From Fodinibius salsisoli (GTDB taxonomy: Bacteria > Bacteroidota > Rhodothermia > Balneolales > Balneolaceae), in assembly GCF_026229185.1 (NCBI RefSeq), contig NZ_JAGGJA010000003.1, forward strand, positions 186,001-250,000: a stretch of DNA of 64,000 nucleotides. The letters are read 5' to 3'. The notes below the pieces were generated by a model. It saw nothing but the letters and a program-made list of their open reading frames with translations, was not told where the DNA came from and searched no databases. The translations under genes were made by a program, and so were the position numbers. This document shows positions 1-64,000 of the stretch, in pieces; position 1 is the stretch's first letter; every line of letters starts with the position of its first letter.

Positions 1-1312
1 CGTCCTTGGTATTTGTTATGGCCTGCAGATCTTGGCACACGTTGAAATTCCGGGTAGCGTTGAAAAAGCAGATCGTCGGGAATTCGGGCGTTCTGATCTC
101 ATCGTAGATGACAGTACGGACTTATTTCAGAATATCCCGCAGGAATCGGTGGTCTGGATGAGTCATGGTGATCATATAAAAGAACTGTCTGCGGACTACG
201 AAATTATCGCTCACACCGATAATGCAAGAGTAGCCGCCGTACGCCATAAACAAAAGCAGCTGTTTGGTGTTCAGTTTCATCCCGAAGTCGTTCATACCGT
301 CTATGGGAAGCAGATCGTAAGAAATTTCGTCAATAAAATTTGTAAGCTCGAAGGAACGTGGACGGCGCAGTCTTTTATAGAGTCAACGGTGGAAGAGATT
401 CGCGAACGAGTGGGAGATGCTCGTGTTCTTTGTGGGCTTAGCGGCGGGGTTGATTCTACCGTTGTCGCCACACTGGTCCATAAAGCTATTGGGGACCAGC
501 TGCAGTGTATCTTTGTAGATAACGGCTTACTTCGTAAAAATGAATTCCAGGATGTACTGGATCTATATGAAGAAGAACTACATTTGCCCGTTAAAGGAGT
601 AGACGCCTCAGATCGTTTTTTAGATGGTCTTGAAGGAGTTTTTGATCCTGAAAAAAAACGCAAGATTATCGGCAACATATTCATTGATGTCTTTGATGAT
701 ATCGTTGAAGGAGATAATGATTTTAAATTTTTAGCCCAGGGAACCCTTTATCCTGACGTTATTGAAAGCATCTCATTTAAAGGACCTTCGGCTACCATCA
801 AGTCTCATCATAATGTAGGCGGACTTCCCGAAGAAATGAACTTAGCGCTTGTAGAGCCGGTTCGAGAACTGTTTAAAGACGAAGTTCGTAATGTGGGTCG
901 GCAATTGGGCATCCCGGATCACTTTATTAAGCGTCATCCCTTCCCTGGTCCTGGACTCGGAATCCGTATTATTTCTGATGTTACCAAAGAAAAATTAGAC
1001 CTGTTACGCGAAGTCGATGACATCTTCATCAGTGAGCTACGTCAACAAGACCTTTACGATGAAGTTTGGCAAGCATTAGCCGTCTTATTACCAGTTCAAA
1101 GTGTCGGAGTGATGGGCGATGAGCGCACCTATGAATTTACGGCCGCTCTACGTGCCGTAACCAGTGTGGATGGCATGACCGCAGATTGGGCCCACCTGCC
1201 TCATCCTTTTTTGGCTCACGTATCCAATCGAATCATTAATGAGGTCCCGGGTATCAACCGTGTAGTCTACGATGTCAGTTCTAAACCTCCTTCCACTATT
1301 GAGTGGGAATAA
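1..1312 (+). CDS. guaA: GMP synthase (glutamine-hydrolysing), 5'-truncated by window
   Basis: Amidates XMP to GMP in purine synthesis, using ammonia from glutamine. The open frame runs in from base 2 and already contains the class I glutamine amidotransferase nucleophile in GICYGLQ (Cys codon 14-16), so the true start lies upstream of the window. The amidotransferase His/Glu of FGVQFHPEV follows at about 265-295. Next come the ATP-pyrophosphatase P-loop SGGVDSTV (about 440) and a full dimerisation domain ending KPPSTIEWE, the usual GuaA C-terminus. Only the first part of the amidotransferase domain is missing. The next gene follows after 60 bp on the same strand. Confidence 0.97.
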
Positions 1313-1372
1313 GTCAGAACAAAACAGGCTACATCAGGTTTAATAATGTAGGAATATTCAACTTTTGATATT

Positions 1373-3118
1373 ATGGAATCATATAGTCCGTATTTGGATA
1401 AGGTCCAAGCAGTACTGTTTTTGTTTATCTGCGTACTATTTGTTGGTACCGCCTCTCCCAAGCTTGTAAGTGGACAATCTTTTGATGAAGGAATCCAACT
1501 ATACCAAGACGGAGAATATGCCAAAGCTGCTGCCCTATTTGATAAGATCCACACAAATAGAGGACTTTTGTTTGCCGGTAAAGCCTATTGGAATAGCCAA
1601 GATTTCAATACCGCCCGGAGTCGCTTACTGAAAGTAGCCGATGTAACGCCCCCACAACTTGCCTACGAGGCTACCTATACCCTCAGCCTGATTGATATAA
1701 GGCAAAAAAAGTATGGTGATGCCTTACCCAAGCTATTTAGGCTTACCCAGCAGCAGGATATGCCTCAAATAGCAACCCAAAGCCAAGAGCTTTACGAGGG
1801 GCTTCTACTGTATCTTACCTATAATCAGCGGCTGGAGATAATGCAGACGAGTGTCCCGGATACCATTTTATTTGATCTGACAGCCAATGCAATGGGACGA
1901 GTAGACTACAACTCAGCACAGATTTTGGTTACCAAAATGAAGAATATGGTGGATGATATCCCCTCTTCTCAAATCGATGAGCTCACCTCTCTCATAGAAA
2001 ACGAACCTGAATACTTGCAACTCCAGGAAAAAACGAAATTAGAAGCTTTTGAAGGCTTGACCCATAATATTGGTATTGCCTTGCCGGCCTTTTCCCCAGA
2101 CAAAAGAGAATACAGTGTTTCCAGAGGGCTTTATCTCGGTTTTATGCTTGCCGCTGAACAGTTCAACGAACAACATAAGATGAAGGTTAACTTCGTTTAT
2201 GAAAATACCGGCGCAGAAGCAGATTCAGCCCAGAAAGCACTTGAATCGCTGAAAAATGCCGGCGTTGATGCTATACTTGGTCCCCTGTTCTCTGAGCGTG
2301 CCCAGACCATGGCTGAGGTCTCGAAACAATATCAGACCCCCATAATTGCTCCTCTTGCTAATTCAGCTTCTCTTACTGAGGATGAAGGCTATTTTTACCA
2401 AGTTAATCCCTCATTCGATGTTCACGGCCAAAATATGGCCGATTACGCCTATGAATCATTAAATGTTGACAGTGTTGCCATTATAGCTCAAAAGGGCTCT
2501 TTAGGAGCTATTTCAGCCAAAGCATTTCAAGAACAGTTCAAAAAAAAGGGCGGGGGAATTCCTCATTTCTTTGTTGAAGAACTTGGCCAGCGAGGAGAGG
2601 GATTGTCTCGATATTCACGCTTTTTAGCCGGTGACCCTGAAACAAATTCAATTTCGGCCGTGTATGCTCCGTTCACCGAAGAAGAAACGGCTCCGGCCTT
2701 GATCGATCACCTGCTGCGCCAGCTCAATACCCTGGAAAGTAATATCACTATTCTTGGATCACCAGAATGGGCAAACAGAAGCTTCTCATCTGATAAGATT
2801 GGTCAACGTCCCGTTTATTTTACCGAAAGCTTTTATACACAACCCAATAATACTCAAATAGATCGCTTTAAAATAGACTTTAGAAATCGATTTAGAACGG
2901 AAGCCAATCGCTTTGCCATGATTGGCTATGATACCGCTATGTTCTTACTAAATACCATTGAACGGGTGGTCAATCCTGGGTTACTTCAACAGGAATTAGT
3001 AAACCAGCCTCCCTATAATGGGCTGATTACAAATATTGACTTTAAGGGAAGCAATGTTAACCAGAAGCTCATGATCTTTAAATTAACAGATCGAGATAGC
3101 TACCTGGTAAGAGAGTAA
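1373..3118 (+). CDS. TPR plus type I periplasmic-binding-protein fusion (LpoA/LppC-like receptor)
   Basis: This 581-residue exported protein has an N-terminal hydrophobic segment (about 14-35) ending near SGQSFDEG, and then TPR-like helices to about residue 190 (QLYQDGEYAKAAALF, ARSRLLKVAD). From about 215 there is a type I periplasmic ligand-binding fold, with GIALPAFSP as the first strand, GVDAILGPLFSERA, and a later VNPSFDVHGQNMADYA. TPR followed by this fold is the architecture of LpoA-type activators of penicillin-binding proteins. It is also seen in branched-chain amino-acid-type receptors, so the ligand or partner cannot be decided. The convergent neighbour is mltG, which is compatible with a cell-wall role. 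Confidence 0.75.
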   Translation: MESYSPYLDKVQAVLFLFICVLFVGTASPKLVSGQSFDEGIQLYQDGEYAKAAALFDKIHTNRGLLFAGKAYWNSQDFNTARSRLLKVADVTPPQLAYEATYTLSLIDIRQKKYGDALPKLFRLTQQQDMPQIATQSQELYEGLLLYLTYNQRLEIMQTSVPDTILFDLTANAMGRVDYNSAQILVTKMKNMVDDIPSSQIDELTSLIENEPEYLQLQEKTKLEAFEGLTHNIGIALPAFSPDKREYSVSRGLYLGFMLAAEQFNEQHKMKVNFVYENTGAEADSAQKALESLKNAGVDAILGPLFSERAQTMAEVSKQYQTPIIAPLANSASLTEDEGYFYQVNPSFDVHGQNMADYAYESLNVDSVAIIAQKGSLGAISAKAFQEQFKKKGGGIPHFFVEELGQRGEGLSRYSRFLAGDPETNSISAVYAPFTEEETAPALIDHLLRQLNTLESNITILGSPEWANRSFSSDKIGQRPVYFTESFYTQPNNTQIDRFKIDFRNRFRTEANRFAMIGYDTAMFLLNTIERVVNPGLLQQELVNQPPYNGLITNIDFKGSNVNQKLMIFKLTDRDSYLVRE

Positions 3119-3148
3119 CCAATCTATGAGTTAGTTCTTTGGTTTGAA

Positions 3149-4195
3149 TTAATTTTGGTCGTGTTGGCGCTCCCTCTGTCGCTTAATGCGATACTGTTTC
3201 TGGATCCATTCTCTCCACTCAGCACTCTTTCGTTGATGTTCCTGATAAGTCCTGGAAAAGTTGTGCGTCCCTTCTGGACTAGCGACCATATACAAGTACT
3301 CATGCTCAGCAGGAAATAAAGCTGCTTTAATTGAGGTTTCACTGGGATTTGTTATAGGCCCGGGGGGCAAACCGCTATGCAAATAGGTATTATAGGGATG
3401 ATCGATCTTATAATCCTTGAATGTGAGTCTGCGACGTTCTCCTACTGCAAAATTTATGGTCGGATCGGCTTGCAGCCTCATTCCCGTTTCCAGGCGGTTC
3501 CAATATAAGCCACTAATGGTATCTTTCTCGCTGTCATTACCTGCCTCCCACTCAATAATGGAAGCCAGAGTCACAATCTCATTAACTGATTTATCCAGCT
3601 CCTTAAACCGCTCTTTATACTTTTCGGCTATACTTTGCTGGAAGGTATTCAGCAGCCGGGTTATCACTTCATCAGCGCTTGCTGTCCAATAAAACGAGTA
3701 GGTATTAGGATGTATACGTCCGATAATTTCTGTAGAATCAATACCCTGTTTGGCTAAAAAAGTACTGTCTTTGAGAGTGTTTGCCAATGATAAAGAGTCA
3801 AACCTAAATGACTGGGCAATGCGTTGTGTAATTTGTGACTGGGAATAGCCGGGTAAGACGGTGAGCCGGATAGGATCTTGAAGCCCACGACCCAATTTAG
3901 AAAAGAGCTCTTTATAAGAGCTTTCAGGCTCAAATTGATAATGCCCCGCTTTAAAATTTTTCCAATGGAGCGTTCCAACGGCCCAGTCAAATTCTTTTTT
4001 TCTTTTAAGAAGCCCTTTTGTTAAAAGCGTATCAGCCAGTCCTTCTGGGCCAAGGCTACTGCTAAGATAGATATGTACCACCTCATCACTGGTAAGAGCC
4101 GGGCTGTTATAAAGTCTCGTCCAGCGCGATCCAGCGATTACCAAAGCTACAATTACCCAAAGGGAAAATCCGAAAGCAAATTCTCTGAAGTTCAA
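3149..4195 (-). CDS. mltG: endolytic murein transglycosylase MltG (YceG-like)
   Basis: Inner-membrane lytic transglycosylase that cuts nascent glycan strands and so ends their elongation. It has one N-terminal membrane helix (about 8-24), a LysM-like region, and a YceG domain with ASIIEWEAG at 211-219; E215 corresponds to the family's catalytic glutamate. The downstream block LQADPTINFAVG, YNTYLHSGLPPGPITNPS and HNFSRTYQEH is diagnostic. Length (348 residues) is normal. The gene lies 16 bp downstream of the yccA-like gene on the same strand, so the two are probably cotranscribed, and it converges on the receptor gene with 30 bp between stops. Confidence 0.95.
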   Translation of the reverse strand: MNFREFAFGFSLWVIVALVIAGSRWTRLYNSPALTSDEVVHIYLSSSLGPEGLADTLLTKGLLKRKKEFDWAVGTLHWKNFKAGHYQFEPESSYKELFSKLGRGLQDPIRLTVLPGYSQSQITQRIAQSFRFDSLSLANTLKDSTFLAKQGIDSTEIIGRIHPNTYSFYWTASADEVITRLLNTFQQSIAEKYKERFKELDKSVNEIVTLASIIEWEAGNDSEKDTISGLYWNRLETGMRLQADPTINFAVGERRRLTFKDYKIDHPYNTYLHSGLPPGPITNPSETSIKAALFPAEHEYLYMVASPEGTHNFSRTYQEHQRKSAEWREWIQKQYRIKRQRERQHDQN

Positions 4196-4211
4196 AAATC
4201 CTATTTTATTA

Positions 4212-4931
4212 TTATCGACGTTGTAGTTTAGAAAGGAGTCGCAACAGTTCGATGTATAACCAAACCAGGGTAATCATAAGTCCAAATGAAGTGTACCACT
4301 CAAAGTACTCCGGGGCATTTGCTTGCACTCCTTGTTCAATCATATCGAAATCCAGTACCAGGTTTAACGCTGCCACGCCCACAACCAACAAGCTAAAGCC
4401 GATGCTCATCATCCCTGTTCCGTGCAGCAATCCAAAGTTTATACCAAAGAAGCTTAGTATAAAACTTGCCACATAAACCAGTGCTATTCCACCGGTTGCC
4501 GCCACTACTCCCATTCTAAACTTTTGGGTAACTTCAATGAGGCCCGATCGATAAGCCATCAGCATAGCTGCGAAGGTTCCCAGTGTTAACAGTACGGCAT
4601 TGAAAACGATACCCTCATACATACTGGCATACTGCAGAGAAATACCCCCAAGGAAAAGCCCTTCTAAGCCTGCATAGATAGGAGCCGTAATTGGCGACCA
4701 TTCCTTCTTAAAAATGGTAACCATAGCGACAATAAATCCCCCGATTGCACCTCCCCAAATAAAGGGAGCCGAAGGCTGGTACCAGCTAATGGCTGCACCC
4801 AATAACAGAATAAAAAATAGGATAGCCGTTTTATTGATGGTCCCGCTTATGGTCATTGTTCTTTGGCCAGGCGCAACTTGATCAACTTGCTGAAATGTCT
4901 TTTGAGATAATGTGGGATTACCGGTTCTCAT
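4212..4931 (-). CDS. Bax inhibitor-1/YccA family membrane protein
   Basis: A 239-residue integral membrane protein of the BI-1/YccA family. After a soluble N-terminus with RTMTISGTINKTAILF there are about seven hydrophobic segments. Family features are the repeated GLEGLFLGGIS and LVLDFDMIEQG motifs, the latter with the conserved acidic pair near the C-terminus, and a short basic tail (LSKLQRR). Members have been linked to calcium/proton leak and to FtsH modulation, but no defined reaction can be assigned here. It is the first gene of a probable two-gene unit with mltG. Confidence 0.9.
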   Translation of the reverse strand: MRTGNPTLSQKTFQQVDQVAPGQRTMTISGTINKTAILFFILLLGAAISWYQPSAPFIWGGAIGGFIVAMVTIFKKEWSPITAPIYAGLEGLFLGGISLQYASMYEGIVFNAVLLTLGTFAAMLMAYRSGLIEVTQKFRMGVVAATGGIALVYVASFILSFFGINFGLLHGTGMMSIGFSLLVVGVAALNLVLDFDMIEQGVQANAPEYFEWYTSFGLMITLVWLYIELLRLLSKLQRR

Positions 4932-5270
4932 AGATGTCTTTTCTTTTAAAATTCAGGCGCAATATATCATCTGAGTCATCAAAATAACAATCTCAGAGAT
5001 AAATTATTTTATAAGCACTTAGATGTAACTTTTAATTTCATTAGTCCGTATGCATAACCCTAAAGAGTAATATTTTTGGACGCTCCTAAATGTCCAAATG
5101 CCCTAAAAAAGCTCTCAGCCCTGACCGGTTGAGAGCTTTTTCATTTGTCAATGAAAACCCTTAAAAGTTATATACAGAAGATTACAATCCTTCACACAAT
5201 TGTACTTTCTCCTAACCCATTCAAATCCTTATATTCCGTGCGAATTATTTCATAACCAATTTGAAGCTGG
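4932..5270. other. divergent intergenic region
   Basis: A 339-bp spacer between the divergent yccA-like and desaturase genes. No ORF of coding appearance is present. The only clear structure is the hairpin at 5105-5141. The sequence is A+T-rich and should hold both promoters, but I could not find an exact TAnnTTTG box. Confidence 0.5.
5105..5141. terminator. bidirectional terminator-like hairpin
   Basis: AAAAAAGCTCTCA (5105-5117) pairs with TGAGAGCTTTTT (5130-5141) around a 12-nt loop, giving a T-run on either strand. It sits upstream of both divergent genes, so it terminates neither of them. It may end an unannotated short transcript or act as a leader attenuator. Confidence 0.6.
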
Positions 5271-6197
5271 ATGGAAGCACCATATACTCCTGAAAAATAC
5301 GACAAAAAACTGGATCGAATTAACTGGGTTAGTGGAATCCCCTTTATTCTCTTACACTTGGGATGCTTCCTTGTCTTTTGGGTGGAATTCAGCTGGGTAG
5401 CCCTGGCAGCACTGTTCTTGAGCTATACTGTTCGTATGTTTGGGATTACCGCAGGATTTCACCGCTACTTTTCGCATCGTACCTTTAAGACCAGCCGGGT
5501 ATTCCAGTTTTGTTTGGCTTGGCTGGGCACCTCAAGTGCTCAAAAAGGACCACTTTGGTGGGCCGCTCACCATCGTCATCATCACAAATATTCTGACACC
5601 GAAAAAGATGTACACTCTCCCGTTCAGCGCAGTCTATGGTGGTCGCACGTTGGATGGATTCTGAGTAATCGGTTTAAGGAGACGAATTCTAAGATGGTGA
5701 AAGATCTTTCTAAATTTCCCGAACTCAAATTTTTAAACAATTATCATCTTTTACCTCCCATCATTCTTGCAGTAGGGACTTTCGTAACCGGAGCATTGCT
5801 CGATTACTATTTTCCCTCGTTAGGCACCTCGGGCTTACAGTTTTTTGTCTATGGATTTATTTTGAGTACTGTTCTATTATACCACGGAACTTTTACGGTT
5901 AACTCGCTGGCCCACGTATTTGGCAAACGCCGATTTAAGACCAAGGATGACAGCCGCAACAACTGGTTTATTTCACTCATCACGCTGGGCGAAGGCTGGC
6001 ATAATAATCACCATCGGTTCCCTTCTTCCGAGCGGCAGGGCTTTTACTGGTGGGAATTCGACTTCTCTCATTATGGACTGAAAGTACTGTCGTGGTTCAA
6101 ACTGGTATGGGATTTACGCGTGCCTCCACAACGAGTATACGCAGATCATAAAATATTCAAACGTCCACCGGATGTTATTGAACATCCCCAATCATAA
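5271..6197 (+). CDS. acyl-CoA/acyl-lipid desaturase (stearoyl-CoA 9-desaturase type)
   Basis: Membrane di-iron enzyme that inserts a cis double bond into fatty acyl chains. All three histidine boxes are present: HRYFSH (64-69), HHRHHH (100-105) and HNNHH (244-248). Two hydrophobic hairpins lie at about 20-58 and 160-205. The 308-residue length suits bacterial delta-9 desaturases without a cytochrome b5 domain. I take the ATG at 5271 because it leaves a complete N-terminal helix before box 1. A role in membrane-fluidity adjustment is inferred from the family. Confidence 0.93.
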   Translation: MEAPYTPEKYDKKLDRINWVSGIPFILLHLGCFLVFWVEFSWVALAALFLSYTVRMFGITAGFHRYFSHRTFKTSRVFQFCLAWLGTSSAQKGPLWWAAHHRHHHKYSDTEKDVHSPVQRSLWWSHVGWILSNRFKETNSKMVKDLSKFPELKFLNNYHLLPPIILAVGTFVTGALLDYYFPSLGTSGLQFFVYGFILSTVLLYHGTFTVNSLAHVFGKRRFKTKDDSRNNWFISLITLGEGWHNNHHRFPSSERQGFYWWEFDFSHYGLKVLSWFKLVWDLRVPPQRVYADHKIFKRPPDVIEHPQS

Positions 6198-6457
6198 GTA
6201 AGTCAAGTTATATTCGTTTATTGAAGACTTTGCAAATGGGCATACTGAGCCTCTGCTGCTAAGTTGCTGCAGCCCACTTAGCAAGTGGACCGCACCTTGG
6301 AAAAGTAGGAACATTTTTATTTGACCAGCATCGATCTGGAGGGACACGGCGTGCTGTGTCTCAAGCCCGGAGGGAGTTGAACTCCCGCTTTAGATAAAAA
6401 TGGTCTACAAAAGAACCGGAGTATAACCCCCTTGATGCTAAGTGGAACTAATGATAA

Positions 6458-6578
6458 ACGTGCCAGGCACTTTGGAAGTGCCTGGCACGTAATCAATCCG
6501 GCGATGGGCTGTTAACCTTCTCAAGCTTTAGTACACATTAGAGGTGTACTAAAGCTATTAGACGCATGTAATGCGTCT
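6458..6578. repeat. cluster of three perfect hairpins (REP-like)
   Basis: Three consecutive perfect inverted repeats. Arms 6458-6472/6476-6490 are 15 bp with a 3-nt loop (ACGTGCCAGGCACTT and its complement). Arms 6524-6536/6544-6556 are 13 bp (AGCTTTAGTACAC and its complement). Arms 6560-6567/6571-6578 are 8 bp (AGACGCAT and its complement). None has a strong T-run. The last resembles the AGACGC...GCGTCTCTAC repeats scattered in many bacterial genomes, so an extragenic palindrome cluster is the likeliest reading. Confidence 0.65.
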
Positions 6579-6855
6579 CTACAACCATATTTGAGATTAT
6601 TTAAAACTTAACATTCCCGGGCACTTTGCTCATTAAAGGGCTATCCTTGGCGCGGGGATGATTCCCACGCTTCCAAGACCTCATCGAGCGTCTGTGGGTG
6701 ACGTCCGGTGAGTGAATAGTAGAAAAAAAATAAATGCACGAGCGAGACACTCGCGCATGTTGCAACATAAAAAGGTCGGTAGCCTCTCCCATTCGTCCAA
6801 CTTCAACCCCAGAAGCCGGACGAAAATTCAACCCCTTTGAGGGTTATTTATATAT

Positions 6856-6892
6856 AAAAAAGCGCTAACACCCAAGGCATTAGCGCTTTAAA
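6856..6892 (-). terminator. terminator of the minus-strand carbohydrate locus
   Basis: AAAGCGCTAA (about 6858-6868) pairs with TTAGCGCTTT (6880-6890). Read on the minus strand it is followed by a T-run. It lies about 35 bp past the stop codon at 6926. Confidence 0.8.
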
Positions 6893-6925
6893 ATTTGCAG
6901 ATGAATAGGTAACGGAGTTAAAAAA

Positions 6926-8272
6926 TCAACTCAGTACCTCAGTCACTCCCGGTGTAGGTATGGGATAATCCCCGTTTTCATCCGGAACTACAGGAGGCTG
7001 GGCATCCCAGGAAAAAGAATCGGTATCTGGCACCAATCTTTTTGTTGAACTCATGGCATCATCCCATGAAATAACTTTTCCTGAATAAGTAGCCATTCTA
7101 CCCATGATGGCTGTCAGCGTACTTTTAGCTCCGTATTCCGTATTGTTGATCACTTCCCCATTCCGGATAGAAGCAAAAAGCTCATCGTGCTCCTGTTGGT
7201 AAGGATTGGGGTCATCAGTGGCTTTGTGGTTATAGATAATGTCACCATTCCAATTTTTAATCACTCCTTTATCGCCCTGCGTATCGACGGTTCCTTTTGT
7301 AGTTTGGAAAAATTCGGAGACTCGATTCATGGTATCAGGCTGGTGGCGGCACTGACTGCTTATGACCGCGCCACCGGGATAGGTAAACTCAACAAAATGA
7401 TGATCAAATATCTGTCCGTGATCCTTACCATTACGAACTTCACGGCCTCCCATGCCCTGGGCGGATACCGGATATTCCCCAATCATCCAGTTAGCAACAT
7501 CAATATTATGAATATGCTGCTCCAGGATATGATCACCACATAGCCAGGTAAAGTAATACCAGTTCCGCATCTGGTATTCCATCTCGGTCTGTTCAGGCTG
7601 GCGGGGGCGTTCCCAAACACCGGCACTATTCCAATAAACCTGTCCGGATACTATATCACCTGCGTCTCCTCCGTGCACTCTCTTAGCTACTTCGCGGTAG
7701 CTATTTTGATAGTGCCGCTGAAGGCCAACAACAACATTGAGATTTTTCTTTTCAGCAAGCTTGCCGACTTCCAGTACCTTCTGGATTCCCGGCGCATCCG
7801 TTGCCAGGGGTTTCTCCATAAACACATGTTTATCAGCTTTTATAGCGGCCTCAAAATGCATGGGCCGGAAACCGGGAGGTGTTGTCAATATGACCACATC
7901 AGCCAGTTCAATAGCCTTCTTATAACCATTAAAACCCGTAAACTTGTGTTCCTCAGGCACATTCAGCTGATCCGTTTCACCAAACTTTTTAGATAAGGTG
8001 GAGTAACTGTCATCCAGTCGATCTCTAAAAGCATCAGCCATAGCTACTAACTGGTTGCCACTATCGGCGGTCAGTGCCTGGTTAGCAGCACCCGTGCCAC
8101 GTCCACCACAGCCGATAAGTGCAATTTTTAGTGTTTGATTGCTATTTTTTCGGTTCATTGCTCCCATTGCTGGAATCGTACTTAATAGCATACCACCGGC
8201 GGCAAGCGATGCACTTTTACAAAAATATCGACGAGAGATGGAACTATTTTTTTTGTCTTTATCTTGTGACAT
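6926..8272 (-). CDS. TAT-exported Gfo/Idh/MocA family oxidoreductase
   Basis: Putative NAD(P)-dependent sugar or polyol dehydrogenase. The N-terminus carries a twin-arginine signal (SRRYFCK, about 13-19, then ASLAAGGMLL). The Rossmann motif ALIGCGGRGTGAA follows at about 52-64, and MEKPLATDAPG gives the family's EKP lysine. The C-terminal domain includes the substrate-side WMIGEYPVSAQGMGGR. The 448-residue length is normal for exported members. It is the last gene of the long minus-strand locus and lies about 70 bp after the SUMF1-like gene. Together with DUF1080 and the other oxidoreductases it suggests periplasmic oxidation of a glycoside to a 3-keto form; the substrate is unknown. Confidence 0.88.
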   Translation of the reverse strand: MSQDKDKKNSSISRRYFCKSASLAAGGMLLSTIPAMGAMNRKNSNQTLKIALIGCGGRGTGAANQALTADSGNQLVAMADAFRDRLDDSYSTLSKKFGETDQLNVPEEHKFTGFNGYKKAIELADVVILTTPPGFRPMHFEAAIKADKHVFMEKPLATDAPGIQKVLEVGKLAEKKNLNVVVGLQRHYQNSYREVAKRVHGGDAGDIVSGQVYWNSAGVWERPRQPEQTEMEYQMRNWYYFTWLCGDHILEQHIHNIDVANWMIGEYPVSAQGMGGREVRNGKDHGQIFDHHFVEFTYPGGAVISSQCRHQPDTMNRVSEFFQTTKGTVDTQGDKGVIKNWNGDIIYNHKATDDPNPYQQEHDELFASIRNGEVINNTEYGAKSTLTAIMGRMATYSGKVISWDDAMSSTKRLVPDTDSFSWDAQPPVVPDENGDYPIPTPGVTEVLS

Positions 8273-8343
8273 AACGGTACCTTATCATTCTATATTTAAT
8301 GTGAATTAATTTTTATAACATATTGCGCAGCAATTGATAGCAA

Positions 8344-9330
8344 TCATATATCTTCAATGGCTTCTAACCAATATTTTTCTATTTCTTCTTTTGAAGGTGG
8401 ATTCTTGGGACGTACTAATCTAAATCCGACAAAGGAGGCATCAGTGAGCCACCAAAGACTTTTAGGAAGTTGAGGGTCACGCTGTTTCCAACGTGACTTC
8501 GATCCACGTCGAGCCGCACACCTCAATGCACTGGGGTCATCCTGCCAGCTCCCCCCTCTAACCGAACGAGGGTAAAGTTCATCAGGTCGAAACCAGGGAT
8601 TTTCAGCCTCTTCCCCTTCAAGACTGTCAAAATAATTTGCCTTATATTGATCCATCGTCCACTCAGCGACATTTCCATGAATATCATACAACTCGAAAGC
8701 ATTGGGCTCTTTCATGCCAATTTTATGATACTTCTCGGTACTGTTGTCTTCATACCATGCGTATTTGTCTAACTCTTCAGGATCTTCACCATAGGAGTAC
8801 GCTGATTGACTACCAGCCCTGCAGGCATATTCCCACTCAGCTTCAGTCGGCAGACGGTAAAAATGACCGGTCTCGGCAGTAAGCCATTTAGCGTACATCA
8901 CCGCAGCATACTGTGTCATGTTGATAGCCGGGAAGCCATCACGCCCCATTCCAAAACTCATATCAATATATGGCGGCGTTGGCAGCGATACCGCATCTGC
9001 TTGTATAGCCACTTCCCCTTCTTCAGCCGGAGAAGTCACATCATCTAATTTTTCTTCCACAAATAGATCGTATTCTTGCCAGGTAACCTCATACTGTGCC
9101 ATCCAAAATGGATTAACCCGAACTTTTTTTTGTGGACCTTCATCTTCCTCTCTACCGGACTCTTCCCGGGGACTCCCCATTAAAAAAGTACCCCCTTCAA
9201 TAGGAACCATCTCAATTTGTTGATCAGAGCCAGGGATCGCTTCCTCGTAGGGGCTGAAATCCTGGGCCAAAGCATGATTGGCTAAGCCGATAAACACACA
9301 CAGGGATGCTAATAAATAAAATTTATTCAT
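8344..9330 (-). CDS. SUMF1/FGE-sulfatase-fold exported protein
   Basis: A formylglycine-generating-enzyme-like fold protein. I choose the ATG at 9330 because it gives a clean signal peptide (MNKFYLLASLCVFIGLANHALAQ); the longer frame to 9438 has a basic non-signal extension. Fold motifs are EGGTFLMGSP, EVTWQEYDLFV, RLPTEAEWEYACRAG, DIHGNVAEWTMD, VRGGSWQDD and VGFRLVR. In true FGE two cysteines five residues apart activate copper near the C-terminus. Here only the second is kept (SALRCAARR), and no sulfatase lies in the window. A binding or structural role, or another oxidase role, is therefore more likely than sulfatase maturation. Confidence 0.85.
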   Translation of the reverse strand: MNKFYLLASLCVFIGLANHALAQDFSPYEEAIPGSDQQIEMVPIEGGTFLMGSPREESGREEDEGPQKKVRVNPFWMAQYEVTWQEYDLFVEEKLDDVTSPAEEGEVAIQADAVSLPTPPYIDMSFGMGRDGFPAINMTQYAAVMYAKWLTAETGHFYRLPTEAEWEYACRAGSQSAYSYGEDPEELDKYAWYEDNSTEKYHKIGMKEPNAFELYDIHGNVAEWTMDQYKANYFDSLEGEEAENPWFRPDELYPRSVRGGSWQDDPSALRCAARRGSKSRWKQRDPQLPKSLWWLTDASFVGFRLVRPKNPPSKEEIEKYWLEAIEDI

Positions 9331-9561
9331 AATGAAATGCAGCAATTTCAAAAAAGAACGTTTAGTTACAATTATTACTGGATTTAAAGTTATAACAGCT
9401 CCCGATCTGCCCTTTCCCCTTCTGGATATCTGATCCAAGAGCAGAATCGTTTTAGCCGTTATGCACCAAGGTGCTATAATAGTTGATAGATCATAGTAAT
9501 ATTACGACCGATATGCAATTTTTTTTAATCCTTTTGCATACTAAGTTGCAACATCTTTGAG

Positions 9562-10341
9562 TTACTCTTCGGCCAGGCCTCGAACCCAGATATTTCGAAA
9601 GCTAACGGGATTACTATGATCTTGTAGCATCAGTGAAGCTTTTTGGGAATGGGCTTCATAACTGGGATGACCGATATATTCCGTTGGTCCCTCGAGCTCT
9701 ACATCATGCTGTACAAGTACTCCGTTCCAAAATAGGGTAACACGTGCCGGAGATTCTAAGCTACCATCTTCAGCAAATTTTGGGGCAATAAATATGATGT
9801 CATAACTCTGCCACTCTCCTGCGGGACGTGCTGCATTTGCTAACGGGATGTGTTGCTTATAAATACTACCTGCCATCCCATTAACGTACGTTTCGTTATT
9901 ATAGGCATCCAACACCTGCACTTCATATCTCTTTTGCAAGAAAATTCCACTATTTCCCCGCCCCTGTCCTTCACCTTCAATTTTTTCTGGGGCACGCCAC
10001 TCAACGTGGAGCTGTACTGAACCGAACTCTTTTTTTGTCTCTATTGCTCCGGTTCCTTTAACAACAGTCATATGATCATCACTTGACTCCCAACTGGGCT
10101 TATTGCCTTCAGCAGTCTGCCATTCAGCAAAATCGGAACCATCAAAAAGCACCGTTGCATCAGAAGGTGGTGGAGACGGACTAAAAGCTCCGGGATCTAC
10201 TTTGGGAGGAACAGGTTCCCAAACTTCTGTATCTTCAGGTTTCATTTCTTGTTCTTGGGCACATGAAGATCCGGTAGCGACAAATATAATCAACAGTGAT
10301 GCGGCACAGGTGATTAAAGTAAAGGGTATGTTATTTTTCAT
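9562..10341 (-). CDS. DUF1080 (3-keto-disaccharide hydrolase family) lipoprotein
   Basis: A 259-residue lipoprotein with signal and lipobox GSSC (Cys about 27). A single DUF1080 lectin-like beta-sandwich carries the typical strings TVLFDGSDFAEWQ, GSVQLHVEWRAP, GRGNSGIFLQKRYEVQVLD, PAGEWQSYDI and VSFRNIWVR. Members of this family hydrolyse 3-keto-glycosides made by Gfo/Idh dehydrogenases, three of which are in this locus. It lies 21 bp downstream of the aldose epimerase gene and was probably transcribed with it. Substrate specificity cannot be read from the sequence. Confidence 0.88.
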   Translation of the reverse strand: MKNNIPFTLITCAASLLIIFVATGSSCAQEQEMKPEDTEVWEPVPPKVDPGAFSPSPPPSDATVLFDGSDFAEWQTAEGNKPSWESSDDHMTVVKGTGAIETKKEFGSVQLHVEWRAPEKIEGEGQGRGNSGIFLQKRYEVQVLDAYNNETYVNGMAGSIYKQHIPLANAARPAGEWQSYDIIFIAPKFAEDGSLESPARVTLFWNGVLVQHDVELEGPTEYIGHPSYEAHSQKASLMLQDHSNPVSFRNIWVRGLAEE

Positions 10342-10362
10342 AGCACTATTAAATTAGGTCGA

Positions 10363-11382
10363 TTAGTTATTGAGTGATAAAATAGTTTTCCACCGATAGG
10401 TTTCGTATGCATCCAAAATAGCAGATGGAAAGTGATCGTGATGCGGAGCATCAGGGAAATGCTGTGGTTCCAGGCAAAACGCAGATGTAATACCTTTAAC
10501 CGGCCTCTCACAGGTATAAAACTGGAGTCCGGGCTCTGAGGTATGAATTTCTAAGCTACGTCCGGTCTCTGGTTCCTCAACACGAGCCGCAAAAATCATA
10601 TCGGCTTCCCTTTCCCGATTTAGGATTAAGTTATGGTCATATCCTCTTGTATGCTGTAAATAAGGATGGGCAGCCTGTCGTTCTTTGCCAATGGGTTTAG
10701 GACTATTAAAATCGAGTGGACTTCCCTCCACTGAAAGGAGTTCTCCAGTTGGTAGTAAGTTCTGGTCCACCTCCAAAAACTGATCGGCTGGGATCGTTAA
10801 CAGGTGGTGATCAACAGAACCGCCATTGTTTACGCCAAGAAGATTATAGTATGGATGGTGAGTCATATTAAGTATTGTTCGCTCATCCGATTCTGCTTTG
10901 AACGTTATTTCAAGCTTATCCTCATCGGTCAAAGTATAGGTAACACTTATCCCCAAATTTCCGGGATATCCAGCCTCGCCATCTTCGGATCGATATGATA
11001 ACCGAAGCCGCTGAGCATCAATCTGATAGGCGCCCCATATCACATTATGAAATCCCACCGGGCCGCCGTGCAGATGGTGATTGCGCTCATTTTTGGGAAG
11101 CTGGTACTCTTTACCATCCAAACTAAATTTTCCTTCTGAAATACGGTTCGCATAACGACCGATGACGGCTCCAAAAAAGTTGCCTTTGTCGTCTAATATA
11201 TCCTGCATCGATGAATGTCCAACAATGATATTATCTAACTCACCTTCCTTATCAGGCGTGAGAAGCTCTATTAAACGAGCACCGTAATTTGTTATCGAAG
11301 CTTTTAGTCCATTGTTATTGGTAAGCGTATACAGATCAACGGCTGTATCATTCAGTGTTCCTTGAAAATCTACCCTGTCCAA
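10363..11382 (-). CDS. galM: aldose 1-epimerase
   Basis: Interconverts the alpha and beta anomers of aldoses. The 339-residue frame has the family's motifs: NYGARLIELL near the N-terminus, GRYANRISEG, NHHLHGG (catalytic-site His), MTHHPYYNL (second His), GYDHN and the C-terminal catalytic Glu region SEPGLQFYTC. There is no signal peptide, so it is probably cytoplasmic. It sits between a terminator-like hairpin (11435-11451) and the DUF1080 gene. In this locus it would feed anomers to xylose isomerase or to the dehydrogenases. Confidence 0.95.
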   Translation of the reverse strand: MDRVDFQGTLNDTAVDLYTLTNNNGLKASITNYGARLIELLTPDKEGELDNIIVGHSSMQDILDDKGNFFGAVIGRYANRISEGKFSLDGKEYQLPKNERNHHLHGGPVGFHNVIWGAYQIDAQRLRLSYRSEDGEAGYPGNLGISVTYTLTDEDKLEITFKAESDERTILNMTHHPYYNLLGVNNGGSVDHHLLTIPADQFLEVDQNLLPTGELLSVEGSPLDFNSPKPIGKERQAAHPYLQHTRGYDHNLILNREREADMIFAARVEEPETGRSLEIHTSEPGLQFYTCERPVKGITSAFCLEPQHFPDAPHHDHFPSAILDAYETYRWKTILSLNN

Positions 11383-11434
11383 TCTCTTAGTATTGTTTAA
11401 AATTTTTCATCAAAAAATTATATGAAAACTAAAC

Positions 11435-11451
11435 AAAAAACCGAAGTTTTA
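11435..11451 (-). terminator. short UUCG-loop terminator
   Basis: Read on the minus strand, AAAAC-TTCG-GTTTT is followed directly by more T residues. It lies about 75 bp after the stop of the esterase gene and before galM. The stem is short and A/T-rich, so it may only attenuate. Confidence 0.45.
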
Positions 11452-11525
11452 ATTTGATTAGTTTTGTTGGTATAAGTTTAGGATTTCTCATGAAAGGATG
11501 ATGCCTTAATTAACTGTAATAATTG

Positions 11526-12941
11526 CTAATCCGATAAATAACGGCTTGCAAATTCCAGGAAGTAGGGCCAGTTAGGGGCATCGGTATGTCCTCCTTTATG
11601 CTGCCGAAAAGCAATCTCTCCTTCCATCAACCCCACACCGATATTGGGTATGCTATCCGATCCGACTCCTTTTTTATCAAACAATTCATAAACGGGTCCG
11701 GCATGCTTGGCAGCCAAAAACTGGCCCTCATTATCCATCCATCGTCCTTCTACCTCAGGAGAACCGGTACTAATAAAAACAGGTCTCGGTGCACACATCG
11801 CAATGAGTTCGTGGGTATCAACCTTTAAATGGCTGGCATTCAGTGGGCCCGCATACTTAATCAAGTTGCCTGCGAACCAATGGAACTCACCGGAGGAGCC
11901 TAAAATCCCAATCGTTTCGCCATAATTTCTACGGTATAAGGTTGCTCCTCCCTTGCCCGATGAACCGATAAGGGCTATAGCAAAACGTGGATCATAAGCC
12001 ATTGTAACAAGAGCTGCCTTCCCATACCGGGAGACGCCTTCTATACCTACTTTCTGGGCATCAACATTAACATCTTGCTTTAAATAATCCAGCACCTTGC
12101 CAGCGCCCCATGCCCAGGCTCGCAGTGCTCCCCATTCATCAGGAGCACGCAGGTCCCCCTTATTGACTAACCCTATAATACCTTCTTTCAGACCTGCTCC
12201 ATGGTCTGGTTGTACACTGGTAGGAATATATGTTGCATACCCCCACCCTTTCTGGAGTACCTGGAATTTCCATCGGTCATACGAATCGGGTAACTCAATG
12301 CCGGGAGGAAAATCATATCCCAAATGAATCATAGCGGGTACTTTAGTATCTGTGTCTGCAGGTGTTACTAAAGTCAGCTCAATATTCACTTCTACCGCAG
12401 GATAAACCGAATTATCAACTTGACCCACCAGCTTTTTCTTTAATGCTGCAATGCCGTTAATGGTAGTATCGGATGTAGATAGAACCTTCCAATGTACACT
12501 GGGCAATTTTTCAGGAATCTTACCATAGATTTCCTCATTAAAATACCGGCGTAGCTCGGGACGCTTATGCTCCCACCAAAGCTGTGGAGAAGAAACTTTA
12601 GTTCCATCATTTAACCGCAATGGATCCGGAAGTTGTGGATAGGGATTTGCTTTTGCCTCCTCATAGTTCGTCCATTTACCCCACGGTCCCCGGATGTAGG
12701 TATTCCCCTCCTCATCGGTCCAGTTAGAGGAACCTTCTTCTTGAAAAGTATAAGCCGGACGGTCAGGATCTTCAGCGTGTGGGGGCAGAGTGTCGGGAAG
12801 TGAAATGTCCAGTAAATTCAGCATCCTATTCCAATGCAGCCTGCTCAGGCGGTCTTGTTCTTCCCTATTATTTTGTGCCCAACAGGGGATAACGGCAAGT
12901 AAAATTCCGAGAATCGTCAGAGGTACTTTGATGTTCTTCAT
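11526..12941 (-). CDS. glucuronoyl-esterase-like (CE15) exported alpha/beta hydrolase
   Basis: Likely cleaves ester bonds between 4-O-methylglucuronate of xylan and lignin, or related esters. The start at 12941 gives a signal peptide (MKNIKVPLTILGILLAVIPCWAQ); an upstream extension to 13046 would run into the remains of the preceding pseudogene. The nucleophile motif is GVSRYGKAAL (CE15 pattern G-x-S-R-x-G-K), the acidic-residue region is STGSPEVEGRW, and the catalytic His is in HKGGHTDAPNW. About 100 residues before the hydrolase core form an N-terminal extension. The context (GH67 alpha-glucuronidase, xylose genes) supports glucuronoxylan as substrate. Confidence 0.85.
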   Translation of the reverse strand: MKNIKVPLTILGILLAVIPCWAQNNREEQDRLSRLHWNRMLNLLDISLPDTLPPHAEDPDRPAYTFQEEGSSNWTDEEGNTYIRGPWGKWTNYEEAKANPYPQLPDPLRLNDGTKVSSPQLWWEHKRPELRRYFNEEIYGKIPEKLPSVHWKVLSTSDTTINGIAALKKKLVGQVDNSVYPAVEVNIELTLVTPADTDTKVPAMIHLGYDFPPGIELPDSYDRWKFQVLQKGWGYATYIPTSVQPDHGAGLKEGIIGLVNKGDLRAPDEWGALRAWAWGAGKVLDYLKQDVNVDAQKVGIEGVSRYGKAALVTMAYDPRFAIALIGSSGKGGATLYRRNYGETIGILGSSGEFHWFAGNLIKYAGPLNASHLKVDTHELIAMCAPRPVFISTGSPEVEGRWMDNEGQFLAAKHAGPVYELFDKKGVGSDSIPNIGVGLMEGEIAFRQHKGGHTDAPNWPYFLEFASRYLSD

Positions 12942-12957
12942 AATTAGAGAGCTATAT

Positions 12958-13486
12958 TTATTTTGATACATTTGTTTCAAAAGGAGGAGCTGGCAGTCCT
13001 TCATCATTATACAAATTTGCATTTTCCTGATTGTCAGCCCAGGCATATCTTACGCAGAGCGGATTAGATATGGAATCACTCCATACGACAACCGTACCTG
13101 GAGCAGTAATGGTAGCATGGGCCTTACCAAGATTCTGTTCCTTGCCCCAATAGTAAATCCTTCTAATTCTGTACTTTTTTTTGTCATCAATTTTCCTCCA
13201 AAAAGTATAAATAAACCTTTTGATTTTTTACCTCTACAGACCTCAATAGTGGCCCTGAGAAAATAATGTCCTCATACTCGTAGGTCATGCTCCCGGCAGC
13301 GAGGGCCAGCCCAAATATTGACTTCGATATCTCTTTGTAAGACCACCCATCGCTTACCAGCTTGGGCAGACGAACCTCGGCAATAGCTGGCGTGCCATAC
13401 AATGTCAATAGAAAGATGAATAATAATTTCTTTATTCCCTGTTTCGGAACTGACATTGCACTCCGAGTATCCATAAGCACCAACAA
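12958..13486 (-). pseudogene. decayed sialate O-acetylesterase-like gene
   Basis: Fragments typical of exported sialate O-acetylesterases occur in order but in different frames. First comes a signal peptide plus AEVRLPKLVSDG (about 13378-13456). VVLQRDIEVNIWAGP follows in the next frame (to about 13300). After a large internal deletion the C-terminal FSGPLLRSVEVKNQKVYLYF appears. After another shift come ELEGFTIG and TVVVWSDSISNP...RYAWADNQ...LYNDEGLPAPPF, ending at a stop at 12958. Intact relatives are about 450-650 residues and here less than 180 codons remain. The catalytic SGNH blocks are missing, so the gene is dead. It probably once removed acetyl groups from xylan or glycans. Confidence 0.8.
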
Positions 13487-13547
13487 ATTTTATACTCTCA
13501 TTATGATTTAATAATCGCTTTTTGGTGACTTGCCTATTGATCAAAAC

Positions 13548-16500
13548 TTATTGTTCAGAATATTGGATCAGGTAGGACTTCAGTCCATTTTTTATATCTA
13601 CTATCTGTGTTTCGTTATTAAACCAGTGGACTTCAATAGCAGAAACTTCTCTGTCAGCGGGAGCTCCAAGTATTTGTGTATAACTGTTTTGTGACCAATA
13701 GCCGGAGCCTGCCTGTATCTCGCGTAACGGTCCTTTTTTTCCATTGGCATAAATAAGTTGAACAGAGGAGCCAATACCATTCCTATTTTGGGGTGGCCCT
13801 TGCAGGCTTACCCTATATCCTTTCCTTTTTGTATCATTTAAATAGAGTTTTGTTTGTGCGTTATTCTGAGAAACAGCCAAGTCTACTTTTCCATCCTTAT
13901 TAAAATCACTAAAGGCAGCTCCCCGCTGCTCCCCATAAATTTTAATCCCGGATTTGCTGCCGGAGACAGAACTTAAATTCCCAGAACCATCCCCGCGAAG
14001 CCATAGTCCACGGCCGCTGTCCAGTCGGGGTACATCACGGGGCAAACCAAAAAAGTTCTGACTCATAAAAAGGTCTTCGCTCCCATCGTTGTTAAAGTCA
14101 GCTACCCCTAAATGAAAACCCGTTGAAAATTGCGCTTCTTTGGGCAGAGGGTCGGCTTTGAACCCTTCTCCGGTGTTTGTAAAAAGCATGTGCTGGAACG
14201 TATTAACCTCCTTAAATGCAATTCGTGACAAGTTATCGCCAAAAATATCCTGCATTGTAGCCTGTGCAAACGCATTGAAGCTATTAAATTGGTTACTAAT
14301 GAGAGGAATGGAATTATAGTCGAATAACTTATTAGTGGGCACATAGCTTCCACTTTCATCCACTTTTGCTTCAATTATATCCACCCGACGGTCACCATTA
14401 AAATCATCATAATACATTCTCGCGGTAGCATTGTCTTTTATGCTGTAGGAACTATTCTCTCCCCAATTTGCGGCGATGATATCGGGCTTACCGTCGCTAT
14501 TAAAATCCCCTGTGGCAATGCTGTTCCATAATCCTTTATATGTATTTAGGCCTACTTGGTCAGTTACATCGTTGAAAACTCCTTCTTCATTTTCCATCAA
14601 AATAATAGAGTCCCATGATCGACTCATCAATAAATCCTGGTCTCCATCCTGATCATAATCAGAAAATACCGCTCCTGTCACCAGGCCCAGTTCACCTAAC
14701 TTTCTTGAGTTTATCTTATCAACTACAAAGGATCCGTTCTCATTGAGAAATAACCGAGAGGTTGCATCCCTCGGGTAGTGAGCAGGAACAAACTGCCCCC
14801 CCAGGAAAAGATCTATATCTCCGTCTTGATCATAGTCCGCAGCGGCAACAGGTCCAGTAGTAGAATAATTTTTAAAACTACTTATCTCTTTCCCTTTTCC
14901 ATTTGAAAATCGATACTGAAAAGCAGAAGGAACTTGTGGGTTCTGTTCGTAGTTTGCGCTGCCGACTATCATATTAGTACCCTGCTCAGTTTCCCAACCT
15001 ATGACAGCAGTTTGATCTCCCTGAACTTTTGATTCAAATGGAAACTGTTTCATGGTTTCAAAAGAACCCTCAATATTTTCAAAAGCTCCCATAGAACTAC
15101 CGTTGCCAGCTGCTACCAATAAATCATCATCATTATCCTGATCGAGATCCACCCAGCTTATGCCCGGACCAAGTTGACTCAATTTCGTTGGCAACAAAGG
15201 CTGTAATTTAGATTCATCAAAGGTTTTTTCGTGATGCTTATGGTTGATTCGCTGAGAAACATCGGTAAAGACAGGAGACTGGTCTGTAGCAAAGGTATCC
15301 TCCATTTTATTTTCTGCAGCACCAGATTTGTTAATCTCATAGATTCGGTTGGACTTTACCTCTTCAATTTCACTTATAGATCCAGAAGGCCAGGTTACTT
15401 TTATCGTATATTTTTTTTCCTTATCGGCTGCAAACATCACAGTAGGCGTTGAACCGGACAAGTAATCGCCCCCGGCAGTGATCTCTTTCTTTTGAGGTAC
15501 ATCTCCTCCCTTGAGGCTTATTTTTGCCCCAATTCCTTGCCTGTTTGCTGCCTCTCCGTGCAATCGAACTGCTATTCGGGGTGCATTGCTCATATTTTCA
15601 AACACGGTGCCTGTACTATTCAGACGATTGGAAGCAAAGTCAAGATCGCCGTCATTATCCAAATCTGCGGTAGCAAGTCCATGAGACACATCTTCTTCGG
15701 TAAACCCCCATTGTTTACTTTGATCCTTGAACTTCAGCTTCCCATTATTCATCAAAAACTTATTGGGAAGTGCCAATGAGGGTGCTCTTTTAACAAACTC
15801 TCCATAGTCTTCATCCATATTCCGGCCTTCCTGAATCATCCCGGCCTGTGTATCGATATCCAGGATGTCGTAGGTGTAACCCGTATTAACAATCAGATCT
15901 TCATACCCATCCAGATTGATATCCATAAAGCGGGTGGCCCATGACCATTCTGTAGCTGCAGTCTGGCTGTAATGAGCTGCCTCGGCGTAGGTGTGGTCTT
16001 CCCTCTGAAGGTATAGCGAATTGCGATTGTACTGCGGCTGGGCCTGTATCGTTTGCACATGCTCGGGTCGGGGATCATTCAGACTTTTACTCTGGCGAAG
16101 CCGGCGATCGTGTACAGGACTCAGCATTTCGGTGACAAAAATATCCAGCTTATCATCTTTATTGACATCGGAGAAATCAACCGCCATTGAGGCAAAACTC
16201 ATATTCCGGATATGGCTCCAATGCATTTCACGAAATATACCTTCTCCCTGATTAATCCATATTTTATCTTTTGGGAAAAAGTCATTACAAACGTACAAGT
16301 CGGGCAATCCATCGTCGTTGAGATCCTGAAATTTGGCCGTCAATCCCCACCCTGGTTGTAATCCAAGAGGGTTGCCATTGGTATCCAGGAACCGTTTGGC
16401 TGTATCTTCAACTTTGCGAAAAAATCCATCCTCATTGATATACAGCTCATCCTCTTCCCCAACCTCACCCAAACCGGCCAATCGATTATCTTCCGTCATA

Positions 16501-17255
16501 AAGAGCTGGTAATGCTCGTCGAAGGGTGGCGCAAGGGTAAAGGGGCCTTCCGGATCCTGCTCGTTATAGGGCTCATTCAGGAGGTTATCCCAGTCGAGTT
16601 CCTCGGCGGAATAGATATCTTTAACGGATTTGGCTTTATAATTAGTGATGTACAAATCAAGATCCTGATCACCATCAATATCGGCCAGGGCCATCGTCAT
16701 ACTACCTTGGGCAGAACCTAAACCACTGTTTTCTTTGCGCTTAAAGTTTCCGGCCCCATCGTTTATATAAAGTGCGTTTTGTTTATTTATGGATGTAACT
16801 AACAGGTCAAGATCTTCATCTCCATCTATGTCTGCAAAAACAGCGCCCGTAGAGTGGTATCCTTCATGGGCTACGCCCGCCTGTTCTGTTATATCCCTGA
16901 ATTGTAGTCCACCGGTGTTCTTATACAATTTATTGGGCGTATCAAGACCGGCAAAATAAAGATCAACAAGACCGTCTCCATCAACGTCACCCGTAGCCAA
17001 TCCTGAACCATTGAGATACACACGGTTTTCAGCAATTTTCTGATCGGTTATGCTATTTTTAAAGCTGATGTTGGTGCGAGAAGCATCTAAAGACTCAAAA
17101 CCCGTTTCTCCAAAGTAGCCTGGCGAAACTTCTGCCCAGCGATAGTGCTCTTCCTGATGCCACTGTAACTCCGGCGACGAGGTACAGCCTGCTACCATCA
17201 TAACTCCTATCAACAGCGCGAGCCAAAAAGTATTTGAGACACATTGCATGTACAC
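13548..17255 (-). CDS. large FG-GAP/VCBS-repeat lipoprotein with two ASPIC/UnbV domains (CRTAC1-like)
   Basis: A 1235-residue outer-surface lipoprotein (lipobox VAGC, Cys about 24). Many DxDxDGDxD calcium-binding FG-GAP blades are present, for example GDVDGDGLVDLYF, ADIDGDEDLDLLV and DYDQDGDIDLFLGG. An ASPIC/UnbV-type domain occurs twice, at about 565-650 (RLHGEAANRQGIGAKISL) and at the C-terminus (SLQGPPQNRNGIGSSVQL). The whole protein therefore looks like a propeller-plus-UnbV unit duplicated in tandem. Such proteins are usually encoded beside SusC/SusD loci, and carbohydrate binding or surface presentation is the common suggestion. It has no recognised catalytic site. Confidence 0.88.
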   Translation of the reverse strand: MYMQCVSNTFWLALLIGVMMVAGCTSSPELQWHQEEHYRWAEVSPGYFGETGFESLDASRTNISFKNSITDQKIAENRVYLNGSGLATGDVDGDGLVDLYFAGLDTPNKLYKNTGGLQFRDITEQAGVAHEGYHSTGAVFADIDGDEDLDLLVTSINKQNALYINDGAGNFKRKENSGLGSAQGSMTMALADIDGDQDLDLYITNYKAKSVKDIYSAEELDWDNLLNEPYNEQDPEGPFTLAPPFDEHYQLFMTEDNRLAGLGEVGEEDELYINEDGFFRKVEDTAKRFLDTNGNPLGLQPGWGLTAKFQDLNDDGLPDLYVCNDFFPKDKIWINQGEGIFREMHWSHIRNMSFASMAVDFSDVNKDDKLDIFVTEMLSPVHDRRLRQSKSLNDPRPEHVQTIQAQPQYNRNSLYLQREDHTYAEAAHYSQTAATEWSWATRFMDINLDGYEDLIVNTGYTYDILDIDTQAGMIQEGRNMDEDYGEFVKRAPSLALPNKFLMNNGKLKFKDQSKQWGFTEEDVSHGLATADLDNDGDLDFASNRLNSTGTVFENMSNAPRIAVRLHGEAANRQGIGAKISLKGGDVPQKKEITAGGDYLSGSTPTVMFAADKEKKYTIKVTWPSGSISEIEEVKSNRIYEINKSGAAENKMEDTFATDQSPVFTDVSQRINHKHHEKTFDESKLQPLLPTKLSQLGPGISWVDLDQDNDDDLLVAAGNGSSMGAFENIEGSFETMKQFPFESKVQGDQTAVIGWETEQGTNMIVGSANYEQNPQVPSAFQYRFSNGKGKEISSFKNYSTTGPVAAADYDQDGDIDLFLGGQFVPAHYPRDATSRLFLNENGSFVVDKINSRKLGELGLVTGAVFSDYDQDGDQDLLMSRSWDSIILMENEEGVFNDVTDQVGLNTYKGLWNSIATGDFNSDGKPDIIAANWGENSSYSIKDNATARMYYDDFNGDRRVDIIEAKVDESGSYVPTNKLFDYNSIPLISNQFNSFNAFAQATMQDIFGDNLSRIAFKEVNTFQHMLFTNTGEGFKADPLPKEAQFSTGFHLGVADFNNDGSEDLFMSQNFFGLPRDVPRLDSGRGLWLRGDGSGNLSSVSGSKSGIKIYGEQRGAAFSDFNKDGKVDLAVSQNNAQTKLYLNDTKRKGYRVSLQGPPQNRNGIGSSVQLIYANGKKGPLREIQAGSGYWSQNSYTQILGAPADREVSAIEVHWFNNETQIVDIKNGLKSYLIQYSEQ

Positions 17256-17307
17256 AGTATTATGGATTCCCCTTTGTCTCCGGTGTAGCTAATTTGAAAG
17301 AAGTATT

Positions 17308-18786
17308 CTATTCTTTCAAATAATTGAGTGTATAAAACAGTCGATTATGTACCAGAGCTTCTCCCTTACCAGAAGCAAATTCTTTAAGCTGTAAATCGTA
17401 GATGAAGCCAGTATCTAATTTTTCTAATGTCAACCGGACACTTTTATCATCATCTGCGACTTTGGCGTCCGTCACTTTGATGGTCTCTATTCCATATCGA
17501 TCGGAGCCATAGGCCTGATTGTATTTGTAATAATATCGCTCAAAATGATAATTCTCAGGATTATTGGCTACTTGGGCGTTAACCGGCTTTGTGAATGTCA
17601 ATTCAAATCCTTCTTTAGTCAAACTCATTTTTTTGACCTCCATTGGCACTTTACCATTCCAGCTTATCTTCTGGATACCCTGGTCCCCCGGCCAGCCGTG
17701 ATCGGTCTGTCCCACCCATAGATCTCCGTTGGGAGAAAATGCCAGCCGGTTGTTGCCAATATTCAGTCCTGTGGAGTCAAGAAATGACACCACTGCTCCC
17801 TGGTATTCCCCTTGCACTTTCTCCAGCATGACACGCATAATTCGCTTATGATTCATTTCCCCGATAAACATTTGACCGGTAAAGGGTCCAAACTTCCCCT
17901 CGGTTCGATCTACTAACGGCTGAGTGGGAGAATTAGCTAAAAAGCCGTGCGGGAAGAGGATAGCCGCTTTAGTTCTCATTTTATTTAATACGGGGACGGG
18001 TAATTTAAGCGGTTCTATATCTTCAAAGCCTTCCTCCCAAACCAAGCTGGGAACATGTCCATAAAAATTTCCTTTTTCAACGTGATACAGCTTGCTGGTG
18101 CCCAGCCAATCGCCCTGGTTATCAGGCACAAAAAGGTCGCCCTCATCATTAAACTCCAGCCCATTGGGTGATCGTAGTCCACTGGCCCATGGAATAGTGG
18201 TTCCATCAGGTTTTACTTTGAGCATCCATCCCCGGTATGGTACCGCTGAGTACATACGTCCATTACGACCTATAGGAGAAAACTCTCCCCTCGTAATATC
18301 GTAAACCCCAGCCATTGCCGAGGCCGTATTTAAAGCAATATAATAGTTGCCCTCCTTATCGATTTCCGGTCCATAGGCAAATTCAGCATAGTTACCCGAC
18401 ATCCCAAAATCATCTGTGATCGTTCTGAACTTATCTGCTTTTCCATCTTGATCAGAATCAATAATTTCGGTTAACTCTGACCGCTGCATAACCAGCACCT
18501 TGTCATTAGAAAGGGCTTTAATCCAGAGCGGATCTTGCAGGCCATGGGCAAAAAGAGCCCACTCTTGGGTCTTCTCATCATAGATCATGACCTCCCCTCG
18601 CCTAAAGCAGGCGATAAGCCGGCCGTCGGGTAGGAAATCAAGCCCCCCCGTCTCTACGCTAAGTCCCTCTGGAGTATCAATCGTTTCAACGCGATAAGCA
18701 GGGCCTTCGGCTTGTTGCTCTATAGGCTGACAACCCAGTATCATCAAACATGTTAATATCCCAATTGCTGCGAAGCTCCTATACAT
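17308..18786 (-). CDS. beta-propeller lipoprotein, sugar-dehydrogenase-like (DUF7133/PQQ-dehydrogenase-like fold)
   Basis: A lipoprotein (lipobox LGC, Cys about 19 from the ATG at 18786). NHL/soluble-glucose-dehydrogenase-like blades are visible: GGLDFLPDGRLIACFRRGEV, SGLRSPNGLEFNDEGDLFVPDNQGDW, GNNRLAFSPNGDLWVGQTDHGWPGDQG. A C-terminal Ig-like domain (about 390-490, VKKMSLTKEGFELTFTKPVN) ends the protein. I chose the ATG at 18786 because it starts just after the upstream stop at 18794 and gives a good signal; 18807 would overlap the preceding gene by 14 bp. PQQ-binding residues cannot be confirmed. Its neighbour encodes a cupredoxin, which could accept electrons from such an enzyme. Confidence 0.72.
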   Translation of the reverse strand: MYRSFAAIGILTCLMILGCQPIEQQAEGPAYRVETIDTPEGLSVETGGLDFLPDGRLIACFRRGEVMIYDEKTQEWALFAHGLQDPLWIKALSNDKVLVMQRSELTEIIDSDQDGKADKFRTITDDFGMSGNYAEFAYGPEIDKEGNYYIALNTASAMAGVYDITRGEFSPIGRNGRMYSAVPYRGWMLKVKPDGTTIPWASGLRSPNGLEFNDEGDLFVPDNQGDWLGTSKLYHVEKGNFYGHVPSLVWEEGFEDIEPLKLPVPVLNKMRTKAAILFPHGFLANSPTQPLVDRTEGKFGPFTGQMFIGEMNHKRIMRVMLEKVQGEYQGAVVSFLDSTGLNIGNNRLAFSPNGDLWVGQTDHGWPGDQGIQKISWNGKVPMEVKKMSLTKEGFELTFTKPVNAQVANNPENYHFERYYYKYNQAYGSDRYGIETIKVTDAKVADDDKSVRLTLEKLDTGFIYDLQLKEFASGKGEALVHNRLFYTLNYLKE

Positions 18787-18793
18787 CTTATAC

Positions 18794-19912
18794 CTACTTA
18801 TTTGCACTTATGTTAATTATAAATTGCTTCGCCTGTTCGGGAGTCAAACTTATCATTTCTTCTTCAACTTTTCCCTTTGATACTGTTACAGTAACGTTAT
18901 TATTATCACTCATTTTGTACCAAATAGGTTGCTGTACATTATCTAACTGGTACTGTATCTGAAATCCCGGGGAAGTATCAGCCGGTACAATAAGCTCTCT
19001 AACCACAATACTTCCCATTTTATATTCAAATTGAGGGTATCCCTCCTCATTTAAAGAGTATCCTTTAAAATCAGGAGTAGGAACGGAATCTTTACGGGCA
19101 ACCCGGAAAGGGAATCCAGCTGTATTTCGGTAATAGACTTCACCTACAAGCTCTGCCACTTCCTGGGCCTTGGCATCCCATTGTTTGGAAGCATCGATAT
19201 ATCCTCCGCTCCATACATAACGCAAGTGGCTGAAACCCGCATCCCAGGCGTAGGACTGATTCTTTTCCATTCCTACTGCTATAGCCGCAGGACTTGCATC
19301 CGGCATAAAGAGTCGGGTGACTGTTGGCATTTCCATGGGATACGGATGCATGGAATTAGAAGCCGCCATCTGATTACGCACCGGTTCCGGAATATTGGGA
19401 TCTTCGTCTATTCGAGGAAGGCTATCCGGATCATTGGTAACATAGATAGCTCCATACATCACTATACCATGGGCCGGATAAGTACAAACGTAGGGATAGA
19501 TGCCCTCTTCATTAGGAGCCTTAAAAACCAAGGATGCTTTTTCACCTGCCTCAAGAAGCGGAATACTGCCTATAACATTTGAGGATTGAGGAATATAATC
19601 CATCTCCATGCCTTGCTCGTCCATTGCTTCAGCTTGCTCAACTACCCTCTCCCGGCTTCCCGGTTCAACGATCAGCATATTATGTAGCATCTCATCCGCA
19701 TTTTCCAGTTCAATCCGAACAGTTGTGCCTGGCTTAATAACCAATCGTACTTTGTCATACTTCAAACCAGCTACGGCCTTCAGCTCGATGGTCCTGTCCA
19801 CCGCTGTTCCGCTTTGAGCTAATACATTGAGAGGTGAGCCCCAAAAAATTGCTGAGAGTATAATACAAAAACAAAGTCGGCAAAGGTCAAGCTTTAAACG
19901 TTCTTTAACCAT
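18794..19912 (-). CDS. exported blue-copper (plastocyanin/azurin-like) domain protein
   Basis: A 372-residue protein with signal peptide (cleavage near LAQS, about 33). The cupredoxin domain spans about 40-160 and has all type 1 copper ligands in order: H77 (LHNM), C143 (YVCTYPAH), H148 and M152. The remaining 200 residues are a second domain of unknown function (YAWDAGFSHLRYVWSGGYIDA, GYPQFEYKMG). It likely carries electrons in the periplasm. It abuts the propeller gene (7 bp from its start) and follows a Gfo/Idh gene, so coupling to sugar oxidation is possible but inferred. Confidence 0.85.
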   Translation of the reverse strand: MVKERLKLDLCRLCFCIILSAIFWGSPLNVLAQSGTAVDRTIELKAVAGLKYDKVRLVIKPGTTVRIELENADEMLHNMLIVEPGSRERVVEQAEAMDEQGMEMDYIPQSSNVIGSIPLLEAGEKASLVFKAPNEEGIYPYVCTYPAHGIVMYGAIYVTNDPDSLPRIDEDPNIPEPVRNQMAASNSMHPYPMEMPTVTRLFMPDASPAAIAVGMEKNQSYAWDAGFSHLRYVWSGGYIDASKQWDAKAQEVAELVGEVYYRNTAGFPFRVARKDSVPTPDFKGYSLNEEGYPQFEYKMGSIVVRELIVPADTSPGFQIQYQLDNVQQPIWYKMSDNNNVTVTVSKGKVEEEMISLTPEQAKQFIINISANK

Positions 19913-20042
19913 TAAATCTAAATCAATTAAATAGTATTTCTCAATAATAAGATGGAGGCCACCGCCGAGGTAGACTCCATCGCCACCAAGCGGTGCAGTC
20001 CGCTTTTAAAGTGGGGTACACCTTATTCAAAACTTAAATAAT

Positions 20043-21455
20043 CTACCTGCTTGCTTGATAAGCCTGAGTGGTTAAGTAATACTTTGTGAGTATGTTTTTA
20101 CGCTCCCATTCTGGAATTTCTCCATCCTTAAGATATTGCAGATATTGTTCCGTTACCTGCGCAAAATGAGCTTCATGGCCCACTCGATGTTCATCCGGTA
20201 TAATGATTTTCCATCCGTTGGGTGAAGATTCCATTGAAACTCCAGGATATTCCTGGGCAATTTCATCGACAGCACTTTTTAAGGAAGCCTCGTAGTCATT
20301 GCCTCCATTGCCATCCACCGGTTCAACATAAAGGGTTGGTACATAGCCCTGTTCTTCCCCTTGACGGATCACCAAGTTTGCTTTAGTACCCCGCATAATA
20401 GAGTAATGCGTATCCCCGGCTCCTTCGGGCGCCTGATAATTCCATTCAACGGATACTTTGCCATGAATGCCATTCACAGTAAACACAAATGAACCGTTAG
20501 CAAAAACATTAAGTATAGAGTCTTGGCTCACATCTTCTTGAAGGTACTCTGGATAGGCCTCAATTTGAGTCACTTTCTTAAATTCTGAGGGCGTCATTTC
20601 CGTTGCCCAACGATCGGCCTGGACTACTTCCACCTCCGTAGTATCTATACCCTTTCCCGGAAATGTTTCCCAAAGGATCAGGTCCGCCAGGTGGGTGGAT
20701 ACATCCACAATAGCCTCGCCCTGCTGGTCTACATCAAAAAACCAGCCCGGCCGAGTCAATGGATTACCCGATACATATTTAAAGAAATGATGCACACTTT
20801 CTTTGGTAATGGCCGGATTTTCGGGTGTTCCTTCTACAATTGAGCCAAAAACGTCTGTATCCTGAGAAAGCGCACGTTGTAGAAGGGTCGTAATTTCAAA
20901 GCGTTCGGTCATGATATCATAAAGCAGGATATCATTCTCATGAGCGGTAGACAGCGCTTCCTTCAACATCGGGAATTTTTCTGGTTTTATAACCATCGGT
21001 TTATCAGCAAGTACATTCAAACCAGCATCTACAGACTGTTTTATATACTGTGTTTTCTTGGCGTTATTTCCAGATAAAACAACCACATTACCGGGCTGTT
21101 CCCGAATCATTTTATCAAAAAAGTCTGCGCCCGTATAGACCTCCTCTACCCAGTTTGTAGGCCCTTCTGTACGATTGTTATACTGCTCAATCCGATTTAA
21201 ATGACGCTGCAGACCGTCAGATCCGTCGGGTGCATACACGTATGCTACGGAATCTACCTGGTCATATCCATATTTTTGAACTAATGATGCATGGAAATGA
21301 CCGGGATCCACGGTCATCAGCTTTACCTCTCCATCTGCACCTGTAAACTTATTCGAAGATGTTTCTCCGTTACCAGAGTCAGAGTTGGAGCAAGAATAGA
21401 AGACCATTGAGAATAACAATAGAAAAGCGCAGTGTTGTAAAGACAAATTCTTCAA
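20043..21455 (-). CDS. Gfo/Idh-type oxidoreductase lipoprotein with Oxidoreduct_C-like domain
   Basis: A 470-residue lipoprotein (signal and lipobox YSC, Cys about 22). The N-terminal half is a degenerate Rossmann fold that binds with VKLMTVDPGHFHASLVQK rather than a glycine-rich GxGxxG. The EKP-like DKPMVIKPEKF motif is retained, and the C-terminal half (VSTHLADLILWETFPG onward) matches the putative oxidoreductase C-terminal family common in Bacteroidota PULs. The missing glycine motif makes NAD binding uncertain. It sits between the TAT oxidoreductase and cupredoxin genes in the same direction. Confidence 0.8.
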   Translation of the reverse strand: MKNLSLQHCAFLLLFSMVFYSCSNSDSGNGETSSNKFTGADGEVKLMTVDPGHFHASLVQKYGYDQVDSVAYVYAPDGSDGLQRHLNRIEQYNNRTEGPTNWVEEVYTGADFFDKMIREQPGNVVVLSGNNAKKTQYIKQSVDAGLNVLADKPMVIKPEKFPMLKEALSTAHENDILLYDIMTERFEITTLLQRALSQDTDVFGSIVEGTPENPAITKESVHHFFKYVSGNPLTRPGWFFDVDQQGEAIVDVSTHLADLILWETFPGKGIDTTEVEVVQADRWATEMTPSEFKKVTQIEAYPEYLQEDVSQDSILNVFANGSFVFTVNGIHGKVSVEWNYQAPEGAGDTHYSIMRGTKANLVIRQGEEQGYVPTLYVEPVDGNGGNDYEASLKSAVDEIAQEYPGVSMESSPNGWKIIIPDEHRVGHEAHFAQVTEQYLQYLKDGEIPEWERKNILTKYYLTTQAYQASR

Positions 21456-21562
21456 TTTTTCCTTTTTGAAATTTGTATGCCTGTTTAAACTTCATTCATC
21501 ATAATAAACAAAGTAATAAACAGGCATTATAATTAAATTTCCAGACGATGTCCGATGTTTTA

Positions 21563-22993
21563 TCAAGTTTTTAAGCCATCAATATGTTTGACACCCCATG
21601 GTGAACGCTGTGGACGCGAAAGCATAGCATTGGCTTCATCATCATTTTTAAAGCGTTCATTAATGGGATCCCAGTGTAATTTCCTTGGCAGCTTCATCGC
21701 GATATGAGAAATCAGGCATGCACTGCACGAACGATGGGCAACCTCAGCGGGTGCTACAGGTAACTCACGACTTTTAATACACTTAAGCCAGTTGCCATGC
21801 TGTTCCTGACTTGTGTATAGGTGAGTTTCATTTTCCCCAATTTCTGAAGTTAGAATATCAGGGTTACTGGCATTAAATGATTCTGTGGGTTTCTGCTCGC
21901 TTACAGGATCGCTTGCCGTAACCCCCACATCTCCGCGAGAGGCGTAAATCCAGCCTTCTGATCCTATAAATTTAACCCCCTGCTTGTTATTACCCCCTAC
22001 GGTCATAATCACATCATTGGGATATTTAGCCGTCACTTCAAAGTCACCATGTACGTTCCATAAGCCATTATAGTTGGGATCATCGGTCGGGAATTCTGCA
22101 GTAGCTTCTATTTCAACCGGTCCGGTGTGTTCCATGCCCATTCCCCAATGAGCGGCATCAATATGGTGTGCGCCCCAGCCCGTAATCATACCAGCACTAA
22201 ACGCCTCGCAACGGAGCCATCCCGGACGCGAATATCCCTCTTCGGGATGAACTCGTTGGGTGGTATAAGGCACATCGGGGGTTCGTCCCAGCCACATATC
22301 ATAATCCAAACTCTCCGGGACCGGCATATTGGTAGGATCTCCACCACCGGGATCACCCGGCAAGCCGACTTCCACCTTTTGTAGTTCTCCAATTCGTCCG
22401 TTTCTCACCAGTTCACAAGCGCGCTTAAACTGAGGCCATGGATTTACCGAGCGCTGCTGACTACCGATCTGGAACACGGTACCTGTCCGGTGAATGATAT
22501 CACTCATAGCCCGACCTTCTGCCACGGTTAGCGATGCCGGTTTTTGGAGATAAATATCTTTCCCGGCCATAGCGGCTTCAATAGTCGGTTGCGCGTGCCA
22601 GTGGTCCGGCGTACTGATGATCACCGCATCAATCTCCGGGTCCTCCAGCATTTCGCGATAATCCTGATAGACGTCCACATCTACATAATTTTCCTTACCC
22701 TTTTCCTCGGCATAATACTTTTCTATCAATTGTTTGCCTTCTCTTGCCCGATCAAGGTCCACATCACAAGCCGCAATTACCCGGGCATCATCATACTCCA
22801 GGGTTATTGGCAAGTCCATGGCACGGGCAATACGTCCGCAGCCAATCTGGCCAATATTTATTTTATTACTGGGTGCACTTTTGCCAAATACCGTAGAGGG
22901 TACGATTGAAGGAGCTGCAATTAAGCCTCCTGCTCCCATTAAGGATGTTTTCAGGTATTCACGCCGCGACATTTTATTCTTGTTTTCACTCAT
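21563..22993 (-). CDS. TAT-exported Gfo/Idh/MocA family oxidoreductase
   Basis: A 476-residue dehydrogenase-like protein with a twin-arginine signal (SRREYLK, about 9-15, then GAGGLIAAPSIV) and Rossmann motif IGQIGCGRIAR (about 47-57). YLQKPASLTVAEG supplies the family lysine, and GWGAHHIDAAHWGMG supplies the conserved catalytic-site histidines/aspartate (HHxDxxxW). The C-terminal NWLKCIKSRELPVAP is typical of planctomycete/Bacteroidota exported members. It overlaps nothing and lies 34 bp after thuA. It is a candidate 3-dehydrogenase for the DUF1080 hydrolase in the same locus. Confidence 0.88.
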   Translation of the reverse strand: MSENKNKMSRREYLKTSLMGAGGLIAAPSIVPSTVFGKSAPSNKINIGQIGCGRIARAMDLPITLEYDDARVIAACDVDLDRAREGKQLIEKYYAEEKGKENYVDVDVYQDYREMLEDPEIDAVIISTPDHWHAQPTIEAAMAGKDIYLQKPASLTVAEGRAMSDIIHRTGTVFQIGSQQRSVNPWPQFKRACELVRNGRIGELQKVEVGLPGDPGGGDPTNMPVPESLDYDMWLGRTPDVPYTTQRVHPEEGYSRPGWLRCEAFSAGMITGWGAHHIDAAHWGMGMEHTGPVEIEATAEFPTDDPNYNGLWNVHGDFEVTAKYPNDVIMTVGGNNKQGVKFIGSEGWIYASRGDVGVTASDPVSEQKPTESFNASNPDILTSEIGENETHLYTSQEQHGNWLKCIKSRELPVAPAEVAHRSCSACLISHIAMKLPRKLHWDPINERFKNDDEANAMLSRPQRSPWGVKHIDGLKT

Positions 22994-23027
22994 ATCAACA
23001 GTACTTATTTTTCTTAATTATTATTCT

Positions 23028-23858
23028 TTACTTCACAACCCACTCAATGCCACCCAAAATGTGTTTCCTAAACATAGGGTCATCATACGATTCCGGGCTG
23101 TGACCTAAACTGGTGTACCAAGAACGTCCGCCTTCAAACTCGTGGTACCACGCTAACGGATAGGTATCACCAAATACTTTACCCGGGAAGTTTTCCTTCT
23201 CCTTATCTTCTACCGTTGTCATATCGGCCTGAAGCAGTACACGAATTCCGGGATTTAATTGTTTGAGATAGTAACATTCATCTTCCCGTATCCACTCTTC
23301 GGGCAGAAAATGGGTAGATGAATGGCTGTCATCCGTAATATTTACCGTAAATTCCTGGTAAGGAGCATGCCGGTAAAAGGATCCCCCCAGGAGATTCCAG
23401 AACCACGGCCAGTCACGCTCGGATCCCGATGCAGAGTGAATACCTACAAACCCACCCCCAGAACGAATATAGTTTTGAAATGCATCATGCTGTTCTTGAG
23501 TAGCAAAGACATCATTATTAGTATTGGAGAAGATCAGTGCATCGTATTTTGTAAGGTTATCCGCATTAATGTCCGCCGGATCTTCGGAAGAATCAACGGT
23601 AAAACCGTGCTTTTCTCCAAGCTCTTTGATTGCCTTTATACTATTGGGAATATTCTCGTGCACATATCCTTCGCCGTTTTTGGTATATACCAATACCTGT
23701 TTGCCCTCAAGATCCACTCCTTCCGCCTGGTTGTTGAATATAGCAGCTTGTGTATTAACAGGCTGTGCATTTAACAATCCAGGTAAAAGCAGAAAAAGGA
23801 AGGATAAATATCCAAATACTACAATTTTTGACTTAACTTTTTGCATTATGTTGATCAA
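23028..23858 (-). CDS. exported ThuA-domain protein
   Basis: A 276-residue protein with signal peptide (about 1-32, LLLPGLLNAQP). A class I amidotransferase-like ThuA domain follows: KQVLVYTKNGEGYVHENIP, DALIFSNTNNDVF, GGGFVGIHSASGSERDWPWFWNLLGGSF and RSWYTSLGHSPESYDD. ThuA proteins accompany sugar-oxidising Gfo/Idh enzymes; by analogy with trehalose utilisation the substrate would be a 3-keto sugar. An operator-like palindrome lies 57 bp upstream (23915-23932), so this gene probably starts its own transcript. Confidence 0.88.
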   Translation of the reverse strand: MINIMQKVKSKIVVFGYLSFLFLLLPGLLNAQPVNTQAAIFNNQAEGVDLEGKQVLVYTKNGEGYVHENIPNSIKAIKELGEKHGFTVDSSEDPADINADNLTKYDALIFSNTNNDVFATQEQHDAFQNYIRSGGGFVGIHSASGSERDWPWFWNLLGGSFYRHAPYQEFTVNITDDSHSSTHFLPEEWIREDECYYLKQLNPGIRVLLQADMTTVEDKEKENFPGKVFGDTYPLAWYHEFEGGRSWYTSLGHSPESYDDPMFRKHILGGIEWVVK

Positions 23859-23914
23859 TTATTTTTTCATCTATTGAGATTAAAGAAACTAAAACAAGGT
23901 ATAGGGCAACGCTC

Positions 23915-23932
23915 AACGCAATCGGTTGCGTT
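23915..23932. promoter_or_regulatory. LacI-type operator upstream of thuA
   Basis: AACGCAATCGGTTGCGTT has perfect 7-bp arms (AACGCAA/TTGCGTT) around TCGG. Its complement matches three other sites in the window (30371, 30533, 34211), all sharing GCAACCGATTG. Confidence 0.75.
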
Positions 23933-24018
23933 AGTGACTTAAATAACTATAAGCGGTACAAATTTGCAAGTTTTAAACTCTTATTCTGCAATAATTAAAA
24001 TTTATTTTCATACAGATT

Positions 24019-25329
24019 TTACTGAAGCTCCTCTACAGTTACATGCGGGGGATTTCCGAAATCCTGCCAATAACGCTCAGCATCCATTGGTTGAATTTCC
24101 CCATCATAAATCATCATCCGGTATTTAAGACTATAACTCTTTCCTGGCATCAACTTCCAATCCTGCTCTTGAGCGGGATTAAAGTTAAAATAAACATTTT
24201 CTTTACCCCCATTGGCACCGGTAGGCCAGATTCTGAGCTGCTCTGGAAAATTATGATTCCCCGGATGCGTCATAAATAAAATACCGGATGATCCGGATGA
24301 GGCCTGAGAAACACCATTAATGTCTGTCCACCGGGCACGCGTTCCGTTGCCATTGCTTTTATTCATCCCCTTGGAGGTAAGCAAGGTGGCCGTTTCATCA
24401 TTCCATTTCTCGGTAGCTCTTAAACTAAATCCCTGGTACCGGTAGGCCTTAATGGTAAGTGGAGAGCGGGAAGCAGTATTTAATGTTGAAACAAAATCTA
24501 CAAGCCAGATATCTTGTTCGGGATCGGCATTCCAAACCCTCACCTCCCACTTTTCATTCAGTGCAATTTTCTCACCTGCAGGAGAAGGAGCCGTTAAATC
24601 AACGTGATTCAAGAATGAGGAAAACCCGCCATATACGTCCCCTTCCTCTGTAATAGGAAGTGATTGATGCCGGACTGTTCCTTGTCCTTTATTTAGATTC
24701 CAAAAATCGATTTCCCGCTCTTCAAAGCTCGTTTTGGTCCATGGATTCCAGATACCATAGTGGTGGTAGTGGTCGGAAGGTTGAATTCTTGTAATCACTT
24801 CCCCTTCCGGCGACAACAGCGGATGGATATAACCACTGCGGGTATAAAGTTCCGATACCCCTTCCGGCGGTGCTTTGGGAGCATATCGATAGCTCAGCAC
24901 CTCGCGGTCTTCCACCTTCAGTGTTAATGATTTTCCATTATCAGAAAAGTGAACAGCATTGGCATCATTCTCAGTACTGCCAGAATACGGTTCTCTTTTC
25001 AGAATATAATTTCTCTGATTCCCGGCAGGAGTTTTCCCTCGCAGGATCCAGCGGATTTTCTTTTCGTCTCCACTGGCATCTAATTGGGAGTCTACAGCTT
25101 TTTCCTCACCATCAACCACCTCATAAAGCCGTAACTCTTGACCGGTTGCTAATCCAAGGTTAAGGCCCTCCAAAGAAGCACTGACAGGGGTATTCGTTCG
25201 ATCATATTCACCGGCCTGAACCGTAAGATCAGCTACTTTCTGTGATTGACCATAATGGATATTGGGAACTGTTAGTAGTAAACCCAACAAAAGCCAAACG
25301 ATGTTGTTTAACCTTTTGACATATGTCAT
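24019..25329 (-). CDS. PmoA-like (DUF6807) exported protein
   Basis: A 436-residue exported protein (signal about 1-28, ending IHYGQS) of the family named methane oxygenase PmoA in Pfam; the name does not imply methane oxidation. Characteristic blocks are SGYIHPLLSPEGEVITRIQPSDHYHHYGIWNPW, in two adjoining parts, then GFSLRATEKWNDETATLLTS and SYSLKYRMMIYDG. The His-rich HYHHYG could bind metal. Such genes sit in carbohydrate loci of Bacteroidota and Planctomycetes. It follows susD by 108 bp, separated by a hairpin (25366-25402). Biochemical role unknown. Confidence 0.82.
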   Translation of the reverse strand: MTYVKRLNNIVWLLLGLLLTVPNIHYGQSQKVADLTVQAGEYDRTNTPVSASLEGLNLGLATGQELRLYEVVDGEEKAVDSQLDASGDEKKIRWILRGKTPAGNQRNYILKREPYSGSTENDANAVHFSDNGKSLTLKVEDREVLSYRYAPKAPPEGVSELYTRSGYIHPLLSPEGEVITRIQPSDHYHHYGIWNPWTKTSFEEREIDFWNLNKGQGTVRHQSLPITEEGDVYGGFSSFLNHVDLTAPSPAGEKIALNEKWEVRVWNADPEQDIWLVDFVSTLNTASRSPLTIKAYRYQGFSLRATEKWNDETATLLTSKGMNKSNGNGTRARWTDINGVSQASSGSSGILFMTHPGNHNFPEQLRIWPTGANGGKENVYFNFNPAQEQDWKLMPGKSYSLKYRMMIYDGEIQPMDAERYWQDFGNPPHVTVEELQ

Positions 25330-25365
25330 GATGTGTTATCTAATAATATATTGAGGATTAAAATA

Positions 25366-25402
25366 GTGGCCTCAAGATTATAATGAATATCTCAAGGCCA
25401 CA
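25366..25402 (-). terminator. hairpin between susD and the PmoA-like gene
   Basis: GTGGCCTCAAGAT (25366-25378) pairs with ATCTCAAGGCCAC (25389-25401) with two mismatches. On the minus strand it is followed by ACTATTTTAA. It probably reduces read-through after susCD, a common arrangement in PULs. Confidence 0.6.
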
Positions 25403-25437
25403 TAATTAGACTGGAATATTAGCAATAGTTCTCTGAA

Positions 25438-27168
25438 TTAATAACCGGGATTTTGCTCATACCCGCCATCTGTTCTTGTTATTTGTGTAGCGGGAATAGG
25501 TCTTAACAAGAACTTATAACCTTCATTCCCATATTTTTCCTCAGCAGTCGTTTTCATGTCAGCTGGATCTCTTGAAGGTTCATCCCCAAGTTTACCCAAA
25601 TAGCGGTCAGCTGCTCGTTCGATCAATTTGCCGGTACGTTTGAGCGTCGTCCACCGTTTTGATTCTCCATAAAACTCACGGGCTCGTTCATCGAGGATGA
25701 AATCAAGTGTTACATCTCCAGCCCCAATTTCCATATTGGCCTCTTGGCCCGGCCAGGCTGCACGGCGGCGTACCACATTGATATGATCGGCGGCCTGCTG
25801 AAGGTTCCCCAGGTTATAACGTGCCTCTGCTGCAAACAGGTAGGCTTCGGCAAGGCGGTAGACAAAGTAATCTTTCGTACCACCGTATTCATTGACCGAT
25901 GACCGCTGACGATCATCATGCTTCTTCAGGTTCGGAAACATATTGATATTTGTTGCCGTGTGAGCGGTAGCCCAAGACATCAGGTAATAAGGGGTGTCAG
26001 CCTGCCTATCCTCTACCTCTTGCTCGGTCATATCAGGGTCTATGTAAATAGCCGTGTCACCAACCGAAACATTGGGATATTGATCCGTGGGCAGACTGGA
26101 TGCATCGTTATAGTTCCAGGTATCCTGAAAGCTTTTGTCATACCGGGAATCCTGGTCGAGGGGCCGGTAGTTTTCCAGGGCAAAAGGCGTCATTTTGAAT
26201 CGAATCCACGGACGGCCGTATTCCATGGTACGTGATAGTCCTGCTCCACTCCCGTTTCCACCATAGGTTTCGTACCAGGGACGATAATAAACATGGCTGT
26301 GGTTACCGTCGCCATCATCAGGACCATTAAGAATAGGATCGGTGCCGTATTGTATCGACCAGACGATCTCCGAATTCTGCTGATTATCGGCAGCAAAGAT
26401 CCGTTCATAGTCTTCCACTAACTGGAAACCATAATCAGTGGTAACGCTTTCAGCCAGTGTTGCCGCACGGTTAAAATCATCACTTCCCGCAAAGTCCTGG
26501 TAACCCCGCGTTAAGAGAACATGGGCGAGCATCATTTTAGCTACGGGTTCGGTTACACGACCAAACTGTTGGTCGGCAGGATCAGGTGGGAGATTGCTAA
26601 TGGCCGTCTCCAGGTCACTAACGATTTGTTCATAAACCTGGGCCGGTGCCGTTCGATTTGCCTCAATCTCTACCCCTTCCGTCTCTTCAGTTGTAAGGTG
26701 AACAGCACCAAAGTGCTGAACCAAGGTAAAGTAATAAAAAGCACGAAGCGCATGAACTTCTCCCAGCTTGGTTTGCTTAAGGGTCTCATCCATGCCTTGT
26801 ATTCCTTCGGCACGGTTAATCGCAGCATTGGTGATGTTGATAGCCTGATAATAACCATCCCAGACCGAGGTGATGATGCCATCTTCCGAGTTTAATGCGG
26901 CCGTGTACCAATTGTAATGGCGAAGACCTCCATGCCCGGCATTCTGGGTAATATCAGTACCGTATTCTTCCAAGAACGCTCCCACATTGTTACCATAATA
27001 GTTACGCAGTGGTGCATATGCGGCATTTACTGCATCCTCAAAACCACTGGGTGTAGTGTAATGCGAATCGGTACTAACTTCAGATACCAGATCCTCATTC
27101 AGCATTTCACACGATGAGAGCAGTACTACGAAAGTCGATAAGAGTAATATGTATATTAGATTCTTCAT
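25438..27168 (-). CDS. SusD/RagB family nutrient-binding outer-membrane lipoprotein
   Basis: A 576-residue surface lipoprotein (lipobox LSSC, Cys about 20). SusD-like TPR helices are visible (GEVHALRAFYYFTLVQHFGAVHL, QVYEQIVSDLETAISNLP), with the typical C-terminal DFILDERAREFYGESKRW and FLLRPIPATQI...NPGY ending. It forms a lid on the SusC barrel and captures glycans. It is encoded 18 bp after susC on the same strand. From context the ligand is probably a xylan-derived oligosaccharide, but the binding site cannot be read. Confidence 0.95.
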   Translation of the reverse strand: MKNLIYILLLSTFVVLLSSCEMLNEDLVSEVSTDSHYTTPSGFEDAVNAAYAPLRNYYGNNVGAFLEEYGTDITQNAGHGGLRHYNWYTAALNSEDGIITSVWDGYYQAINITNAAINRAEGIQGMDETLKQTKLGEVHALRAFYYFTLVQHFGAVHLTTEETEGVEIEANRTAPAQVYEQIVSDLETAISNLPPDPADQQFGRVTEPVAKMMLAHVLLTRGYQDFAGSDDFNRAATLAESVTTDYGFQLVEDYERIFAADNQQNSEIVWSIQYGTDPILNGPDDGDGNHSHVYYRPWYETYGGNGSGAGLSRTMEYGRPWIRFKMTPFALENYRPLDQDSRYDKSFQDTWNYNDASSLPTDQYPNVSVGDTAIYIDPDMTEQEVEDRQADTPYYLMSWATAHTATNINMFPNLKKHDDRQRSSVNEYGGTKDYFVYRLAEAYLFAAEARYNLGNLQQAADHINVVRRRAAWPGQEANMEIGAGDVTLDFILDERAREFYGESKRWTTLKRTGKLIERAADRYLGKLGDEPSRDPADMKTTAEEKYGNEGYKFLLRPIPATQITRTDGGYEQNPGY

Positions 27169-27186
27169 TATGCTAATTCTTTGTCA

Positions 27187-30100
27187 TTAAAAATTAATGT
27201 TAACACCAAGCGTATAAAGACGGGTTGTAGGAACTTCTCCCTCTATGACTCCGTCATACTGCTCTGGATCAATATTGCCCGTTTTGGAAAAAAGTAACGG
27301 GGTTTCTGCATTAGCATAAATTCTGAGGGACCGAATGCCCAACTGATTGGTCAGACTTACCGGCAGGTTATAGCCCAGCCTGACGTTACGTATTTTCAGG
27401 AACGACCCATCCTCGTATCCTCGTGAACTGCCATAAAGTGGCGATTCAATTCCTGATTCGGGTCGGGGATGTTTGTTCGTCGGATTTTCCGGTGTCCAGT
27501 AATCCACATCAGCGGTGTTATACCGACCGATAAGATTCGGTCTTTCAAATGAATTATCAATTGTTTGACCCACACTGGCGTATAGGTAAACAGAAAAGTC
27601 AATTCCCTTATAGCTTAAGTGGTTCGCAAAACCAGCCGTCCAGTCAGGTAAATTGGTACCTTGTATTACGCGGTCTTGTTCATTAATAACCCCATCTTCA
27701 TTTTGGTCTCTCACCTTAATATCACCCGGGGCCTGACCGTATGAATCGGCTGCTGATGCCTCGTCCTCTTGCCATATTCCAATCTTTTCGTAATCGTAAA
27801 AGACCGTGAGTGGTGCACCGATAAACCATTGATTTCCTACGTCATCCTCGCCATCTCCGAAGAGCTCAACAATTTCCTCATCATTGGCGCCAAAAGTGAG
27901 ATCACTGCTCCATGTAAAGTCATCACGGCTTGTACCGACTATATTTTGTGTGTTCAGCGTTATTTCAAGTCCCCGGTTTTTGGTCTCTCCAATATTCTGA
28001 AATACTGATCCAAAACCAGAGGTGATCGGTAAATTTCGTTCAAGGAGCATGTCGGTAGTGGTAGTTTCATAGACCTCAATACCACCGGTCACTCTTGAAT
28101 CCCACAGGCCAAAATCCAGTCCAATGTTTACTTGGCTGCTGGTCTCCCACTGTAATTCTGGATTTGATATCTGATTGGGTGCATAACCGAAGCCTGCTTC
28201 TTCCCCAAACTGGTAGGTCGTTTGTGCAAGTAAGCTTCGGGTCTGGTAGGGATCAATAGCCGTGTTACCGGTCACCCCATAACTGGCTCTCAGCTTGAGG
28301 TTTGAAAACAGATCCTGATTTTCCATAAAGGGCTCCTCCGTAATTCTCCAACCGATAGCGGCAGAAGGGAAAATGCCCCATTTATTACCCTCGGCTAATC
28401 GTGACGAACCATCAGCACGGCCGGATACGGTAAAGAGGTACCGATCATTTAATTGATAGTTAATACGACCCATGAAAGACATGATACTCCATTCATATAG
28501 AAAGCTTTCGATGTTTTCAGTTTGATCTCCGGTTCCCAGGTTATGGTATTTTTGGCTTTCATAAGGCAAGCCAGAAACAGCAATAATATCCTCTTCGAAC
28601 TTACTGGATTGAATACTAAATAGCCCCGTTGCCTTAATACTGTGAATATTTCCAAAATCCTGCTGATAGTTCAGAATGTTTTCGAGGGTATAATTAAAAC
28701 TTAACTCTTCCTCTTTCTCAGCATAGGGCGTTCCTTCGGCACGAGCAGTAGTGAGCGTACCCTGAAATATCCCGCGGCGATAGGAAGAAAGATCCGGACC
28801 AAAATTCAACCGGTAAGAAAAGTTATCGGAGATATCATATTCCGCAAAAATGTTACTAAAGATGCGGATCCTGTTTCGGTCATCCAACATCTTGCCCGGA
28901 ACCAGATCATTCAATGGATTGGCAATCAATCCGTCATTGGTGGGTCTAAAATCAAGCGTTCCGTCTTCATCATAGGGATTGCCAAGTGGATTCATGGACA
29001 ATGCTGTTCCAAAAGGATTTGAGCCCACTTTTCGTACATTCCGCGCAAGTAAGGTCGAAGTACCAATGTGCAATCGGTCGCTAATATCATGATCCAGGTT
29101 GACACGCAAATTATACCGATCAAAACTCTGACCCGGAATAATACCGACCTCATTAAAGAAGTTACCGCTAATGGCAAACTGCGTACTTTGATTACCTCCC
29201 TGAACGGTAATATTATGACTCTGCTGGTAACCAAAGTCATCGGTCACACGATCGGTATAATCATAAGAATTACCATTTTCGATCGACTCTAACTCCGGTG
29301 GCTGGAAAATATCCGTATCATCGCCGTCATATTCTCCCGAATGCCGGTATGCTTCGCGTTTCATGTCAGCAAACTCTTCGGCATTAAATACATCTGGATT
29401 TGAAAGTTGAACCGACATACCATAATACCCATCGTAAGAAACCATGGTTTCGTGATTTCCACCTCGCTTGGTGGTAATTATCACAACACCGTTGGCACCG
29501 CGCGATCCGTAAATAGCTGTTGCCGAGGCATCCTTCAATACTTCCATAGACTCAATATTCTCGGTGTTGATGTCGCTTAAACCTCCACTATACGGAATAC
29601 CATCAACCACAAAGAGCGGATCGTTACCTGCGGTAAGTGAACGGCGCCCGCGAATACGAACGACTACCCCTTCTCCCGGCGTACCATTACCCGTGCTTGA
29701 AACCATAACCCCTGCTGCTCGACCTTGAAGTGCAGATGCGGGATCACTGACCGGAACTTCTGACAGAGCCTCCGATGAAACGGAAGAAACCGAACCGGTA
29801 ACATCCTGCGCTTCTTGAGCTCCATAACCAACGACGACCAGCTCTTCTCCTTCAAGGGTCTGCGGCGACATTTGAACATTGATGGTAGAACGTCCATTTA
29901 TTGGCACCTCTTGCCTTGTAAAACCAACAAAAGAAAATACAAGAGTATCACTATCGGATGGTGCCGTAAGCGAAAACCCGCCATCGACATCCGTTGAAGT
30001 ACCAATGGATGTCCCCTTAACGGTAATATTAACTCCTGGGAGCTGTTCTCCTTCATCAGCTGACGTAACAACACCACTGACGGTATGCTCTTGATTGGTC

Positions 30101-30237
30101 TGCTGTGTAAAAAGCAAACTATTTTCTATGTCCGAAGCATTCATCGAAAATGGAACCACTAATATTGCTATTAAGCCCATCCAGGATAAAGCCTGAACCC
30201 TGATCCTTAACATTTTATGTAACTTATCCCAAACCAT
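27187..30237 (-). CDS. SusC/RagA family TonB-linked outer-membrane receptor
   Basis: A 1016-residue TonB-dependent transporter. There is a signal region, and then a carboxypeptidase-like regulatory domain (about 52-130, HTVSGVVTSADEGEQLPGVNI). The plug follows, with the SusC signature VDGIPYSGGLSDINTENIESMEVLKDASATAIYGSRGANGVVIITTK, seen here in contiguous parts. The rest is a 22-strand barrel ending in an aromatic residue (LGVNINF). There is no N-terminal signalling (STN) domain. Imports oligosaccharides delivered by SusD. An operator-like site and a hairpin lie in its leader (30371-30388, 30316-30340). Confidence 0.96.
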   Translation of the reverse strand: MVWDKLHKMLRIRVQALSWMGLIAILVVPFSMNASDIENSLLFTQQTNQEHTVSGVVTSADEGEQLPGVNITVKGTSIGTSTDVDGGFSLTAPSDSDTLVFSFVGFTRQEVPINGRSTINVQMSPQTLEGEELVVVGYGAQEAQDVTGSVSSVSSEALSEVPVSDPASALQGRAAGVMVSSTGNGTPGEGVVVRIRGRRSLTAGNDPLFVVDGIPYSGGLSDINTENIESMEVLKDASATAIYGSRGANGVVIITTKRGGNHETMVSYDGYYGMSVQLSNPDVFNAEEFADMKREAYRHSGEYDGDDTDIFQPPELESIENGNSYDYTDRVTDDFGYQQSHNITVQGGNQSTQFAISGNFFNEVGIIPGQSFDRYNLRVNLDHDISDRLHIGTSTLLARNVRKVGSNPFGTALSMNPLGNPYDEDGTLDFRPTNDGLIANPLNDLVPGKMLDDRNRIRIFSNIFAEYDISDNFSYRLNFGPDLSSYRRGIFQGTLTTARAEGTPYAEKEEELSFNYTLENILNYQQDFGNIHSIKATGLFSIQSSKFEEDIIAVSGLPYESQKYHNLGTGDQTENIESFLYEWSIMSFMGRINYQLNDRYLFTVSGRADGSSRLAEGNKWGIFPSAAIGWRITEEPFMENQDLFSNLKLRASYGVTGNTAIDPYQTRSLLAQTTYQFGEEAGFGYAPNQISNPELQWETSSQVNIGLDFGLWDSRVTGGIEVYETTTTDMLLERNLPITSGFGSVFQNIGETKNRGLEITLNTQNIVGTSRDDFTWSSDLTFGANDEEIVELFGDGEDDVGNQWFIGAPLTVFYDYEKIGIWQEDEASAADSYGQAPGDIKVRDQNEDGVINEQDRVIQGTNLPDWTAGFANHLSYKGIDFSVYLYASVGQTIDNSFERPNLIGRYNTADVDYWTPENPTNKHPRPESGIESPLYGSSRGYEDGSFLKIRNVRLGYNLPVSLTNQLGIRSLRIYANAETPLLFSKTGNIDPEQYDGVIEGEVPTTRLYTLGVNINF

Positions 30238-30315
30238 AATTATGCTGATGTATTTTATTCAAATTAACATTTCAGCTTTCCCCTATTCATTATGCAAAAA
30301 GGATTGCTTGTTTTT

Positions 30316-30340
30316 AGTTGAGCAAGAAAATTTCTCAACT
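30316..30340 (-). promoter_or_regulatory. hairpin in the susC leader
   Basis: AGTTGAG (30316-30322) pairs with CTCAACT (30334-30340) around an 11-nt A/T-rich loop, about 80 bp upstream of the susC ATG. No T-run follows on the minus strand, so an mRNA-stability or leader structure is more likely than a terminator. Confidence 0.4.
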
Positions 30341-30370
30341 CAATAATTCAAGATAATAATTATCATCTTT

Positions 30371-30388
30371 TATGCAACCGATTGCGTA
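30371..30388. promoter_or_regulatory. LacI-type operator upstream of susC
   Basis: TATGCAACCGATTGCGTA is an imperfect palindrome with the shared core GCAACCGATTG. It lies 134 bp from the susC start. Confidence 0.75.
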
Positions 30389-30532
30389 AATTTATTTTAA
30401 ATGCGGAAAAATAGTTTAATAATTTTCGGAATGTAAGAAATAAAATTTGCATAACAGGCTATTATTAGGGTATTTATATCTTCATTGACCAATTATCTTA
30501 TTAAATAAAGGCAAATAAGCATTATCGCTTTA

Positions 30533-30550
30533 TATCAATCGGTTGCATAA
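30533..30550. promoter_or_regulatory. LacI-type operator upstream of lacI-like gene
   Basis: TATCAATCGGTTGCATAA is the same core in the opposite orientation, 76 bp upstream of the regulator's ATG. Autoregulation is likely. Confidence 0.7.
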
Positions 30551-30625
30551 ACTCTTTGATAATTTAAACTTTATTTTTTGCTATACTTATCCCTTTAATT
30601 TTTATCTATAGTCCTCCATATTACC

Positions 30626-31663
30626 ATGCCTGCTGATAAGAATAACACAGAAGTGACTATTTATGATATTGCCGAAGCATTAGACGTCTCCCCTTCTACG
30701 GTAAGCCGAAGCCTTAAAAATCATTCCTCCATCAGCAGCGACACCCAACAAAAGGTAAAGGAGCAGGCCAAAGAGATGGGATATCGTTCTAATATTTTTG
30801 CTAAGAATCTGAGGCGTAAAAAAACCAACACCCTGGGGGTCATTGTTCCTAAACTCAATAGTAATTTCATGTCTTCTGTGATAGCCGGCATGGAAAAAGT
30901 GGCTAATGAAAATGGGTATAACCTCATCATAAGCCAATCGCTGGAGACCGCTCAAAAAGAAGCTTCCAATGTAGAAACCATGTTTGAAAGCAGGGTTGAC
31001 GGGCTAATTGTCTCTTTAGCTTACGATACAGAAGATTATTCACATTTCGACCCTATCATAGAAAATAATATCCCCTTGGTTTTCTTTGACCGGGTGGCCT
31101 ACTACAAATCGGCGGCCAACATTATCATCGATAACTTTAAGGCTGGTCAGCAAGCTGTAACCCACCTGCTGAAGCAAGGGTGCAAACGCATTGTGCATAT
31201 GACCAGCAACCTTGCCAGAAATGTCTATGAAGATCGGTTTCGGGGATATAAACAGGCACTTGAAGATTATGATATTCCGTTTGATCCCAAATATTTGATC
31301 CAAAATGATCTTTCCAACCAAGCCGGCCAACAAGCAGCGCAGCAGATTTTAAGTATGGATCCCCTGCCCGATGGACTCTTTGTTGCCAATGATACCTGTG
31401 CCATTGCATGCATGAGTACCCTTCAAGATCATGGAATCAAGATACCTGAGGATATAGCCGTAGTGGGCTTTAATAATGATCCCATATCCAGCTTTGTTAA
31501 TCCCAAATTGACTACCATCAACTATCATGGCAATGAGATGGGTAAAGTGGTAATCCGAAATTTGATTAGCCACCTGAATGGCGATAATAATATTGCAATG
31601 ACCAACACCATAATTCTCAATGCAGAACTGATCATCAGAGAATCATCGGTAAAAGCATCATAA
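30626..31663 (+). CDS. LacI family transcriptional regulator
   Basis: A 345-residue repressor or activator. The N-terminal helix-turn-helix and hinge are in TIYDIAEALDVSPSTVSRSL (about 11-30), followed by the LacI-typical RRKKTNTLGVIVP linker. A type I periplasmic-binding-like sensor domain follows, with DGLIVSLAYDTED, VFFDRVAY, GCKRIVHMTS, DGLFVANDTCAIACMS and VVGFNNDPISSF. It is divergent from susC. Four matching operators suggest it controls susC, itself, thuA and the GH67 gene in response to a sugar, perhaps a xylose- or glucuronate-containing one. Confidence 0.95.
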   Translation: MPADKNNTEVTIYDIAEALDVSPSTVSRSLKNHSSISSDTQQKVKEQAKEMGYRSNIFAKNLRRKKTNTLGVIVPKLNSNFMSSVIAGMEKVANENGYNLIISQSLETAQKEASNVETMFESRVDGLIVSLAYDTEDYSHFDPIIENNIPLVFFDRVAYYKSAANIIIDNFKAGQQAVTHLLKQGCKRIVHMTSNLARNVYEDRFRGYKQALEDYDIPFDPKYLIQNDLSNQAGQQAAQQILSMDPLPDGLFVANDTCAIACMSTLQDHGIKIPEDIAVVGFNNDPISSFVNPKLTTINYHGNEMGKVVIRNLISHLNGDNNIAMTNTIILNAELIIRESSVKAS

Positions 31664-31724
31664 AAAATACCTGAGCAAGGTGAAGGTCATACCATTACCG
31701 AAGGAGGCCTTTGTAAAACCGAGC

Positions 31725-31836
31725 TTGTCATCCAGAATTCAATTCGACATCTCCGTTAAAAGGCTGCTTAAAGTATCTGGGATTCTGAAACAAAGCCTGT
31801 TCCGACTGCCGTCGGGGGCCAGAATGACAAGATATA
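31725..31836. repeat. REP-like element with CTTGTCAT/ATGACAAG ends
   Basis: CTTGTCATCCAGAATTC near 31725 is mirrored by CCAGAATGACAAG near 31825. Between them are GACTGCCGTCGGGGGC and further structured sequence. This resembles the widespread TGTCATCC...GGATGACA palindromic repeats. It fills most of the spacer between convergent lacI and GH67 genes. A second, shorter element with GGGATGACAAG is at 38621-38650. Confidence 0.5.
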
Positions 31837-31945
31837 TTAGTTTTGCAAAGGGCCGAAAAATCAGTATTTGTATCCAATAGTTTACTTACTACTGTCTGCT
31901 GACACACTAAAGCCGGCTTAAGGACATTGCTGATCACATCAAGCA

Positions 31946-34117
31946 TCAGAATCGGGCATAATGCTTGGTATGCTCAAGTTTTTTGTAATACTCCAGGGAG
32001 TGAGCAGGCTTTTCTAATCCTGCAGGAATAGGTTTTCCTGAAAGGGATTGGAAATACAGAACACAGGCGTTACGCCACCAAAGGGCATCTTTCTTCTGTA
32101 TCTCCAGCAGGGCCTGTACATGGTCAAACCGTTCTTGGTCAATCAGTCCTTCGACTGAATTCCAGGTTTTCTGCATTTCTTCAACCATAGTTACCCCTTC
32201 ATAATATCGGTGGACCAATTCTTCCCAGAGCGTTTTCCCGGAATTCAACTTAAAATCCCATGGCAGATGGTGAAACCATAATAAATACTCCTCTGGCATT
32301 GTTTCAGGATTTTCAAACCGCGCTCTCACCGAGGGCTGATACTGCTCCAGAGCATTAGAGCCGCTTTCGGTACGGTCAAACCCAATGCCGGCCGAATCGG
32401 CCCGGTGGTAATAAACGGCCGTCCAGTCGGGCCGGGAAAGTTCTGCCGTCCAGGGGGCCGGACCGTAGTGGTGGCCCTGCGCATACAGATGGGTTAATCC
32501 CAGTGGATTTCGATACTTCACTCCTGCTTCGCGTGACTTCATCATCATGGATTTTACCGGTTCTACAAAATCCGGATCATGCGTGAAGGTCATACGCAAC
32601 CACTCATCCGCCACTTTTTCCGCGGTCAATGAATGGTCCCAGGCCATTCGTCCATATACATACCAGTTAGCCTGGCCAAACGGATGACCCGTCCAGTTGC
32701 GATCAGTTCCAGTATTCGCCACACCAGCTATTCCTGTATGTTTATAATCAAAAAGATCACCGTCAATAACTTTTGCAACCGTTGAACCTTCACCTTGTAC
32801 ATAAGTATCCGACTGCAGGGCTTCTTCATACAGTGGTCCCATATATGCCAGGTGATTGCTGAATCCAAAGTATTCTTGAGTGACCTGCAGTTCCAGCATC
32901 GTATTGGTTTTCGGAAGCGCTCCAAAAAGCGGATGAAAGGGCTCTCTGGGCTGGAAGTCGATCGGCCCATTTTTAACCTGGAGGATCACATTGTCAGCGA
33001 ACTCTCCATCTAAGGGTACAAACTCGTCATACCCCTCCCTGAACCGGTCTTCCTGGTCGGCGCTGTAGACAAAAGCCCTCCACATCAGGATACCTCCATG
33101 CGGCTGTAACGCTTCGGCAAGTACATTGGCCCCCTCCGCATGTGTTCTTCCATAATCGGCCGGACCGGGCTGCCCTTCAGAATTGGCTTTAACCAAAAAA
33201 CCACCAAAATCAGGAATATGCTCATAAATTTGGTCTACTTTCTCTTTCCACCACTGCTGTACCTCAGGATCAAGAGGATCGGCAGTATCAAGCCCACCAA
33301 TACGCATGGGCGCATAAAAATTAGCCGAAAGGTACACCTTGATTCCATACGGACGAAAAATATCGGCTAAAGCAGAAGCTTTCTCGAGGTACTGCTCCGT
33401 CATCATTCGGGGATCAGAATTGACGTTATTCAGCACCGTGCCATTAATCCCAATTGAGGCGTTCGCCCTGGCATAATCTACATATCTTGGAGATTTATAC
33501 TCCGGTAACGTTGACCATTCCCATAAAGATAATCCGGCATACCCCCGTTCGACCGAACGATCCAGGTTATCCCAGTGATTCAACAGGCGATGTTTAATTC
33601 TAGGAGCACTTTCGATAGAAAGGTCGCGAATTGACTTATGAAGCTGGAGTTGTTTCAGAAAACGAAATACTCCATACAGTAACCCAATGTCCGTATTGGC
33701 AGCAATAATACGATGGGTTACACCTTCCATTTTCTTCATTGTTACCAGGAAGCCTTCATCGCCGATAGCCTTCAAACTTTCGTCAAGACCTGCAGAAGCC
33801 ACCACTTTGGATGTAGCAGGCGTACCGATAATTAGGCTTTGGGTCTGAGAAAGTACTTTATCAATGGGGATTGAATGGCCTAATAAGCCGGTAAGACCTT
33901 TTTGGATTTCGTGCCGGACTATTGATAACGTCTCTGACTCTCCCTGGATCACTACTTCCTGCAATAAAGACCGATACTGCTCGAGCATTTCTTCATCCGA
34001 CACTTGCTCATACCTCAGCCAAAGTCGGGAGCCATCCTCGGCCTTAGCATTTATAGAAGCCGCAGTTAACGTAATCAAAATAAACAACAGTACTAATCTT
34101 GACATTCTAAGCATCAC
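31946..34117 (-). CDS. aguA: alpha-glucuronidase, glycoside hydrolase family 67
   Basis: Removes (4-O-methyl)glucuronic acid from the non-reducing end of xylo-oligosaccharides. The 723-residue frame has a signal peptide (about 1-26), an N-terminal GH67N domain and a (beta/alpha)8 core. Catalytic acid E314 lies in KANSEGQPGP, and the carboxylates D387 (NGPIDFQ) and E409 (LELQVTQEY) form the second pair typical of GH67. The C-terminal dimerisation domain contains HHLPWDFKLNSGKTLWEEL. The operator-like site at 34211 lies 94 bp upstream. With CE15, XylA and XylB it defines glucuronoxylan use. Confidence 0.96.
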   Translation of the reverse strand: MMLRMSRLVLLFILITLTAASINAKAEDGSRLWLRYEQVSDEEMLEQYRSLLQEVVIQGESETLSIVRHEIQKGLTGLLGHSIPIDKVLSQTQSLIIGTPATSKVVASAGLDESLKAIGDEGFLVTMKKMEGVTHRIIAANTDIGLLYGVFRFLKQLQLHKSIRDLSIESAPRIKHRLLNHWDNLDRSVERGYAGLSLWEWSTLPEYKSPRYVDYARANASIGINGTVLNNVNSDPRMMTEQYLEKASALADIFRPYGIKVYLSANFYAPMRIGGLDTADPLDPEVQQWWKEKVDQIYEHIPDFGGFLVKANSEGQPGPADYGRTHAEGANVLAEALQPHGGILMWRAFVYSADQEDRFREGYDEFVPLDGEFADNVILQVKNGPIDFQPREPFHPLFGALPKTNTMLELQVTQEYFGFSNHLAYMGPLYEEALQSDTYVQGEGSTVAKVIDGDLFDYKHTGIAGVANTGTDRNWTGHPFGQANWYVYGRMAWDHSLTAEKVADEWLRMTFTHDPDFVEPVKSMMMKSREAGVKYRNPLGLTHLYAQGHHYGPAPWTAELSRPDWTAVYYHRADSAGIGFDRTESGSNALEQYQPSVRARFENPETMPEEYLLWFHHLPWDFKLNSGKTLWEELVHRYYEGVTMVEEMQKTWNSVEGLIDQERFDHVQALLEIQKKDALWWRNACVLYFQSLSGKPIPAGLEKPAHSLEYYKKLEHTKHYARF

Positions 34118-34210
34118 AATCCCTTATCCTATGGTGTAGTGGAAAAATTAAGTCTAAGACAATCGTTATACAGCGTTTAAACCTTTTTAAAATGCTTATG
34201 TAAACTGATT

Positions 34211-34228
34211 GACGCAACCGATTGCACC
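34211..34228. promoter_or_regulatory. LacI-type operator upstream of GH67 gene
   Basis: GACGCAACCGATTGCACC carries the shared core GCAACCGATTG, 94 bp from the aguA start. Confidence 0.72.
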
Positions 34229-34425
34229 AATCAACAATACTACACTGCTTAATGTTTTTTTAGTTTAAAAATAGCAACTTTAAAATCTTTTAACACGCTG
34301 CACAACAGCATATTATAGCAAATACATGGAATAAATATGTATTTATTTATACTTATTCCAAGACCGGGAGCTTTCAAAAACGAACGGTCTTATTGTGCCT
34401 CTCTTCTGAATAAAATGTAATATTA

Positions 34426-34475
34426 AAAGGCTGTGCCCTACTCTCTGCATATTTGCAAAGAAGGTCACAGCCTTT
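34426..34475 (-). terminator. terminator of the xylB-xylA unit
   Basis: AAAGGCTGTG (34426-34435) is exactly complementary to CACAGCCTTT (34466-34475). On the minus strand the hairpin is followed by TTTTAATATT. It lies about 35 bp past the xylA stop. Confidence 0.8.
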
Positions 34476-34507
34476 GAAGGTCAGTAGTCTATTTTTAAAA
34501 AGTACGC

Positions 34508-35836
34508 TTAAATATATTGATTAATCAGGTTTTCGTAGTACTCTTGTCGACCACTAATTTGCTCGGGTTCTCCATTCTCCTCTGCCAACGCTTTCAAATC
34601 AGTAAGGCTTAGATCACCCTTTTCAAACTGGGCACCTTTACCACTATCAAACGAAGCGTACCGCTCTTTGCGAAGCTCTTTATAGGGCGATTCCTCCAGA
34701 ATCTTATGAGCTGTCAGTAATCCACGAGCCAGGATGTCCATACCCCCGATATGTCCGTGGAAGAGATCTTCCAGATCGGTAGAATTACGGCGAATTTTGG
34801 CATCAAAATTAATGCCTCCGGTGTCAAAGCCTCCACCTTCGAGGAGGACCAGCATGGCCTGGGTCGTTTCAAAAATGTCAGCAGGAAACTGGTCGGTATC
34901 CCAGCCGTTTTGGTAGTCGCCTCGGTTGGCATCTATACTGCCCAGCATACCGGCATCAGCTGCTACCTGGAGTTCATGCTCAAAGGTATGCTTGGCTAAA
35001 ATAGCGTGGTTGACCTCAATATTGACTTTGAAATCGTCCTGCAGATCGTATTCATTGAGAAATCCGATAACCGTTGCCGTATCGAAATCGTACTGGTGCT
35101 TGGTAGGCTCCATCGGCTTGGGTTCAATGAGGAATGTGCCCTCAAAGCCATTTTTCCGGCCATAGTCCTTGGCCATGTGCAGAAACTGTGCCAGGTGATC
35201 TCTTTCGCGCTTCATCTTTGTATTCAACAGCGACATATATCCCTCTCTGCCACCCCAGAATACATAGTTCTCTCCTCCCAGTTCAATGGTAGCATCCAGA
35301 GCTCGTTTAACCTGTGTAGCAGCGTGGGTCAGTACATTAAAATCCGGATTGGTTGCCGCTCCGTTCATATAGCGTGGATGGCTAAACAGGTTGGCCGTTC
35401 CCCAGAGCAACTTAACACCACTTGCCTCCTGCTTCTGTTTGGCATAATCGACGAGGGTCTGCAATCTTTTGTCGGATTCTGCAATAGTATCTGCTTCATC
35501 AACCACATCCACATCATGGAAGCAGTAGTAAGGCACTCCCAGCTTGGTAATAAATTCAAAAGCTGCATCCATCTTTGCCTTGGCGCGGTCTACCGGATCC
35601 TCATGCTTCATCCAGGGCCACACGCGTGTTCCCGGACCAAAGGGATCTCCACCCTGTTCACAAAGCGTATGCCAATAGGCAACCGCAAAACGAAGGTGTT
35701 CTTTCATCGTCTTGTCGCCTACTTTTTGTTCGGCATCGTAATATTTAAAAGCCAGTGGGTTGGTAGAATCTTTTCCTTCAAAAGGTATCTCATCAATATC
35801 TGGAAAATAAGTGGTACTGCCTGTTGTAATACTCAT
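34508..35836 (-). CDS. xylA: xylose isomerase
   Basis: Converts D-xylose to D-xylulose using divalent metal. The 442-residue protein is of the longer class II type. Motifs include [13 protein letters not shown] (catalytic His and Asp), [30 protein letters not shown] (metal-binding Glu/Lys), [27 protein letters not shown] and [15 protein letters not shown]. Cytoplasmic, with no signal. It lies 35 bp downstream of xylB and ends before a strong terminator. The sugar comes from xylan side-chain and backbone cleavage encoded nearby. Confidence 0.97.
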
Positions 35837-35871
35837 AATTTAGGTTGTAATTGGTAATTAAGGATAATTGA

Positions 35872-37362
35872 TCAATGATTTAATTCTTGTTCAAGGGCTT
35901 CAATCCAGCGGTTATAGGCATCCTGATACGATTTTTGGAGGTCGGGATCAGGTTGTAAGGTCGCGGATTTTGTCAATCCCTGAAAGGCTTTTTCCCGATC
36001 TTCAAAAATGCCCGTACCGATGCCGGCGCCAATGGCAGCTCCTAATGCTCCGCTGCTGTCATATACTTCCACAGACACGCCGGTCGTATTGGTAAATGCC
36101 TCTCGGAAGACCTTACTTAAAAACATATTTCCTTTCCCCACCCGGATTGTATCGATTGTTAAGCCCATCTCTCGCATAATCTGCAAACCATAGTTCAGGG
36201 AAAACGCAATACCTTCTTGAGCAGCCCGGACAATGTGACCACGGTTGTGGCGGTTAAAATCAATATTTTTAAACTGTGATCCAATCGGCTTTTGCTTGAG
36301 TACCCGCTCAGGGCCGTTCCCAAAGGGTAAGATCGTTGCTCCTTCCGCTCCAATGGGAACATGGGCGGCCAGCTCATTCATCTGCTGATAATCAATCTGC
36401 CCATCAAAGAGGGTGTTCTTGAGCCAGCTGTTTAGGATGCCGGTCCCATTAATGCAGAGCAAGACTCCGTAACGCGACTGCTGCTCATTATGGTTAACGT
36501 GGACGAAGGTATTCACACGGGATTGCTTATCATAAAGCGGCTCATCCGTTACCCCATAAATAACGCCCGATGTACCCGCAGTAGCTGCTGCTTCCCCGGG
36601 ATGTAATACGTTCAGCGAAAGCGCATTGTTGGGCTGATCACCCGCGCGATATCCTACTGGAATACCGGCTGGCAATCCAAGTTCCTGGGCTGCCTGAGAG
36701 GTAAGTTCACCGGATATTGCAAAGTTAGGGTCATACTCCGGGAGTAATTCATCCGAAATATCATAATGATCCAACAGCTTAGAAGCGATGCCCTGGCTTG
36801 AGTAATCCCAAAAAATACCTTCTGAAAGCCCTGAAATGGATGTTTTTATTTCACCAGTGAGCTTCATAGCGATAAAATCACCGGGAAGCATTGCTTTGTG
36901 GGCTTGTTGGTATATCTCAGGTTCATTCTCTTTGACCCATCGAAGTTTTGAGGCCGTGAAGTTTCCGGGAGAATTCAGATAGTGTTCCAGACAGTAATCC
37001 TCTCCCAACGCATCAAAGGCCTTGTTTCCGACCTCCACGGCTCGCCCATCACACCAAATGATAGAAGGGCGCAATACTTTATGATTCTCATCAACCAACA
37101 CCAATCCATGCATCTGGTAAGCAATACCTATGCCTGCAATGTCCTCAGGATTGGCACTTTCCGTATCCAACACTTCTTTTGTGGCCGTTACGGCATGTTT
37201 CCACCAGGTGTTAGGATCCTGTTCAGCCCATCCCGGCTGTGGAGCTTCAATCTCCAGCTCAGTTTGGGGTGAGGTTGCTGAGGCTACTTCCTTGCCGGAA
37301 TTCACATCAAAAAGCGAAACTTTGATTCCTGAACTCCCAATATCTAATCCCAATAACTGCAT
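35872..37362 (-). CDS. xylB: xylulokinase
   Basis: Phosphorylates D-xylulose to xylulose 5-phosphate for the pentose phosphate pathway. This FGGY kinase of 496 residues starts at LLGLDIGSSGIKVSLFD (ATP-phosphate loop). MHGLVLVDENHKVLRPSIIWCDGRA, AGDQPNNAL (catalytic Asp in GDQ) and the C-terminal SGALGAAIGAGIG adenosine motif follow. It is the first gene of a pair with xylA, 89 bp after cydB in the same direction, so it may have its own promoter. No operator core was found in that spacer. Confidence 0.95.
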   Translation of the reverse strand: MQLLGLDIGSSGIKVSLFDVNSGKEVASATSPQTELEIEAPQPGWAEQDPNTWWKHAVTATKEVLDTESANPEDIAGIGIAYQMHGLVLVDENHKVLRPSIIWCDGRAVEVGNKAFDALGEDYCLEHYLNSPGNFTASKLRWVKENEPEIYQQAHKAMLPGDFIAMKLTGEIKTSISGLSEGIFWDYSSQGIASKLLDHYDISDELLPEYDPNFAISGELTSQAAQELGLPAGIPVGYRAGDQPNNALSLNVLHPGEAAATAGTSGVIYGVTDEPLYDKQSRVNTFVHVNHNEQQSRYGVLLCINGTGILNSWLKNTLFDGQIDYQQMNELAAHVPIGAEGATILPFGNGPERVLKQKPIGSQFKNIDFNRHNRGHIVRAAQEGIAFSLNYGLQIMREMGLTIDTIRVGKGNMFLSKVFREAFTNTTGVSVEVYDSSGALGAAIGAGIGTGIFEDREKAFQGLTKSATLQPDPDLQKSYQDAYNRWIEALEQELNH

Positions 37363-37451
37363 AAAAGGGTTAAATTATTTTCTAATTAATTGTAATAAAC
37401 AGCTAAAAAATCCGGGACTATATACCATCAATTATAGTCGAATTCAAAAAA

Positions 37452-38459
37452 TTATTTATCAATAAACTGTTTTCCTTTAAAAGTTTTCATCAAAAAATAC
37501 AGGAAAGGAAGAATAATGCAAGAGCCAATTACCAACGCCCAAACCAGCTGAAGCATGGTAGCTTGTGGCGCAACGGCATTATAAAAGGTGAGTGATTCCG
37601 TACCGTAACCGACATTAATAACTACCGGATATTGAACCCAAAACCATGCAAGGATAATCAAAATAACCTGGGCTGCTGCGAGTCCTCGTGACAATACAAT
37701 TTGTGAGTAATGCAAACTCTTCCAAAGAAAGGGTAATATTGCTGTAGCCAGAACTACAGCGGCTATAGCCAACCACGATTCATAGAACAGTTCCAACAGA
37801 GATAGATCATTCATCTGGGCTGATATAAACACAAGGGCCCCAACAACTACAGCTGATGCATTAATGCGCTTTGCAGCTTTAATAAATGCTGATTTTTGCT
37901 GCTCGTTTTTCGTCTCCCCAATTAAATAAACTGCAGCTAAGAAGGTAAATAAGACCACACAAAAAAGTCCCACAGAGAAAGCAAACAAATTAAACCAAGG
38001 AGCAATAAAAGCAGCATAGAAAGTTTCGGCATTGGGATCAATTTTGCCCAATACCATTGCTCCAACAATAACGCCCAGGAAGAGAGGCGTAAGCACGCTC
38101 GAAATTTTGAAGATAAAATTATAGACATGGTTGCTTTTATCTTTAATGGCATCATAATGCATATATGTAAAAGCTGTGCCTCTCAGTACGATACCCACCA
38201 GCATGATCAGCAGTGGGATATGCAGGTATAACGACATCGTGGAATAAATTTTTGGAAAGCCCATAAATAAAATCACGACGACCAGTATCAACCAAACGTG
38301 ATTAGCCTCCCATACGGGTCCAATGGCATCAGCTATCTTCTCCCGATCCTCTTCACCCGAAATCAGTTCTAGTACCCCGGCACCAAAATCCGCTCCACCA
38401 AAAAGCACATAAAAGATAATAGAGAAACCCAGGAAAAATATGACAATGTCTATCAGCAT
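37452..38459 (-). CDS. cydB: cytochrome bd ubiquinol oxidase subunit II
   Basis: Membrane subunit of the bd-type quinol oxidase used at low oxygen. The 335-residue frame has about eight to nine hydrophobic segments. The N-terminal FGGADFGAGVLELI and EANHVWLILVVVILFMGFPKIYSTM regions are diagnostic, as is LRGTAFTYMHYD. It is the last gene of the cydA-smORF-cydB group. The C-terminus ends in a lysine-rich tail. Confidence 0.95.
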   Translation of the reverse strand: MLIDIVIFFLGFSIIFYVLFGGADFGAGVLELISGEEDREKIADAIGPVWEANHVWLILVVVILFMGFPKIYSTMSLYLHIPLLIMLVGIVLRGTAFTYMHYDAIKDKSNHVYNFIFKISSVLTPLFLGVIVGAMVLGKIDPNAETFYAAFIAPWFNLFAFSVGLFCVVLFTFLAAVYLIGETKNEQQKSAFIKAAKRINASAVVVGALVFISAQMNDLSLLELFYESWLAIAAVVLATAILPFLWKSLHYSQIVLSRGLAAAQVILIILAWFWVQYPVVINVGYGTESLTFYNAVAPQATMLQLVWALVIGSCIILPFLYFLMKTFKGKQFIDK

Positions 38460-38477
38460 AATAAAACGTTTGAACGA

Positions 38478-38678
38478 TTATATTTCTACCTCTTCTGCGG
38501 TTAGATTTAAACAATCCTGAGTATAGTGTTTCAACCTATTCGAAGCATCAGCATCTGGATTTATTAGTGCCTGCCAACGTTGATACTGGCTCGTGATATA
38601 TCCACGTTGCGGACCACTACGAGATCCCGGATCAAGGTCCGGGATGACAAGGGAGGATATTTGTGTTTTAAGAGCCAT
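38478..38678 (-). CDS. small ORF between cydA and cydB, partly built from a REP-like element
   Basis: A 66-residue frame that fits tightly between cydA (23-bp gap) and cydB (18-bp gap), as a translated operon member would. The first part (SLVIPDLDPGSRSG) is encoded by a palindromic GGGATGACAAG-type repeat. The second part (GYITSQYQRWQALINP...) looks like ordinary soluble protein. I see no membrane helix, so it is not a CydX/YbgT-type subunit. It could be a real small protein that absorbed the repeat, or a chance frame. Confidence 0.4.
   Translation of the reverse strand: MALKTQISSLVIPDLDPGSRSGPQRGYITSQYQRWQALINPDADASNRLKHYTQDCLNLTAEEVEI
38621..38650. repeat. REP-like palindrome inside the cyd operon
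   Basis: CCCGGA (38626-38631) pairs with TCCGGG (38638-38643), flanked by GAGAT and ATGACAAG. This is the common GGATCCCGGA...TCCGGGATGACA type of extragenic repeat. Confidence 0.6.
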
Positions 38679-38701
38679 TGATAATTCCTGATTTTTAATT
38701 T

Positions 38702-40045
38702 CTAATTAGCGCTTGCCGATTCGTAGCGTTCAGACAGGGTGATAATCTGTCGCCGCATGAGCCATATTAAAATAGCCGTCAACAGCAAATATAATGCTGT
38801 AAAGAGATAGAACGGGTACTGGAGTCCCGGCATTGAAGAAACCGCATCTTTGGTCTTCATTATGCCATAGATAATCCAGGGCTGCCGCCCGACTTCAGTG
38901 ACGGTCCACCCTGCTTCTACAGCAATGAATCCCAAAGGCATACAAAGACCAACGATCCATAAAAACCAGCGTTGAAACAGTACCTCCCTCCTCTTCCAAT
39001 ACAAATAAAGGTAAACCATCCCTACCGCCATCATAACAAATCCGGCGCCGACCATAATTTGAAAAGCGATATGTGTTATAAGAACGGGTGGCCATTCATC
39101 CCTGGGAAACTGGTCGAGGCCAATAACCTCGGCATTAAAATCGCCATGGGCCAGGAAGCTCAGCATATTCGGTATTTCGATAGCGTAGTGCACCTCTTCT
39201 GCTTCTTCATCAGGAATGCCCCCAATAATCAGCGGAGCCGGTTGTGAGGTTTTAAAATGCCCCTCCATGGCCGCCAGTTTAGCAGGCTGACGTTCGGCTA
39301 CGTCTTTAGCTGAATAATCGCCACTTAGCGGTTGTACAATTGCTGCTATGGCTCCAACAGCCAGCGCTATTTTCATGGCCTTGCGATGAAACAGGTTATT
39401 ACGATCTTTAAGTAATAGTAACGCATGAAGCCCGGCCGCGGCAAAACCGGTAGCGACAAAAGCGGCTATGGTCATATGCAACGCCTGCGAAAACCAGGCA
39501 TCATTAAACATAGCTGCTACCGGATCGATGTTGATGGCCTGACCATTGACCCAATCAAAACCGGCAGGACTGTTCATCCACGCATTGGCTGCAACCACAA
39601 AAATTCCCGAAGCAACGCCGGAAAGCCCAACCACAATACCGGTCCCCCAGTGTACCCAGGGCCTTAGTTTATCCCATCCATAGAGAAACAGCCCCAACGC
39701 AATTGCTTCCACAAAAAAGGCCGTGCCTTCCCAGGAAAATGGCATACCGAAAATAGGTCCGGCATGTTCCATAAAGGTCGGCCACAGAAGGCCTAACTCA
39801 AACGAGAGTACGGTCCCTGAAACAGCACCCGTGGCAAAGAAAATAGCGACTCCCTTCGACCATGCTTTGGCCAAATCCTGATAGACCTGTTCGCCGGTTC
39901 TAATCCATTTATATTCGGCAATAGCCATCAAAAAAGGCATGGCAATGCCAATACAGGCAAAAATAATGTGGAAGCCGAGAGAAACGGCCATCTGAAGACG
40001 GGCAGCAAGAAGATCTTCCATAAATACAGCGACATTGGTTAACAC
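38702..40045 (-). CDS. cydA: cytochrome bd ubiquinol oxidase subunit I
   Basis: Haem-bearing, quinol-oxidising subunit. The 447-residue length indicates the short Q-loop form. Motifs include RLQMAVSLGFHIIFACIG (haem b595 His region), SFELGLLWPTFMEHAGPIFGMPFSWEGTAFF, MTIAAFVATGFAAAG, the Q-loop QPAKLAAMEGHF, and the C-terminal GRQPWIIYG signature. About nine membrane helices. First gene of the cyd operon, reading away from the divergent metalloprotease gene. Confidence 0.96.
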   Translation of the reverse strand: MLTNVAVFMEDLLAARLQMAVSLGFHIIFACIGIAMPFLMAIAEYKWIRTGEQVYQDLAKAWSKGVAIFFATGAVSGTVLSFELGLLWPTFMEHAGPIFGMPFSWEGTAFFVEAIALGLFLYGWDKLRPWVHWGTGIVVGLSGVASGIFVVAANAWMNSPAGFDWVNGQAINIDPVAAMFNDAWFSQALHMTIAAFVATGFAAAGLHALLLLKDRNNLFHRKAMKIALAVGAIAAIVQPLSGDYSAKDVAERQPAKLAAMEGHFKTSQPAPLIIGGIPDEEAEEVHYAIEIPNMLSFLAHGDFNAEVIGLDQFPRDEWPPVLITHIAFQIMVGAGFVMMAVGMVYLYLYWKRREVLFQRWFLWIVGLCMPLGFIAVEAGWTVTEVGRQPWIIYGIMKTKDAVSSMPGLQYPFYLFTALYLLLTAILIWLMRRQIITLSERYESASAN

Positions 40046-40250
40046 TGTTAACTGCTTGAAACCAACTAAGTTAGTATGAAGAATATATGAACGAAGAAAA
40101 AATGTTACTTCTTTTTATATCCATTGTTATTAAACGATCAGCCTAAATTCCCTTGCTTTACGAATATTTATCGTTATAATTAAAACTCTTCTAAATAAAT
40201 ATTATTTATTTGGGATACACTCATCAACCTTAATTAAATCAAGAGGTATT

Positions 40251-41264
40251 ATGATAAAAGTAAGAGAAGTGGCTATCGGAGTACTTACACTGGCAGCCTT
40301 CATCATCTCATCATGTAGTGAATCTTATGTTAATTCATCAACACCTGAAGAGAATTCACCATCAACAGTAACGGCCCAAACGCAAGGCCTGAGCAGTATT
40401 CAAAGCCTTCAGGGTGAACGCAATATAAACCTTGACGGGATGGATAGCATGGAGGATATTAACCAGAAGTTGGCTGAACGGGGATTAAACGTCCGCCTTG
40501 CTTATGCCGAAACGGTAACCCAGAAACAGGGAGCGGAAACGGCTGCCGGACAGACGATCTATGCCAATGACCGACAGAAACGTCTGACTGCCCAATGGGT
40601 ACCGGACGATGATCGCCGTAATGCAGATGGAAATAACCTTACCTATCTAACGTACGGTCCCTTTGCTCCGGCTAATTTTGGCACTGCCGATCAGCTGGAT
40701 GGAGAACCTGCCATTGATGCATCGATGGATACGTGGAATAATGTAAAGAAAAATGCCAAGCTCAATATTCTAAGACGGGAAGATACGGGAGTTAACCCCA
40801 GCGCTATTTTAGGTGGCGATCCCTTCCTGGCCGATATTACGGAGTTTGGTTTTGTACCGGGACTTTTCTTTGAGCTTTTTGTGGGTCCGGGCTCCAGCAG
40901 TAATGTACTGGGCGTTACGTTTACCTTTGTCTTCATTGATGATGCCGGCAATCCGACGGACATCAACAACGATGGCTATGAGGATACCGCCCTAAAAGAA
41001 GTCTGGTATAATGATGATTTCTTATGGACCGACACCGGGAATACGGCCGATGCTATTGACATCGAGACAGTAGCTCTTCACGAAAATGGCCATGCCCTGG
41101 GCTTTGGTCACTTTGGCAAAATTTCTGTTACCGACAGTAATAATAAGCTGCATGTGTCGCCCCGAGCCGTGATGAATGCTATTATCCTGGGGACCCAACA
41201 CGACCTGCTGGGAACCGACAAAGCTTCTTATAATAGTGTTTATGGAAACTGGCCGAAGAATTAA
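40251..41264 (+). CDS. matrixin-like zinc metalloprotease lipoprotein
   Basis: A 337-residue secreted lipoprotein (lipobox ISSC, Cys22) with a low-complexity Ser/Thr linker (about 25-50) and a C-terminal metzincin-type domain. The zinc motif HENGHALGFGH is at about 277-287 (HExxHxxGxxH), and RAVMNAIILG downstream is a plausible Met-turn. The N-terminal 200 residues give no known domain. The substrate is unknown. It is followed by a hairpin terminator (41291-41326) that also encodes the tail of the truncated integrase frame on the other strand. Confidence 0.85.
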   Translation: MIKVREVAIGVLTLAAFIISSCSESYVNSSTPEENSPSTVTAQTQGLSSIQSLQGERNINLDGMDSMEDINQKLAERGLNVRLAYAETVTQKQGAETAAGQTIYANDRQKRLTAQWVPDDDRRNADGNNLTYLTYGPFAPANFGTADQLDGEPAIDASMDTWNNVKKNAKLNILRREDTGVNPSAILGGDPFLADITEFGFVPGLFFELFVGPGSSSNVLGVTFTFVFIDDAGNPTDINNDGYEDTALKEVWYNDDFLWTDTGNTADAIDIETVALHENGHALGFGHFGKISVTDSNNKLHVSPRAVMNAIILGTQHDLLGTDKASYNSVYGNWPKN

Positions 41265-41289
41265 TCCTGTTTGTACGGATTCTTAATAT

Positions 41290-41610
41290 TCAAGCCTCTT
41301 TCTCATCATGGGAAAGGGGCTTTTCTAATCCATTTATTTTTTGAAGTGGCTGATGAAGAACAAATTTATACAAAAAAAGCAATGCCGATAGTGCCTGGTT
41401 TTGAGCAGCAACTGCCACCTGACGTTCTTCAGCCAAATAATTTAGGTAAGCAATCACTTCCGGCTCCGCCATTTCTTGCGGATGGCTGAGGCTGTGAAAT
41501 TGAACGTATCGCTTAACCCAGTCTGCATAGGCTTGCTCTGTACTGTAGCTATAATTTTGTCTCCTGACCTCTGTCCGTAACTTGCTCAGCAATCGTGATT
41601 TCCCCATCAT
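41290..41610 (-). pseudogene. intI: integron integrase IntI, N-terminal fragment
   Basis: A 106-residue frame matching the SAM-like N-terminal domain of integron integrases: SKLRTEVRRQNYSYSTEQAY, ADWVKRYVQFH, HPQEMAEPEVIAYLNYLAEE and QNQALSALLFLYKFVL are the IntI pattern. Homology stops near residue 88 (about 41350). The last residues (GLEKPLSHDEKEA) are encoded by the neighbouring terminator, so the catalytic domain with the R-H-R-Y residues has been deleted. It reads away from the cassette array, as intI genes do. It cannot be active on its own. Confidence 0.82.
41291..41326 (+). terminator. terminator of the metalloprotease gene
   Basis: AAGCCTCTTTC (41292-41302) pairs with GAAAGGGGCTT (41312-41322) with one mismatch, followed by TTTTCT, 27 bp after the stop. 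Confidence 0.7.
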
Positions 41611-41779
41611 TCTCCTCTTTTTACTCAGGTTTACATAGGTAAGTCCCTTTTTGAAGGAAATCCTTACAAAAAAATATTATATCAACCTGTTATCGAAACG
41701 CTATGTGTGATAATATCACCAGATAATGCATTATTTGGATTTATATGGAATTTTCAAGAGTATTATCGCATGCTCCTTG

Positions 41780-41800
41780 ATATAATTATAGGTTAGGTAG
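41780..41800 (+). other. attI-like core site
   Basis: GTTAGGT at 41792-41798 fits the integron core GTTRRRY and equals the core ending attC1, attC2 and attC4. It lies 180 bp from the intI fragment and 66 bp before the first cassette ATG (21 bp before a possible upstream start). No attC-like inverted repeat precedes it, as expected for attI. Confidence 0.65.
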
Positions 41801-41819
41801 CTTTATAATTTAAAATAAG

Positions 41820-42644
41820 ATCATCAGTGACAACAATTCAGAAAAACCACTTTGTTTTGTAATAATGCCAATAAGTGACCCAGATAAATATGAAGAAGGT
41901 CATTTTAATAGAGTATATGAACATTTAATAGAACCAGCATGTCTACAAGCGGGCTTTAGGGTTTTAAGAGCAGATAATATTAATTCAACCCATCATATTG
42001 TACTAGAGATACTCGATCAGATTGTTAATGCCGAAATGGTTTTGTGTGATTTGAGTAGCACAAATCCTAATGTGTTGTATGAATTAGGCATAAGACAAGC
42101 CTTTAATAAACCTGTAACCATTATAAAAGATGATGTAACTCCAAGAATATTTGACATCCAGGGGATTAGAGATATTGAATACGATTCAACTTTGAGAATA
42201 GATACTGTTGAGGATTTACGGAAAGAAATATCAGTCGCCTTAGAAAACAACTCAAAAAGTAATCAAAAAGGAATTAATTCATTGATTGAGTTATTAGGGA
42301 TAAGAGCAGCCAAAGTTTCATCTTCGGTGGAGATTTCAGAAGAGTCAAAATTAATCCTTAGTTCCATGGATGATATACATAAAAGGCTATCTAGTCTGGA
42401 AGAAAATTTTAGAATTACGAGGTTCAGGACTGCTCAGAAAAACGATATTATTGATCATCTTGATATGGAATCTGATATAACTTATGTAGTTGGTGATGAA
42501 ATAATTCATGATGACTTTGGTAAAGGAAAAATCTTAAACTTACAGCATAAAAAAAGAACCGGGCCTGCAGGTGTAGTTGAATTCGAAGATAAAGGTAGAA
42601 AAACTTTACTTCTCAGACATAATAAAATTAAACCAGCTACCTAA
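41820..42644 (+). CDS. cassette gene 1: deoxyribosyltransferase/TIR-like protein with C-terminal UvrD-type tudor-like domain
   Basis: The first ATG in frame is at 41865, but the frame is open from 41814 and the preceding codons read EKPLCFVI, directly joining MPISDPDKY. CFVIMP is the conserved first strand of nucleoside-2-deoxyribosyltransferase-like proteins, so I extend to a possible non-ATG start (ATC 41820 or 41823). The hallmark CDLSSTNPNVLYELGIRQA has its Glu at residue 73 from the ATG. A linker follows, and then a C-terminal GDEIIHDDFGKGKILN...LLLRHNKIKP domain like the small C-terminal domain of UvrD/PcrA. Likely a nucleotide-binding or NAD-type enzyme, perhaps in defence. The stop TAA lies inside attC1. 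Confidence 0.72.
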   Translation: MISDNNSEKPLCFVIMPISDPDKYEEGHFNRVYEHLIEPACLQAGFRVLRADNINSTHHIVLEILDQIVNAEMVLCDLSSTNPNVLYELGIRQAFNKPVTIIKDDVTPRIFDIQGIRDIEYDSTLRIDTVEDLRKEISVALENNSKSNQKGINSLIELLGIRAAKVSSSVEISEESKLILSSMDDIHKRLSSLEENFRITRFRTAQKNDIIDHLDMESDITYVVGDEIIHDDFGKGKILNLQHKKRTGPAGVVEFEDKGRKTLLLRHNKIKPAT

Positions 42645-42848
42645 CCTATATATGGCCTCCAATGTCAATAGGCTATAGCAATTCCGGGCAAGAAAAATAT
42701 CTCCTCGCCCCCGATGCGTCGGGGCCACTTTTTTGGCTTTTTAGCTCTTCGTTCATTATTTATCAATTCAACATTCATTAGCGTGTAGCTTATATACAGC
42801 CTATGTAGCCGTGCTACTTCGGCGTAGTAGTCCGCCATGTCGTTAGGT
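42639..42848 (+). repeat. attC1 recombination site
   Basis: It begins ACCTAAC (42639-42645, RYYYAAC, containing the stop of cassette gene 1) and ends GTTAGGT (42842-42848). The 210-bp interior includes a CCCCGATGCGTCGGGG hairpin (about 42709-42724) and a segment at 42794-42828 shared with attC3b. Unusually long for an attC. Confidence 0.78.
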
Positions 42849-42873
42849 TGCAAATCAAAATATTCAAGACAAA

Positions 42874-44157
42874 ATGCCAAATATTTTTACTATTCATTTA
42901 AGCTCAGGTTTCAGACCCGATTTGTTTTCGGAAGGCCCTCCTAGCTTAAAAGCTCTAAACAGTATTGAAGAAGAACTTAAAGACAATTTTCTGGATATCA
43001 GTTCATTCGAAAAAGCAGGAGTTCTGTTAGATACAGTTAAACCAACAGGCTCTGGGCAACTTCCTTTATTTAAGAAGTTTGGAAATTTGTTGACTCCTGA
43101 TTTAGTAATATTAGCTGTAACAGCCCTTAGAGCTGGAGGCAGAAGACATGCAGAAATAATAGAGAGAGGTGAAAGACCCTCAAGGAAGAAGCTTCAAAGA
43201 ATTCGTCATAAAGAAGAAACGAAACTTATTAAGTTGATCGAATTCATGGTTCCAAGCCTTATTCAGGGAATTAAAGAAAGATCTCCAAATACAAATATTG
43301 TCCTTTTTTCGACTAGATTTAACGATCAATTAGCTCGAATTTGCTCAAATAGAGATACCTTTTTTGCGGGGGGATTGTCAACTGATTTAATTCTCTCAAC
43401 ATGCAAAGGATTGCTAAGCAATAACTTAAAAGCCAATGAAACTGTAGTAAGGACTATTGAATTTCCTCCTGAATTCATACAAGCTGGGGTTTCCATATTA
43501 AGCTACTTTGGAAATTATATTCAAAATGAATATCAAAACGACAATCTCAAAGTTGCAATCCAACAAGAAAATGATACTATTTCTTTGATTATTGAAACTC
43601 CTGATGGGGAAATCAAAGAAAAAATTGAAAGAAGTTTTGCAGACTATCGTAAAGTCCTTCAAGGTGAAATGAAACCAGAGCAATTCGTAAGCGATAAACT
43701 CAAACAAGTTGAACTCAAAAATCAATTAAGAATTGCAGCTTTACAAGTTGAACAAAAAAATGAATTGCTTGAACTATCACGTCAACAAAGCCAAAGAGAT
43801 CGAAAACGCATTGATAAACTTGAATCTAGAGTTGATGATTTATCATCAATGGTTGAGAAATCTTTTGAGCAAACATTAGAAGAAAAGCAAAGTCTTGTTA
43901 ATACCCTTCAAAACCTCATTAACAAGTCTGATTCAACAATAAAAAACTCATTACAGATAATTAAAGATCAGTTAGAAAAGGGAGAAGATGAATTAGATAA
44001 TCAAAAATTCAAAGAAGCATTGGCAAATATTCGTGCCAAAGATCCTGATATGTTTACAACACTATTTAATTTAATGATTAAAGAACCGTTGACAGGTTCC
44101 TTTGGGAGTTTCATTTATAACGTCCTTATTAATTTAGCAGGCAGTTTGCCTAAATAG
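42874..44157 (+). CDS. cassette gene 2: 427-residue coiled-coil protein of unknown function
   Basis: Starts 26 bp after the attC1 core, as cassette genes usually do. I recognise no named family. Residues 1-230 look globular (PDLVILAVTALRAGGRR, PNTNIVLFSTRFNDQ). Residues about 225-275 carry ISLIIETPDGEIKEKIE and YRKVLQGEMKPEQFV. About 275-370 is a charged Q/E/K/L-rich coiled coil. The C-terminus (LFNLMIKEPLTGSFGSFIYNVLINLAGSL) is hydrophobic and could insert in or touch a membrane. Codon and base use are markedly A-rich compared with flanking chromosomal genes. A sensor-coiled coil-membrane effector layout is possible but inferred. Confidence 0.7.
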   Translation: MPNIFTIHLSSGFRPDLFSEGPPSLKALNSIEEELKDNFLDISSFEKAGVLLDTVKPTGSGQLPLFKKFGNLLTPDLVILAVTALRAGGRRHAEIIERGERPSRKKLQRIRHKEETKLIKLIEFMVPSLIQGIKERSPNTNIVLFSTRFNDQLARICSNRDTFFAGGLSTDLILSTCKGLLSNNLKANETVVRTIEFPPEFIQAGVSILSYFGNYIQNEYQNDNLKVAIQQENDTISLIIETPDGEIKEKIERSFADYRKVLQGEMKPEQFVSDKLKQVELKNQLRIAALQVEQKNELLELSRQQSQRDRKRIDKLESRVDDLSSMVEKSFEQTLEEKQSLVNTLQNLINKSDSTIKNSLQIIKDQLEKGEDELDNQKFKEALANIRAKDPDMFTTLFNLMIKEPLTGSFGSFIYNVLINLAGSLPK

Positions 44158-44163
44158 TTTGTA

Positions 44164-44290
44164 ACCTAACCCGCGATTAACTCGGACACACCTCGCGAAT
44201 TCTCTGCCACTCTTGGTTTTAAAGTTCATCTTTCGTTAGTTGCTAATTCAACATTTCATCGCGTGCAGCTTATGCGCAAGGTCGTTAGGT
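44164..44290 (+). repeat. attC2 recombination site
   Basis: Starts ACCTAAC (44164-44170), 7 bp after the gene 2 stop, and ends GTTAGGT (44284-44290); 127 bp, a standard attC size. The interior (CTAATTCAACATTTCATCGC, then GTGCAGCTTATGCGC) is clearly related to attC1 and attC3b. Confidence 0.82.
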
Positions 44291-44312
44291 TTCTCTAAAA
44301 ATAGTACTAAAT

Positions 44313-45221
44313 ATGGAATGGGATTTTACATCTAAAACAATAGAGAGTTGGTCTGATTTAGACAATCTCGATATTGATCAAGAGCTTTATCTTTTTCGGG
44401 GTCAGTCAAAGTACTGTTGGGATCTGGAAACTACAATAGAAAGAGCTTTTCATCGGAATTCAGTTGACAGAACATTTTATATCAATCACGAACATTGGAT
44501 GCTTTATGAATTTAAAAGAAGGGCTCATCTATACCTTAGTTATGAACCTGATCAAGATGACTTAATTAGTTGGTTCGCTCAAATGCAGCATTTTGGTGCA
44601 CCAACACGCTTACTAGATTTCACTCATTCTTTATATATCGCTTCTTACTTTGCTTTGATTAATGGAAATGATAATGCTGCAATCTGGGGAATAAGAGAGC
44701 CTTGGATCAGAAACTCTTCTATAAAGTATGCTTCGAAATTTCAGGACAAATTAAACTTTTCCGAATTAGATTTCGAAGATCTCTCTTCGTATGGATTAAG
44801 AGATGACCAAATTAGATATTCCAATAATTTTGGCAACTCTTATATAAAGCAGATTCATAAGGATCATAAGCCCGGTCAAGTAGATACAGATGGTTCTTGT
44901 TTGAATGGACTATTAATGGTAGAACCAAATAAACAGATTGAAAGACTTGCTAAACAACAAGGAGTTTTTCTTATGCCATTGGATATAAGAAAAACTTTTC
45001 AAGAAAATTTGGTTAACCAATTTTTAAATACCTATTCGGCAGAATCTAATAAACGAGTTAAAAATGTTGTCATCAAAATCCTTATTAAAAAAGAAGCCAG
45101 AGATGAAATTTTAGAAAAGCTAAAAGAAATAAATATAACTGCTGAGCTTCTATTTCCTGGTATAGAAGGATTTGCAAAATCTTTAGAACACTTGGTTATG
45201 GTAAGGAGCCGAGAAACCTAA
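44313..45221 (+). CDS. cassette gene 3: FRG-domain protein
   Basis: A 302-residue protein with an FRG domain near the N-terminus. The eponymous motif is LYLFRGQSKYCWDLETTIER (about 27-46), and the second conserved block is MQHFGAPTRLLDFTHSLYIASYFAL (about 90-115, in two parts). No signal or membrane segment. FRG proteins are of unknown biochemical function and are common on mobile islands. Starts 22 bp after the attC2 core, and its stop codon lies inside the ACCTAAC of the next attC, as for cassette 1. A-rich coding sequence. Confidence 0.85.
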   Translation: MEWDFTSKTIESWSDLDNLDIDQELYLFRGQSKYCWDLETTIERAFHRNSVDRTFYINHEHWMLYEFKRRAHLYLSYEPDQDDLISWFAQMQHFGAPTRLLDFTHSLYIASYFALINGNDNAAIWGIREPWIRNSSIKYASKFQDKLNFSELDFEDLSSYGLRDDQIRYSNNFGNSYIKQIHKDHKPGQVDTDGSCLNGLLMVEPNKQIERLAKQQGVFLMPLDIRKTFQENLVNQFLNTYSAESNKRVKNVVIKILIKKEARDEILEKLKEINITAELLFPGIEGFAKSLEHLVMVRSRET

Positions 45222-45308
45222 CCCGCCTTTAGATTACCCTACCGAGTTGAGATGTGCAAAAAGGTCTCTCATATTAAAAATACCAGCACGGCGGGAAACA
45301 GGCTAGCC
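45216..45308 (+). repeat. attC3a, degenerate recombination site
   Basis: Begins ACCTAACCCGCC (from 45216). The partner half GGCGGGAAACAGGCT (about 45292-45306) keeps the inner GGCGGG arm but has lost the GTT of the core. The 3' boundary is approximate. It is followed at once by a second site with no gene between them. Confidence 0.5.
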
Positions 45309-45325
45309 CGCGCATCAGGCCTCGA

Positions 45326-45531
45326 GCCTAACACTTGACAAAGTCATAGCATTCAAGCGGACTCCCGTATGACGGGGCTCAGCACCTCGCCCCCGATGCG
45401 TCGGGGCCACTTTTTTGGCTTTTTAGCTTTCGGTTCGTTATTTATCAATTCAACATTCATTCGCGTGTAGCTTATGTACAGCCTACGTAGCCGTGCCTAC
45501 TTCGGCGTAATAATCCGCAATGTCGCCAGGT
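45326..45531 (+). repeat. attC3b recombination site with altered core
   Basis: Begins GCCTAAC (45326-45332) and ends GCCAGGT (45525-45531) where GTTAGGT is expected, so the core has lost its TT. The 3' two-thirds is nearly identical to attC1, including the block 45385-45428 versus 42703-42746. Confidence 0.65.
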
Positions 45532-45543
45532 GTACAAACAACA

Positions 45544-45939
45544 TCAATCAACGTAAATTTGTAGTGGCAGTTGAGTTGCTATCTGGTCGAAGTCTTTATC
45601 ATTGTGTAGCAGCTCCACTTCATGTTCGATGCACCAACTTCCAATTAGCATATCTACCGTTTTTCGAATTGTTACGCCTTTCGACCGAAGAAAACGAAAA
45701 TTAGATGCTGCTTTTATAGCCAGAGATTTTCCTCCGAGATGAACGCAGTCTAATGGATCAAGCGCTTGTTTGGCCAATCTAAACTCTTTGTCGCTATCGA
45801 AACCTTGTAGAATTTCGGTGAGGATAATATCTCCCAGGAGAACTGATTGCTCAGAAAGAACCTGGTCAAGGCTTTCGGTTTGCTGGTTTTCTATGCCATT
45901 GAAATAATCAACCCATACGCTGGTATCTACTAAAATCAC
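45544..45939 (-). CDS. vapC: cassette toxin VapC (PIN-domain ribonuclease)
   Basis: A 131-residue PIN-domain nuclease. The acidic residues of the Mg-binding site are all present: D5 (ILVDTSVWVDYF), E42 (LTEILQG), D96 (KTVDMLIG) and D114/D118 (HNDKDFDQI). VapC toxins cut RNA, often initiator tRNA, and are silenced by the paired VapB. Its start overlaps the vapB stop by 4 bp (ATGA). The pair reads against the cassette direction, so it must have its own promoter. Confidence 0.93.
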   Translation of the reverse strand: MILVDTSVWVDYFNGIENQQTESLDQVLSEQSVLLGDIILTEILQGFDSDKEFRLAKQALDPLDCVHLGGKSLAIKAASNFRFLRSKGVTIRKTVDMLIGSWCIEHEVELLHNDKDFDQIATQLPLQIYVD

Positions 45940-46133
45940 TTCTCGTCAGTCCTCATATCATCTAAATCACCTTTCCAGTGCAATTTCCCGCGCAAGTCTT
46001 TGATATTTTCCTGCTTTTTACGCTGGACTAATAATTTCAAGCCTTCTTCCACAGCAGCTTTTTTTGTTTTCAATCGACTCACCTTCAAGGCTTCATCCAT
46101 CAAGTCGTCATCGATCACTACATTCGTTCGCAT
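45936..46133 (-). CDS. vapB: cassette antitoxin VapB
   Basis: A 65-residue antitoxin. The N-terminal ribbon-helix-helix is RTNVVIDDDLMDEALKVS (strand plus helix), then TKKAAVEEGLKLLVQRKK, with a C-terminal toxin-binding tail (LRGKLHWKGDLDDMR). It is expected to repress its own promoter in complex with VapC. It is translationally coupled to vapC by a 4-bp overlap. Toxin-antitoxin cassettes are thought to stabilise integron arrays. Confidence 0.92.
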   Translation of the reverse strand: MRTNVVIDDDLMDEALKVSRLKTKKAAVEEGLKLLVQRKKQENIKDLRGKLHWKGDLDDMRTDEK

Positions 46134-46209
46134 AATTGTACCGACTTAGTTAATGTGTATTTTTTATCAATTTATACACATAACTGCTCAAATCCTAACT
46201 TTATTGTAC

Positions 46210-46678
46210 ACCTAACCGGCGCATACCCTTAGCAAACAGTCAAATAAACGTTTTAAAAACGGTGACTAAGATGCACCTTTCCCGCAAATGGAGTCATTCC
46301 ATTTAACAAATCCCGATAAAGAGGTGGTTTTAGGCAATGTTACCTGCTCTGTTTGCTGTAGTCGTCCAGTCGGTTTGCAATAGTACTCACCTCGTTGGAA
46401 AACGATTCCGTGCTCTCGTATTCGTGCTCGCCTTGCCGGTATCGACTGTACAGATCCAGCCGGCGGCTGCTCACATCAATTGCCAAAAGCAAATGAGATG
46501 GATCAGGTTTGTCCCTGTCATAACATTGTGTAATCTCCTTCATGGGCATCCTCATAGGGTTCGTTCGTAGTGGAACAACCAAGGTGACCTCTTCTGTGAA
46601 GAACGTCAACCTTGAGGGTGCCCTAAGCGGACACGCCTCCCTCCTGCGCTAAAGGCCCACTACGCAATGTCGTTAGGT
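46210..46678 (+). repeat. attC4, split by an IS110-type remnant
   Basis: Begins ACCTAACCGGCGCA (46210) and ends TACGCAATGTCGTTAGGT (core 46672-46678). The two ends pair beyond the cores (CCCTTAGC near the start against GCTAAAGG near 46648-46655). About 400 bp lie between the arms, including the transposase fragment at 46340-46609. Confidence 0.65.
46340..46609 (-). pseudogene. IS110-family transposase, N-terminal remnant
   Basis: An 89-residue frame whose middle (LLLAIDVSSRRLDLYSRYRQ) resembles the first strand of the DEDD/RuvC-like IS110 transposase, with AIDVS carrying the first catalytic Asp. The remaining catalytic residues and the C-terminal Ser region are absent. It lies inside attC4; the IS1111-attC group of this family is known to insert specifically in attC sites. 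Identification rests on one short motif. Confidence 0.55.
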
Positions 46679-46822
46679 CTTTTACATACCCCCGCATTTC
46701 CATTTCTTAATTTATCTGGAATAAACGCTATAAGATTATCAATCAGTAAAATTCCTCGTTTCCATTTGATGGCTTTATATTAATTTGTATAACAGTTATT
46801 TGATTTTCTTATATTAATAGTA

Positions 46823-47707
46823 ATGGAAATTAAAAAACTAACAAATAGCGAAGACATCAATATTGATCATATACACCTTAAAGGTTTTAAGGTGTATGAG
46901 GTGGGCAGTGATATAGACGGACTTCCTTTTTATGGACGGAAAGATTTCTATAAAATCTGTTTGCATAATGGCAACAGTATAATTCGTTATGCAGACAAAG
47001 AGATTGAAATTAACGCCACTACCCTGTTTTTTGGCACTCCCCACACCCCATACTCCTGGGAAGTTATTTCTGCTACTGGTAACAGCTATGCCTGCCTTTT
47101 TAGTGAAGAGTTCCTTAAAAACAGAAGTCACCCCAAAAGCCTTGAGCAATCTCCTTTGTTTGATGTAGAAGCAAGCCCCGTCTATTCCTTAAATGAAGAA
47201 CAAGCAACCTCCATTACTGATCTGTTCCAGAAAATGCTGGCAGAACAAAACCAGACATATCATTATAAAAATGAGGTCATTCGCAGCTATGTTAATTTAA
47301 TTATCCATGAGTCACTAAAAATGCAGCCCTCCGGCTCTTTATCTAATCATCATAATGCTGCCTCCCGAATCACCTCACTATTTCTTGAATTATTGGAACG
47401 TCAATTCCCCATCGAATCTCCACACCACCCACTACAGCTGAACGCTCCGACCGATTACGCAGAAAAGCTAAATGTCCATGTCAATCATTTAAATCGTTCG
47501 GTTAAGGAAGTTACTGGTCAATCAACCAGCAAACATATTTCCGAGCGAATTATCGTTGAGGCTAAAGCTCTGTTGAAGCATACCGACTGTAATGTATCTG
47601 ATATTGCCTATGCCCTGGGCTTTGAATACTCAACGTATTTCAGCAATTATTTTAAGCGGAACACCGGAACAACGCCTACCTCGGTTCGACAAATCGAAAC
47701 TGTTTGA
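46823..47707 (+). CDS. AraC family transcriptional regulator
   Basis: A 294-residue regulator with an N-terminal cupin-like sensing domain (about 25-120, GLPFYGRKDFYKICLHNG, TTLFFGTPHTPYSWEV) and a C-terminal double helix-turn-helix (about 200-292). The latter shows HVNHLNRSVKEVTGQSTSKHI and CNVSDIAYALGFEYSTYFSNYFKR. It lies 111 bp upstream of the hydrolase gene on the same strand and probably regulates it. It follows the last attC, but no attC follows it, so it is not clearly a cassette. Confidence 0.93.
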   Translation: MEIKKLTNSEDINIDHIHLKGFKVYEVGSDIDGLPFYGRKDFYKICLHNGNSIIRYADKEIEINATTLFFGTPHTPYSWEVISATGNSYACLFSEEFLKNRSHPKSLEQSPLFDVEASPVYSLNEEQATSITDLFQKMLAEQNQTYHYKNEVIRSYVNLIIHESLKMQPSGSLSNHHNAASRITSLFLELLERQFPIESPHHPLQLNAPTDYAEKLNVHVNHLNRSVKEVTGQSTSKHISERIIVEAKALLKHTDCNVSDIAYALGFEYSTYFSNYFKRNTGTTPTSVRQIETV

Positions 47708-47733
47708 TAATCTTATCTATTTGTTTGATATCC

Positions 47734-47766
47734 TTTATTAAAAAAAGGTGCTGACACATACTTTTG
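47734..47766 (+). promoter_or_regulatory. Bacteroidota-type promoter for the hydrolase gene
   Basis: TTTG at 47734-47737 and TACTTTTG (TAnnTTTG) at 47759-47766 are separated by 21 bp, the -33/-7 pattern of Bacteroidota. The ATG at 47818 follows about 50 bp later. Confidence 0.6.
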
Positions 47767-47817
47767 TAATGCATTGAGTTGACACGAAGTATAAATATCA
47801 AACAAAAGTTTAAGAGT

Positions 47818-48741
47818 ATGTTAGAATCAGTGACATTTAAAAACAGGACATGGGACGTAGCAGCCAACCTGCACCTCCCGGAAGACTTTGACGAGAACAA
47901 AGAATATGCAGCTATTGTCTGTGTTCATCCAGGTAGCAGTTGTAAGGAGCAGACAGCTGGAATCTATGCAGAAAAGCTTGCTGAACTTGGATATGTGGCC
48001 ATTGCATTTGATGCCTCTTTTCAAGGAGAAAGTGGAGGGGAACCCCGATACATCGAGGATCCGGCCACTCGAGTAGAAGATGTGCGCTGTGCTGTAGATT
48101 ACCTTACAACACTCGATTATGTTGAAAATTATCGCATTGGCGTATTGGGTGTTTGTGCAGGCGGTGGGTATGCCGCAAATGCAGCAATGACAGAACGACG
48201 AATTAAAGCAGTGGGCACTGTTGTTCCTGCTAATCTTGGCAGAACATATCGCGAAGGTGATGGTTCTCCCGATGCTGCTATAAAAACATTAAAAGCCGTT
48301 AGCCAACAGCGTACGGTTGAAGCCAATGGTGCTGAACCTAATATCACAAACTGGATCCCTAATTCTCCAGAAGAAAGAGAAGAAGCGGGTATAACAGATA
48401 TAGATATTGTAGAAGCTGTTAAATACTATTGCACACCGAGAGGCCAACATCCCAACTCTCCTAACAAGTTACGTTTTACCAGCATGGATGCTGTGCTTGC
48501 CTTTGATGCTTTTCACTTAGCAGAACAGTTGCTGACGCAGCCTTTGCAAATCGTAATCGGTAATGTTCCAGGAGGTTTTGGTTCATACCGGGATGGCTTT
48601 GACCTTTATAACCGCGCAGCTTCCAATAATAAGGATCTGCTTGTTGTTGAGGGTGCAAGCCACTATGACTTATATGATCAACCGGAATATGTAAACCAAG
48701 CTGTTGAGCAATTAGAATCTTTCTTTGGTGAAAACCTCTAA
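47818..48741 (+). CDS. alpha/beta hydrolase, dienelactone-hydrolase-like
   Basis: A soluble 307-residue hydrolase from the ATG at 47818. An upstream TTG at 47779 belongs to the promoter region and is not taken as the start. The fold is visible in YAAIVCVHPGSSCKEQTAGIYA, VAIAFDASFQGESGG and the nucleophile elbow GVCAGGGYAAN, where Cys (G-V-C-A-G-G) replaces the usual Ser, as in dienelactone hydrolases. The His is in EGASHYDLYDQP. The substrate is unknown. Preceded by an AraC regulator and a clear promoter, followed by a terminator. Confidence 0.87.
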   Translation: MLESVTFKNRTWDVAANLHLPEDFDENKEYAAIVCVHPGSSCKEQTAGIYAEKLAELGYVAIAFDASFQGESGGEPRYIEDPATRVEDVRCAVDYLTTLDYVENYRIGVLGVCAGGGYAANAAMTERRIKAVGTVVPANLGRTYREGDGSPDAAIKTLKAVSQQRTVEANGAEPNITNWIPNSPEEREEAGITDIDIVEAVKYYCTPRGQHPNSPNKLRFTSMDAVLAFDAFHLAEQLLTQPLQIVIGNVPGGFGSYRDGFDLYNRAASNNKDLLVVEGASHYDLYDQPEYVNQAVEQLESFFGENL

Positions 48742-48774
48742 GTGAGGCATTTCCCTAAATCCTAACTTTCATTT

Positions 48775-48808
48775 AATGCTGGTAGTTATCTGCCAGCATT
48801 CTTTTTTA
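48775..48808 (+). terminator. terminator of the hydrolase gene
   Basis: AATGCTGG (48775-48782) pairs with CCAGCATT (48793-48800), followed by CTTTTTTAT, about 35 bp after the stop. Confidence 0.8.
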
Positions 48809-48955
48809 TAAAATTTTTTGCCTCTTAGTAAAAGGCCTAACCCCTTCAAAAAGGAAGATGTCAATTCCCCAGCTGGCGGACCCGCCTCCATCAGCATCTT
48901 ATTATTTCAAAGAATCCTATTGAGCCGATGTATAAGTACAGAGGCTAAAGAAATA

Positions 48956-50005
48956 TTACTTATCCCCATCTTTATCTTTACTTTTAACCGGATTATAATA
49001 AAGCGTAACGGGCTTTCCTTTGGACTCGCTTAGGGTGTAAAAGCCGTGTCTTTGGGGATCAATGGCAATAGCCTCTTCCTGGGGACCGGTTCCATAGGGA
49101 ACCACTTCCCTGGGTTTATTGGACAGCATCTCCGCAATAGACTCTCCGGCCTCACGCCTCCAGATAAAGATCTGAGGAAGTGTTTTTAGCAAGAGCGTCT
49201 GCCCGTCAGCCGACAAATCTCCGCCCGCAAATTGGGCAAACGGTAGTTTCCCAACAAATTCCACCGTGTCGGTTGTTGTAGTAGATTGTGGATAGGTGTA
49301 CCGGTATACTCGGTCTTGGGTCTCCTGCCTGGTGACGATATACAGATCCCGCGTTGCCGGATCAATAAATAAGGTTTCCGCATCGTGACTTCCATCCGGA
49401 TAGACGAACCGAAGTTCTTCGACCTCCGTCACGATTTTGCTTTTGCCTCCCTTGCCCGATTCGGTGGGATCAGCCGGTTCTTTCAGACGATAAATAACAT
49501 AATCGAAATAAAGCGTATAGTTATCACCGATGTCACCAATATACAGGTAGTTGATGTTGGGCTGGGGCCCGGGGCCCGAGGCTATATCCTCCCAGTCACG
49601 ATTTGTGGTTCCCTGCAGGTGATACTCCGCCCGAAACGTCCCGTTTCGCTGGAATAAAAAGAGACGAGCCTCTCCCCCGCTGTCGTTATGGGTCCATAGC
49701 AAATTGGGATTTCCCCGATGCACCACCAGTCCCGAGGCTTCATCTATTTCCCTATTCTTGATGGGACCAATGCCCATAGCTCGGCCATAGCTATGATCTT
49801 CCTCAACAGTGACCCCATGGGTTTCTCCTGAATTCTTACTGCCCGGAGAACATCCCCCCATGGCCAGCAATACGACAAGTAATATTGCCCAAAACCTAAA
49901 AGAGCCAAAGAACGGAGCATATTTTTTTCTAAAATATATACAAACTGTATTTCCTACGATATCAAACTGCTGAAACACGAGGTATCTGAAGTTTTTATGG
50001 TTCAT
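48956..50005 (-). CDS. beta-propeller-like lipoprotein of unknown function
   Basis: A 349-residue frame with a long N-terminus (about 1-50) leading to a membrane segment and lipobox MGGC. The true start may be one of the internal codons nearer the signal, but none is clearly better. The mature part looks like a six-bladed propeller: NREIDEASGLVVHRGNPNLLWTHNDSGG, YLYIGDIGDNY, HDAETLFIDPATRDLYIVTRQ and GPQEEAIAIDPQRHGFYTLSE (some given in part). No catalytic residues can be named. It stands alone on the minus strand. Confidence 0.7.
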   Translation of the reverse strand: MNHKNFRYLVFQQFDIVGNTVCIYFRKKYAPFFGSFRFWAILLVVLLAMGGCSPGSKNSGETHGVTVEEDHSYGRAMGIGPIKNREIDEASGLVVHRGNPNLLWTHNDSGGEARLFLFQRNGTFRAEYHLQGTTNRDWEDIASGPGPQPNINYLYIGDIGDNYTLYFDYVIYRLKEPADPTESGKGGKSKIVTEVEELRFVYPDGSHDAETLFIDPATRDLYIVTRQETQDRVYRYTYPQSTTTTDTVEFVGKLPFAQFAGGDLSADGQTLLLKTLPQIFIWRREAGESIAEMLSNKPREVVPYGTGPQEEAIAIDPQRHGFYTLSESKGKPVTLYYNPVKSKDKDGDK

Positions 50006-50312
50006 TTTTTACACCTAATACTCGGCTTAAGTTGAGGCACCTAACGATAGGTTTATGGCTTCCATTCTGTAACCTTAACCAGAAAATATATACTTCCTTG
50101 GACTAATAATGTTCTCCAATAAGAGTTGGTATTACTTATCAATTATAATGTTGAGAGATAGATGAATCCGGTACAAATAGCCCCAAGGGAAATGGACCGT
50201 AACCTTCAACTAAAGCTATGGGCGACACTGACTCTTGCCTGTCTCTAATTTATTAATTAACCTTTCGTCATCTTAATACTCTGACAACTGCACCACATAA
50301 ACATTACTCCTT
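50006..50312. other. intergenic region
   Basis: 307 bp between divergent genes. The only structure seen is the short palindrome ACCTAACGATAGGT (50039-50052). It contains ACCTAAC but has no partner half, so I do not call it an attC. No ORF. Confidence 0.4.
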
Positions 50313-50696
50313 ATGTCAAAAATATTAGTGACCTCCAGCCGAATCTTATTGGGTTTAATTTTTCTGATATTCGGCTTAAATGGTTTTTACACCTTTATAC
50401 CCGTGCCAGAATTTCATCCCTTCATGGAAATACTTGTTTCAAGTGGATATATCTATATTATTAAAACATTTGAAGTGGTAGCCGGCCTCCTATTGTTAAG
50501 TAACAGGTTTATGCCTTTAGCTTTAGCCCTTTTGAGCCCAATTGTTGTTAACATTATTGCCTATCACATCTTTTTAGATTCCCGCAACTGGTTTATTGCA
50601 CCATTACTTTTGCTACTGACTGGGATATTAGTATTCCATTATTGGCACTATTTTAGATCCATATTTTCTTTTAAAGCGGAAATAAATGCAGGCTAA
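50313..50696 (+). CDS. DoxX-like membrane protein
   Basis: A 127-residue protein with four hydrophobic helices. The first, ILLGLIFLIFGLNGFYTFIP, is the DoxX family signature (R-x-x-L-G-x-x-F-x-x-x-G), and IIKTFEVVAGLLLLSNRFMPLALALLSPI gives helix 2-3 with the conserved E-x-x-x-G-L, seen in adjoining parts. DoxX proteins are linked to redox and thiol-stress membrane complexes; no partner is encoded here. Its neighbour on the other strand is a DUF6122 gene. Confidence 0.88.
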   Translation: MSKILVTSSRILLGLIFLIFGLNGFYTFIPVPEFHPFMEILVSSGYIYIIKTFEVVAGLLLLSNRFMPLALALLSPIVVNIIAYHIFLDSRNWFIAPLLLLLTGILVFHYWHYFRSIFSFKAEINAG

Positions 50697-50719
50697 TCAG
50701 CAATAAAAGCGTTCGGACG

Positions 50720-51064
50720 CTAAAACATACAGTCCACCCCATCCAACAGCATATGAATGAGTAGCCCCAGGCCCACCAGATGAATAATTCCTTGGCCTGA
50801 TTGATGGCTTAGTGTTTCACCCTTGGATTTCAATAAAAGAGGAATAAGGAACATCAGGCCGTAGAGAATAATGGCAGGTGTGGTGTGCAGCGGATGGAAC
50901 CCAATAGAGCATCGCTCAGGATCGTAAATCGGGTCGGCCAGCAAGTGATCAAGGTCCACAACCATCGTTACGATAAGGATAAACGTAGCCTTCACCCAGT
51001 ACCTGCGATAAAACAGCAGAGCCACGCCCAGCGGAACTAAGAAATGTAAGCCAATGTGTAGCAT
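50720..51064 (-). CDS. DUF6122 family small membrane protein
   Basis: A 114-residue integral membrane protein typical of Bacteroidota. MLHIGLHFLVPLGVALLFYR, VTMVVDLDHLLADPIYDP and GFHPLHTTPAII contain the conserved D-x-D-H and H-x-L-H-T motifs, which could bind metal as in YdjM-type membrane hydrolases. The C-terminal GLGLLIHMLLDGVDCMF repeats the H-x-x-x-D pattern. Function unknown. Confidence 0.8.
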   Translation of the reverse strand: MLHIGLHFLVPLGVALLFYRRYWVKATFILIVTMVVDLDHLLADPIYDPERCSIGFHPLHTTPAIILYGLMFLIPLLLKSKGETLSHQSGQGIIHLVGLGLLIHMLLDGVDCMF

Positions 51065-51737
51065 AGATAGATGTCATGATTTCTTTTAAGCCCCCAAACA
51101 TAACATTTTTTGCGAATCAATGGTGGGGTACGGTAAATTAAGTGTATTGATTAATTATAATAGCCGATTGTAAGGCTGGTAAGTTTTTATAGCAACCCAA
51201 AAATGGAACAACTAATGTTTATTTCCTTGATCCAAAAGGCTTAAAAAAGATCTAGGGCCCACTACGCCGAAGTAGCATAGCTACGTAGGCTGTACTGAAA
51301 ATTTCTTAGCGGCGCTCATGGCCTTCATGCTGTATAAATTCAATGGTCTTTCTTTGGTTTTAACCTCTAATTAAAGTTTAACCGGTATGAATTTATACGG
51401 TCCCACTTCGCCCCATTCGCTTTCCTCCGCCAACAAATTCAAGGCCAAGGGTCTTATCTAAAGACACAAGTGTTTTTCAGTCCCTCGGCCTATGAATACA
51501 GTGCGTTAGCTAAAGGAGAATCCACAGCCGGTGACATTTTTGATCCCTAAATAATAAAGACATAGCATTGCTTACCTATGGTGCAGCTGTTTCCTTCATC
51601 TGCTTTACAAAAAACATTAAGATCGACATGTACTGATCACCTGAAGAGATCAAAATTAAAATGCGATGAATTGCGATTACTTCGTCTATTTAGATATTTT
51701 AAGAAATAATTCTCAGCGAATTCAGACTGTATTGAAA
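51065..51737. other. intergenic region with attC-like and possible decayed coding sequence
   Basis: About 670 bp. It holds the 51261-51294 fragment that matches the complement of the attC1/attC3b interior. An open but startless stretch of about 60 codons ends at 51550 (contains RQQIQGQGSYLKTQVFF). I cannot identify the latter. Confidence 0.45.
51261..51294 (-). repeat. attC-interior-like fragment
   Basis: ACTACGCCGAAGTAGCA followed by CTACGTAGGCTGTA is the reverse complement, with few mismatches, of the segment at 42794-42828 in attC1 and 45478-45509 in attC3b. No complete core flanks it. Confidence 0.6.
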
Positions 51738-52469
51738 ATGAATATTTGTATTGCACAAACGCGACCGGAACCCGGAGATATCGCTCAAAACATCCGAAAT
51801 CATGAATCCATATTAGGTCTGGCAGCGGCTTACCAGGCTGACTATGTCTTTTTCCCGGAATTATCGCTGACCGGATATGAACCTGAACGTGCTGAGCAGC
51901 TGGCGACCACCAAAGACGATTCCCGACTGGATGTCTTCCAGTCTATTAGTAATACGCAGCAGCTGACTATTGGCTTAGGTTTGCCTATAGCTGATCCTGA
52001 AGGCGTATCAATTGGCATGGTTATTTTTCAGGCGGAAAAAGAGCGGCAAACTTATCGCAAGCAACATCTGCATGCGGATGAAGAACCTTATTTTATCAGT
52101 GACTCTGTGTCCAGTGATCAGCTGGAGGGTCTCCCTGGTATTGCCCTGGCCATTTGTTATGAAATATCAGTACCGGAACATGCTCAACAAGCTCATGCCT
52201 CCGGTGCAGAAACGTACGTCGCCAGTGTCGCTAAAGTTGCATCAGGCGTCGGAGAAGCCAACCAGGTGTTACCAAATACAGCCCAAGAGTACGGAATGAA
52301 TGTATTTATGGCGAACTGCATCGGTCCCTGCGATGGATCGACCGGAGCTGGCCAGTCGGCCGTTTGGAATGCTAAGGGACAAAAGATAGGCGGGCTCAAT
52401 GATGTAGATGAGGGAATCATCCTCATGAATACCGAGACGCAGGACTGTATCGTTAAAACAATACGATAA
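51738..52469 (+). CDS. nitrilase-superfamily carbon-nitrogen hydrolase
   Basis: A soluble 243-residue amidase from the ATG at 51738. The frame is open upstream to 51666, but MNICIAQTRP is the usual family start. The catalytic triad is E41 (FFPELSLTGYEP), K108 (YRKQHL) and C140 (ALAICYEISVPEH). NVFMANCIGPCDGSTGAGQS near the C-terminus is also typical. The reaction is hydrolysis of a C-N bond; the substrate is unknown. It lies about 80 bp upstream of the metallo-beta-lactamase gene in the same direction. Confidence 0.88.
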   Translation: MNICIAQTRPEPGDIAQNIRNHESILGLAAAYQADYVFFPELSLTGYEPERAEQLATTKDDSRLDVFQSISNTQQLTIGLGLPIADPEGVSIGMVIFQAEKERQTYRKQHLHADEEPYFISDSVSSDQLEGLPGIALAICYEISVPEHAQQAHASGAETYVASVAKVASGVGEANQVLPNTAQEYGMNVFMANCIGPCDGSTGAGQSAVWNAKGQKIGGLNDVDEGIILMNTETQDCIVKTIR

Positions 52470-52548
52470 CCCGAATTCACCTTGCCTCCTGCTAAATTTT
52501 AAACTACCATTCTATATCATCAAGAAAATCCTAATTCCGTTTCCCATA

Positions 52549-53259
52549 ATGACCTATTTGCTGTTACTTTATTTCTCTCTGTTTTCTTTCACGACCGCAC
52601 CTCCGGATCATCAAATTGAAGTTACACAGCTGGAAGAGAACGTGTACCTCTATGAATCCTTTGCCACTTACCAGGGGCAGCTTATTTCAGCAAACGGACT
52701 GGTACTGGTATCCGGCAACGAAGTGGCTCTCATTGATACACCCTGGGATGAGTCCCAAACCCGCCAACTACTAAACTGGATTGACGATAAGATCGATAAA
52801 CCCGTTGCCTTTGCAGTCATCACCCACGCCCACCAAGATCGTATTGGCGGCATAGATGTGCTTAAAACCAACCACATACCAACAGTTAGCGGAGAGCTTA
52901 CCGCCACCCAAGCTGTACAAAACGGCTATGCCCAACCGGATGCTTCCTTTCAATCGGATACCCTTTTAACATACGGGCAAGCATCCATCGACATGTTTTA
53001 TCCGGGTCCTGGCCACACTGTTGACAATACCGTGGTCTATCTCAATGATCGGGATATCCTGTATGGAGGATGTTTCATCAAAAGTGCGCAGGCCCAGTCG
53101 CTGGGTAACCTGGCAGATGCTTATGTACAAGACTGGTCCCAAAGTCTGGCTCGAGTTAAGGAACGATATCCAGAGAGAAAGCTGGTCATCCCCGGACATG
53201 GAAAATGGACGCCGGGTGCTATTGAAAATACGCTTAACCTTTTATTGAAAGCAGAATAA
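52549..53259 (+). CDS. subclass B1-type metallo-beta-lactamase
   Basis: A 236-residue exported protein with signal peptide (about 1-17) and a metallo-beta-lactamase fold. All zinc ligands of subclass B1 are present: H93, H95 and D97 in ITHAHQDRIGG, H156 in GPGHTVDNTVVYL, C175 in LYGGCFIKS, and H217 in VIPGHGKW. K178 and N187 (GNLADA) match the substrate-contacting Lys and Asn of clinical B1 enzymes. Length is within the B1 range. Likely hydrolyses beta-lactams, including carbapenems, in the periplasm, but activity is not shown by sequence alone. No mobile element adjoins it, so it is probably intrinsic. Confidence 0.88.
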   Translation: MTYLLLLYFSLFSFTTAPPDHQIEVTQLEENVYLYESFATYQGQLISANGLVLVSGNEVALIDTPWDESQTRQLLNWIDDKIDKPVAFAVITHAHQDRIGGIDVLKTNHIPTVSGELTATQAVQNGYAQPDASFQSDTLLTYGQASIDMFYPGPGHTVDNTVVYLNDRDILYGGCFIKSAQAQSLGNLADAYVQDWSQSLARVKERYPERKLVIPGHGKWTPGAIENTLNLLLKAE

Positions 53260-53334
53260 CCGGCTATTTATGGAACAAATTACCATGCTGCGGGTTATGA
53301 ACTTCTTTAAAGATTAGTTAGAAATGCAGACACC

Positions 53335-54246
53335 ATGAACCTCCGAAATGCTTTCATCGCTGGAGCGGCGAAATCGGGTACAACAACCCTTTATTACCTG
53401 TTGGAACAGCATCCTGAAGTTGCTGTTCCAGCCGTTAAAGAGCCCAATTATTTTAGCAATATCGACAATAATGAAGATCCGGTAAAAGCCGGGACTGGTC
53501 CGGGAGACGACAGTACTGTTTGGACCCGCAGCCAGCAAGAGTATCACAATCTATATCGCCCAAGTGATAAACATACCGTTAAGCTGGATGCTTCGGTGTC
53601 GTATCTGTATAGTACTACAGCCGCCGAGCAAATTGCCACCTACGATCCGGATAGCCGCATCATCATCGTACTTAGAAATCCCACTGAGCGGGCCTTTTCT
53701 CATTACAAACACTTACTGCGTGATGGGCGTGAAACGGAACCCTTTGAAGAGGCTTTGGCCCTAGAACAATCGCGCATTGACAAAGGATGGGAATTTTCCT
53801 GGCACCTCACCGCTATGGGGATGTACAGTCAGCAGATACAGCGATACCTCGATCACTTTGACGCCGAACAGCTTCATATCATCACGCTGAAGGACATCAA
53901 AAATGATCTTCCGGACGTTATCTCGGATATTACAGATTTTCTTGGATTGTCCCCTTTTGAATACGATCTTGAACGCCAGGAACGAAATGCCTCCGGGGTA
54001 GCCCGCAGCTGGATACTTTCCAGAATGGTGAACTGGGTGTTGGGCTACAAAGCTACCATAAACAAAATTATACCGCCCAAGCTCAGTCATAAAGCACTTC
54101 AGTTGTTCAGATCCTTTAACATCAAAAAAGGCAATTTGGAAATTTCAGAGGACACCAGGCGTGAACTGGCGACTACCTTCAAGGAGGATATCAATAAAAC
54201 AGAATCACTGATCGGTCGTAGCCTCAAAGGCTGGCTTAATGATTAA
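53335..54246 (+). CDS. PAPS-dependent sulfotransferase (heparan N-sulfotransferase-like)
   Basis: A 303-residue cytoplasmic sulfotransferase. The 5'-phosphosulfate loop is AGAAKSGTTTLY (K13, T16-T17), and the 3'-phosphate motif is RIIIVLRNPTERAFSHYKH (R114, S122). The acceptor is probably a polysaccharide, because the next gene, 9 bp downstream, encodes a glycosyltransferase. Together they may build or decorate a sulfated surface glycan. The C-terminal 60 residues include a basic region (ILSRMVNWVLGYKATINK). Confidence 0.9.
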   Translation: MNLRNAFIAGAAKSGTTTLYYLLEQHPEVAVPAVKEPNYFSNIDNNEDPVKAGTGPGDDSTVWTRSQQEYHNLYRPSDKHTVKLDASVSYLYSTTAAEQIATYDPDSRIIIVLRNPTERAFSHYKHLLRDGRETEPFEEALALEQSRIDKGWEFSWHLTAMGMYSQQIQRYLDHFDAEQLHIITLKDIKNDLPDVISDITDFLGLSPFEYDLERQERNASGVARSWILSRMVNWVLGYKATINKIIPPKLSHKALQLFRSFNIKKGNLEISEDTRRELATTFKEDINKTESLIGRSLKGWLND

Positions 54247-54255
54247 AATATCCCA

Positions 54256-55302
54256 ATGAGTACCATTTATATCAACGGACATTGCCTATTGCAACGCGTT
54301 ACCGGCGTGGAACGCTATGCGCGGGAAATCATCAAAGGCTTTGACCGGGGCGGATATCCATATCAAATTATTAAGCCGTCGGGATTCTGGGGATCCGGTA
54401 AGTTAGGCCGTAACCTGTGGCAGCAGATGGTCTTACCGCGGCAAAAGCAGCCTGATGATATTCTGTGGTCCCCGGCTAATAATGGACCAATTTATGCTCG
54501 AAATCATGTTATTACGCTCCACGATATGGCCGTTTTTCCGCATCCGGAGTGGTTCTCAACGGCCTACGCCACCTGGAAGCGCACGCTTGTTCCCCGCATA
54601 GCAAAAAGAGCCAAAGGCATCTTAACGGTATCAGAATTTTCCAAAAGCATCATCAGTAATCATTTGGATATCGATCCCCAAAAGATTAAAGTCGTATATA
54701 ATGGGGTCAACACCGATCGGTTTAGTCCTGCCACCGAGGCCGACATTAAAAGTTTGCGCGATAAATATGATCTACCCTCCAATTACCTGCTTACCCTCGG
54801 CTCGCTCGATCCCCGGAAGAACTTTAAGCGAACGGTGGAAGCCTGGAACCAGAGTCGAAAAGAAGAAGGGTTAAAAGATTATGTATTAGCTATTGCCGGA
54901 GCAACTAATGCCAATTTTAGCGATCTGGATGTGGATTTTGACAACGATTCCATCAAGAGGCTCGGGTATGTGGATGATGAGGATCTTTCGGCCCTCTATT
55001 CGGGAGCAGTCGGCTTTTTGCTTCCCTCCCTCTTCGAAGGGTTTGGGCTCCCGGTCGTTGAAGCCATGGCCTGCGGAACCCCGGTTATCACTTCCAACAC
55101 GACGGCCCTCGATGAAGTTGCGGGCGAAGCGGCCCTCAAAGTTGATCCGACAGATGTACAATCGATCAAAAAAGGTATTTTAGAACTCATCCATTCACCT
55201 GATTTACAGGATAAACTGACTGACCTTGGATTGAAACGCATTCCGAACTTTAGCTGGGATAAAGCCGCAGAAAATATTTATCATTACCTACAAGGAACAT
55301 AA
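54256..55302 (+). CDS. glycosyltransferase family 4
   Basis: A 348-residue GT-B transferase. The N-terminal part has the acceptor loop VTGVERYAREI. The C-terminal nucleotide-sugar domain has YLLTLGSLDPRKNF, the sugar-binding SLFEGFGLPVVEAMACGTPVI (E-x7-E motif) and AALKVDPTDVQSI. Cytoplasmic or membrane-peripheral. It is coupled to the sulfotransferase gene, so surface polysaccharide synthesis is the likely job. Donor and acceptor unknown. Confidence 0.93.
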   Translation: MSTIYINGHCLLQRVTGVERYAREIIKGFDRGGYPYQIIKPSGFWGSGKLGRNLWQQMVLPRQKQPDDILWSPANNGPIYARNHVITLHDMAVFPHPEWFSTAYATWKRTLVPRIAKRAKGILTVSEFSKSIISNHLDIDPQKIKVVYNGVNTDRFSPATEADIKSLRDKYDLPSNYLLTLGSLDPRKNFKRTVEAWNQSRKEEGLKDYVLAIAGATNANFSDLDVDFDNDSIKRLGYVDDEDLSALYSGAVGFLLPSLFEGFGLPVVEAMACGTPVITSNTTALDEVAGEAALKVDPTDVQSIKKGILELIHSPDLQDKLTDLGLKRIPNFSWDKAAENIYHYLQGT

Positions 55303-55591
55303 CGCTTTATAAGGACCCTATTTCCCTAACCCCTCCTCAGCAGTTGTTGACCTGAAATACCCTTTCCTTTTAGGCCTTCATCAGCTCATTTTAGAGTGTC
55401 AGGTATTTATATCCTGGAGCTTCAAAGTTCCTATAGAATTAGTATATATGTTGTCTCACCGAGATTAAGTTTCTTTGCAAGAATTAGATAAAAACCAATA
55501 GCTTCATTTTATTGAAGTAGTTGACTTAATAAATTACTAAAGAAGCTGATACAACGATTGTCTCTGTTTATTTAACAGCACCTTTAAATCT

Positions 55592-56980
55592 ATGGCTTTA
55601 AATTGGAAAGACTTGTTTAAGCTGTTTCTGATAGGTCCTATGGTCATAGGTTTGTTCGGCTGTGTTTCCCAGACAAAGACGGTTTCCAATCCCGTAGCAT
55701 CACCCCCTGACTTTTCAGCTGCCGGCACACAGGAAGTACCTGAACGATGGTGGACCGTATTTGATAATCAGCAACTAAACCAGACCGTTGAAAAAGCTCT
55801 TTCATCCAACTTTAATTTGAAGTCTGCCTGGCAACGCCTAAAAGCTTCCCAAGCAATAGCGGATCGCCAGTCAGCAGCTTTACTCCCAAGCCTTGAAGCT
55901 TCAGCCCGGGGAGAAACGACCGAAAGTCAGTCTAATGTAGAAGATGATGAAAGTTTTGAGTTAGGGCTGACGGCGGTCTATGAACTGGATTTGTGGGGTA
56001 GCATCCGCTCCAGCGCCGAGGCAGAAGAATATCGGGCGCGAGCCTCCCTGGCTGACTATCAGACGGCAGGCTTGTCACTTTCGGCAGAAATAGTTCGTAC
56101 CTGGTACCAGATTGCAGCAGCCAAGAACCAACGATCGCTTGTTGAGAGCCAGGTTAAAACAAATCGTCAGGTACTGGGTTTACTCAAAAACCGTCTGGGT
56201 ATTGGCCAGGTGCAAGGCGTTGATATCCTGCGACAGGAACGATTACTGGAATCTACCTTACAACAAAAGAGCATCGTTGAGTCACGAATACAAGTTTTAG
56301 AACATCAGCTGGCCGTCCTGCTCGGGGAGTCACCCCAAAAAGATCTTTCAACCTCAGCCGAGCATTTGCCAGACTTGCCTCCCCTGCCCGAGACTGGTCT
56401 CTCTACAGAGCTGGTTCGCAGAAGGCCCGACGTGCGCAGTGCTTTTAATTTGCTACAGGCTGCCGACCGCGACCTTGCTTCCGCCATCAGCAATCAATAT
56501 CCGCGGCTCACACTGACGGCCTCGGCCTCATCAGCTGCGGAAAATGCCAACAACTTATTTGAAGACTGGGCGCTTTCTTTTGCAGGCAATCTTTTGGCAC
56601 CTATTTTTTACGGAGGGGAATTAAGTGCTGAAGTGGATCGCACCGAAGCTATAAAAAGACAGCGGCTGTATGAGTATGGACAAGCAATCCTGACTGCTTT
56701 CCAGGAAGTAGAGGATGCTTTAATTCGTGAAGAAAAACAGAAAGAAAGTATTGAGAGTCTCCAAGAGCAGGTCAGCTTATCCGTGCAAGCCTATGAACGG
56801 TTGCAGAATCAATATTTTAATGGCACCAGTAACTACCTGGATGTACTCACGGCCCTCGATGAAGTGCAGCAGCTTCGGCGCGACCTTCTTACTGCGCAGC
56901 TTACATTGATTGAATATCGGGTAGCATTATACCGGGCGCTGGCTGGCTCATTTAAAATAGAACAAGAGTCGCGGGAATGA
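55592..56980 (+). CDS. RND efflux outer-membrane factor (NodT/OprM-like lipoprotein)
   Basis: A 462-residue TolC-type channel with a lipobox (LFGC, Cys about 24). Two outer-membrane-efflux repeats of long amphipathic helices are present: VPERWWTVFDNQQLNQTVEKAL, ELGLTAVYELDLWGSIRSS, STELVRRRPDVRSAFNLLQAAD (first and third seen in part) and SLQEQVSLSVQAYERLQNQYFNG. It is the first gene of a three-gene unit with the adaptor (84 bp later) and permease. It exports substrates across the outer membrane. Confidence 0.93.
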   Translation: MALNWKDLFKLFLIGPMVIGLFGCVSQTKTVSNPVASPPDFSAAGTQEVPERWWTVFDNQQLNQTVEKALSSNFNLKSAWQRLKASQAIADRQSAALLPSLEASARGETTESQSNVEDDESFELGLTAVYELDLWGSIRSSAEAEEYRARASLADYQTAGLSLSAEIVRTWYQIAAAKNQRSLVESQVKTNRQVLGLLKNRLGIGQVQGVDILRQERLLESTLQQKSIVESRIQVLEHQLAVLLGESPQKDLSTSAEHLPDLPPLPETGLSTELVRRRPDVRSAFNLLQAADRDLASAISNQYPRLTLTASASSAAENANNLFEDWALSFAGNLLAPIFYGGELSAEVDRTEAIKRQRLYEYGQAILTAFQEVEDALIREEKQKESIESLQEQVSLSVQAYERLQNQYFNGTSNYLDVLTALDEVQQLRRDLLTAQLTLIEYRVALYRALAGSFKIEQESRE

Positions 56981-57064
56981 TCTCTTAAGAATAAAATGTA
57001 TAATAATATAAGTAGGCCCCGATACATCCTGATATCCATAAGGGGTTAAAACAAGCAATAACAC

Positions 57065-58261
57065 ATGGATTGGAAAAAGACACTACTAACCTGTTTGATT
57101 ATCCTGCTGGGTGGAGCAGTAGTAACGGCCCTTATTTTCTCTACCGAACCTACAGCCAGCCGCAGCGGCGCAACCAAAGAAACGGCCATGCTGGTGAACG
57201 TTACCCAAGTGGAGAAAGGCACCTACCAGCCCACTATCAAAGTTATGGGTACGGTACAGCCATCGCAGGATGTTATGCTAAGTCCCAGAGTAAGTGGAGA
57301 AATTATTAACCGGGGCGACGCTTTTACCCCCGGTGGCTATGTGCAAAAGGGCGAAATGTTGCTACAAATTGATCCCACTGATTACAAAAATGCTCTCCAA
57401 CAACGAAAGAGTGAGCTACAGCAGGCCATTTCTGATCTAAATATTGAAATGGGACGGCAAAATGTAGCACTACAGGATTATCAGCTGGTTGAAGATAGCC
57501 TCTCGGAAGAGAATAAGGCTCTGGTATTGCGGGAACCCCAGTTAGAGGCTGCCAAATCAAATGTACAATCGGCACGTGCTGCCGTTAAGCAGGCCGAACT
57601 GGATCTGCAACGAACCACTATCCGTGCCCCTTTTGATGCCCATATCCTAAGCCGCAACGCCAATATTGGATCCCAGGTAGCCACCGGAAGTAACCTGGGG
57701 CGCTTGGTAGGCCTTGATACGTATTGGATAGAGGCTACCGTTCCCCTCTCACAGTTGCGCTGGCTCAGCTTTCCCCAAGATGGCGAAGAAGGCTCGGAAG
57801 TATCCATACAAAACCGTACAGCCTGGGATCCGAATACTTATCGCACAGGCGAATTATATAGGTTGGTCGGTAACCTTGAAAGTGAAACACGTATGGCACG
57901 TGTACTGATATCCGTGACCGATCCCCAGGCTATGAACCCGGAAAATGAAGGAAAGCCTTCCTTAATCATTGGTGCCTTTGTGGAAGCAAGTGTTAAGGCT
58001 AAAGAGTTAACCGATGTTGTTAAGCTCAGCCGCGACTACCTGCGGCAGAATGAAACCGTATGGGTTATGGAAGAAGGAACATTACAAATTAAGGATGTTG
58101 ATATCCTTTTGCGAGATGCTCAGCATGTTTACATCACCGAGGGATTAAACGATCAGGCGCAGGTAGTGACCACCAATCTTTCCACCGTAACCGATGGAGC
58201 ACCCCTTCGGCTGGAAGGCGATGACAGTACAACGGCTGCTGATACCATGTCGCAAGAATAA
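57065..58261 (+). CDS. RND efflux periplasmic adaptor (membrane fusion protein)
   Basis: A 398-residue adaptor with an N-terminal membrane anchor (about 7-27). A split lipoyl domain flanks the hairpin: LSPRVSGEIINRGDAFTPGGYVQKG before it, and LQRTTIRAPFDAHILSRNANIGSQV after it (long strings abbreviated here). The hairpin itself is about 105-190, and beta-barrel and membrane-proximal domains follow. It links the outer-membrane factor and permease encoded on either side. Ends with an acidic tail. Confidence 0.93.
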   Translation: MDWKKTLLTCLIILLGGAVVTALIFSTEPTASRSGATKETAMLVNVTQVEKGTYQPTIKVMGTVQPSQDVMLSPRVSGEIINRGDAFTPGGYVQKGEMLLQIDPTDYKNALQQRKSELQQAISDLNIEMGRQNVALQDYQLVEDSLSEENKALVLREPQLEAAKSNVQSARAAVKQAELDLQRTTIRAPFDAHILSRNANIGSQVATGSNLGRLVGLDTYWIEATVPLSQLRWLSFPQDGEEGSEVSIQNRTAWDPNTYRTGELYRLVGNLESETRMARVLISVTDPQAMNPENEGKPSLIIGAFVEASVKAKELTDVVKLSRDYLRQNETVWVMEEGTLQIKDVDILLRDAQHVYITEGLNDQAQVVTTNLSTVTDGAPLRLEGDDSTTAADTMSQE

Positions 58262-58318
58262 CATTATGCTCCACTTTATGTACGCGAATCAAAATACTAA
58301 CGCTGTTTTTCAAACTGC

Positions 58319-61300
58319 ATGAATAATGACAACCCAAATAACAGCTCAGGAGGATCTTTTCCAGGTCCAATAGCTTACATGGCTCGCAATTCTATTGCAG
58401 CTAATCTCCTGATGATCATCCTATTAGGCGGTGGTATATGGACGGTATTCAATATTCAGAAAGAGGTCTTTCCGCAGTACCAGTTAGACATTATTGAAGT
58501 AAGCGTGGTATATCCCGGGGCCGCCCCGGCGGAGGTTGAACAGGGCATTCTTCGTCCCGTTGAAGAAGCTATTCGGGGCGTTCAAGGCATTAAAGAAGTG
58601 ACTTCTACCGCTGATGAAGGATCCGGAGAAATATCAATTGAACTGGTGGTCGGAGCAAACCGGATGCAAACCTACCAGGATATTGACCAGGCCGTCAATC
58701 GTATTCGAACCTTCCCCGATGATATTGAAGAGCCGGAAATACGCCTGCAATCTAATCAACGGGAAGTAATGGCCATCGGACTCTATGGTGATGCCGACAT
58801 CTGGACACTGCGCAAACTGGCGGAAAACATGCGGGACCAACTCCTCAGCACGGAGGGTATTACCCAGGTAGAGATTGGCAATGTACCTGATTATGTGACC
58901 CATGTGGAGATCCCCCGCAACCGGCTTCGCGAGTATAACCTTACTCTTGGAGAGGTTGCCGATATCATTGCCCAATCCAGCGAAGACATTCCGGCCGGAG
59001 CCGTAGAAACCAGTTCCGGCGAAATACTCTTGCGGATGAAGGAACGCAAGCAGTGGGCCGACCAGTATGGACAAATTGAAGTCGTCTCCTCCGATGCAGG
59101 ACAAAACCTGGTGCTTAGTGATATTGCCGAGATAACCGATGGCTTTGAAGAGACCGGATTCCACGGGGAATTCAACCAGCAACTGTCTGTGGATCTTGAG
59201 ATTTATCGCATTGGCGACCAGTCGCCCCTCGAGATTGCAGACGCCGTACAAGAAGTTCTTGAAGCTGCTGAGCCCTCTTTCCCTCCCGGCGTAAAGTATC
59301 GTATAGACAGCAGCACTGCTGATGATTACCGGGAACGGCTGTCATTACTCACCGAAAACGGCATACTTGCGATCATCATTGTGATGGTTATCCTGGCTCT
59401 TTTCCTTGAATATCGCCTAGCTTTCTGGGTGATGATGGGCATGACCATCTCTTTTGTCGGCGGCATCCTGTTCCTTCCGCTTGTCGGCCTAAGCATCAAT
59501 ATGATATCCATGTTCGGCTTCCTGGTGGTGCTGGGCATTGTAGTGGATGACGCTATCGTCGTGGGGGAGAATGTCTATGAATACCGTCAGCAGGGCATGA
59601 ACTTTCTTGAAGCCGCCATTGCAGGCGCCCGGGATATGAGTAAGCCTGTAACCTTTAGTATCCTCACCAACATTATTGCCTTTGTTCCCCTGCTCTTTAT
59701 CCCGGGAACTACGGGCAAATACTGGTGGCCGCTGCCGGCTGTCGTCATCATTGTGCTGGCCGTCTCCCTCTTAGAGGCCCTCTTTATCTTGCCCGCTCAC
59801 CTGGCTCACAGCTCCAAAAGTGAAAGCAGGTTTACCTTGGGCAAACAGATACATAAGTGGCAACAGAAGTTTGCGGATCGCTTTAATCATTTTGTAAACA
59901 CCCGATACCGTCACTTTCTGGACAAATGCCTGCGGTACCGATACATCACCCTGAGCTCAGCCATTGCCCTGCTCGTTATTGTAGGCGGCTACGGCTACAG
60001 CGATCACATGGGCATGATAATGATGCCCGAAGTATCAGCCGATGAAATTGAGGCCGGAGCCTCACTACCGGTGGGTACCACACCGGCACAAGCCGCCCAG
60101 GTTGCCCGGGAGATTACCGTATCCACCAACCGGATGTTCGAGGAACACAACCTTTTTGAAGTGGCTGAAGGTATCAAGACCAATGTGCGGGGACAAAGCT
60201 TTATTGATGTGGAAATAGTGATGAAGCCCCCGGCTGAACGTGATATGTCGGCCCAGGAAGTGATGGATTTATGGCGGGATGAAATTGGGGATATCGAAGG
60301 ACTCGACCAGATTACGTTCTCCGCCGAACGCGGTCCCAGTGGTTATCTGCCCGACATAAGCGTCGATTTAAGTCATTCTGATATTGAAGTCCTTGAGCAG
60401 GCAAGCCAGGCATTCTTTGAACGTGTGGAGTCTTTTGAGGCTACTCGTGATGTCAATGATAACTATAACCAGGGCAAAACCCAGTTCGATTTTCGTCTGC
60501 TACCCGAAGGACGAAAGCTGGGACTTACCCCTTCTGATGTGGGCCAACAGTTACGTAATGCCTTTTATGGAGCCCTTGCTATGCGTCAGCTCCGCGGCAC
60601 AAACGAGATAGAAGTGCGGGTAAAACTTCCCTATGAACAACGCAAAGACCTCTTTAACCTCGAAGATCTTGTCATCCAAACACCCACCGGCATGGAAGTC
60701 CCCCTGATGGATGTGGTAAGCCTGGAGGAGGGCGAAGCATTTACAAATATCAATCGCAGGGATGGCCGCCGGGTGGTTACGGTCAGCATGGATGCCCAAC
60801 CTTCCAATGCGGTAACAAGGGTTCTTGAGTCATTGCAGCAGGATGTACTGCCCCAACTGCGGGCTGATTTCCCGGGAATAACGTGGAGCTTTGAAGGAAG
60901 CCAGGCAGAAATGAGAGAATCAACGCAGGCCCTGTGGGGTGGATTTGCCCTGGCTATGATGATCATCTATGCCCTCTTGGCCATCGCATTCAGTAGCTAT
61001 ATACAACCCCTGATAGTCATGGGCGCCATTCCCTTCGGTATAGTTGGGGCCGTGATAGGACACATCATTTTAGGCTATGACTTATCGCTGGTGAGCCTGA
61101 TGGGCGTTATTGCGCTATCGGGTGTGGTACTCAATGACTCACTCATCATGATTGATTATGCCAATAAAAAGCGGACGAATCACTCCGCTTTCGATGCGAT
61201 CCACGAGGCCGGGCTGCGCCGTTTCAGGCCAATCATACTAACCACCCTTACCACATTCGGTGGACTTACCCCTATTATACTGGAAACCTCGCGGCAAGCT

Positions 61301-61435
61301 ACTCACCTTATCCCCATGGCTATCTCACTGGGTTTTGGGATTGTCTTTGCCACTTCCATTATCCTTGTCATTGTGCCTTGCCTCTATATGATACTGGAAG
61401 ATGCGCTCAATCAGGTTAAGAGTATTACGACATAA
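58319..61435 (+). CDS. RND efflux transporter permease
   Basis: A 1038-residue proton-driven pump of the AcrB/HAE-1 type, with twelve helices and two large periplasmic loops. The N-terminus is [20 protein letters not shown]. Helix 4 carries the relay motif [20 protein letters not shown] (paired Asp), and the second half repeats it as [20 protein letters not shown]. Porter domains begin at [17 protein letters not shown]. The drug/HAE-like sequence and lack of the CzcA metal motif suggest organic substrates. Last gene of the operon. Confidence 0.94.
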
Positions 61436-61539
61436 ATGGCCAATCTTCTTATAAACTGGTGACCATTTCAAGGGCATCAGCAGGGCTGATATTCCCCATC
61501 CACTGCCCTTCTGCTCTGCTCCCTGTAAGGACCTATAAA

Positions 61540-61623
61540 AAATCCTTACTGTTTCTACTGTAAATCCTTACTGTTTATGCGGCACATCCTTACTGTTTCT
61601 ACACCATAAACAGTAAGGATTTT
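61540..61623 (+). repeat. three direct CCTTACTGTTT repeats and one inverted copy
   Basis: ATCCTTACTGTTT occurs at about 61542, 61564 and 61586. Its exact complement AAACAGTAAGGAT is at 61608-61620, followed by TTTT. The third copy forms a 13-bp perfect hairpin with a 9-nt loop, and the first two could compete for the same partner arm. It probably serves as terminator for the RND operon. Confidence 0.7.
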
Positions 61624-61758
61624 AAAAACAGGCCCTACAAGCTATAATGCGGGGGTTACTTAATCTGGTGATCATGCCCAGCGTTTACCACTCTATAAAA
61701 GATGATAAACGGTAAAATACCGTGTTGATATTTATACTATATCCATGATGAACAGCAT

Positions 61759-61797
61759 AAAAAAACACTGGCGTACGTTTGAAACCTACACCAGTGC
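61759..61797 (-). terminator. terminator of the thioredoxin-fold gene
   Basis: On the minus strand GCACTGGTGTAGGTTT pairs imperfectly with AAACGTACGCCAGTG and is followed by a long T-run. It lies about 40 bp past the stop at 61837. Confidence 0.75.
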
Positions 61798-61836
61798 TAA
61801 TTGATCAGATAACGATATTCTTAAATACAGAGGCTG

Positions 61837-62463
61837 CTATTCGGGCCATTTGATAGTACAGCCGAGCGACTTTGTAGACTGGGGGTTGATCTCATTACCA
61901 GCGGCTAAGGCTTTAATGGCGTTTTTAAGATAAGGTTGTTCCACCCCTTCTGCTGATGCGGCATTATCATCAATAGCTCCGCGATATACCAGCTCCATGT
62001 CTTTATTAAACAAGTAGATATGAGGCGTCCGGGTAGCACCAAAGGCGGTAGCCAGCTTGCTCCCCTCATCCAGCGCATAGGGAAACTGGTAATTACTTTT
62101 TTCAGCACGCGCTTTCATATCCTCCAGGGACTCTCCATCGTCGCGAATAGCAGTATTCGGGTTCAGGGCAATAACGCCGATACCATGCTCTTCCGCCAGC
62201 TCGGCAATAGGATTGTAGCGATCTTCCCACCGGCTAACCCAAGGGCAAGTGTTGCAAGAGAAGTTTACTAAAAGGCCGTTCTCCTTTGCTACCTTTTGTA
62301 AGGTGAGCATCTCCCCGGAAACATCTTCGACTTCATGGTCAACCATCGGCGCCTGGGCCCCAATAGCAAGTTCATCCATAGCAGTATTTTCTGAGGGCAG
62401 AAATCCATATAAAGCGACTCCTACCATTGCAATAAAAGCAAATGCTGCATATTGTTTCTTCAT
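61837..62463 (-). CDS. exported thioredoxin-fold redoxin (AhpC/TSA-like)
   Basis: A 208-residue exported protein (signal about 1-21) with a thioredoxin fold. The active motif is CNTC (C70, C73) in NFSCNTCPWVSRWEDRYNP, and the cis-Pro region is GATRTPHIYLFN. The final KSLGCTIKWPE is usual in this family of Bacteroidota redoxins. Likely reduces periplasmic thiols or peroxides. It lies 6 bp downstream of the TlpA-like gene on the same strand, so the two form a redox pair. Confidence 0.88.
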   Translation of the reverse strand: MKKQYAAFAFIAMVGVALYGFLPSENTAMDELAIGAQAPMVDHEVEDVSGEMLTLQKVAKENGLLVNFSCNTCPWVSRWEDRYNPIAELAEEHGIGVIALNPNTAIRDDGESLEDMKARAEKSNYQFPYALDEGSKLATAFGATRTPHIYLFNKDMELVYRGAIDDNAASAEGVEQPYLKNAIKALAAGNEINPQSTKSLGCTIKWPE

Positions 62464-62469
62464 GACAGT

Positions 62470-63006
62470 TTATTGGTTAATTGCTGTTTTAACGTGACGT
62501 TCAAACTTAGTATATGTGGCGGACTGTTCCCAACTGGCTACCACTTCTCCGTCTATTCCTATTACCTTGGAAAAGGGAAGCGCCCCGGTCCAGTTTGGAG
62601 AAACAGATTCAATGAACTCCTGATCGTCACCGGTTTTAAAGTAGGTGGTCCAGTCTACCTCCTGCTTCTTAAGGAAGGCTAACGCACGGGCCCGCGCATC
62701 CGGGAAGTCTCCTGAAATAAAGATGACCTGCAGTTTCTCTGGGTATGCCCGCTGCAACTTTACTATTTCCGGAAATTCTTCTACACAGGGTGCACACCAA
62801 GTAGCCCAAACATTGATAAGTACTGCTTTCTTGCCCTGGTAGGAATCCACTATTTCTTGCAGTTCAGATCCTGTAACATTCTTGAGCAGCGGGTCACTGG
62901 CGGGGCTCTCCTTTTGGTGAGTAAGATCTATAGGTACAAAGGCCATCAGCAGTATCATTACCGTTGCGAACAACCCGATCTCCAGTCTTTTGTTAGATAT
63001 TATCAT
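62470..63006 (-). CDS. TlpA-like periplasmic thiol-disulfide protein
   Basis: A 178-residue thioredoxin-domain protein from the ATG at 63006. A longer frame to 63093 overlaps the upstream gene and adds no signal. The N-terminal hydrophobic anchor is about 10-25, and the CxxC is C71/C74 in NVWATWCAPCVEEFP. GALPFSKVIGIDGEVV gives the cis-Pro segment. Probably maintains reduced cysteines, for example in cytochrome maturation. Its start lies 20 bp past the end of the ATL gene. Confidence 0.9.
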   Translation of the reverse strand: MIISNKRLEIGLFATVMILLMAFVPIDLTHQKESPASDPLLKNVTGSELQEIVDSYQGKKAVLINVWATWCAPCVEEFPEIVKLQRAYPEKLQVIFISGDFPDARARALAFLKKQEVDWTTYFKTGDDQEFIESVSPNWTGALPFSKVIGIDGEVVASWEQSATYTKFERHVKTAINQ

Positions 63007-63025
63007 AAATAACGATCTGTCCTTA

Positions 63026-63340
63026 TCACAATTTATTATTTGGGTCCCACTGGTGGGCTTCCAGCTTAACGCGGTATTCATCCACAAATACAACGCCTTC
63101 TTGCTGCAGACGCTCTCGCATCGTGTCGCCCGGGAAATGAGCCCGACCCGTTAATTCTCCATTTCTGTTTACAACACGATGCGCGGGGATATTCGTTTCG
63201 GCGGAATTATTTAGCGCATGCCCCACCATGCGTGCCGCCGAAGCAATACCTAAATAACGGGCAATGGCGCCATAGGTGGTCACTCTTCCCTCCGGGATCT
63301 GTGCTACTACCTCATACACCCGCTCATAATAGTTACTCAT
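63026..63340 (-). CDS. alkyltransferase-like (ATL) DNA base-flipping protein
   Basis: A 104-residue MGMT-family protein. The DNA-binding HTH (TTYGAIARYLGIASAARMVGHAL) and the arginine finger region are retained. The active-site PCHR motif of O6-alkylguanine transferases is changed to PAHRVV, so the acceptor Cys is Ala. This is the ATL pattern: the protein recognises and flips O6-alkylguanine and hands it to nucleotide excision repair rather than removing the alkyl group itself. Length suits ATLs. First gene of the minus-strand trio with the two thiol proteins. Confidence 0.92.
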   Translation of the reverse strand: MSNYYERVYEVVAQIPEGRVTTYGAIARYLGIASAARMVGHALNNSAETNIPAHRVVNRNGELTGRAHFPGDTMRERLQQEGVVFVDEYRVKLEAHQWDPNNKL

Positions 63341-63592
63341 TGCACAATTAATCTTTACAGAGATTTTGCAAAGCCTCTTCCAGTATTAGCATAAATCAAC
63401 ATAATATTGATCAAACTTGCCGATTAAATATACATACTTAGCCATCGGATGAATAATAAAAACTAAATTTTATTAAGGGAGATCTATCATTCATCTGATG
63501 ACTCAAATCACAACCCATGACATCTGATAGCTGAGTTAAAAAAGGTGGACTGCAGTATCTTTATTTGCTCAAAATTGCAGTATCCTTCTTCC

Positions 63593-64000
63593 CTATCGCA
63601 ATACTTCTTTAAGCTCCACAGCTGTTTCTTCATCTAAATAACCTGATGACTGGGCCAGAGCCACTGTTTTTCTGCCGAGATTACAATACAGGCTCCGCAG
63701 TTCCGGCTGGTTGTTCAACAAGGTTAAATGATCCTCAATCGTCTTCACATCCCCTCGCTTTATCGGTCCGCTGAGGGCTTCCGGCAACGCCTGTCCTTTT
63801 GCATTCTTAAGCGTAGTCTGCACGAGCGGCAGCAAGGCTTCTTTGACGTTCTGTTCCGAAAGTCCGGCGGTGGATGCCGTTTCGGTAGCAGCCTGCAGCA
63901 GCGTAATCAAATAATTGGAGGCAAAGACGGCCGCGGCATGCAGATCGGCTTTCTGTTGGGAAGTGACCTCCATGGTATGAGCACCCAGCTGTTGAGCAAT
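63593..64000 (-). CDS. Rossmann-like/DUF2520 protein, C-terminal part
   Basis: The frame continues through the window edge (nine codons, IAQQLGAHT, precede the ATG at 63973), so only the C-terminal part is present. QKADLHAAAVFASNYLITLL, LLPLVQTTLKNA and LSGPIKRGDVKTIEDHL are typical of the DUF2520 helical domain. It normally follows an NADP-binding Rossmann domain related to pyrroline-5-carboxylate reductase and ketopantoate reductase. The substrate is unknown. Confidence 0.85.
   Translation of the reverse strand: MAQQLGAHTMEVTSQQKADLHAAAVFASNYLITLLQAATETASTAGLSEQNVKEALLPLVQTTLKNAKGQALPEALSGPIKRGDVKTIEDHLTLLNNQPELRSLYCNLGRKTVALAQSSGYLDEETAVELKEVLR

Follow-up and report, generated by a model that had tools for sequence, protein, structure and literature searches.

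The question raised by this locus is whether a group of genes in the chromosome of the salt-loving bacterium Fodinibius salsisoli (Balneolaceae) constitutes an integron, a platform by which bacteria capture genes, and, if so, in what condition that integron now exists. The window, i.e. the whole stretch of DNA that was analysed, comprises 64,000 nt, positions 186,001 to 250,000 of the forward strand of contig NZ_JAGGJA010000003.1 (assembly GCF_026229185.1). Positions 41290–46678 of the window almost certainly represent a decayed chromosomal integron, consisting of a truncated integron integrase, an attI region and four cassettes closed by four attC sites (Table 1). The first-pass annotation had also proposed an integron for this segment, and the proposal is borne out by the IntI fragment (TIGR02249), the homology of the attI region and a match of attC2 to a covariance model at E = 2.2e-28. 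The integron is termed decayed because intI is truncated and three of the four attC sites are broken; since intI retains only its N-terminal part, the locus is a remnant rather than a complete integron. A scan of the window against Rfam at the gathering threshold gave no match.

Table 1. Features of the integron remnant, with positions in the window
Feature	Position	Strand	Description
intI fragment	41290–41610	−	TIGR02249 model positions 1–92 of 315, 92.7 bits; Phage_int_SAM_4 (PF13495), 1.2e-25
attI/promoter region	41659–41798	+	Terminates in core GTTAGGT, 41792–41798
Cassette 1, ORF1	41865–42644	+	Deoxyribosyltransferase-/TIR-like N-terminus, UvrD/PcrA-tail-like C-terminus; all matches weak
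attC1	42639–42848	+	ACCTAAC ... GTTAGGT; right half split by REP-like insert, 42795–42832
Cassette 2, ORF2	42874–44157	+	Coiled-coil protein; module common to proteins with differing N-termini
attC2	44164–44290	+	Nearly intact, the only such attC at the locus; one base short in L''
Cassette 3, FRG-domain protein	44313–45221	+	Candidate defence PDC-S15; PF08867, 4e-22
attC3	45216–45531	+	Broken: IS110-derived piece, 45228–45354; REP-like insert, 45477–45515
Cassette 4, VapC toxin	45544–45939	−	VapBC pair, reversed; NF047959, 8e-49; PF01850, 1e-9
Cassette 4, VapB antitoxin	45936–46133	−	PF09957, 3e-16
attC4	46210–46678	+	Broken: insertion 46225–46623 (~400 bp) after GCGCAT, L' missing; final attC of the array

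The intI fragment corresponds to the N-terminal SAM-like part of the protein and is 44–65 % identical to the three other IntI proteins of the genome; its final ~8 residues are unrelated and the catalytic domain is absent. Adjoining it is the attI region, which is homologous to those of three other IntI loci in a four-way alignment. Positions 41659–41772 are 94.7 % identical over 114 nt to a sequence in another integron of the same genome (C40:304 kb) and 91.2 % identical to one in G006, and this homologous region precedes the core. Both the IntI N-terminal fragment and the attI-like GTTAGGT of the first-pass annotation are present as described.

SOS control of intI was considered and was not supported. 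Regions upstream of intI, 27 in all, were scored against the LexA motif given for Balneolaeota in the available excerpt of PMC7739468, TTACACATATTTTWTACATA; 20 of 200 shuffles did as well as the region in the window, and two of the 27 were equalled by 4 of 200 shuffles or fewer. RNAalifold found no structure in 23 intI leaders picked by their GTAAGG, in which TGTAAGG is mostly followed by CTTAC.

The attC covariance model (R1) was built from 20 sites, none of them from the window, and its structure contains 19 pairs, eight with changes on both sides. It is apparent that attC2 conforms to this model, which it matched over its full length (102.8 bits); it is also identical to an attC of G002 in 116 of 129 aligned columns. 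Partial matches only were obtained for attC1 (42724–42781, 24.8 bits, 4e-5) and attC3 (45384–45473, 23.7 bits) and none for attC4, and the best partial match in 140 kb chosen outside arrays as a background control scored 21.2 bits. Because the partial scores are near background, attC1 and attC3 were assigned from their cores and from their resemblance to another attC in the genome, with which they share 87–89 % identity over 70–71 nt (for attC1, 88.6 % over 70 nt with a site in L144). The cores of attC1 match at 7/7 positions, as do those of attC4, the flanks of which were joined after removal of the insertion and the left end of which shares 89.9 % identity over 129 nt with L010, 3846–3974. 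In attC3, R'' is ACCTAAC at 45216 and the R' core is GCCAGGT. The claim of at least four attC-like sites is thus upheld by R1 for attC2 and by the cores for the other three, all broken; the start at 45326 that had been given for the third site must be corrected, as it falls inside the inserted IS110-derived piece. Folding of the bottom strand, suggested earlier as a further check, gave z = −2.0 for attC2 (−1.3 for the top strand) but −0.7 for attC1 and only −1.3 for the intact G002 site; folding discriminates attC poorly and is a poor witness.

The damage can be followed in some detail. Over 111 nt, the piece inserted in attC3 shares 90 % identity with the left end of the IS110 element in L014. 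The ORF within the attC4 insertion (46340–46609, minus strand) resembles the N-terminus of an IS110 transposase by eye only, and a Pfam search of this ORF gave no match. Within one attC of this genome, GCGCATT is followed by an IS110-family element, a situation that recalls the IS1111/IS110 elements targeting attC in the accessible part of PMC11187229; the element differs from those described there in that its long noncoding region precedes the transposase gene, an arrangement of the IS110 type. A check of the putative seekRNA of this element against its target revealed one shared 9-mer, and 3.4 % of shuffles share one. Targeting of attC by IS1111/IS110 elements was reportedly described by Tetu and Holmes in 2008 and by Post and Hall in 2009.

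The cassettes are bounded by sites of the form R''-L''...L'-R', seen in full in attC2 and recognisable, though broken, in attC1, attC3 and attC4. The boundaries proposed at first pass hold up. The stop codons of ORF1 and the FRG gene do lie within RYYYAAC, and ORF2 and the FRG gene begin 22–25 bp after a core; the suggested spacing of 22–26 bp fails for ORF1, the first ATG of which is at 66 bp. The open frame of ORF1 extends back to 41814, without ATG, GTG or TTG there, and its homologue in G190 starts 15 residues earlier.

The cargo had been described as defence- or stress-related, and the case differs among the genes. The FRG protein matches at least 14 models of PADLOC PDC-S15 (best, 5.7e-36), which supports its designation as a candidate anti-phage protein. 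A defence-like role is suggested weakly for ORF1, all of whose matches are weak: a PADLOC TIR effector (3.5e-5), a UvrD tail (E = 0.0005) and two Pfam families below cut-off (PF05014, E = 0.006; PF21196, E = 0.03); an AlphaFold2 prediction from two sequences had a mean pLDDT of 42 and was set aside. The proposal does not extend to ORF2, for which no PADLOC match and no Pfam or NCBIfam match above cut-off was found.

Cassettes shared among arrays were observed in two cases. A copy of the VapBC cassette, 88 % identical, resides in an array of another species (G010), and the homology begins at the R' core region of the attC. In G028, a genome from a different family, an integron holds the FRG cassette flanked by attC sites, and a second, broken FRG copy in the F. 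salsisoli genome directly follows the remnant of an attC right half. At the level of sequence, these occurrences in other integrons show that cassettes have been exchanged. ORF1, ORF2 and FRG were found in only two, three and two of 345 phylum genomes, respectively, F. salsisoli included; the ORF2 matches in the other two genomes cover residues 182–387 only. R1 found nothing around the ORF1 homologue (L136) or the ORF2 homologues (L150, L151), and a scan for attC cores detected no pair in L151 and only weak ones in L136 and L150.

Could the locus instead be a defence or stress island, enlarged by ordinary recombination, in which the attC-like repeats arrived passively as REP-like sequences? 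The grouping of FRG, TIR-like and VapBC genes and the occurrence of REP-like palindromes at the locus would fit such an origin, but the complete R-L-L-R architecture of attC2, the compensatory pairs across the attC family, gene stops within R'' and gene starts directly past R', the correct position and orientation of intI and attI, and VapBC homology that starts at a core all argue against it, and it is considered very improbable. Equally improbable is a CALIN, a cluster of two or more attC sites that never had its own integrase, beside an unrelated XerC/D-type fragment. The same genome does contain an attC cluster on a contig that gave no integrase match (C22:23–43 kb), and the window sites, as in a CALIN, lack a functional integrase alongside. 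The fragment, however, fits the integron integrase model far better than XerD (92.7 vs 19 bits), and the sequence upstream of it is the attI/promoter region known from other IntI loci; the locus differs from a CALIN in retaining an integrase fragment and attI, and of its four attC sites one is nearly intact and the others are broken.

The history of the decayed integron may be reconstructed as follows. An integron integrase would have inserted circular cassettes, each carrying a gene or gene pair, at attI by way of folded bottom-strand attC. Later the catalytic part of intI was lost, and attC1, attC3 and attC4 were broken by the IS110-derived piece, the other ~400-bp insertion and the REP-like palindrome. 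For the most part, the cassettes are probably fixed in place today; two intact-looking integrases elsewhere in the genome might still act in trans on attI and attC2 at most. The locus illustrates the death of an integron, with its catalytic domain lost and its attC sites invaded repeatedly.

Three further integron integrase matches above cut-off were found in the genome, one interrupted and two intact-looking (C33:437 kb and C40:113 kb). R1 gave 62 matches at E ≤ 0.01 on many different contigs, including three within the window. The window integron is not an isolated case, because 10 of 11 congeners contain an integron integrase and all 12 genus genomes, F. salsisoli included, yielded attC matches (19–62 each); in several, the matches listed fall on more than one contig. 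The attC and palindrome counts are approximate, because 150 of ~800–1600 first-look candidates were scored per genome in the R1 and R2 searches. A complete integron in Salinibacter ruber M1, of the related Bacteroidetes/Chlorobi group, is described in the available portion of PMC9024848; what distinguishes the present case from that one is the occurrence across a genus. A genus-wide integron lineage is thereby added in the Balneolaceae, with cassettes that include candidate anti-phage genes. The orientation of intI, divergent from attI, the cassettes that hold one or two genes and close with attC typical of the genus, and the intact-looking integrases and many attC sites elsewhere resemble sedentary chromosomal integrons, from which the locus differs in its short array, truncated integrase and broken attC sites, and the genome in the scatter of its attC matches. 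Among the 11 congeners, the left-hand neighbours were located in few (cydA in two, a matrixin gene in one), and the right-hand neighbour genes gave no match in the stretches around those places.

The least expected detail of the locus is the palindrome at a fixed position in attC. This REP-like sequence of 38 bp occupies one identical position in ten attC sites of the F. salsisoli genome, with empty counterparts in congeners, such as the attC at L108 3961–4088; the 46 empty right halves counted as coming from outside the genome comprise 44 from congeners, one from another genus (G014) and one that is window attC2 duplicated via L121. At E ≤ 1e-4, a model of the palindrome (R2) matched the genome 22 times, a count that is partly circular because R2 was built from copies later counted, one of them outside attC; a pattern search is the cleaner count, although its pattern, too, was read off the window copy. 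The palindrome contains GTAG, its fold does not stand out from those of shuffled sequences (z = −0.7 and −0.6), and its exact 29-mer was absent from viral contigs.

Spread by gene conversion between attC right halves, within or between arrays and without transposition, has about an even chance of being the explanation, as the sites are alike around the insertion point and the inserts in attC are nearly identical to each other. Against it, the carriers are attC sites of different sequence type, each type having its own empty counterparts, and in one case the empty site is identical throughout the 69 nt that lead to the point of insertion; moreover, related palindromes lie outside attC in this genome and in congeners. 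It is possible, if rather doubtful, that a Y1/HUH transposase inserts the hairpin repeatedly into folded or single-stranded attC at TTATG^CGCAA, which would split the L' box and immobilise the cassettes. Should the palindrome truly target attC, it would represent one more natural parasite of integrons and another way for cassettes to become fixed. Its short, GTAG-containing imperfect palindrome and dispersed copies, and eight Y1_Tnp matches in the genome, recall the REP sequences and TnpA-REP of PMC8266576, as far as the available excerpt describes them; the difference here is that 13 of the 22 copies lie within attC, ten of them at one exact position.

The locus is a genuine but decayed chromosomal integron: the arrangement claimed in the first-pass annotation was borne out in an IntI fragment, an attI region and one attC site (attC2) recovered at full length by a covariance model. 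Coordinates of the features are listed in the table.

Features of the integron locus and copies of the attC palindrome (window coordinates; L labels denote sequence stretches around other loci)
Feature	Position	Orientation	Remarks
Matrixin-like protease gene, end			Left of the integrase fragment
intI fragment	41290-41610	minus	Open frame of 106 codons; TIGR02249 match
attI core GTTAGGT	41792-41798		End of region aligned with other intI-attI intervals
ORF1 (cassette 1)	41865-42644		Stop inside ACCTAAC of attC1
ORF2 (cassette 2)	42874-44157		Stop just ahead of attC2
FRG gene (cassette 3)	44313-45221		Stop inside ACCTAAC of attC3
VapBC pair (cassette 4)	45544-46133	reversed	Ahead of attC4
Palindrome, window	42795-42832; 45477-45515; 51257-51294	last copy minus
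Palindrome, other loci	L012, L016, L139-L142, L146, L147

Against the integron integrase model TIGR02249, residues 7-98 of the fragment align to the N-terminal positions 1-92 of 315 at 92.7 bits, compared with 19 bits for the XerD model; the IntI N-terminal fragment was thus correctly recognized. Since this is the sole TIGR02249 match in the window region, the integrase has lost its catalytic domain. The stretch upstream of the fragment, on its cassette side, can be aligned to the intI-attI intervals at the genome's three other integrase loci, and the proposed attI-like core forms its end. Window positions 41659-41772, in the attI/promoter region, are 94.7% identical over 114 nt to the C40:304 kb locus (L014 290-401), yet the integrases of the two loci share only ~59% identity, which may reflect strong constraint or exchange at attI. 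The motif TGTAAGG is conserved ahead of intI in the window (41638-41672) and in 22 other intI leaders of this and related families, followed by CTTAC in most; no common RNA structure was found in these leaders.

An attC covariance model was built, without any window sequence, from 20 sites of ~128 bp each. Six congeners supplied 18 of these; Rhodohalobacter and a distant array of the same genome (L010) supplied one apiece. The model structure comprises 19 pairs, and for eight of these at least one sequence is changed at both paired positions. Of the attC sites claimed, that at 44164-44290 (attC2) matched at full length (102.8 bits, E = 2.2e-28); attC1 and attC3 gave partial matches near background (24.8 and 23.7 bits, respectively), and attC4 gave no match. 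As a control, 140 kb of sequence selected from outside the arrays (80 kb from the same genome and 60 kb from three congeners) was searched: nothing matched at full length, and the highest-scoring partial match reached 21.2 bits, so the partial scores of attC1 and attC3 prove little by themselves. These two sites were accepted on two grounds: the cores are where an attC should have them (R' of attC3 is mutated), and the right halves share 87-89% identity over 70-71 nt with another attC in this genome. The start originally assigned to attC3, 45326, was wrong: the GCCTAAC there falls inside a segment that shares 90% identity over 111 nt with the left end of an IS110 element located in an attC at C40:307-309 kb. 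The site begins at 45216. In attC4, ~400 bp of foreign sequence follows GCGCAT and L' is lost. Single-strand folds say little about attC sites (bottom-strand z of -2.0 for attC2, -1.3 for an intact site of genome G002 and -0.7 for attC1). A weak partial match to the model in intergenic sequence at 50226-50293 (16 bits, E = 0.017) is, in view of the control, probably due to chance.

It is apparent that such structures are widespread in the genus. At E ≤ 0.01 the model matched 62 places in this genome, including three in the window, and between 19 and 62 in each of the 12 genomes of the genus, this one included; these counts are approximate. At E ≤ 1e-40, 10 of the 11 congeners had an integrase match, as did 22 of 37 relatives when the comparison was extended to order level. 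Three further IntI matches exceeded the cut-off in this genome. One, at C40:303 kb (L013/L014, C40:302978-304219), carries a ~290-bp interruption near its C-terminus, an insert that encodes a GIY-YIG protein and has inverted ends CCCCGTTAGAAAT / ATTTCTAACGGGG; the insert lies ahead of the MIYTHV motif, which holds the catalytic tyrosine. The other two integrases look intact. The integrase tree divides the members from this genome between two lineages, C33:437 and C40:303 (with G006) versus C40:113 (with G001), and places the window fragment, from 98 residues only, near the former on a long branch. A large cluster of attC matches spans ~20 kb at C22:23230-43112 (L137, L138), a contig on which no integrase match was found. 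An IS110-family element lies inside an attC site at L014 3691-5130; its noncoding region and its target have the 9-mer CCCGCGCAT in common, and a shared 9-mer also occurs in 3.4% of shuffles.

Complete integrons have been recorded in the Bacteroidetes/Chlorobi group, Salinibacter ruber M1 being named (PMC9024848), and a second source counts Bacteroidota among the integron-bearing phyla (PMC9668308). No description of integrons of the Balneola/Fodinibius group was found in the full text of open-licence PMC papers. The integron belongs to a known class of element, in a lineage that has received little study, and the attC palindrome described below is an unexplained, testable side finding.

As had been claimed, two cassette genes (ORF1 and the FRG gene) end within the RYYYAAC of their attC. 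The ORF1 frame is open back to 41814, with no ATG, GTG or TTG in 41814-41865, and its homologue in genome G190 begins 15 residues further upstream; the start codon seems to have been lost. The suggestion of defence-like cargo was supported for the FRG protein (PADLOC candidate family PDC-S15, best 5.7e-36), weakly so for ORF1 (TIR-effector match, 3.5e-5) and not for ORF2, VapC and VapB, which had no PADLOC match. Elsewhere in the genome, adjacent genes for a TIR and a SIR2-like protein in the C40:304 kb array (C40:305-308 kb; L014 1159-3675) are likely to form a two-gene defence cassette, and two further cassette proteins (L010) had absent or very weak PADLOC matches. The FRG match and the TIR/SIR2-like pair therefore make defence-like cargo likely for one window cassette and some others of the genome.

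Related cassettes occur in other arrays. A VapBC cassette in the G010 array is 88% identical over 484 aligned columns, with homology from the attC R' region onward (window 45513). In G010 the cassette carries a frameshift and most of vapB is lost. A homologue of the FRG cassette (37% protein identity) sits as a cassette in an integron of G028 (a genome of a different family within the order), where it is preceded by a PifA-like KAP NTPase cassette. The attC sites there (L134) are at 3458-3548 and 5819-5906, by the covariance model, and at 7459-7549, the last two by a separate attC scan. A second, broken FRG copy in the same genome as the window (C33:39980-40646) follows GCCTGCCGCTTATGCGC, by its sequence an attC right-half remnant; the covariance model found no attC at this copy. 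Outside this genome, among 345 genomes of the phylum, ORF2 had two matches (G016, G091), ORF1 one (G190) and FRG one (G028), none in a congener, although the set may not include all 11.

Both attC1 and attC3 contain a 38-bp palindrome, flanked by TTAT[GA] (the end of L') on one side and by CGC, ahead of R', on the other. Searching for its pattern with up to 3 mismatches gave 10 copies in this genome, each with an attC right end after it, and no copy in the 11 congeners; in ten attC, including attC3 of the window, it sits exactly at TTAT[GA]^...^CGC. The comparison set for palindrome-bearing sites comprised 74 empty right halves, of which 28 were from this genome, 44 from congeners and two from elsewhere. 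The L142 site agrees with its nearest empty relative (G010) at 69/69 nt as far as the insertion point. Four others share 85-92% identity, over 60-92 nt, with congener sites belonging to different sequence types, and the L016 4064 site reaches only 79-81% over 58 nt. A model built from 13 copies gave 22 matches in this genome at E ≤ 1e-4 (an approximate count), judged by context to be 13 inside attC (one without a recognizable R') and nine outside; in eight of the outside stretches, the window copy apart, the attC model found no attC. The palindrome model found no copy in the array loci of seven congeners, 93 kb in all. Diverged copies are present in congeners, one of which, in G003, adjoins an attC match that ends abruptly at the same point. 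With its GTAG, the palindrome resembles a REP element in sequence; its fold was no better than those of shuffles, and the genome has eight Y1_Tnp matches. It may have spread by transposition into attC or by gene conversion. Among the literature matches listed, nothing like the palindrome appeared for REP or palindromic insertions in attC, and insertions at attC were represented by attC-targeting IS1111 elements. A second, short GC-rich palindrome, CCCCGATGCGTCGGGG, recurs within the variable portion of four attC sites (window ~42709-42724 and 45391-45406; L141 and L142).

Follow-up and report, generated by a model that had tools for sequence, protein, structure and literature searches.

The open reading frame at positions 52549-53259 of the forward strand, within the 64,000 nucleotides of the Fodinibius salsisoli genome analyzed here (the window), raises the question of whether the chromosome of this bacterium carries a genuine metallo-beta-lactamase (MBL) of subclass B1 and, if so, how this gene is related to the B1 genes of its own bacterial family and to the acquired enzymes found in the clinic.

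An intact gene for a B1 enzyme

The reading frame starts with ATG, encodes 236 amino acids and is intact, without internal stops; no competing long open reading frame was found on the reverse strand at these positions. In a profile search, the product scored 264 bits (E 9.3e-79) against NF033088, the curated NCBI equivalog model for subclass B1, for which the cut-off is 200 bits. Pfam Lactamase_B also matches the protein, and the solved B1 enzymes matched include BcII (E 1.1e-54) and the MBL of Pontibacter korlensis (E 3.1e-57); among the 25 NCBIfam matches listed, no named-family cut-off was reached. In a tree of 85 proteins the query is placed inside the B1 clade (support 100/100, branch 2.36), which stands apart from the other MBL-fold proteins of the source genome and its relatives. 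Judged from its sequence and its structural model, the product is, almost certainly, a metallo-beta-lactamase of subclass B1. A previous sequence-only reading had described a complete B1 enzyme, and the intact frame, the model score and the tree all bear this out; a grouping with non-lactamase MBL-fold hydrolases, which would have refuted it, was checked, and the query was placed with the B1 enzymes and not among these hydrolases.

The residues of the active site were assigned using the standard B1 numbering, taken from an alignment with BcII and given here in brackets. The HxHxDR motif (52825-52842, forward strand, as are all the sites that follow) includes H93 (H116, 52825-52827), H95 (H118, 52831-52833), D97 (D120, 52837-52839) and, after it, R98 (R121). 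H156 (H196, 53014-53016) is part of the sequence GPGHTVDN, and H217 (H263, 53197-53199) of PGHGKW. The motif CFIK (53071-53082) provides C175 (C221, 53071-53073) and K178 (K224, 53080-53082), and N187 (N233, 53107-53109) is located in loop L10. The six B1 zinc ligands, i.e. H116, H118 and H196, and D120, C221 and H263, are all kept in invariant alignment columns, and together with K224 and N233 they agree with what had been read from the letters, namely six ligands plus the Lys and the Asn. The role of Lys224 towards the substrate carboxylate, and that of Asn233, have been described (PMC4212336). The AlphaFold2 model of the protein, for which the input alignment consisted of the rows without plasmid sequences, has a mean pLDDT of 93, and its comparison with solved B1 structures gave Z values of 34-37 and rmsd values of about 0.9-1.8 Å (0.9 Å over 214 residues for 6xfr, and 1.0-1.8 Å for BcII).

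In the proposed mechanism, Zn1 would be bound by H116, H118 and H196, and Zn2 by D120, C221 and H263; the bridging hydroxide would attack the beta-lactam carbonyl and the substrate would be held by Lys224 and Asn233 during the attack. The opening of penicillins, cephalosporins and carbapenems in this way would protect the cell from beta-lactams, and resistance would be the expected phenotype. Going by the well-established chemistry of this subclass, the product is very probably a true zinc-dependent enzyme that destroys penicillin-type antibiotics. A 2017 survey (PMC5637372) reported that 18 of the 21 predicted B1 genes that were tested in E. coli hydrolyzed imipenem, which gives a fair prior for hydrolysis by the enzyme studied here; the three genes that were inactive in E. 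coli were all from Bacteroidetes.

The translated N-terminus (MTYLLLLYFSLFSFTTAPPD, 52549-52608, forward strand; pLDDT 54-59 for residues 1-20) is hydrophobic and is a probable export signal. Given the sole standard start codon, this leader has no Lys or Arg ahead of its hydrophobic core, and two prolines follow the likely cleavage region; for these reasons export is uncertain, and the periplasmic location of the enzyme is put forward as a tentative prediction. The in-frame codons located just 5' of the ATG (52468-52548) carry the sequence IIKKILIPFPI, which has no standard start codon and resembles the missing basic start of a signal peptide. Considering this sequence and the leader free of basic residues, either the start annotation of the B1 gene or its export signal may be unusual.

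Position among the B1 enzymes

In the tree of 85 proteins the query belongs to the BcII-like branch, formed by proteins of Bacillota and a few Bacteroidota (support 86/88), and another tree, built from 110 rows, repeated this placement (support 86). The terminal branch of the query is long (0.83), so its exact sister group is soft (support 85/79). Group B1-4 of PMC5637372 includes BcII, IND, BlaB and EBR, and its hosts are Bacteroidetes and Firmicutes; the branch of the query appears to match part of this group, its anchor here being one BcII-like Metabacillus gene only. By our own reading, a further Bacteroidota clade placed beside this branch is of the IND/BlaB kind.

Among all the sequences fetched the closest to the query is L118, from the Bacteroidota genome G375, with 45-47% identity. 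Both proteins belong to the same subclade, yet L118 comes from a different bacterial family and its neighbor genes are unrelated. Since PMC5637372 sets the limit of a B1 family at 70% identity, the query is divergent, as had been suggested before. On balance we favor, with some reserve, the idea that it is the founding member of a B1 family not yet described, placed among the Bacteroidota enzymes of the BcII-like branch (less than 50% identity to the sequences found), and that it entered a single species of a largely B1-free group.

The comparison with named enzymes is in line with this position. BcII (Bacillus cereus metallo-beta-lactamase II) shares with the query the fold (Z 34-36), the zinc ligands, R121, K224 and N233; nonetheless, identity in the structural alignments is 41-44%, i.e. 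below 45%, and BcII comes from another phylum, the position of the query being on the side of the Bacteroidota within this branch. The best solved match is the B1 enzyme of P. korlensis (6xfr), yet identity is only 39%; Pontibacter is an environmental genus of Bacteroidota. The CcrA-like B1 enzymes of Bacteroidota are of the same subclass but form a separate branch, with 29-32% identity to the query. They include L070 and L071, which come from the bacterial family of the query; position 121 is Cys in L070, as in most CcrA-like enzymes, and Ala in L071, in contrast with the Arg of the query. In Anaerosolibacter carboniphilus, the B1 match at L005:866-1504 is interrupted, with 177 amino acids before a stop in the frame taken; either the gene is broken or the sequence may contain an error.

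Distribution and chromosomal setting

Within the genus, 1 of 12 genomes had a B1 gene. The corresponding counts are 3 of 92 for the family, 3 of 128 for the order and 12 of 244 for the class, and an evenly drawn sample of the phylum included 61 carriers among 394 genomes. The other two carriers of the family are those of L070 and L071, from the CcrA-like branch, and a clade formed by these two proteins and the query was rejected (AU p 0.0005), so the three B1 genes of the family must come from at least two branches. Given this sparse distribution and the absence of a common clade, the gene is accessory and does not represent a lineage intrinsic to the genus; the sequence-only reading had raised an intrinsic lineage as a possibility. 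The reading in which B1 was inherited vertically in the genus or family and lost in most of the sampled species would be compatible with the chromosomal location of the gene, on a contig of 440,974 bases of a 4.85-Mb draft genome with housekeeping genes in the window, and with its native-like composition and the lack of mobile genes in the scanned flanks; however, we regard it as improbable in view of the counts for genus and family and of the split of the three family members between two B1 branches.

The GC content of the gene (47.7%), its GC3 (0.47) and its codon use are within the range of the other genes of the window, and a recent foreign insertion was rejected in view of this ordinary composition. 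Between 40.2 and 62.5 kb, none of the scanned genes was for a transposase or integrase, in agreement with the earlier remark that no mobile element is nearby, and together with the composition this indicates that any acquisition was not recent. The gene may have been acquired horizontally or retained, the genome counts being compatible with loss elsewhere as well as with gain. We consider it highly probable that the locus encodes a di-zinc B1 enzyme of the BcII-like Bacteroidota/Bacillota branch, presumably periplasmic, and that the gene is a chromosomal accessory which the one carrier sampled in the genus has either gained or kept, for so long that its composition now looks native.

The B1 gene is preceded at 79 bases by a gene for a carbon-nitrogen hydrolase (51666-52469, forward strand; PF00795), and the two are possibly co-transcribed. 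A homologue of this hydrolase, about 51% identical, is present in 1 of 11 congeners with no B1 gene beside it, and none was found adjoining the other B1 genes fetched. Downstream lies a pair of genes assigned by Pfam to a sulfotransferase and a glycosyltransferase (53335-55302, forward strand), which occurs elsewhere in two congeners (L188 and L189; 65-68% identity), without B1. Beyond this pair comes an RND efflux operon of three genes. It is conserved in 8 of 11 congeners (the membrane-fusion protein is 54-66% identical), in which it is not preceded by the genes that lie upstream of it in the query genome. A conserved B1 neighborhood was rejected, because the efflux operon and the transferase pair occur in congeners without B1; the surroundings of the gene are a mosaic, and nothing in them points to a shared pathway. 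Among the scanned neighbors no BlaI- or AmpR-type regulator was recognized, no tRNAs were found in the window, and the promoter and terminator scans gave hits no more frequent than those in shuffled sequences.

It could be proposed that the product is a hydrolase in which the MBL fold and a B1-type site serve a physiological substrate other than a beta-lactam, given that its activity is a prediction and that the neighboring hydrolase, sulfotransferase and glycosyltransferase have no known role in resistance. This seems very unlikely to us, since the B1-type residues Cys221, Lys224 and Asn233 are kept, the B1 score extends over the whole length of the protein, and the non-B1 MBL-fold proteins of the source genome are far from it.

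Other features were observed in the window and the source genome. The block at 41865-45221 has a low GC content (33%; GC3 0.23-0.25, compared with 0.32-0.55 in other genes of the window) and includes a weak match to a TIR-like effector and an FRG-domain protein that matches the PADLOC candidate defence family PDC-S15; it is likely a defence island. A PIN-domain protein (45544-45939, reverse strand) is 94% identical over 81 amino acids to one that adjoins the efflux operon in the congeneric genome G010, the match in G010 being in two pieces. On contig C5 of the source genome (G000), L224:1420-2319 on the reverse strand encodes a homologue of class-A-like serine beta-lactamases with a lipoprotein-like start, which scored 114 bits on NF033103, below the cut-off of 200.

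Acquired enzymes and VIM-like genes of the class

NDM, VIM, IMP, SIM and AFM share with the query the subclass and the zinc ligands, with 38-40% identity, but they belong to other branches and are plasmid- or integron-borne. A single clade formed by the query and NDM, AFM, VIM, IMP and SIM was rejected (AU p 4e-10), hence the query stands at a distance from the reservoir of acquired enzymes; the kinship with this reservoir that had been suggested is also at odds with PMC5637372, which traced the origin of nearly all the acquired B1 families to Proteobacteria. A close kinship of the query with the ancestor of NDM, VIM and IMP is hardly credible: it has the HAHQD motif of NDM, and its GPGHT is common to IMP, SIM and NDM, but its overall identity to the acquired enzymes does not exceed that to the BcII-like ones, and both the rejected clade and the proteobacterial derivation speak against it.

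Five chromosomal VIM-like genes, which resemble VIM far more than any other enzyme compared, were observed in other families of the same class. Identity to VIM-1 is 70.6% for L142 (G502:C62:5501-6145, at the end of a 6-kb contig), 66.2% for L143 (G338:C75:6296-6934) and 56-58% for L144-L146 (genomes G505, G503 and G504), and VIM-1, L142 and L143 form a clade in the tree of 85 proteins (support 98/94). L143 scored 376 bits on the VIM model and 245 on the general B1 model; as the VIM cut-off is 500 bits, it is not a VIM enzyme by the model rule. Against solved structures, it scored 358 bits with VIM and 167 bits with 6xfr. To look for a gene-cassette (integron) source of the VIM-like gene in L221, attC-type core sites were paired and the sequence between them was folded; the few hits were in coding regions and lacked an attC-like structure. 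According to PMC5637372, close chromosomal counterparts were lacking in 2017 for all mobile B1 genes. Our literature searches found no paper on VIM-like chromosomal genes in this class, nor on metallo-beta-lactamases in the presumed family of the query. Judged against the B1 enzymes compared here, the VIM lineage may have its chromosomal home among genes such as L142-L146. If confirmed, these VIM-like genes would matter more than the query.

The accepted picture of the origin of the clinical enzymes is unchanged by the gene described here. Chromosomal B1 genes of this type have long been known in Bacteroidota, where many environmental relatives of Bacteroides carry them, and the query is an ordinary, new and divergent example that adds another deep branch to their diversity in this phylum; within its bacterial family, the B1 genes derive from at least two different branches.
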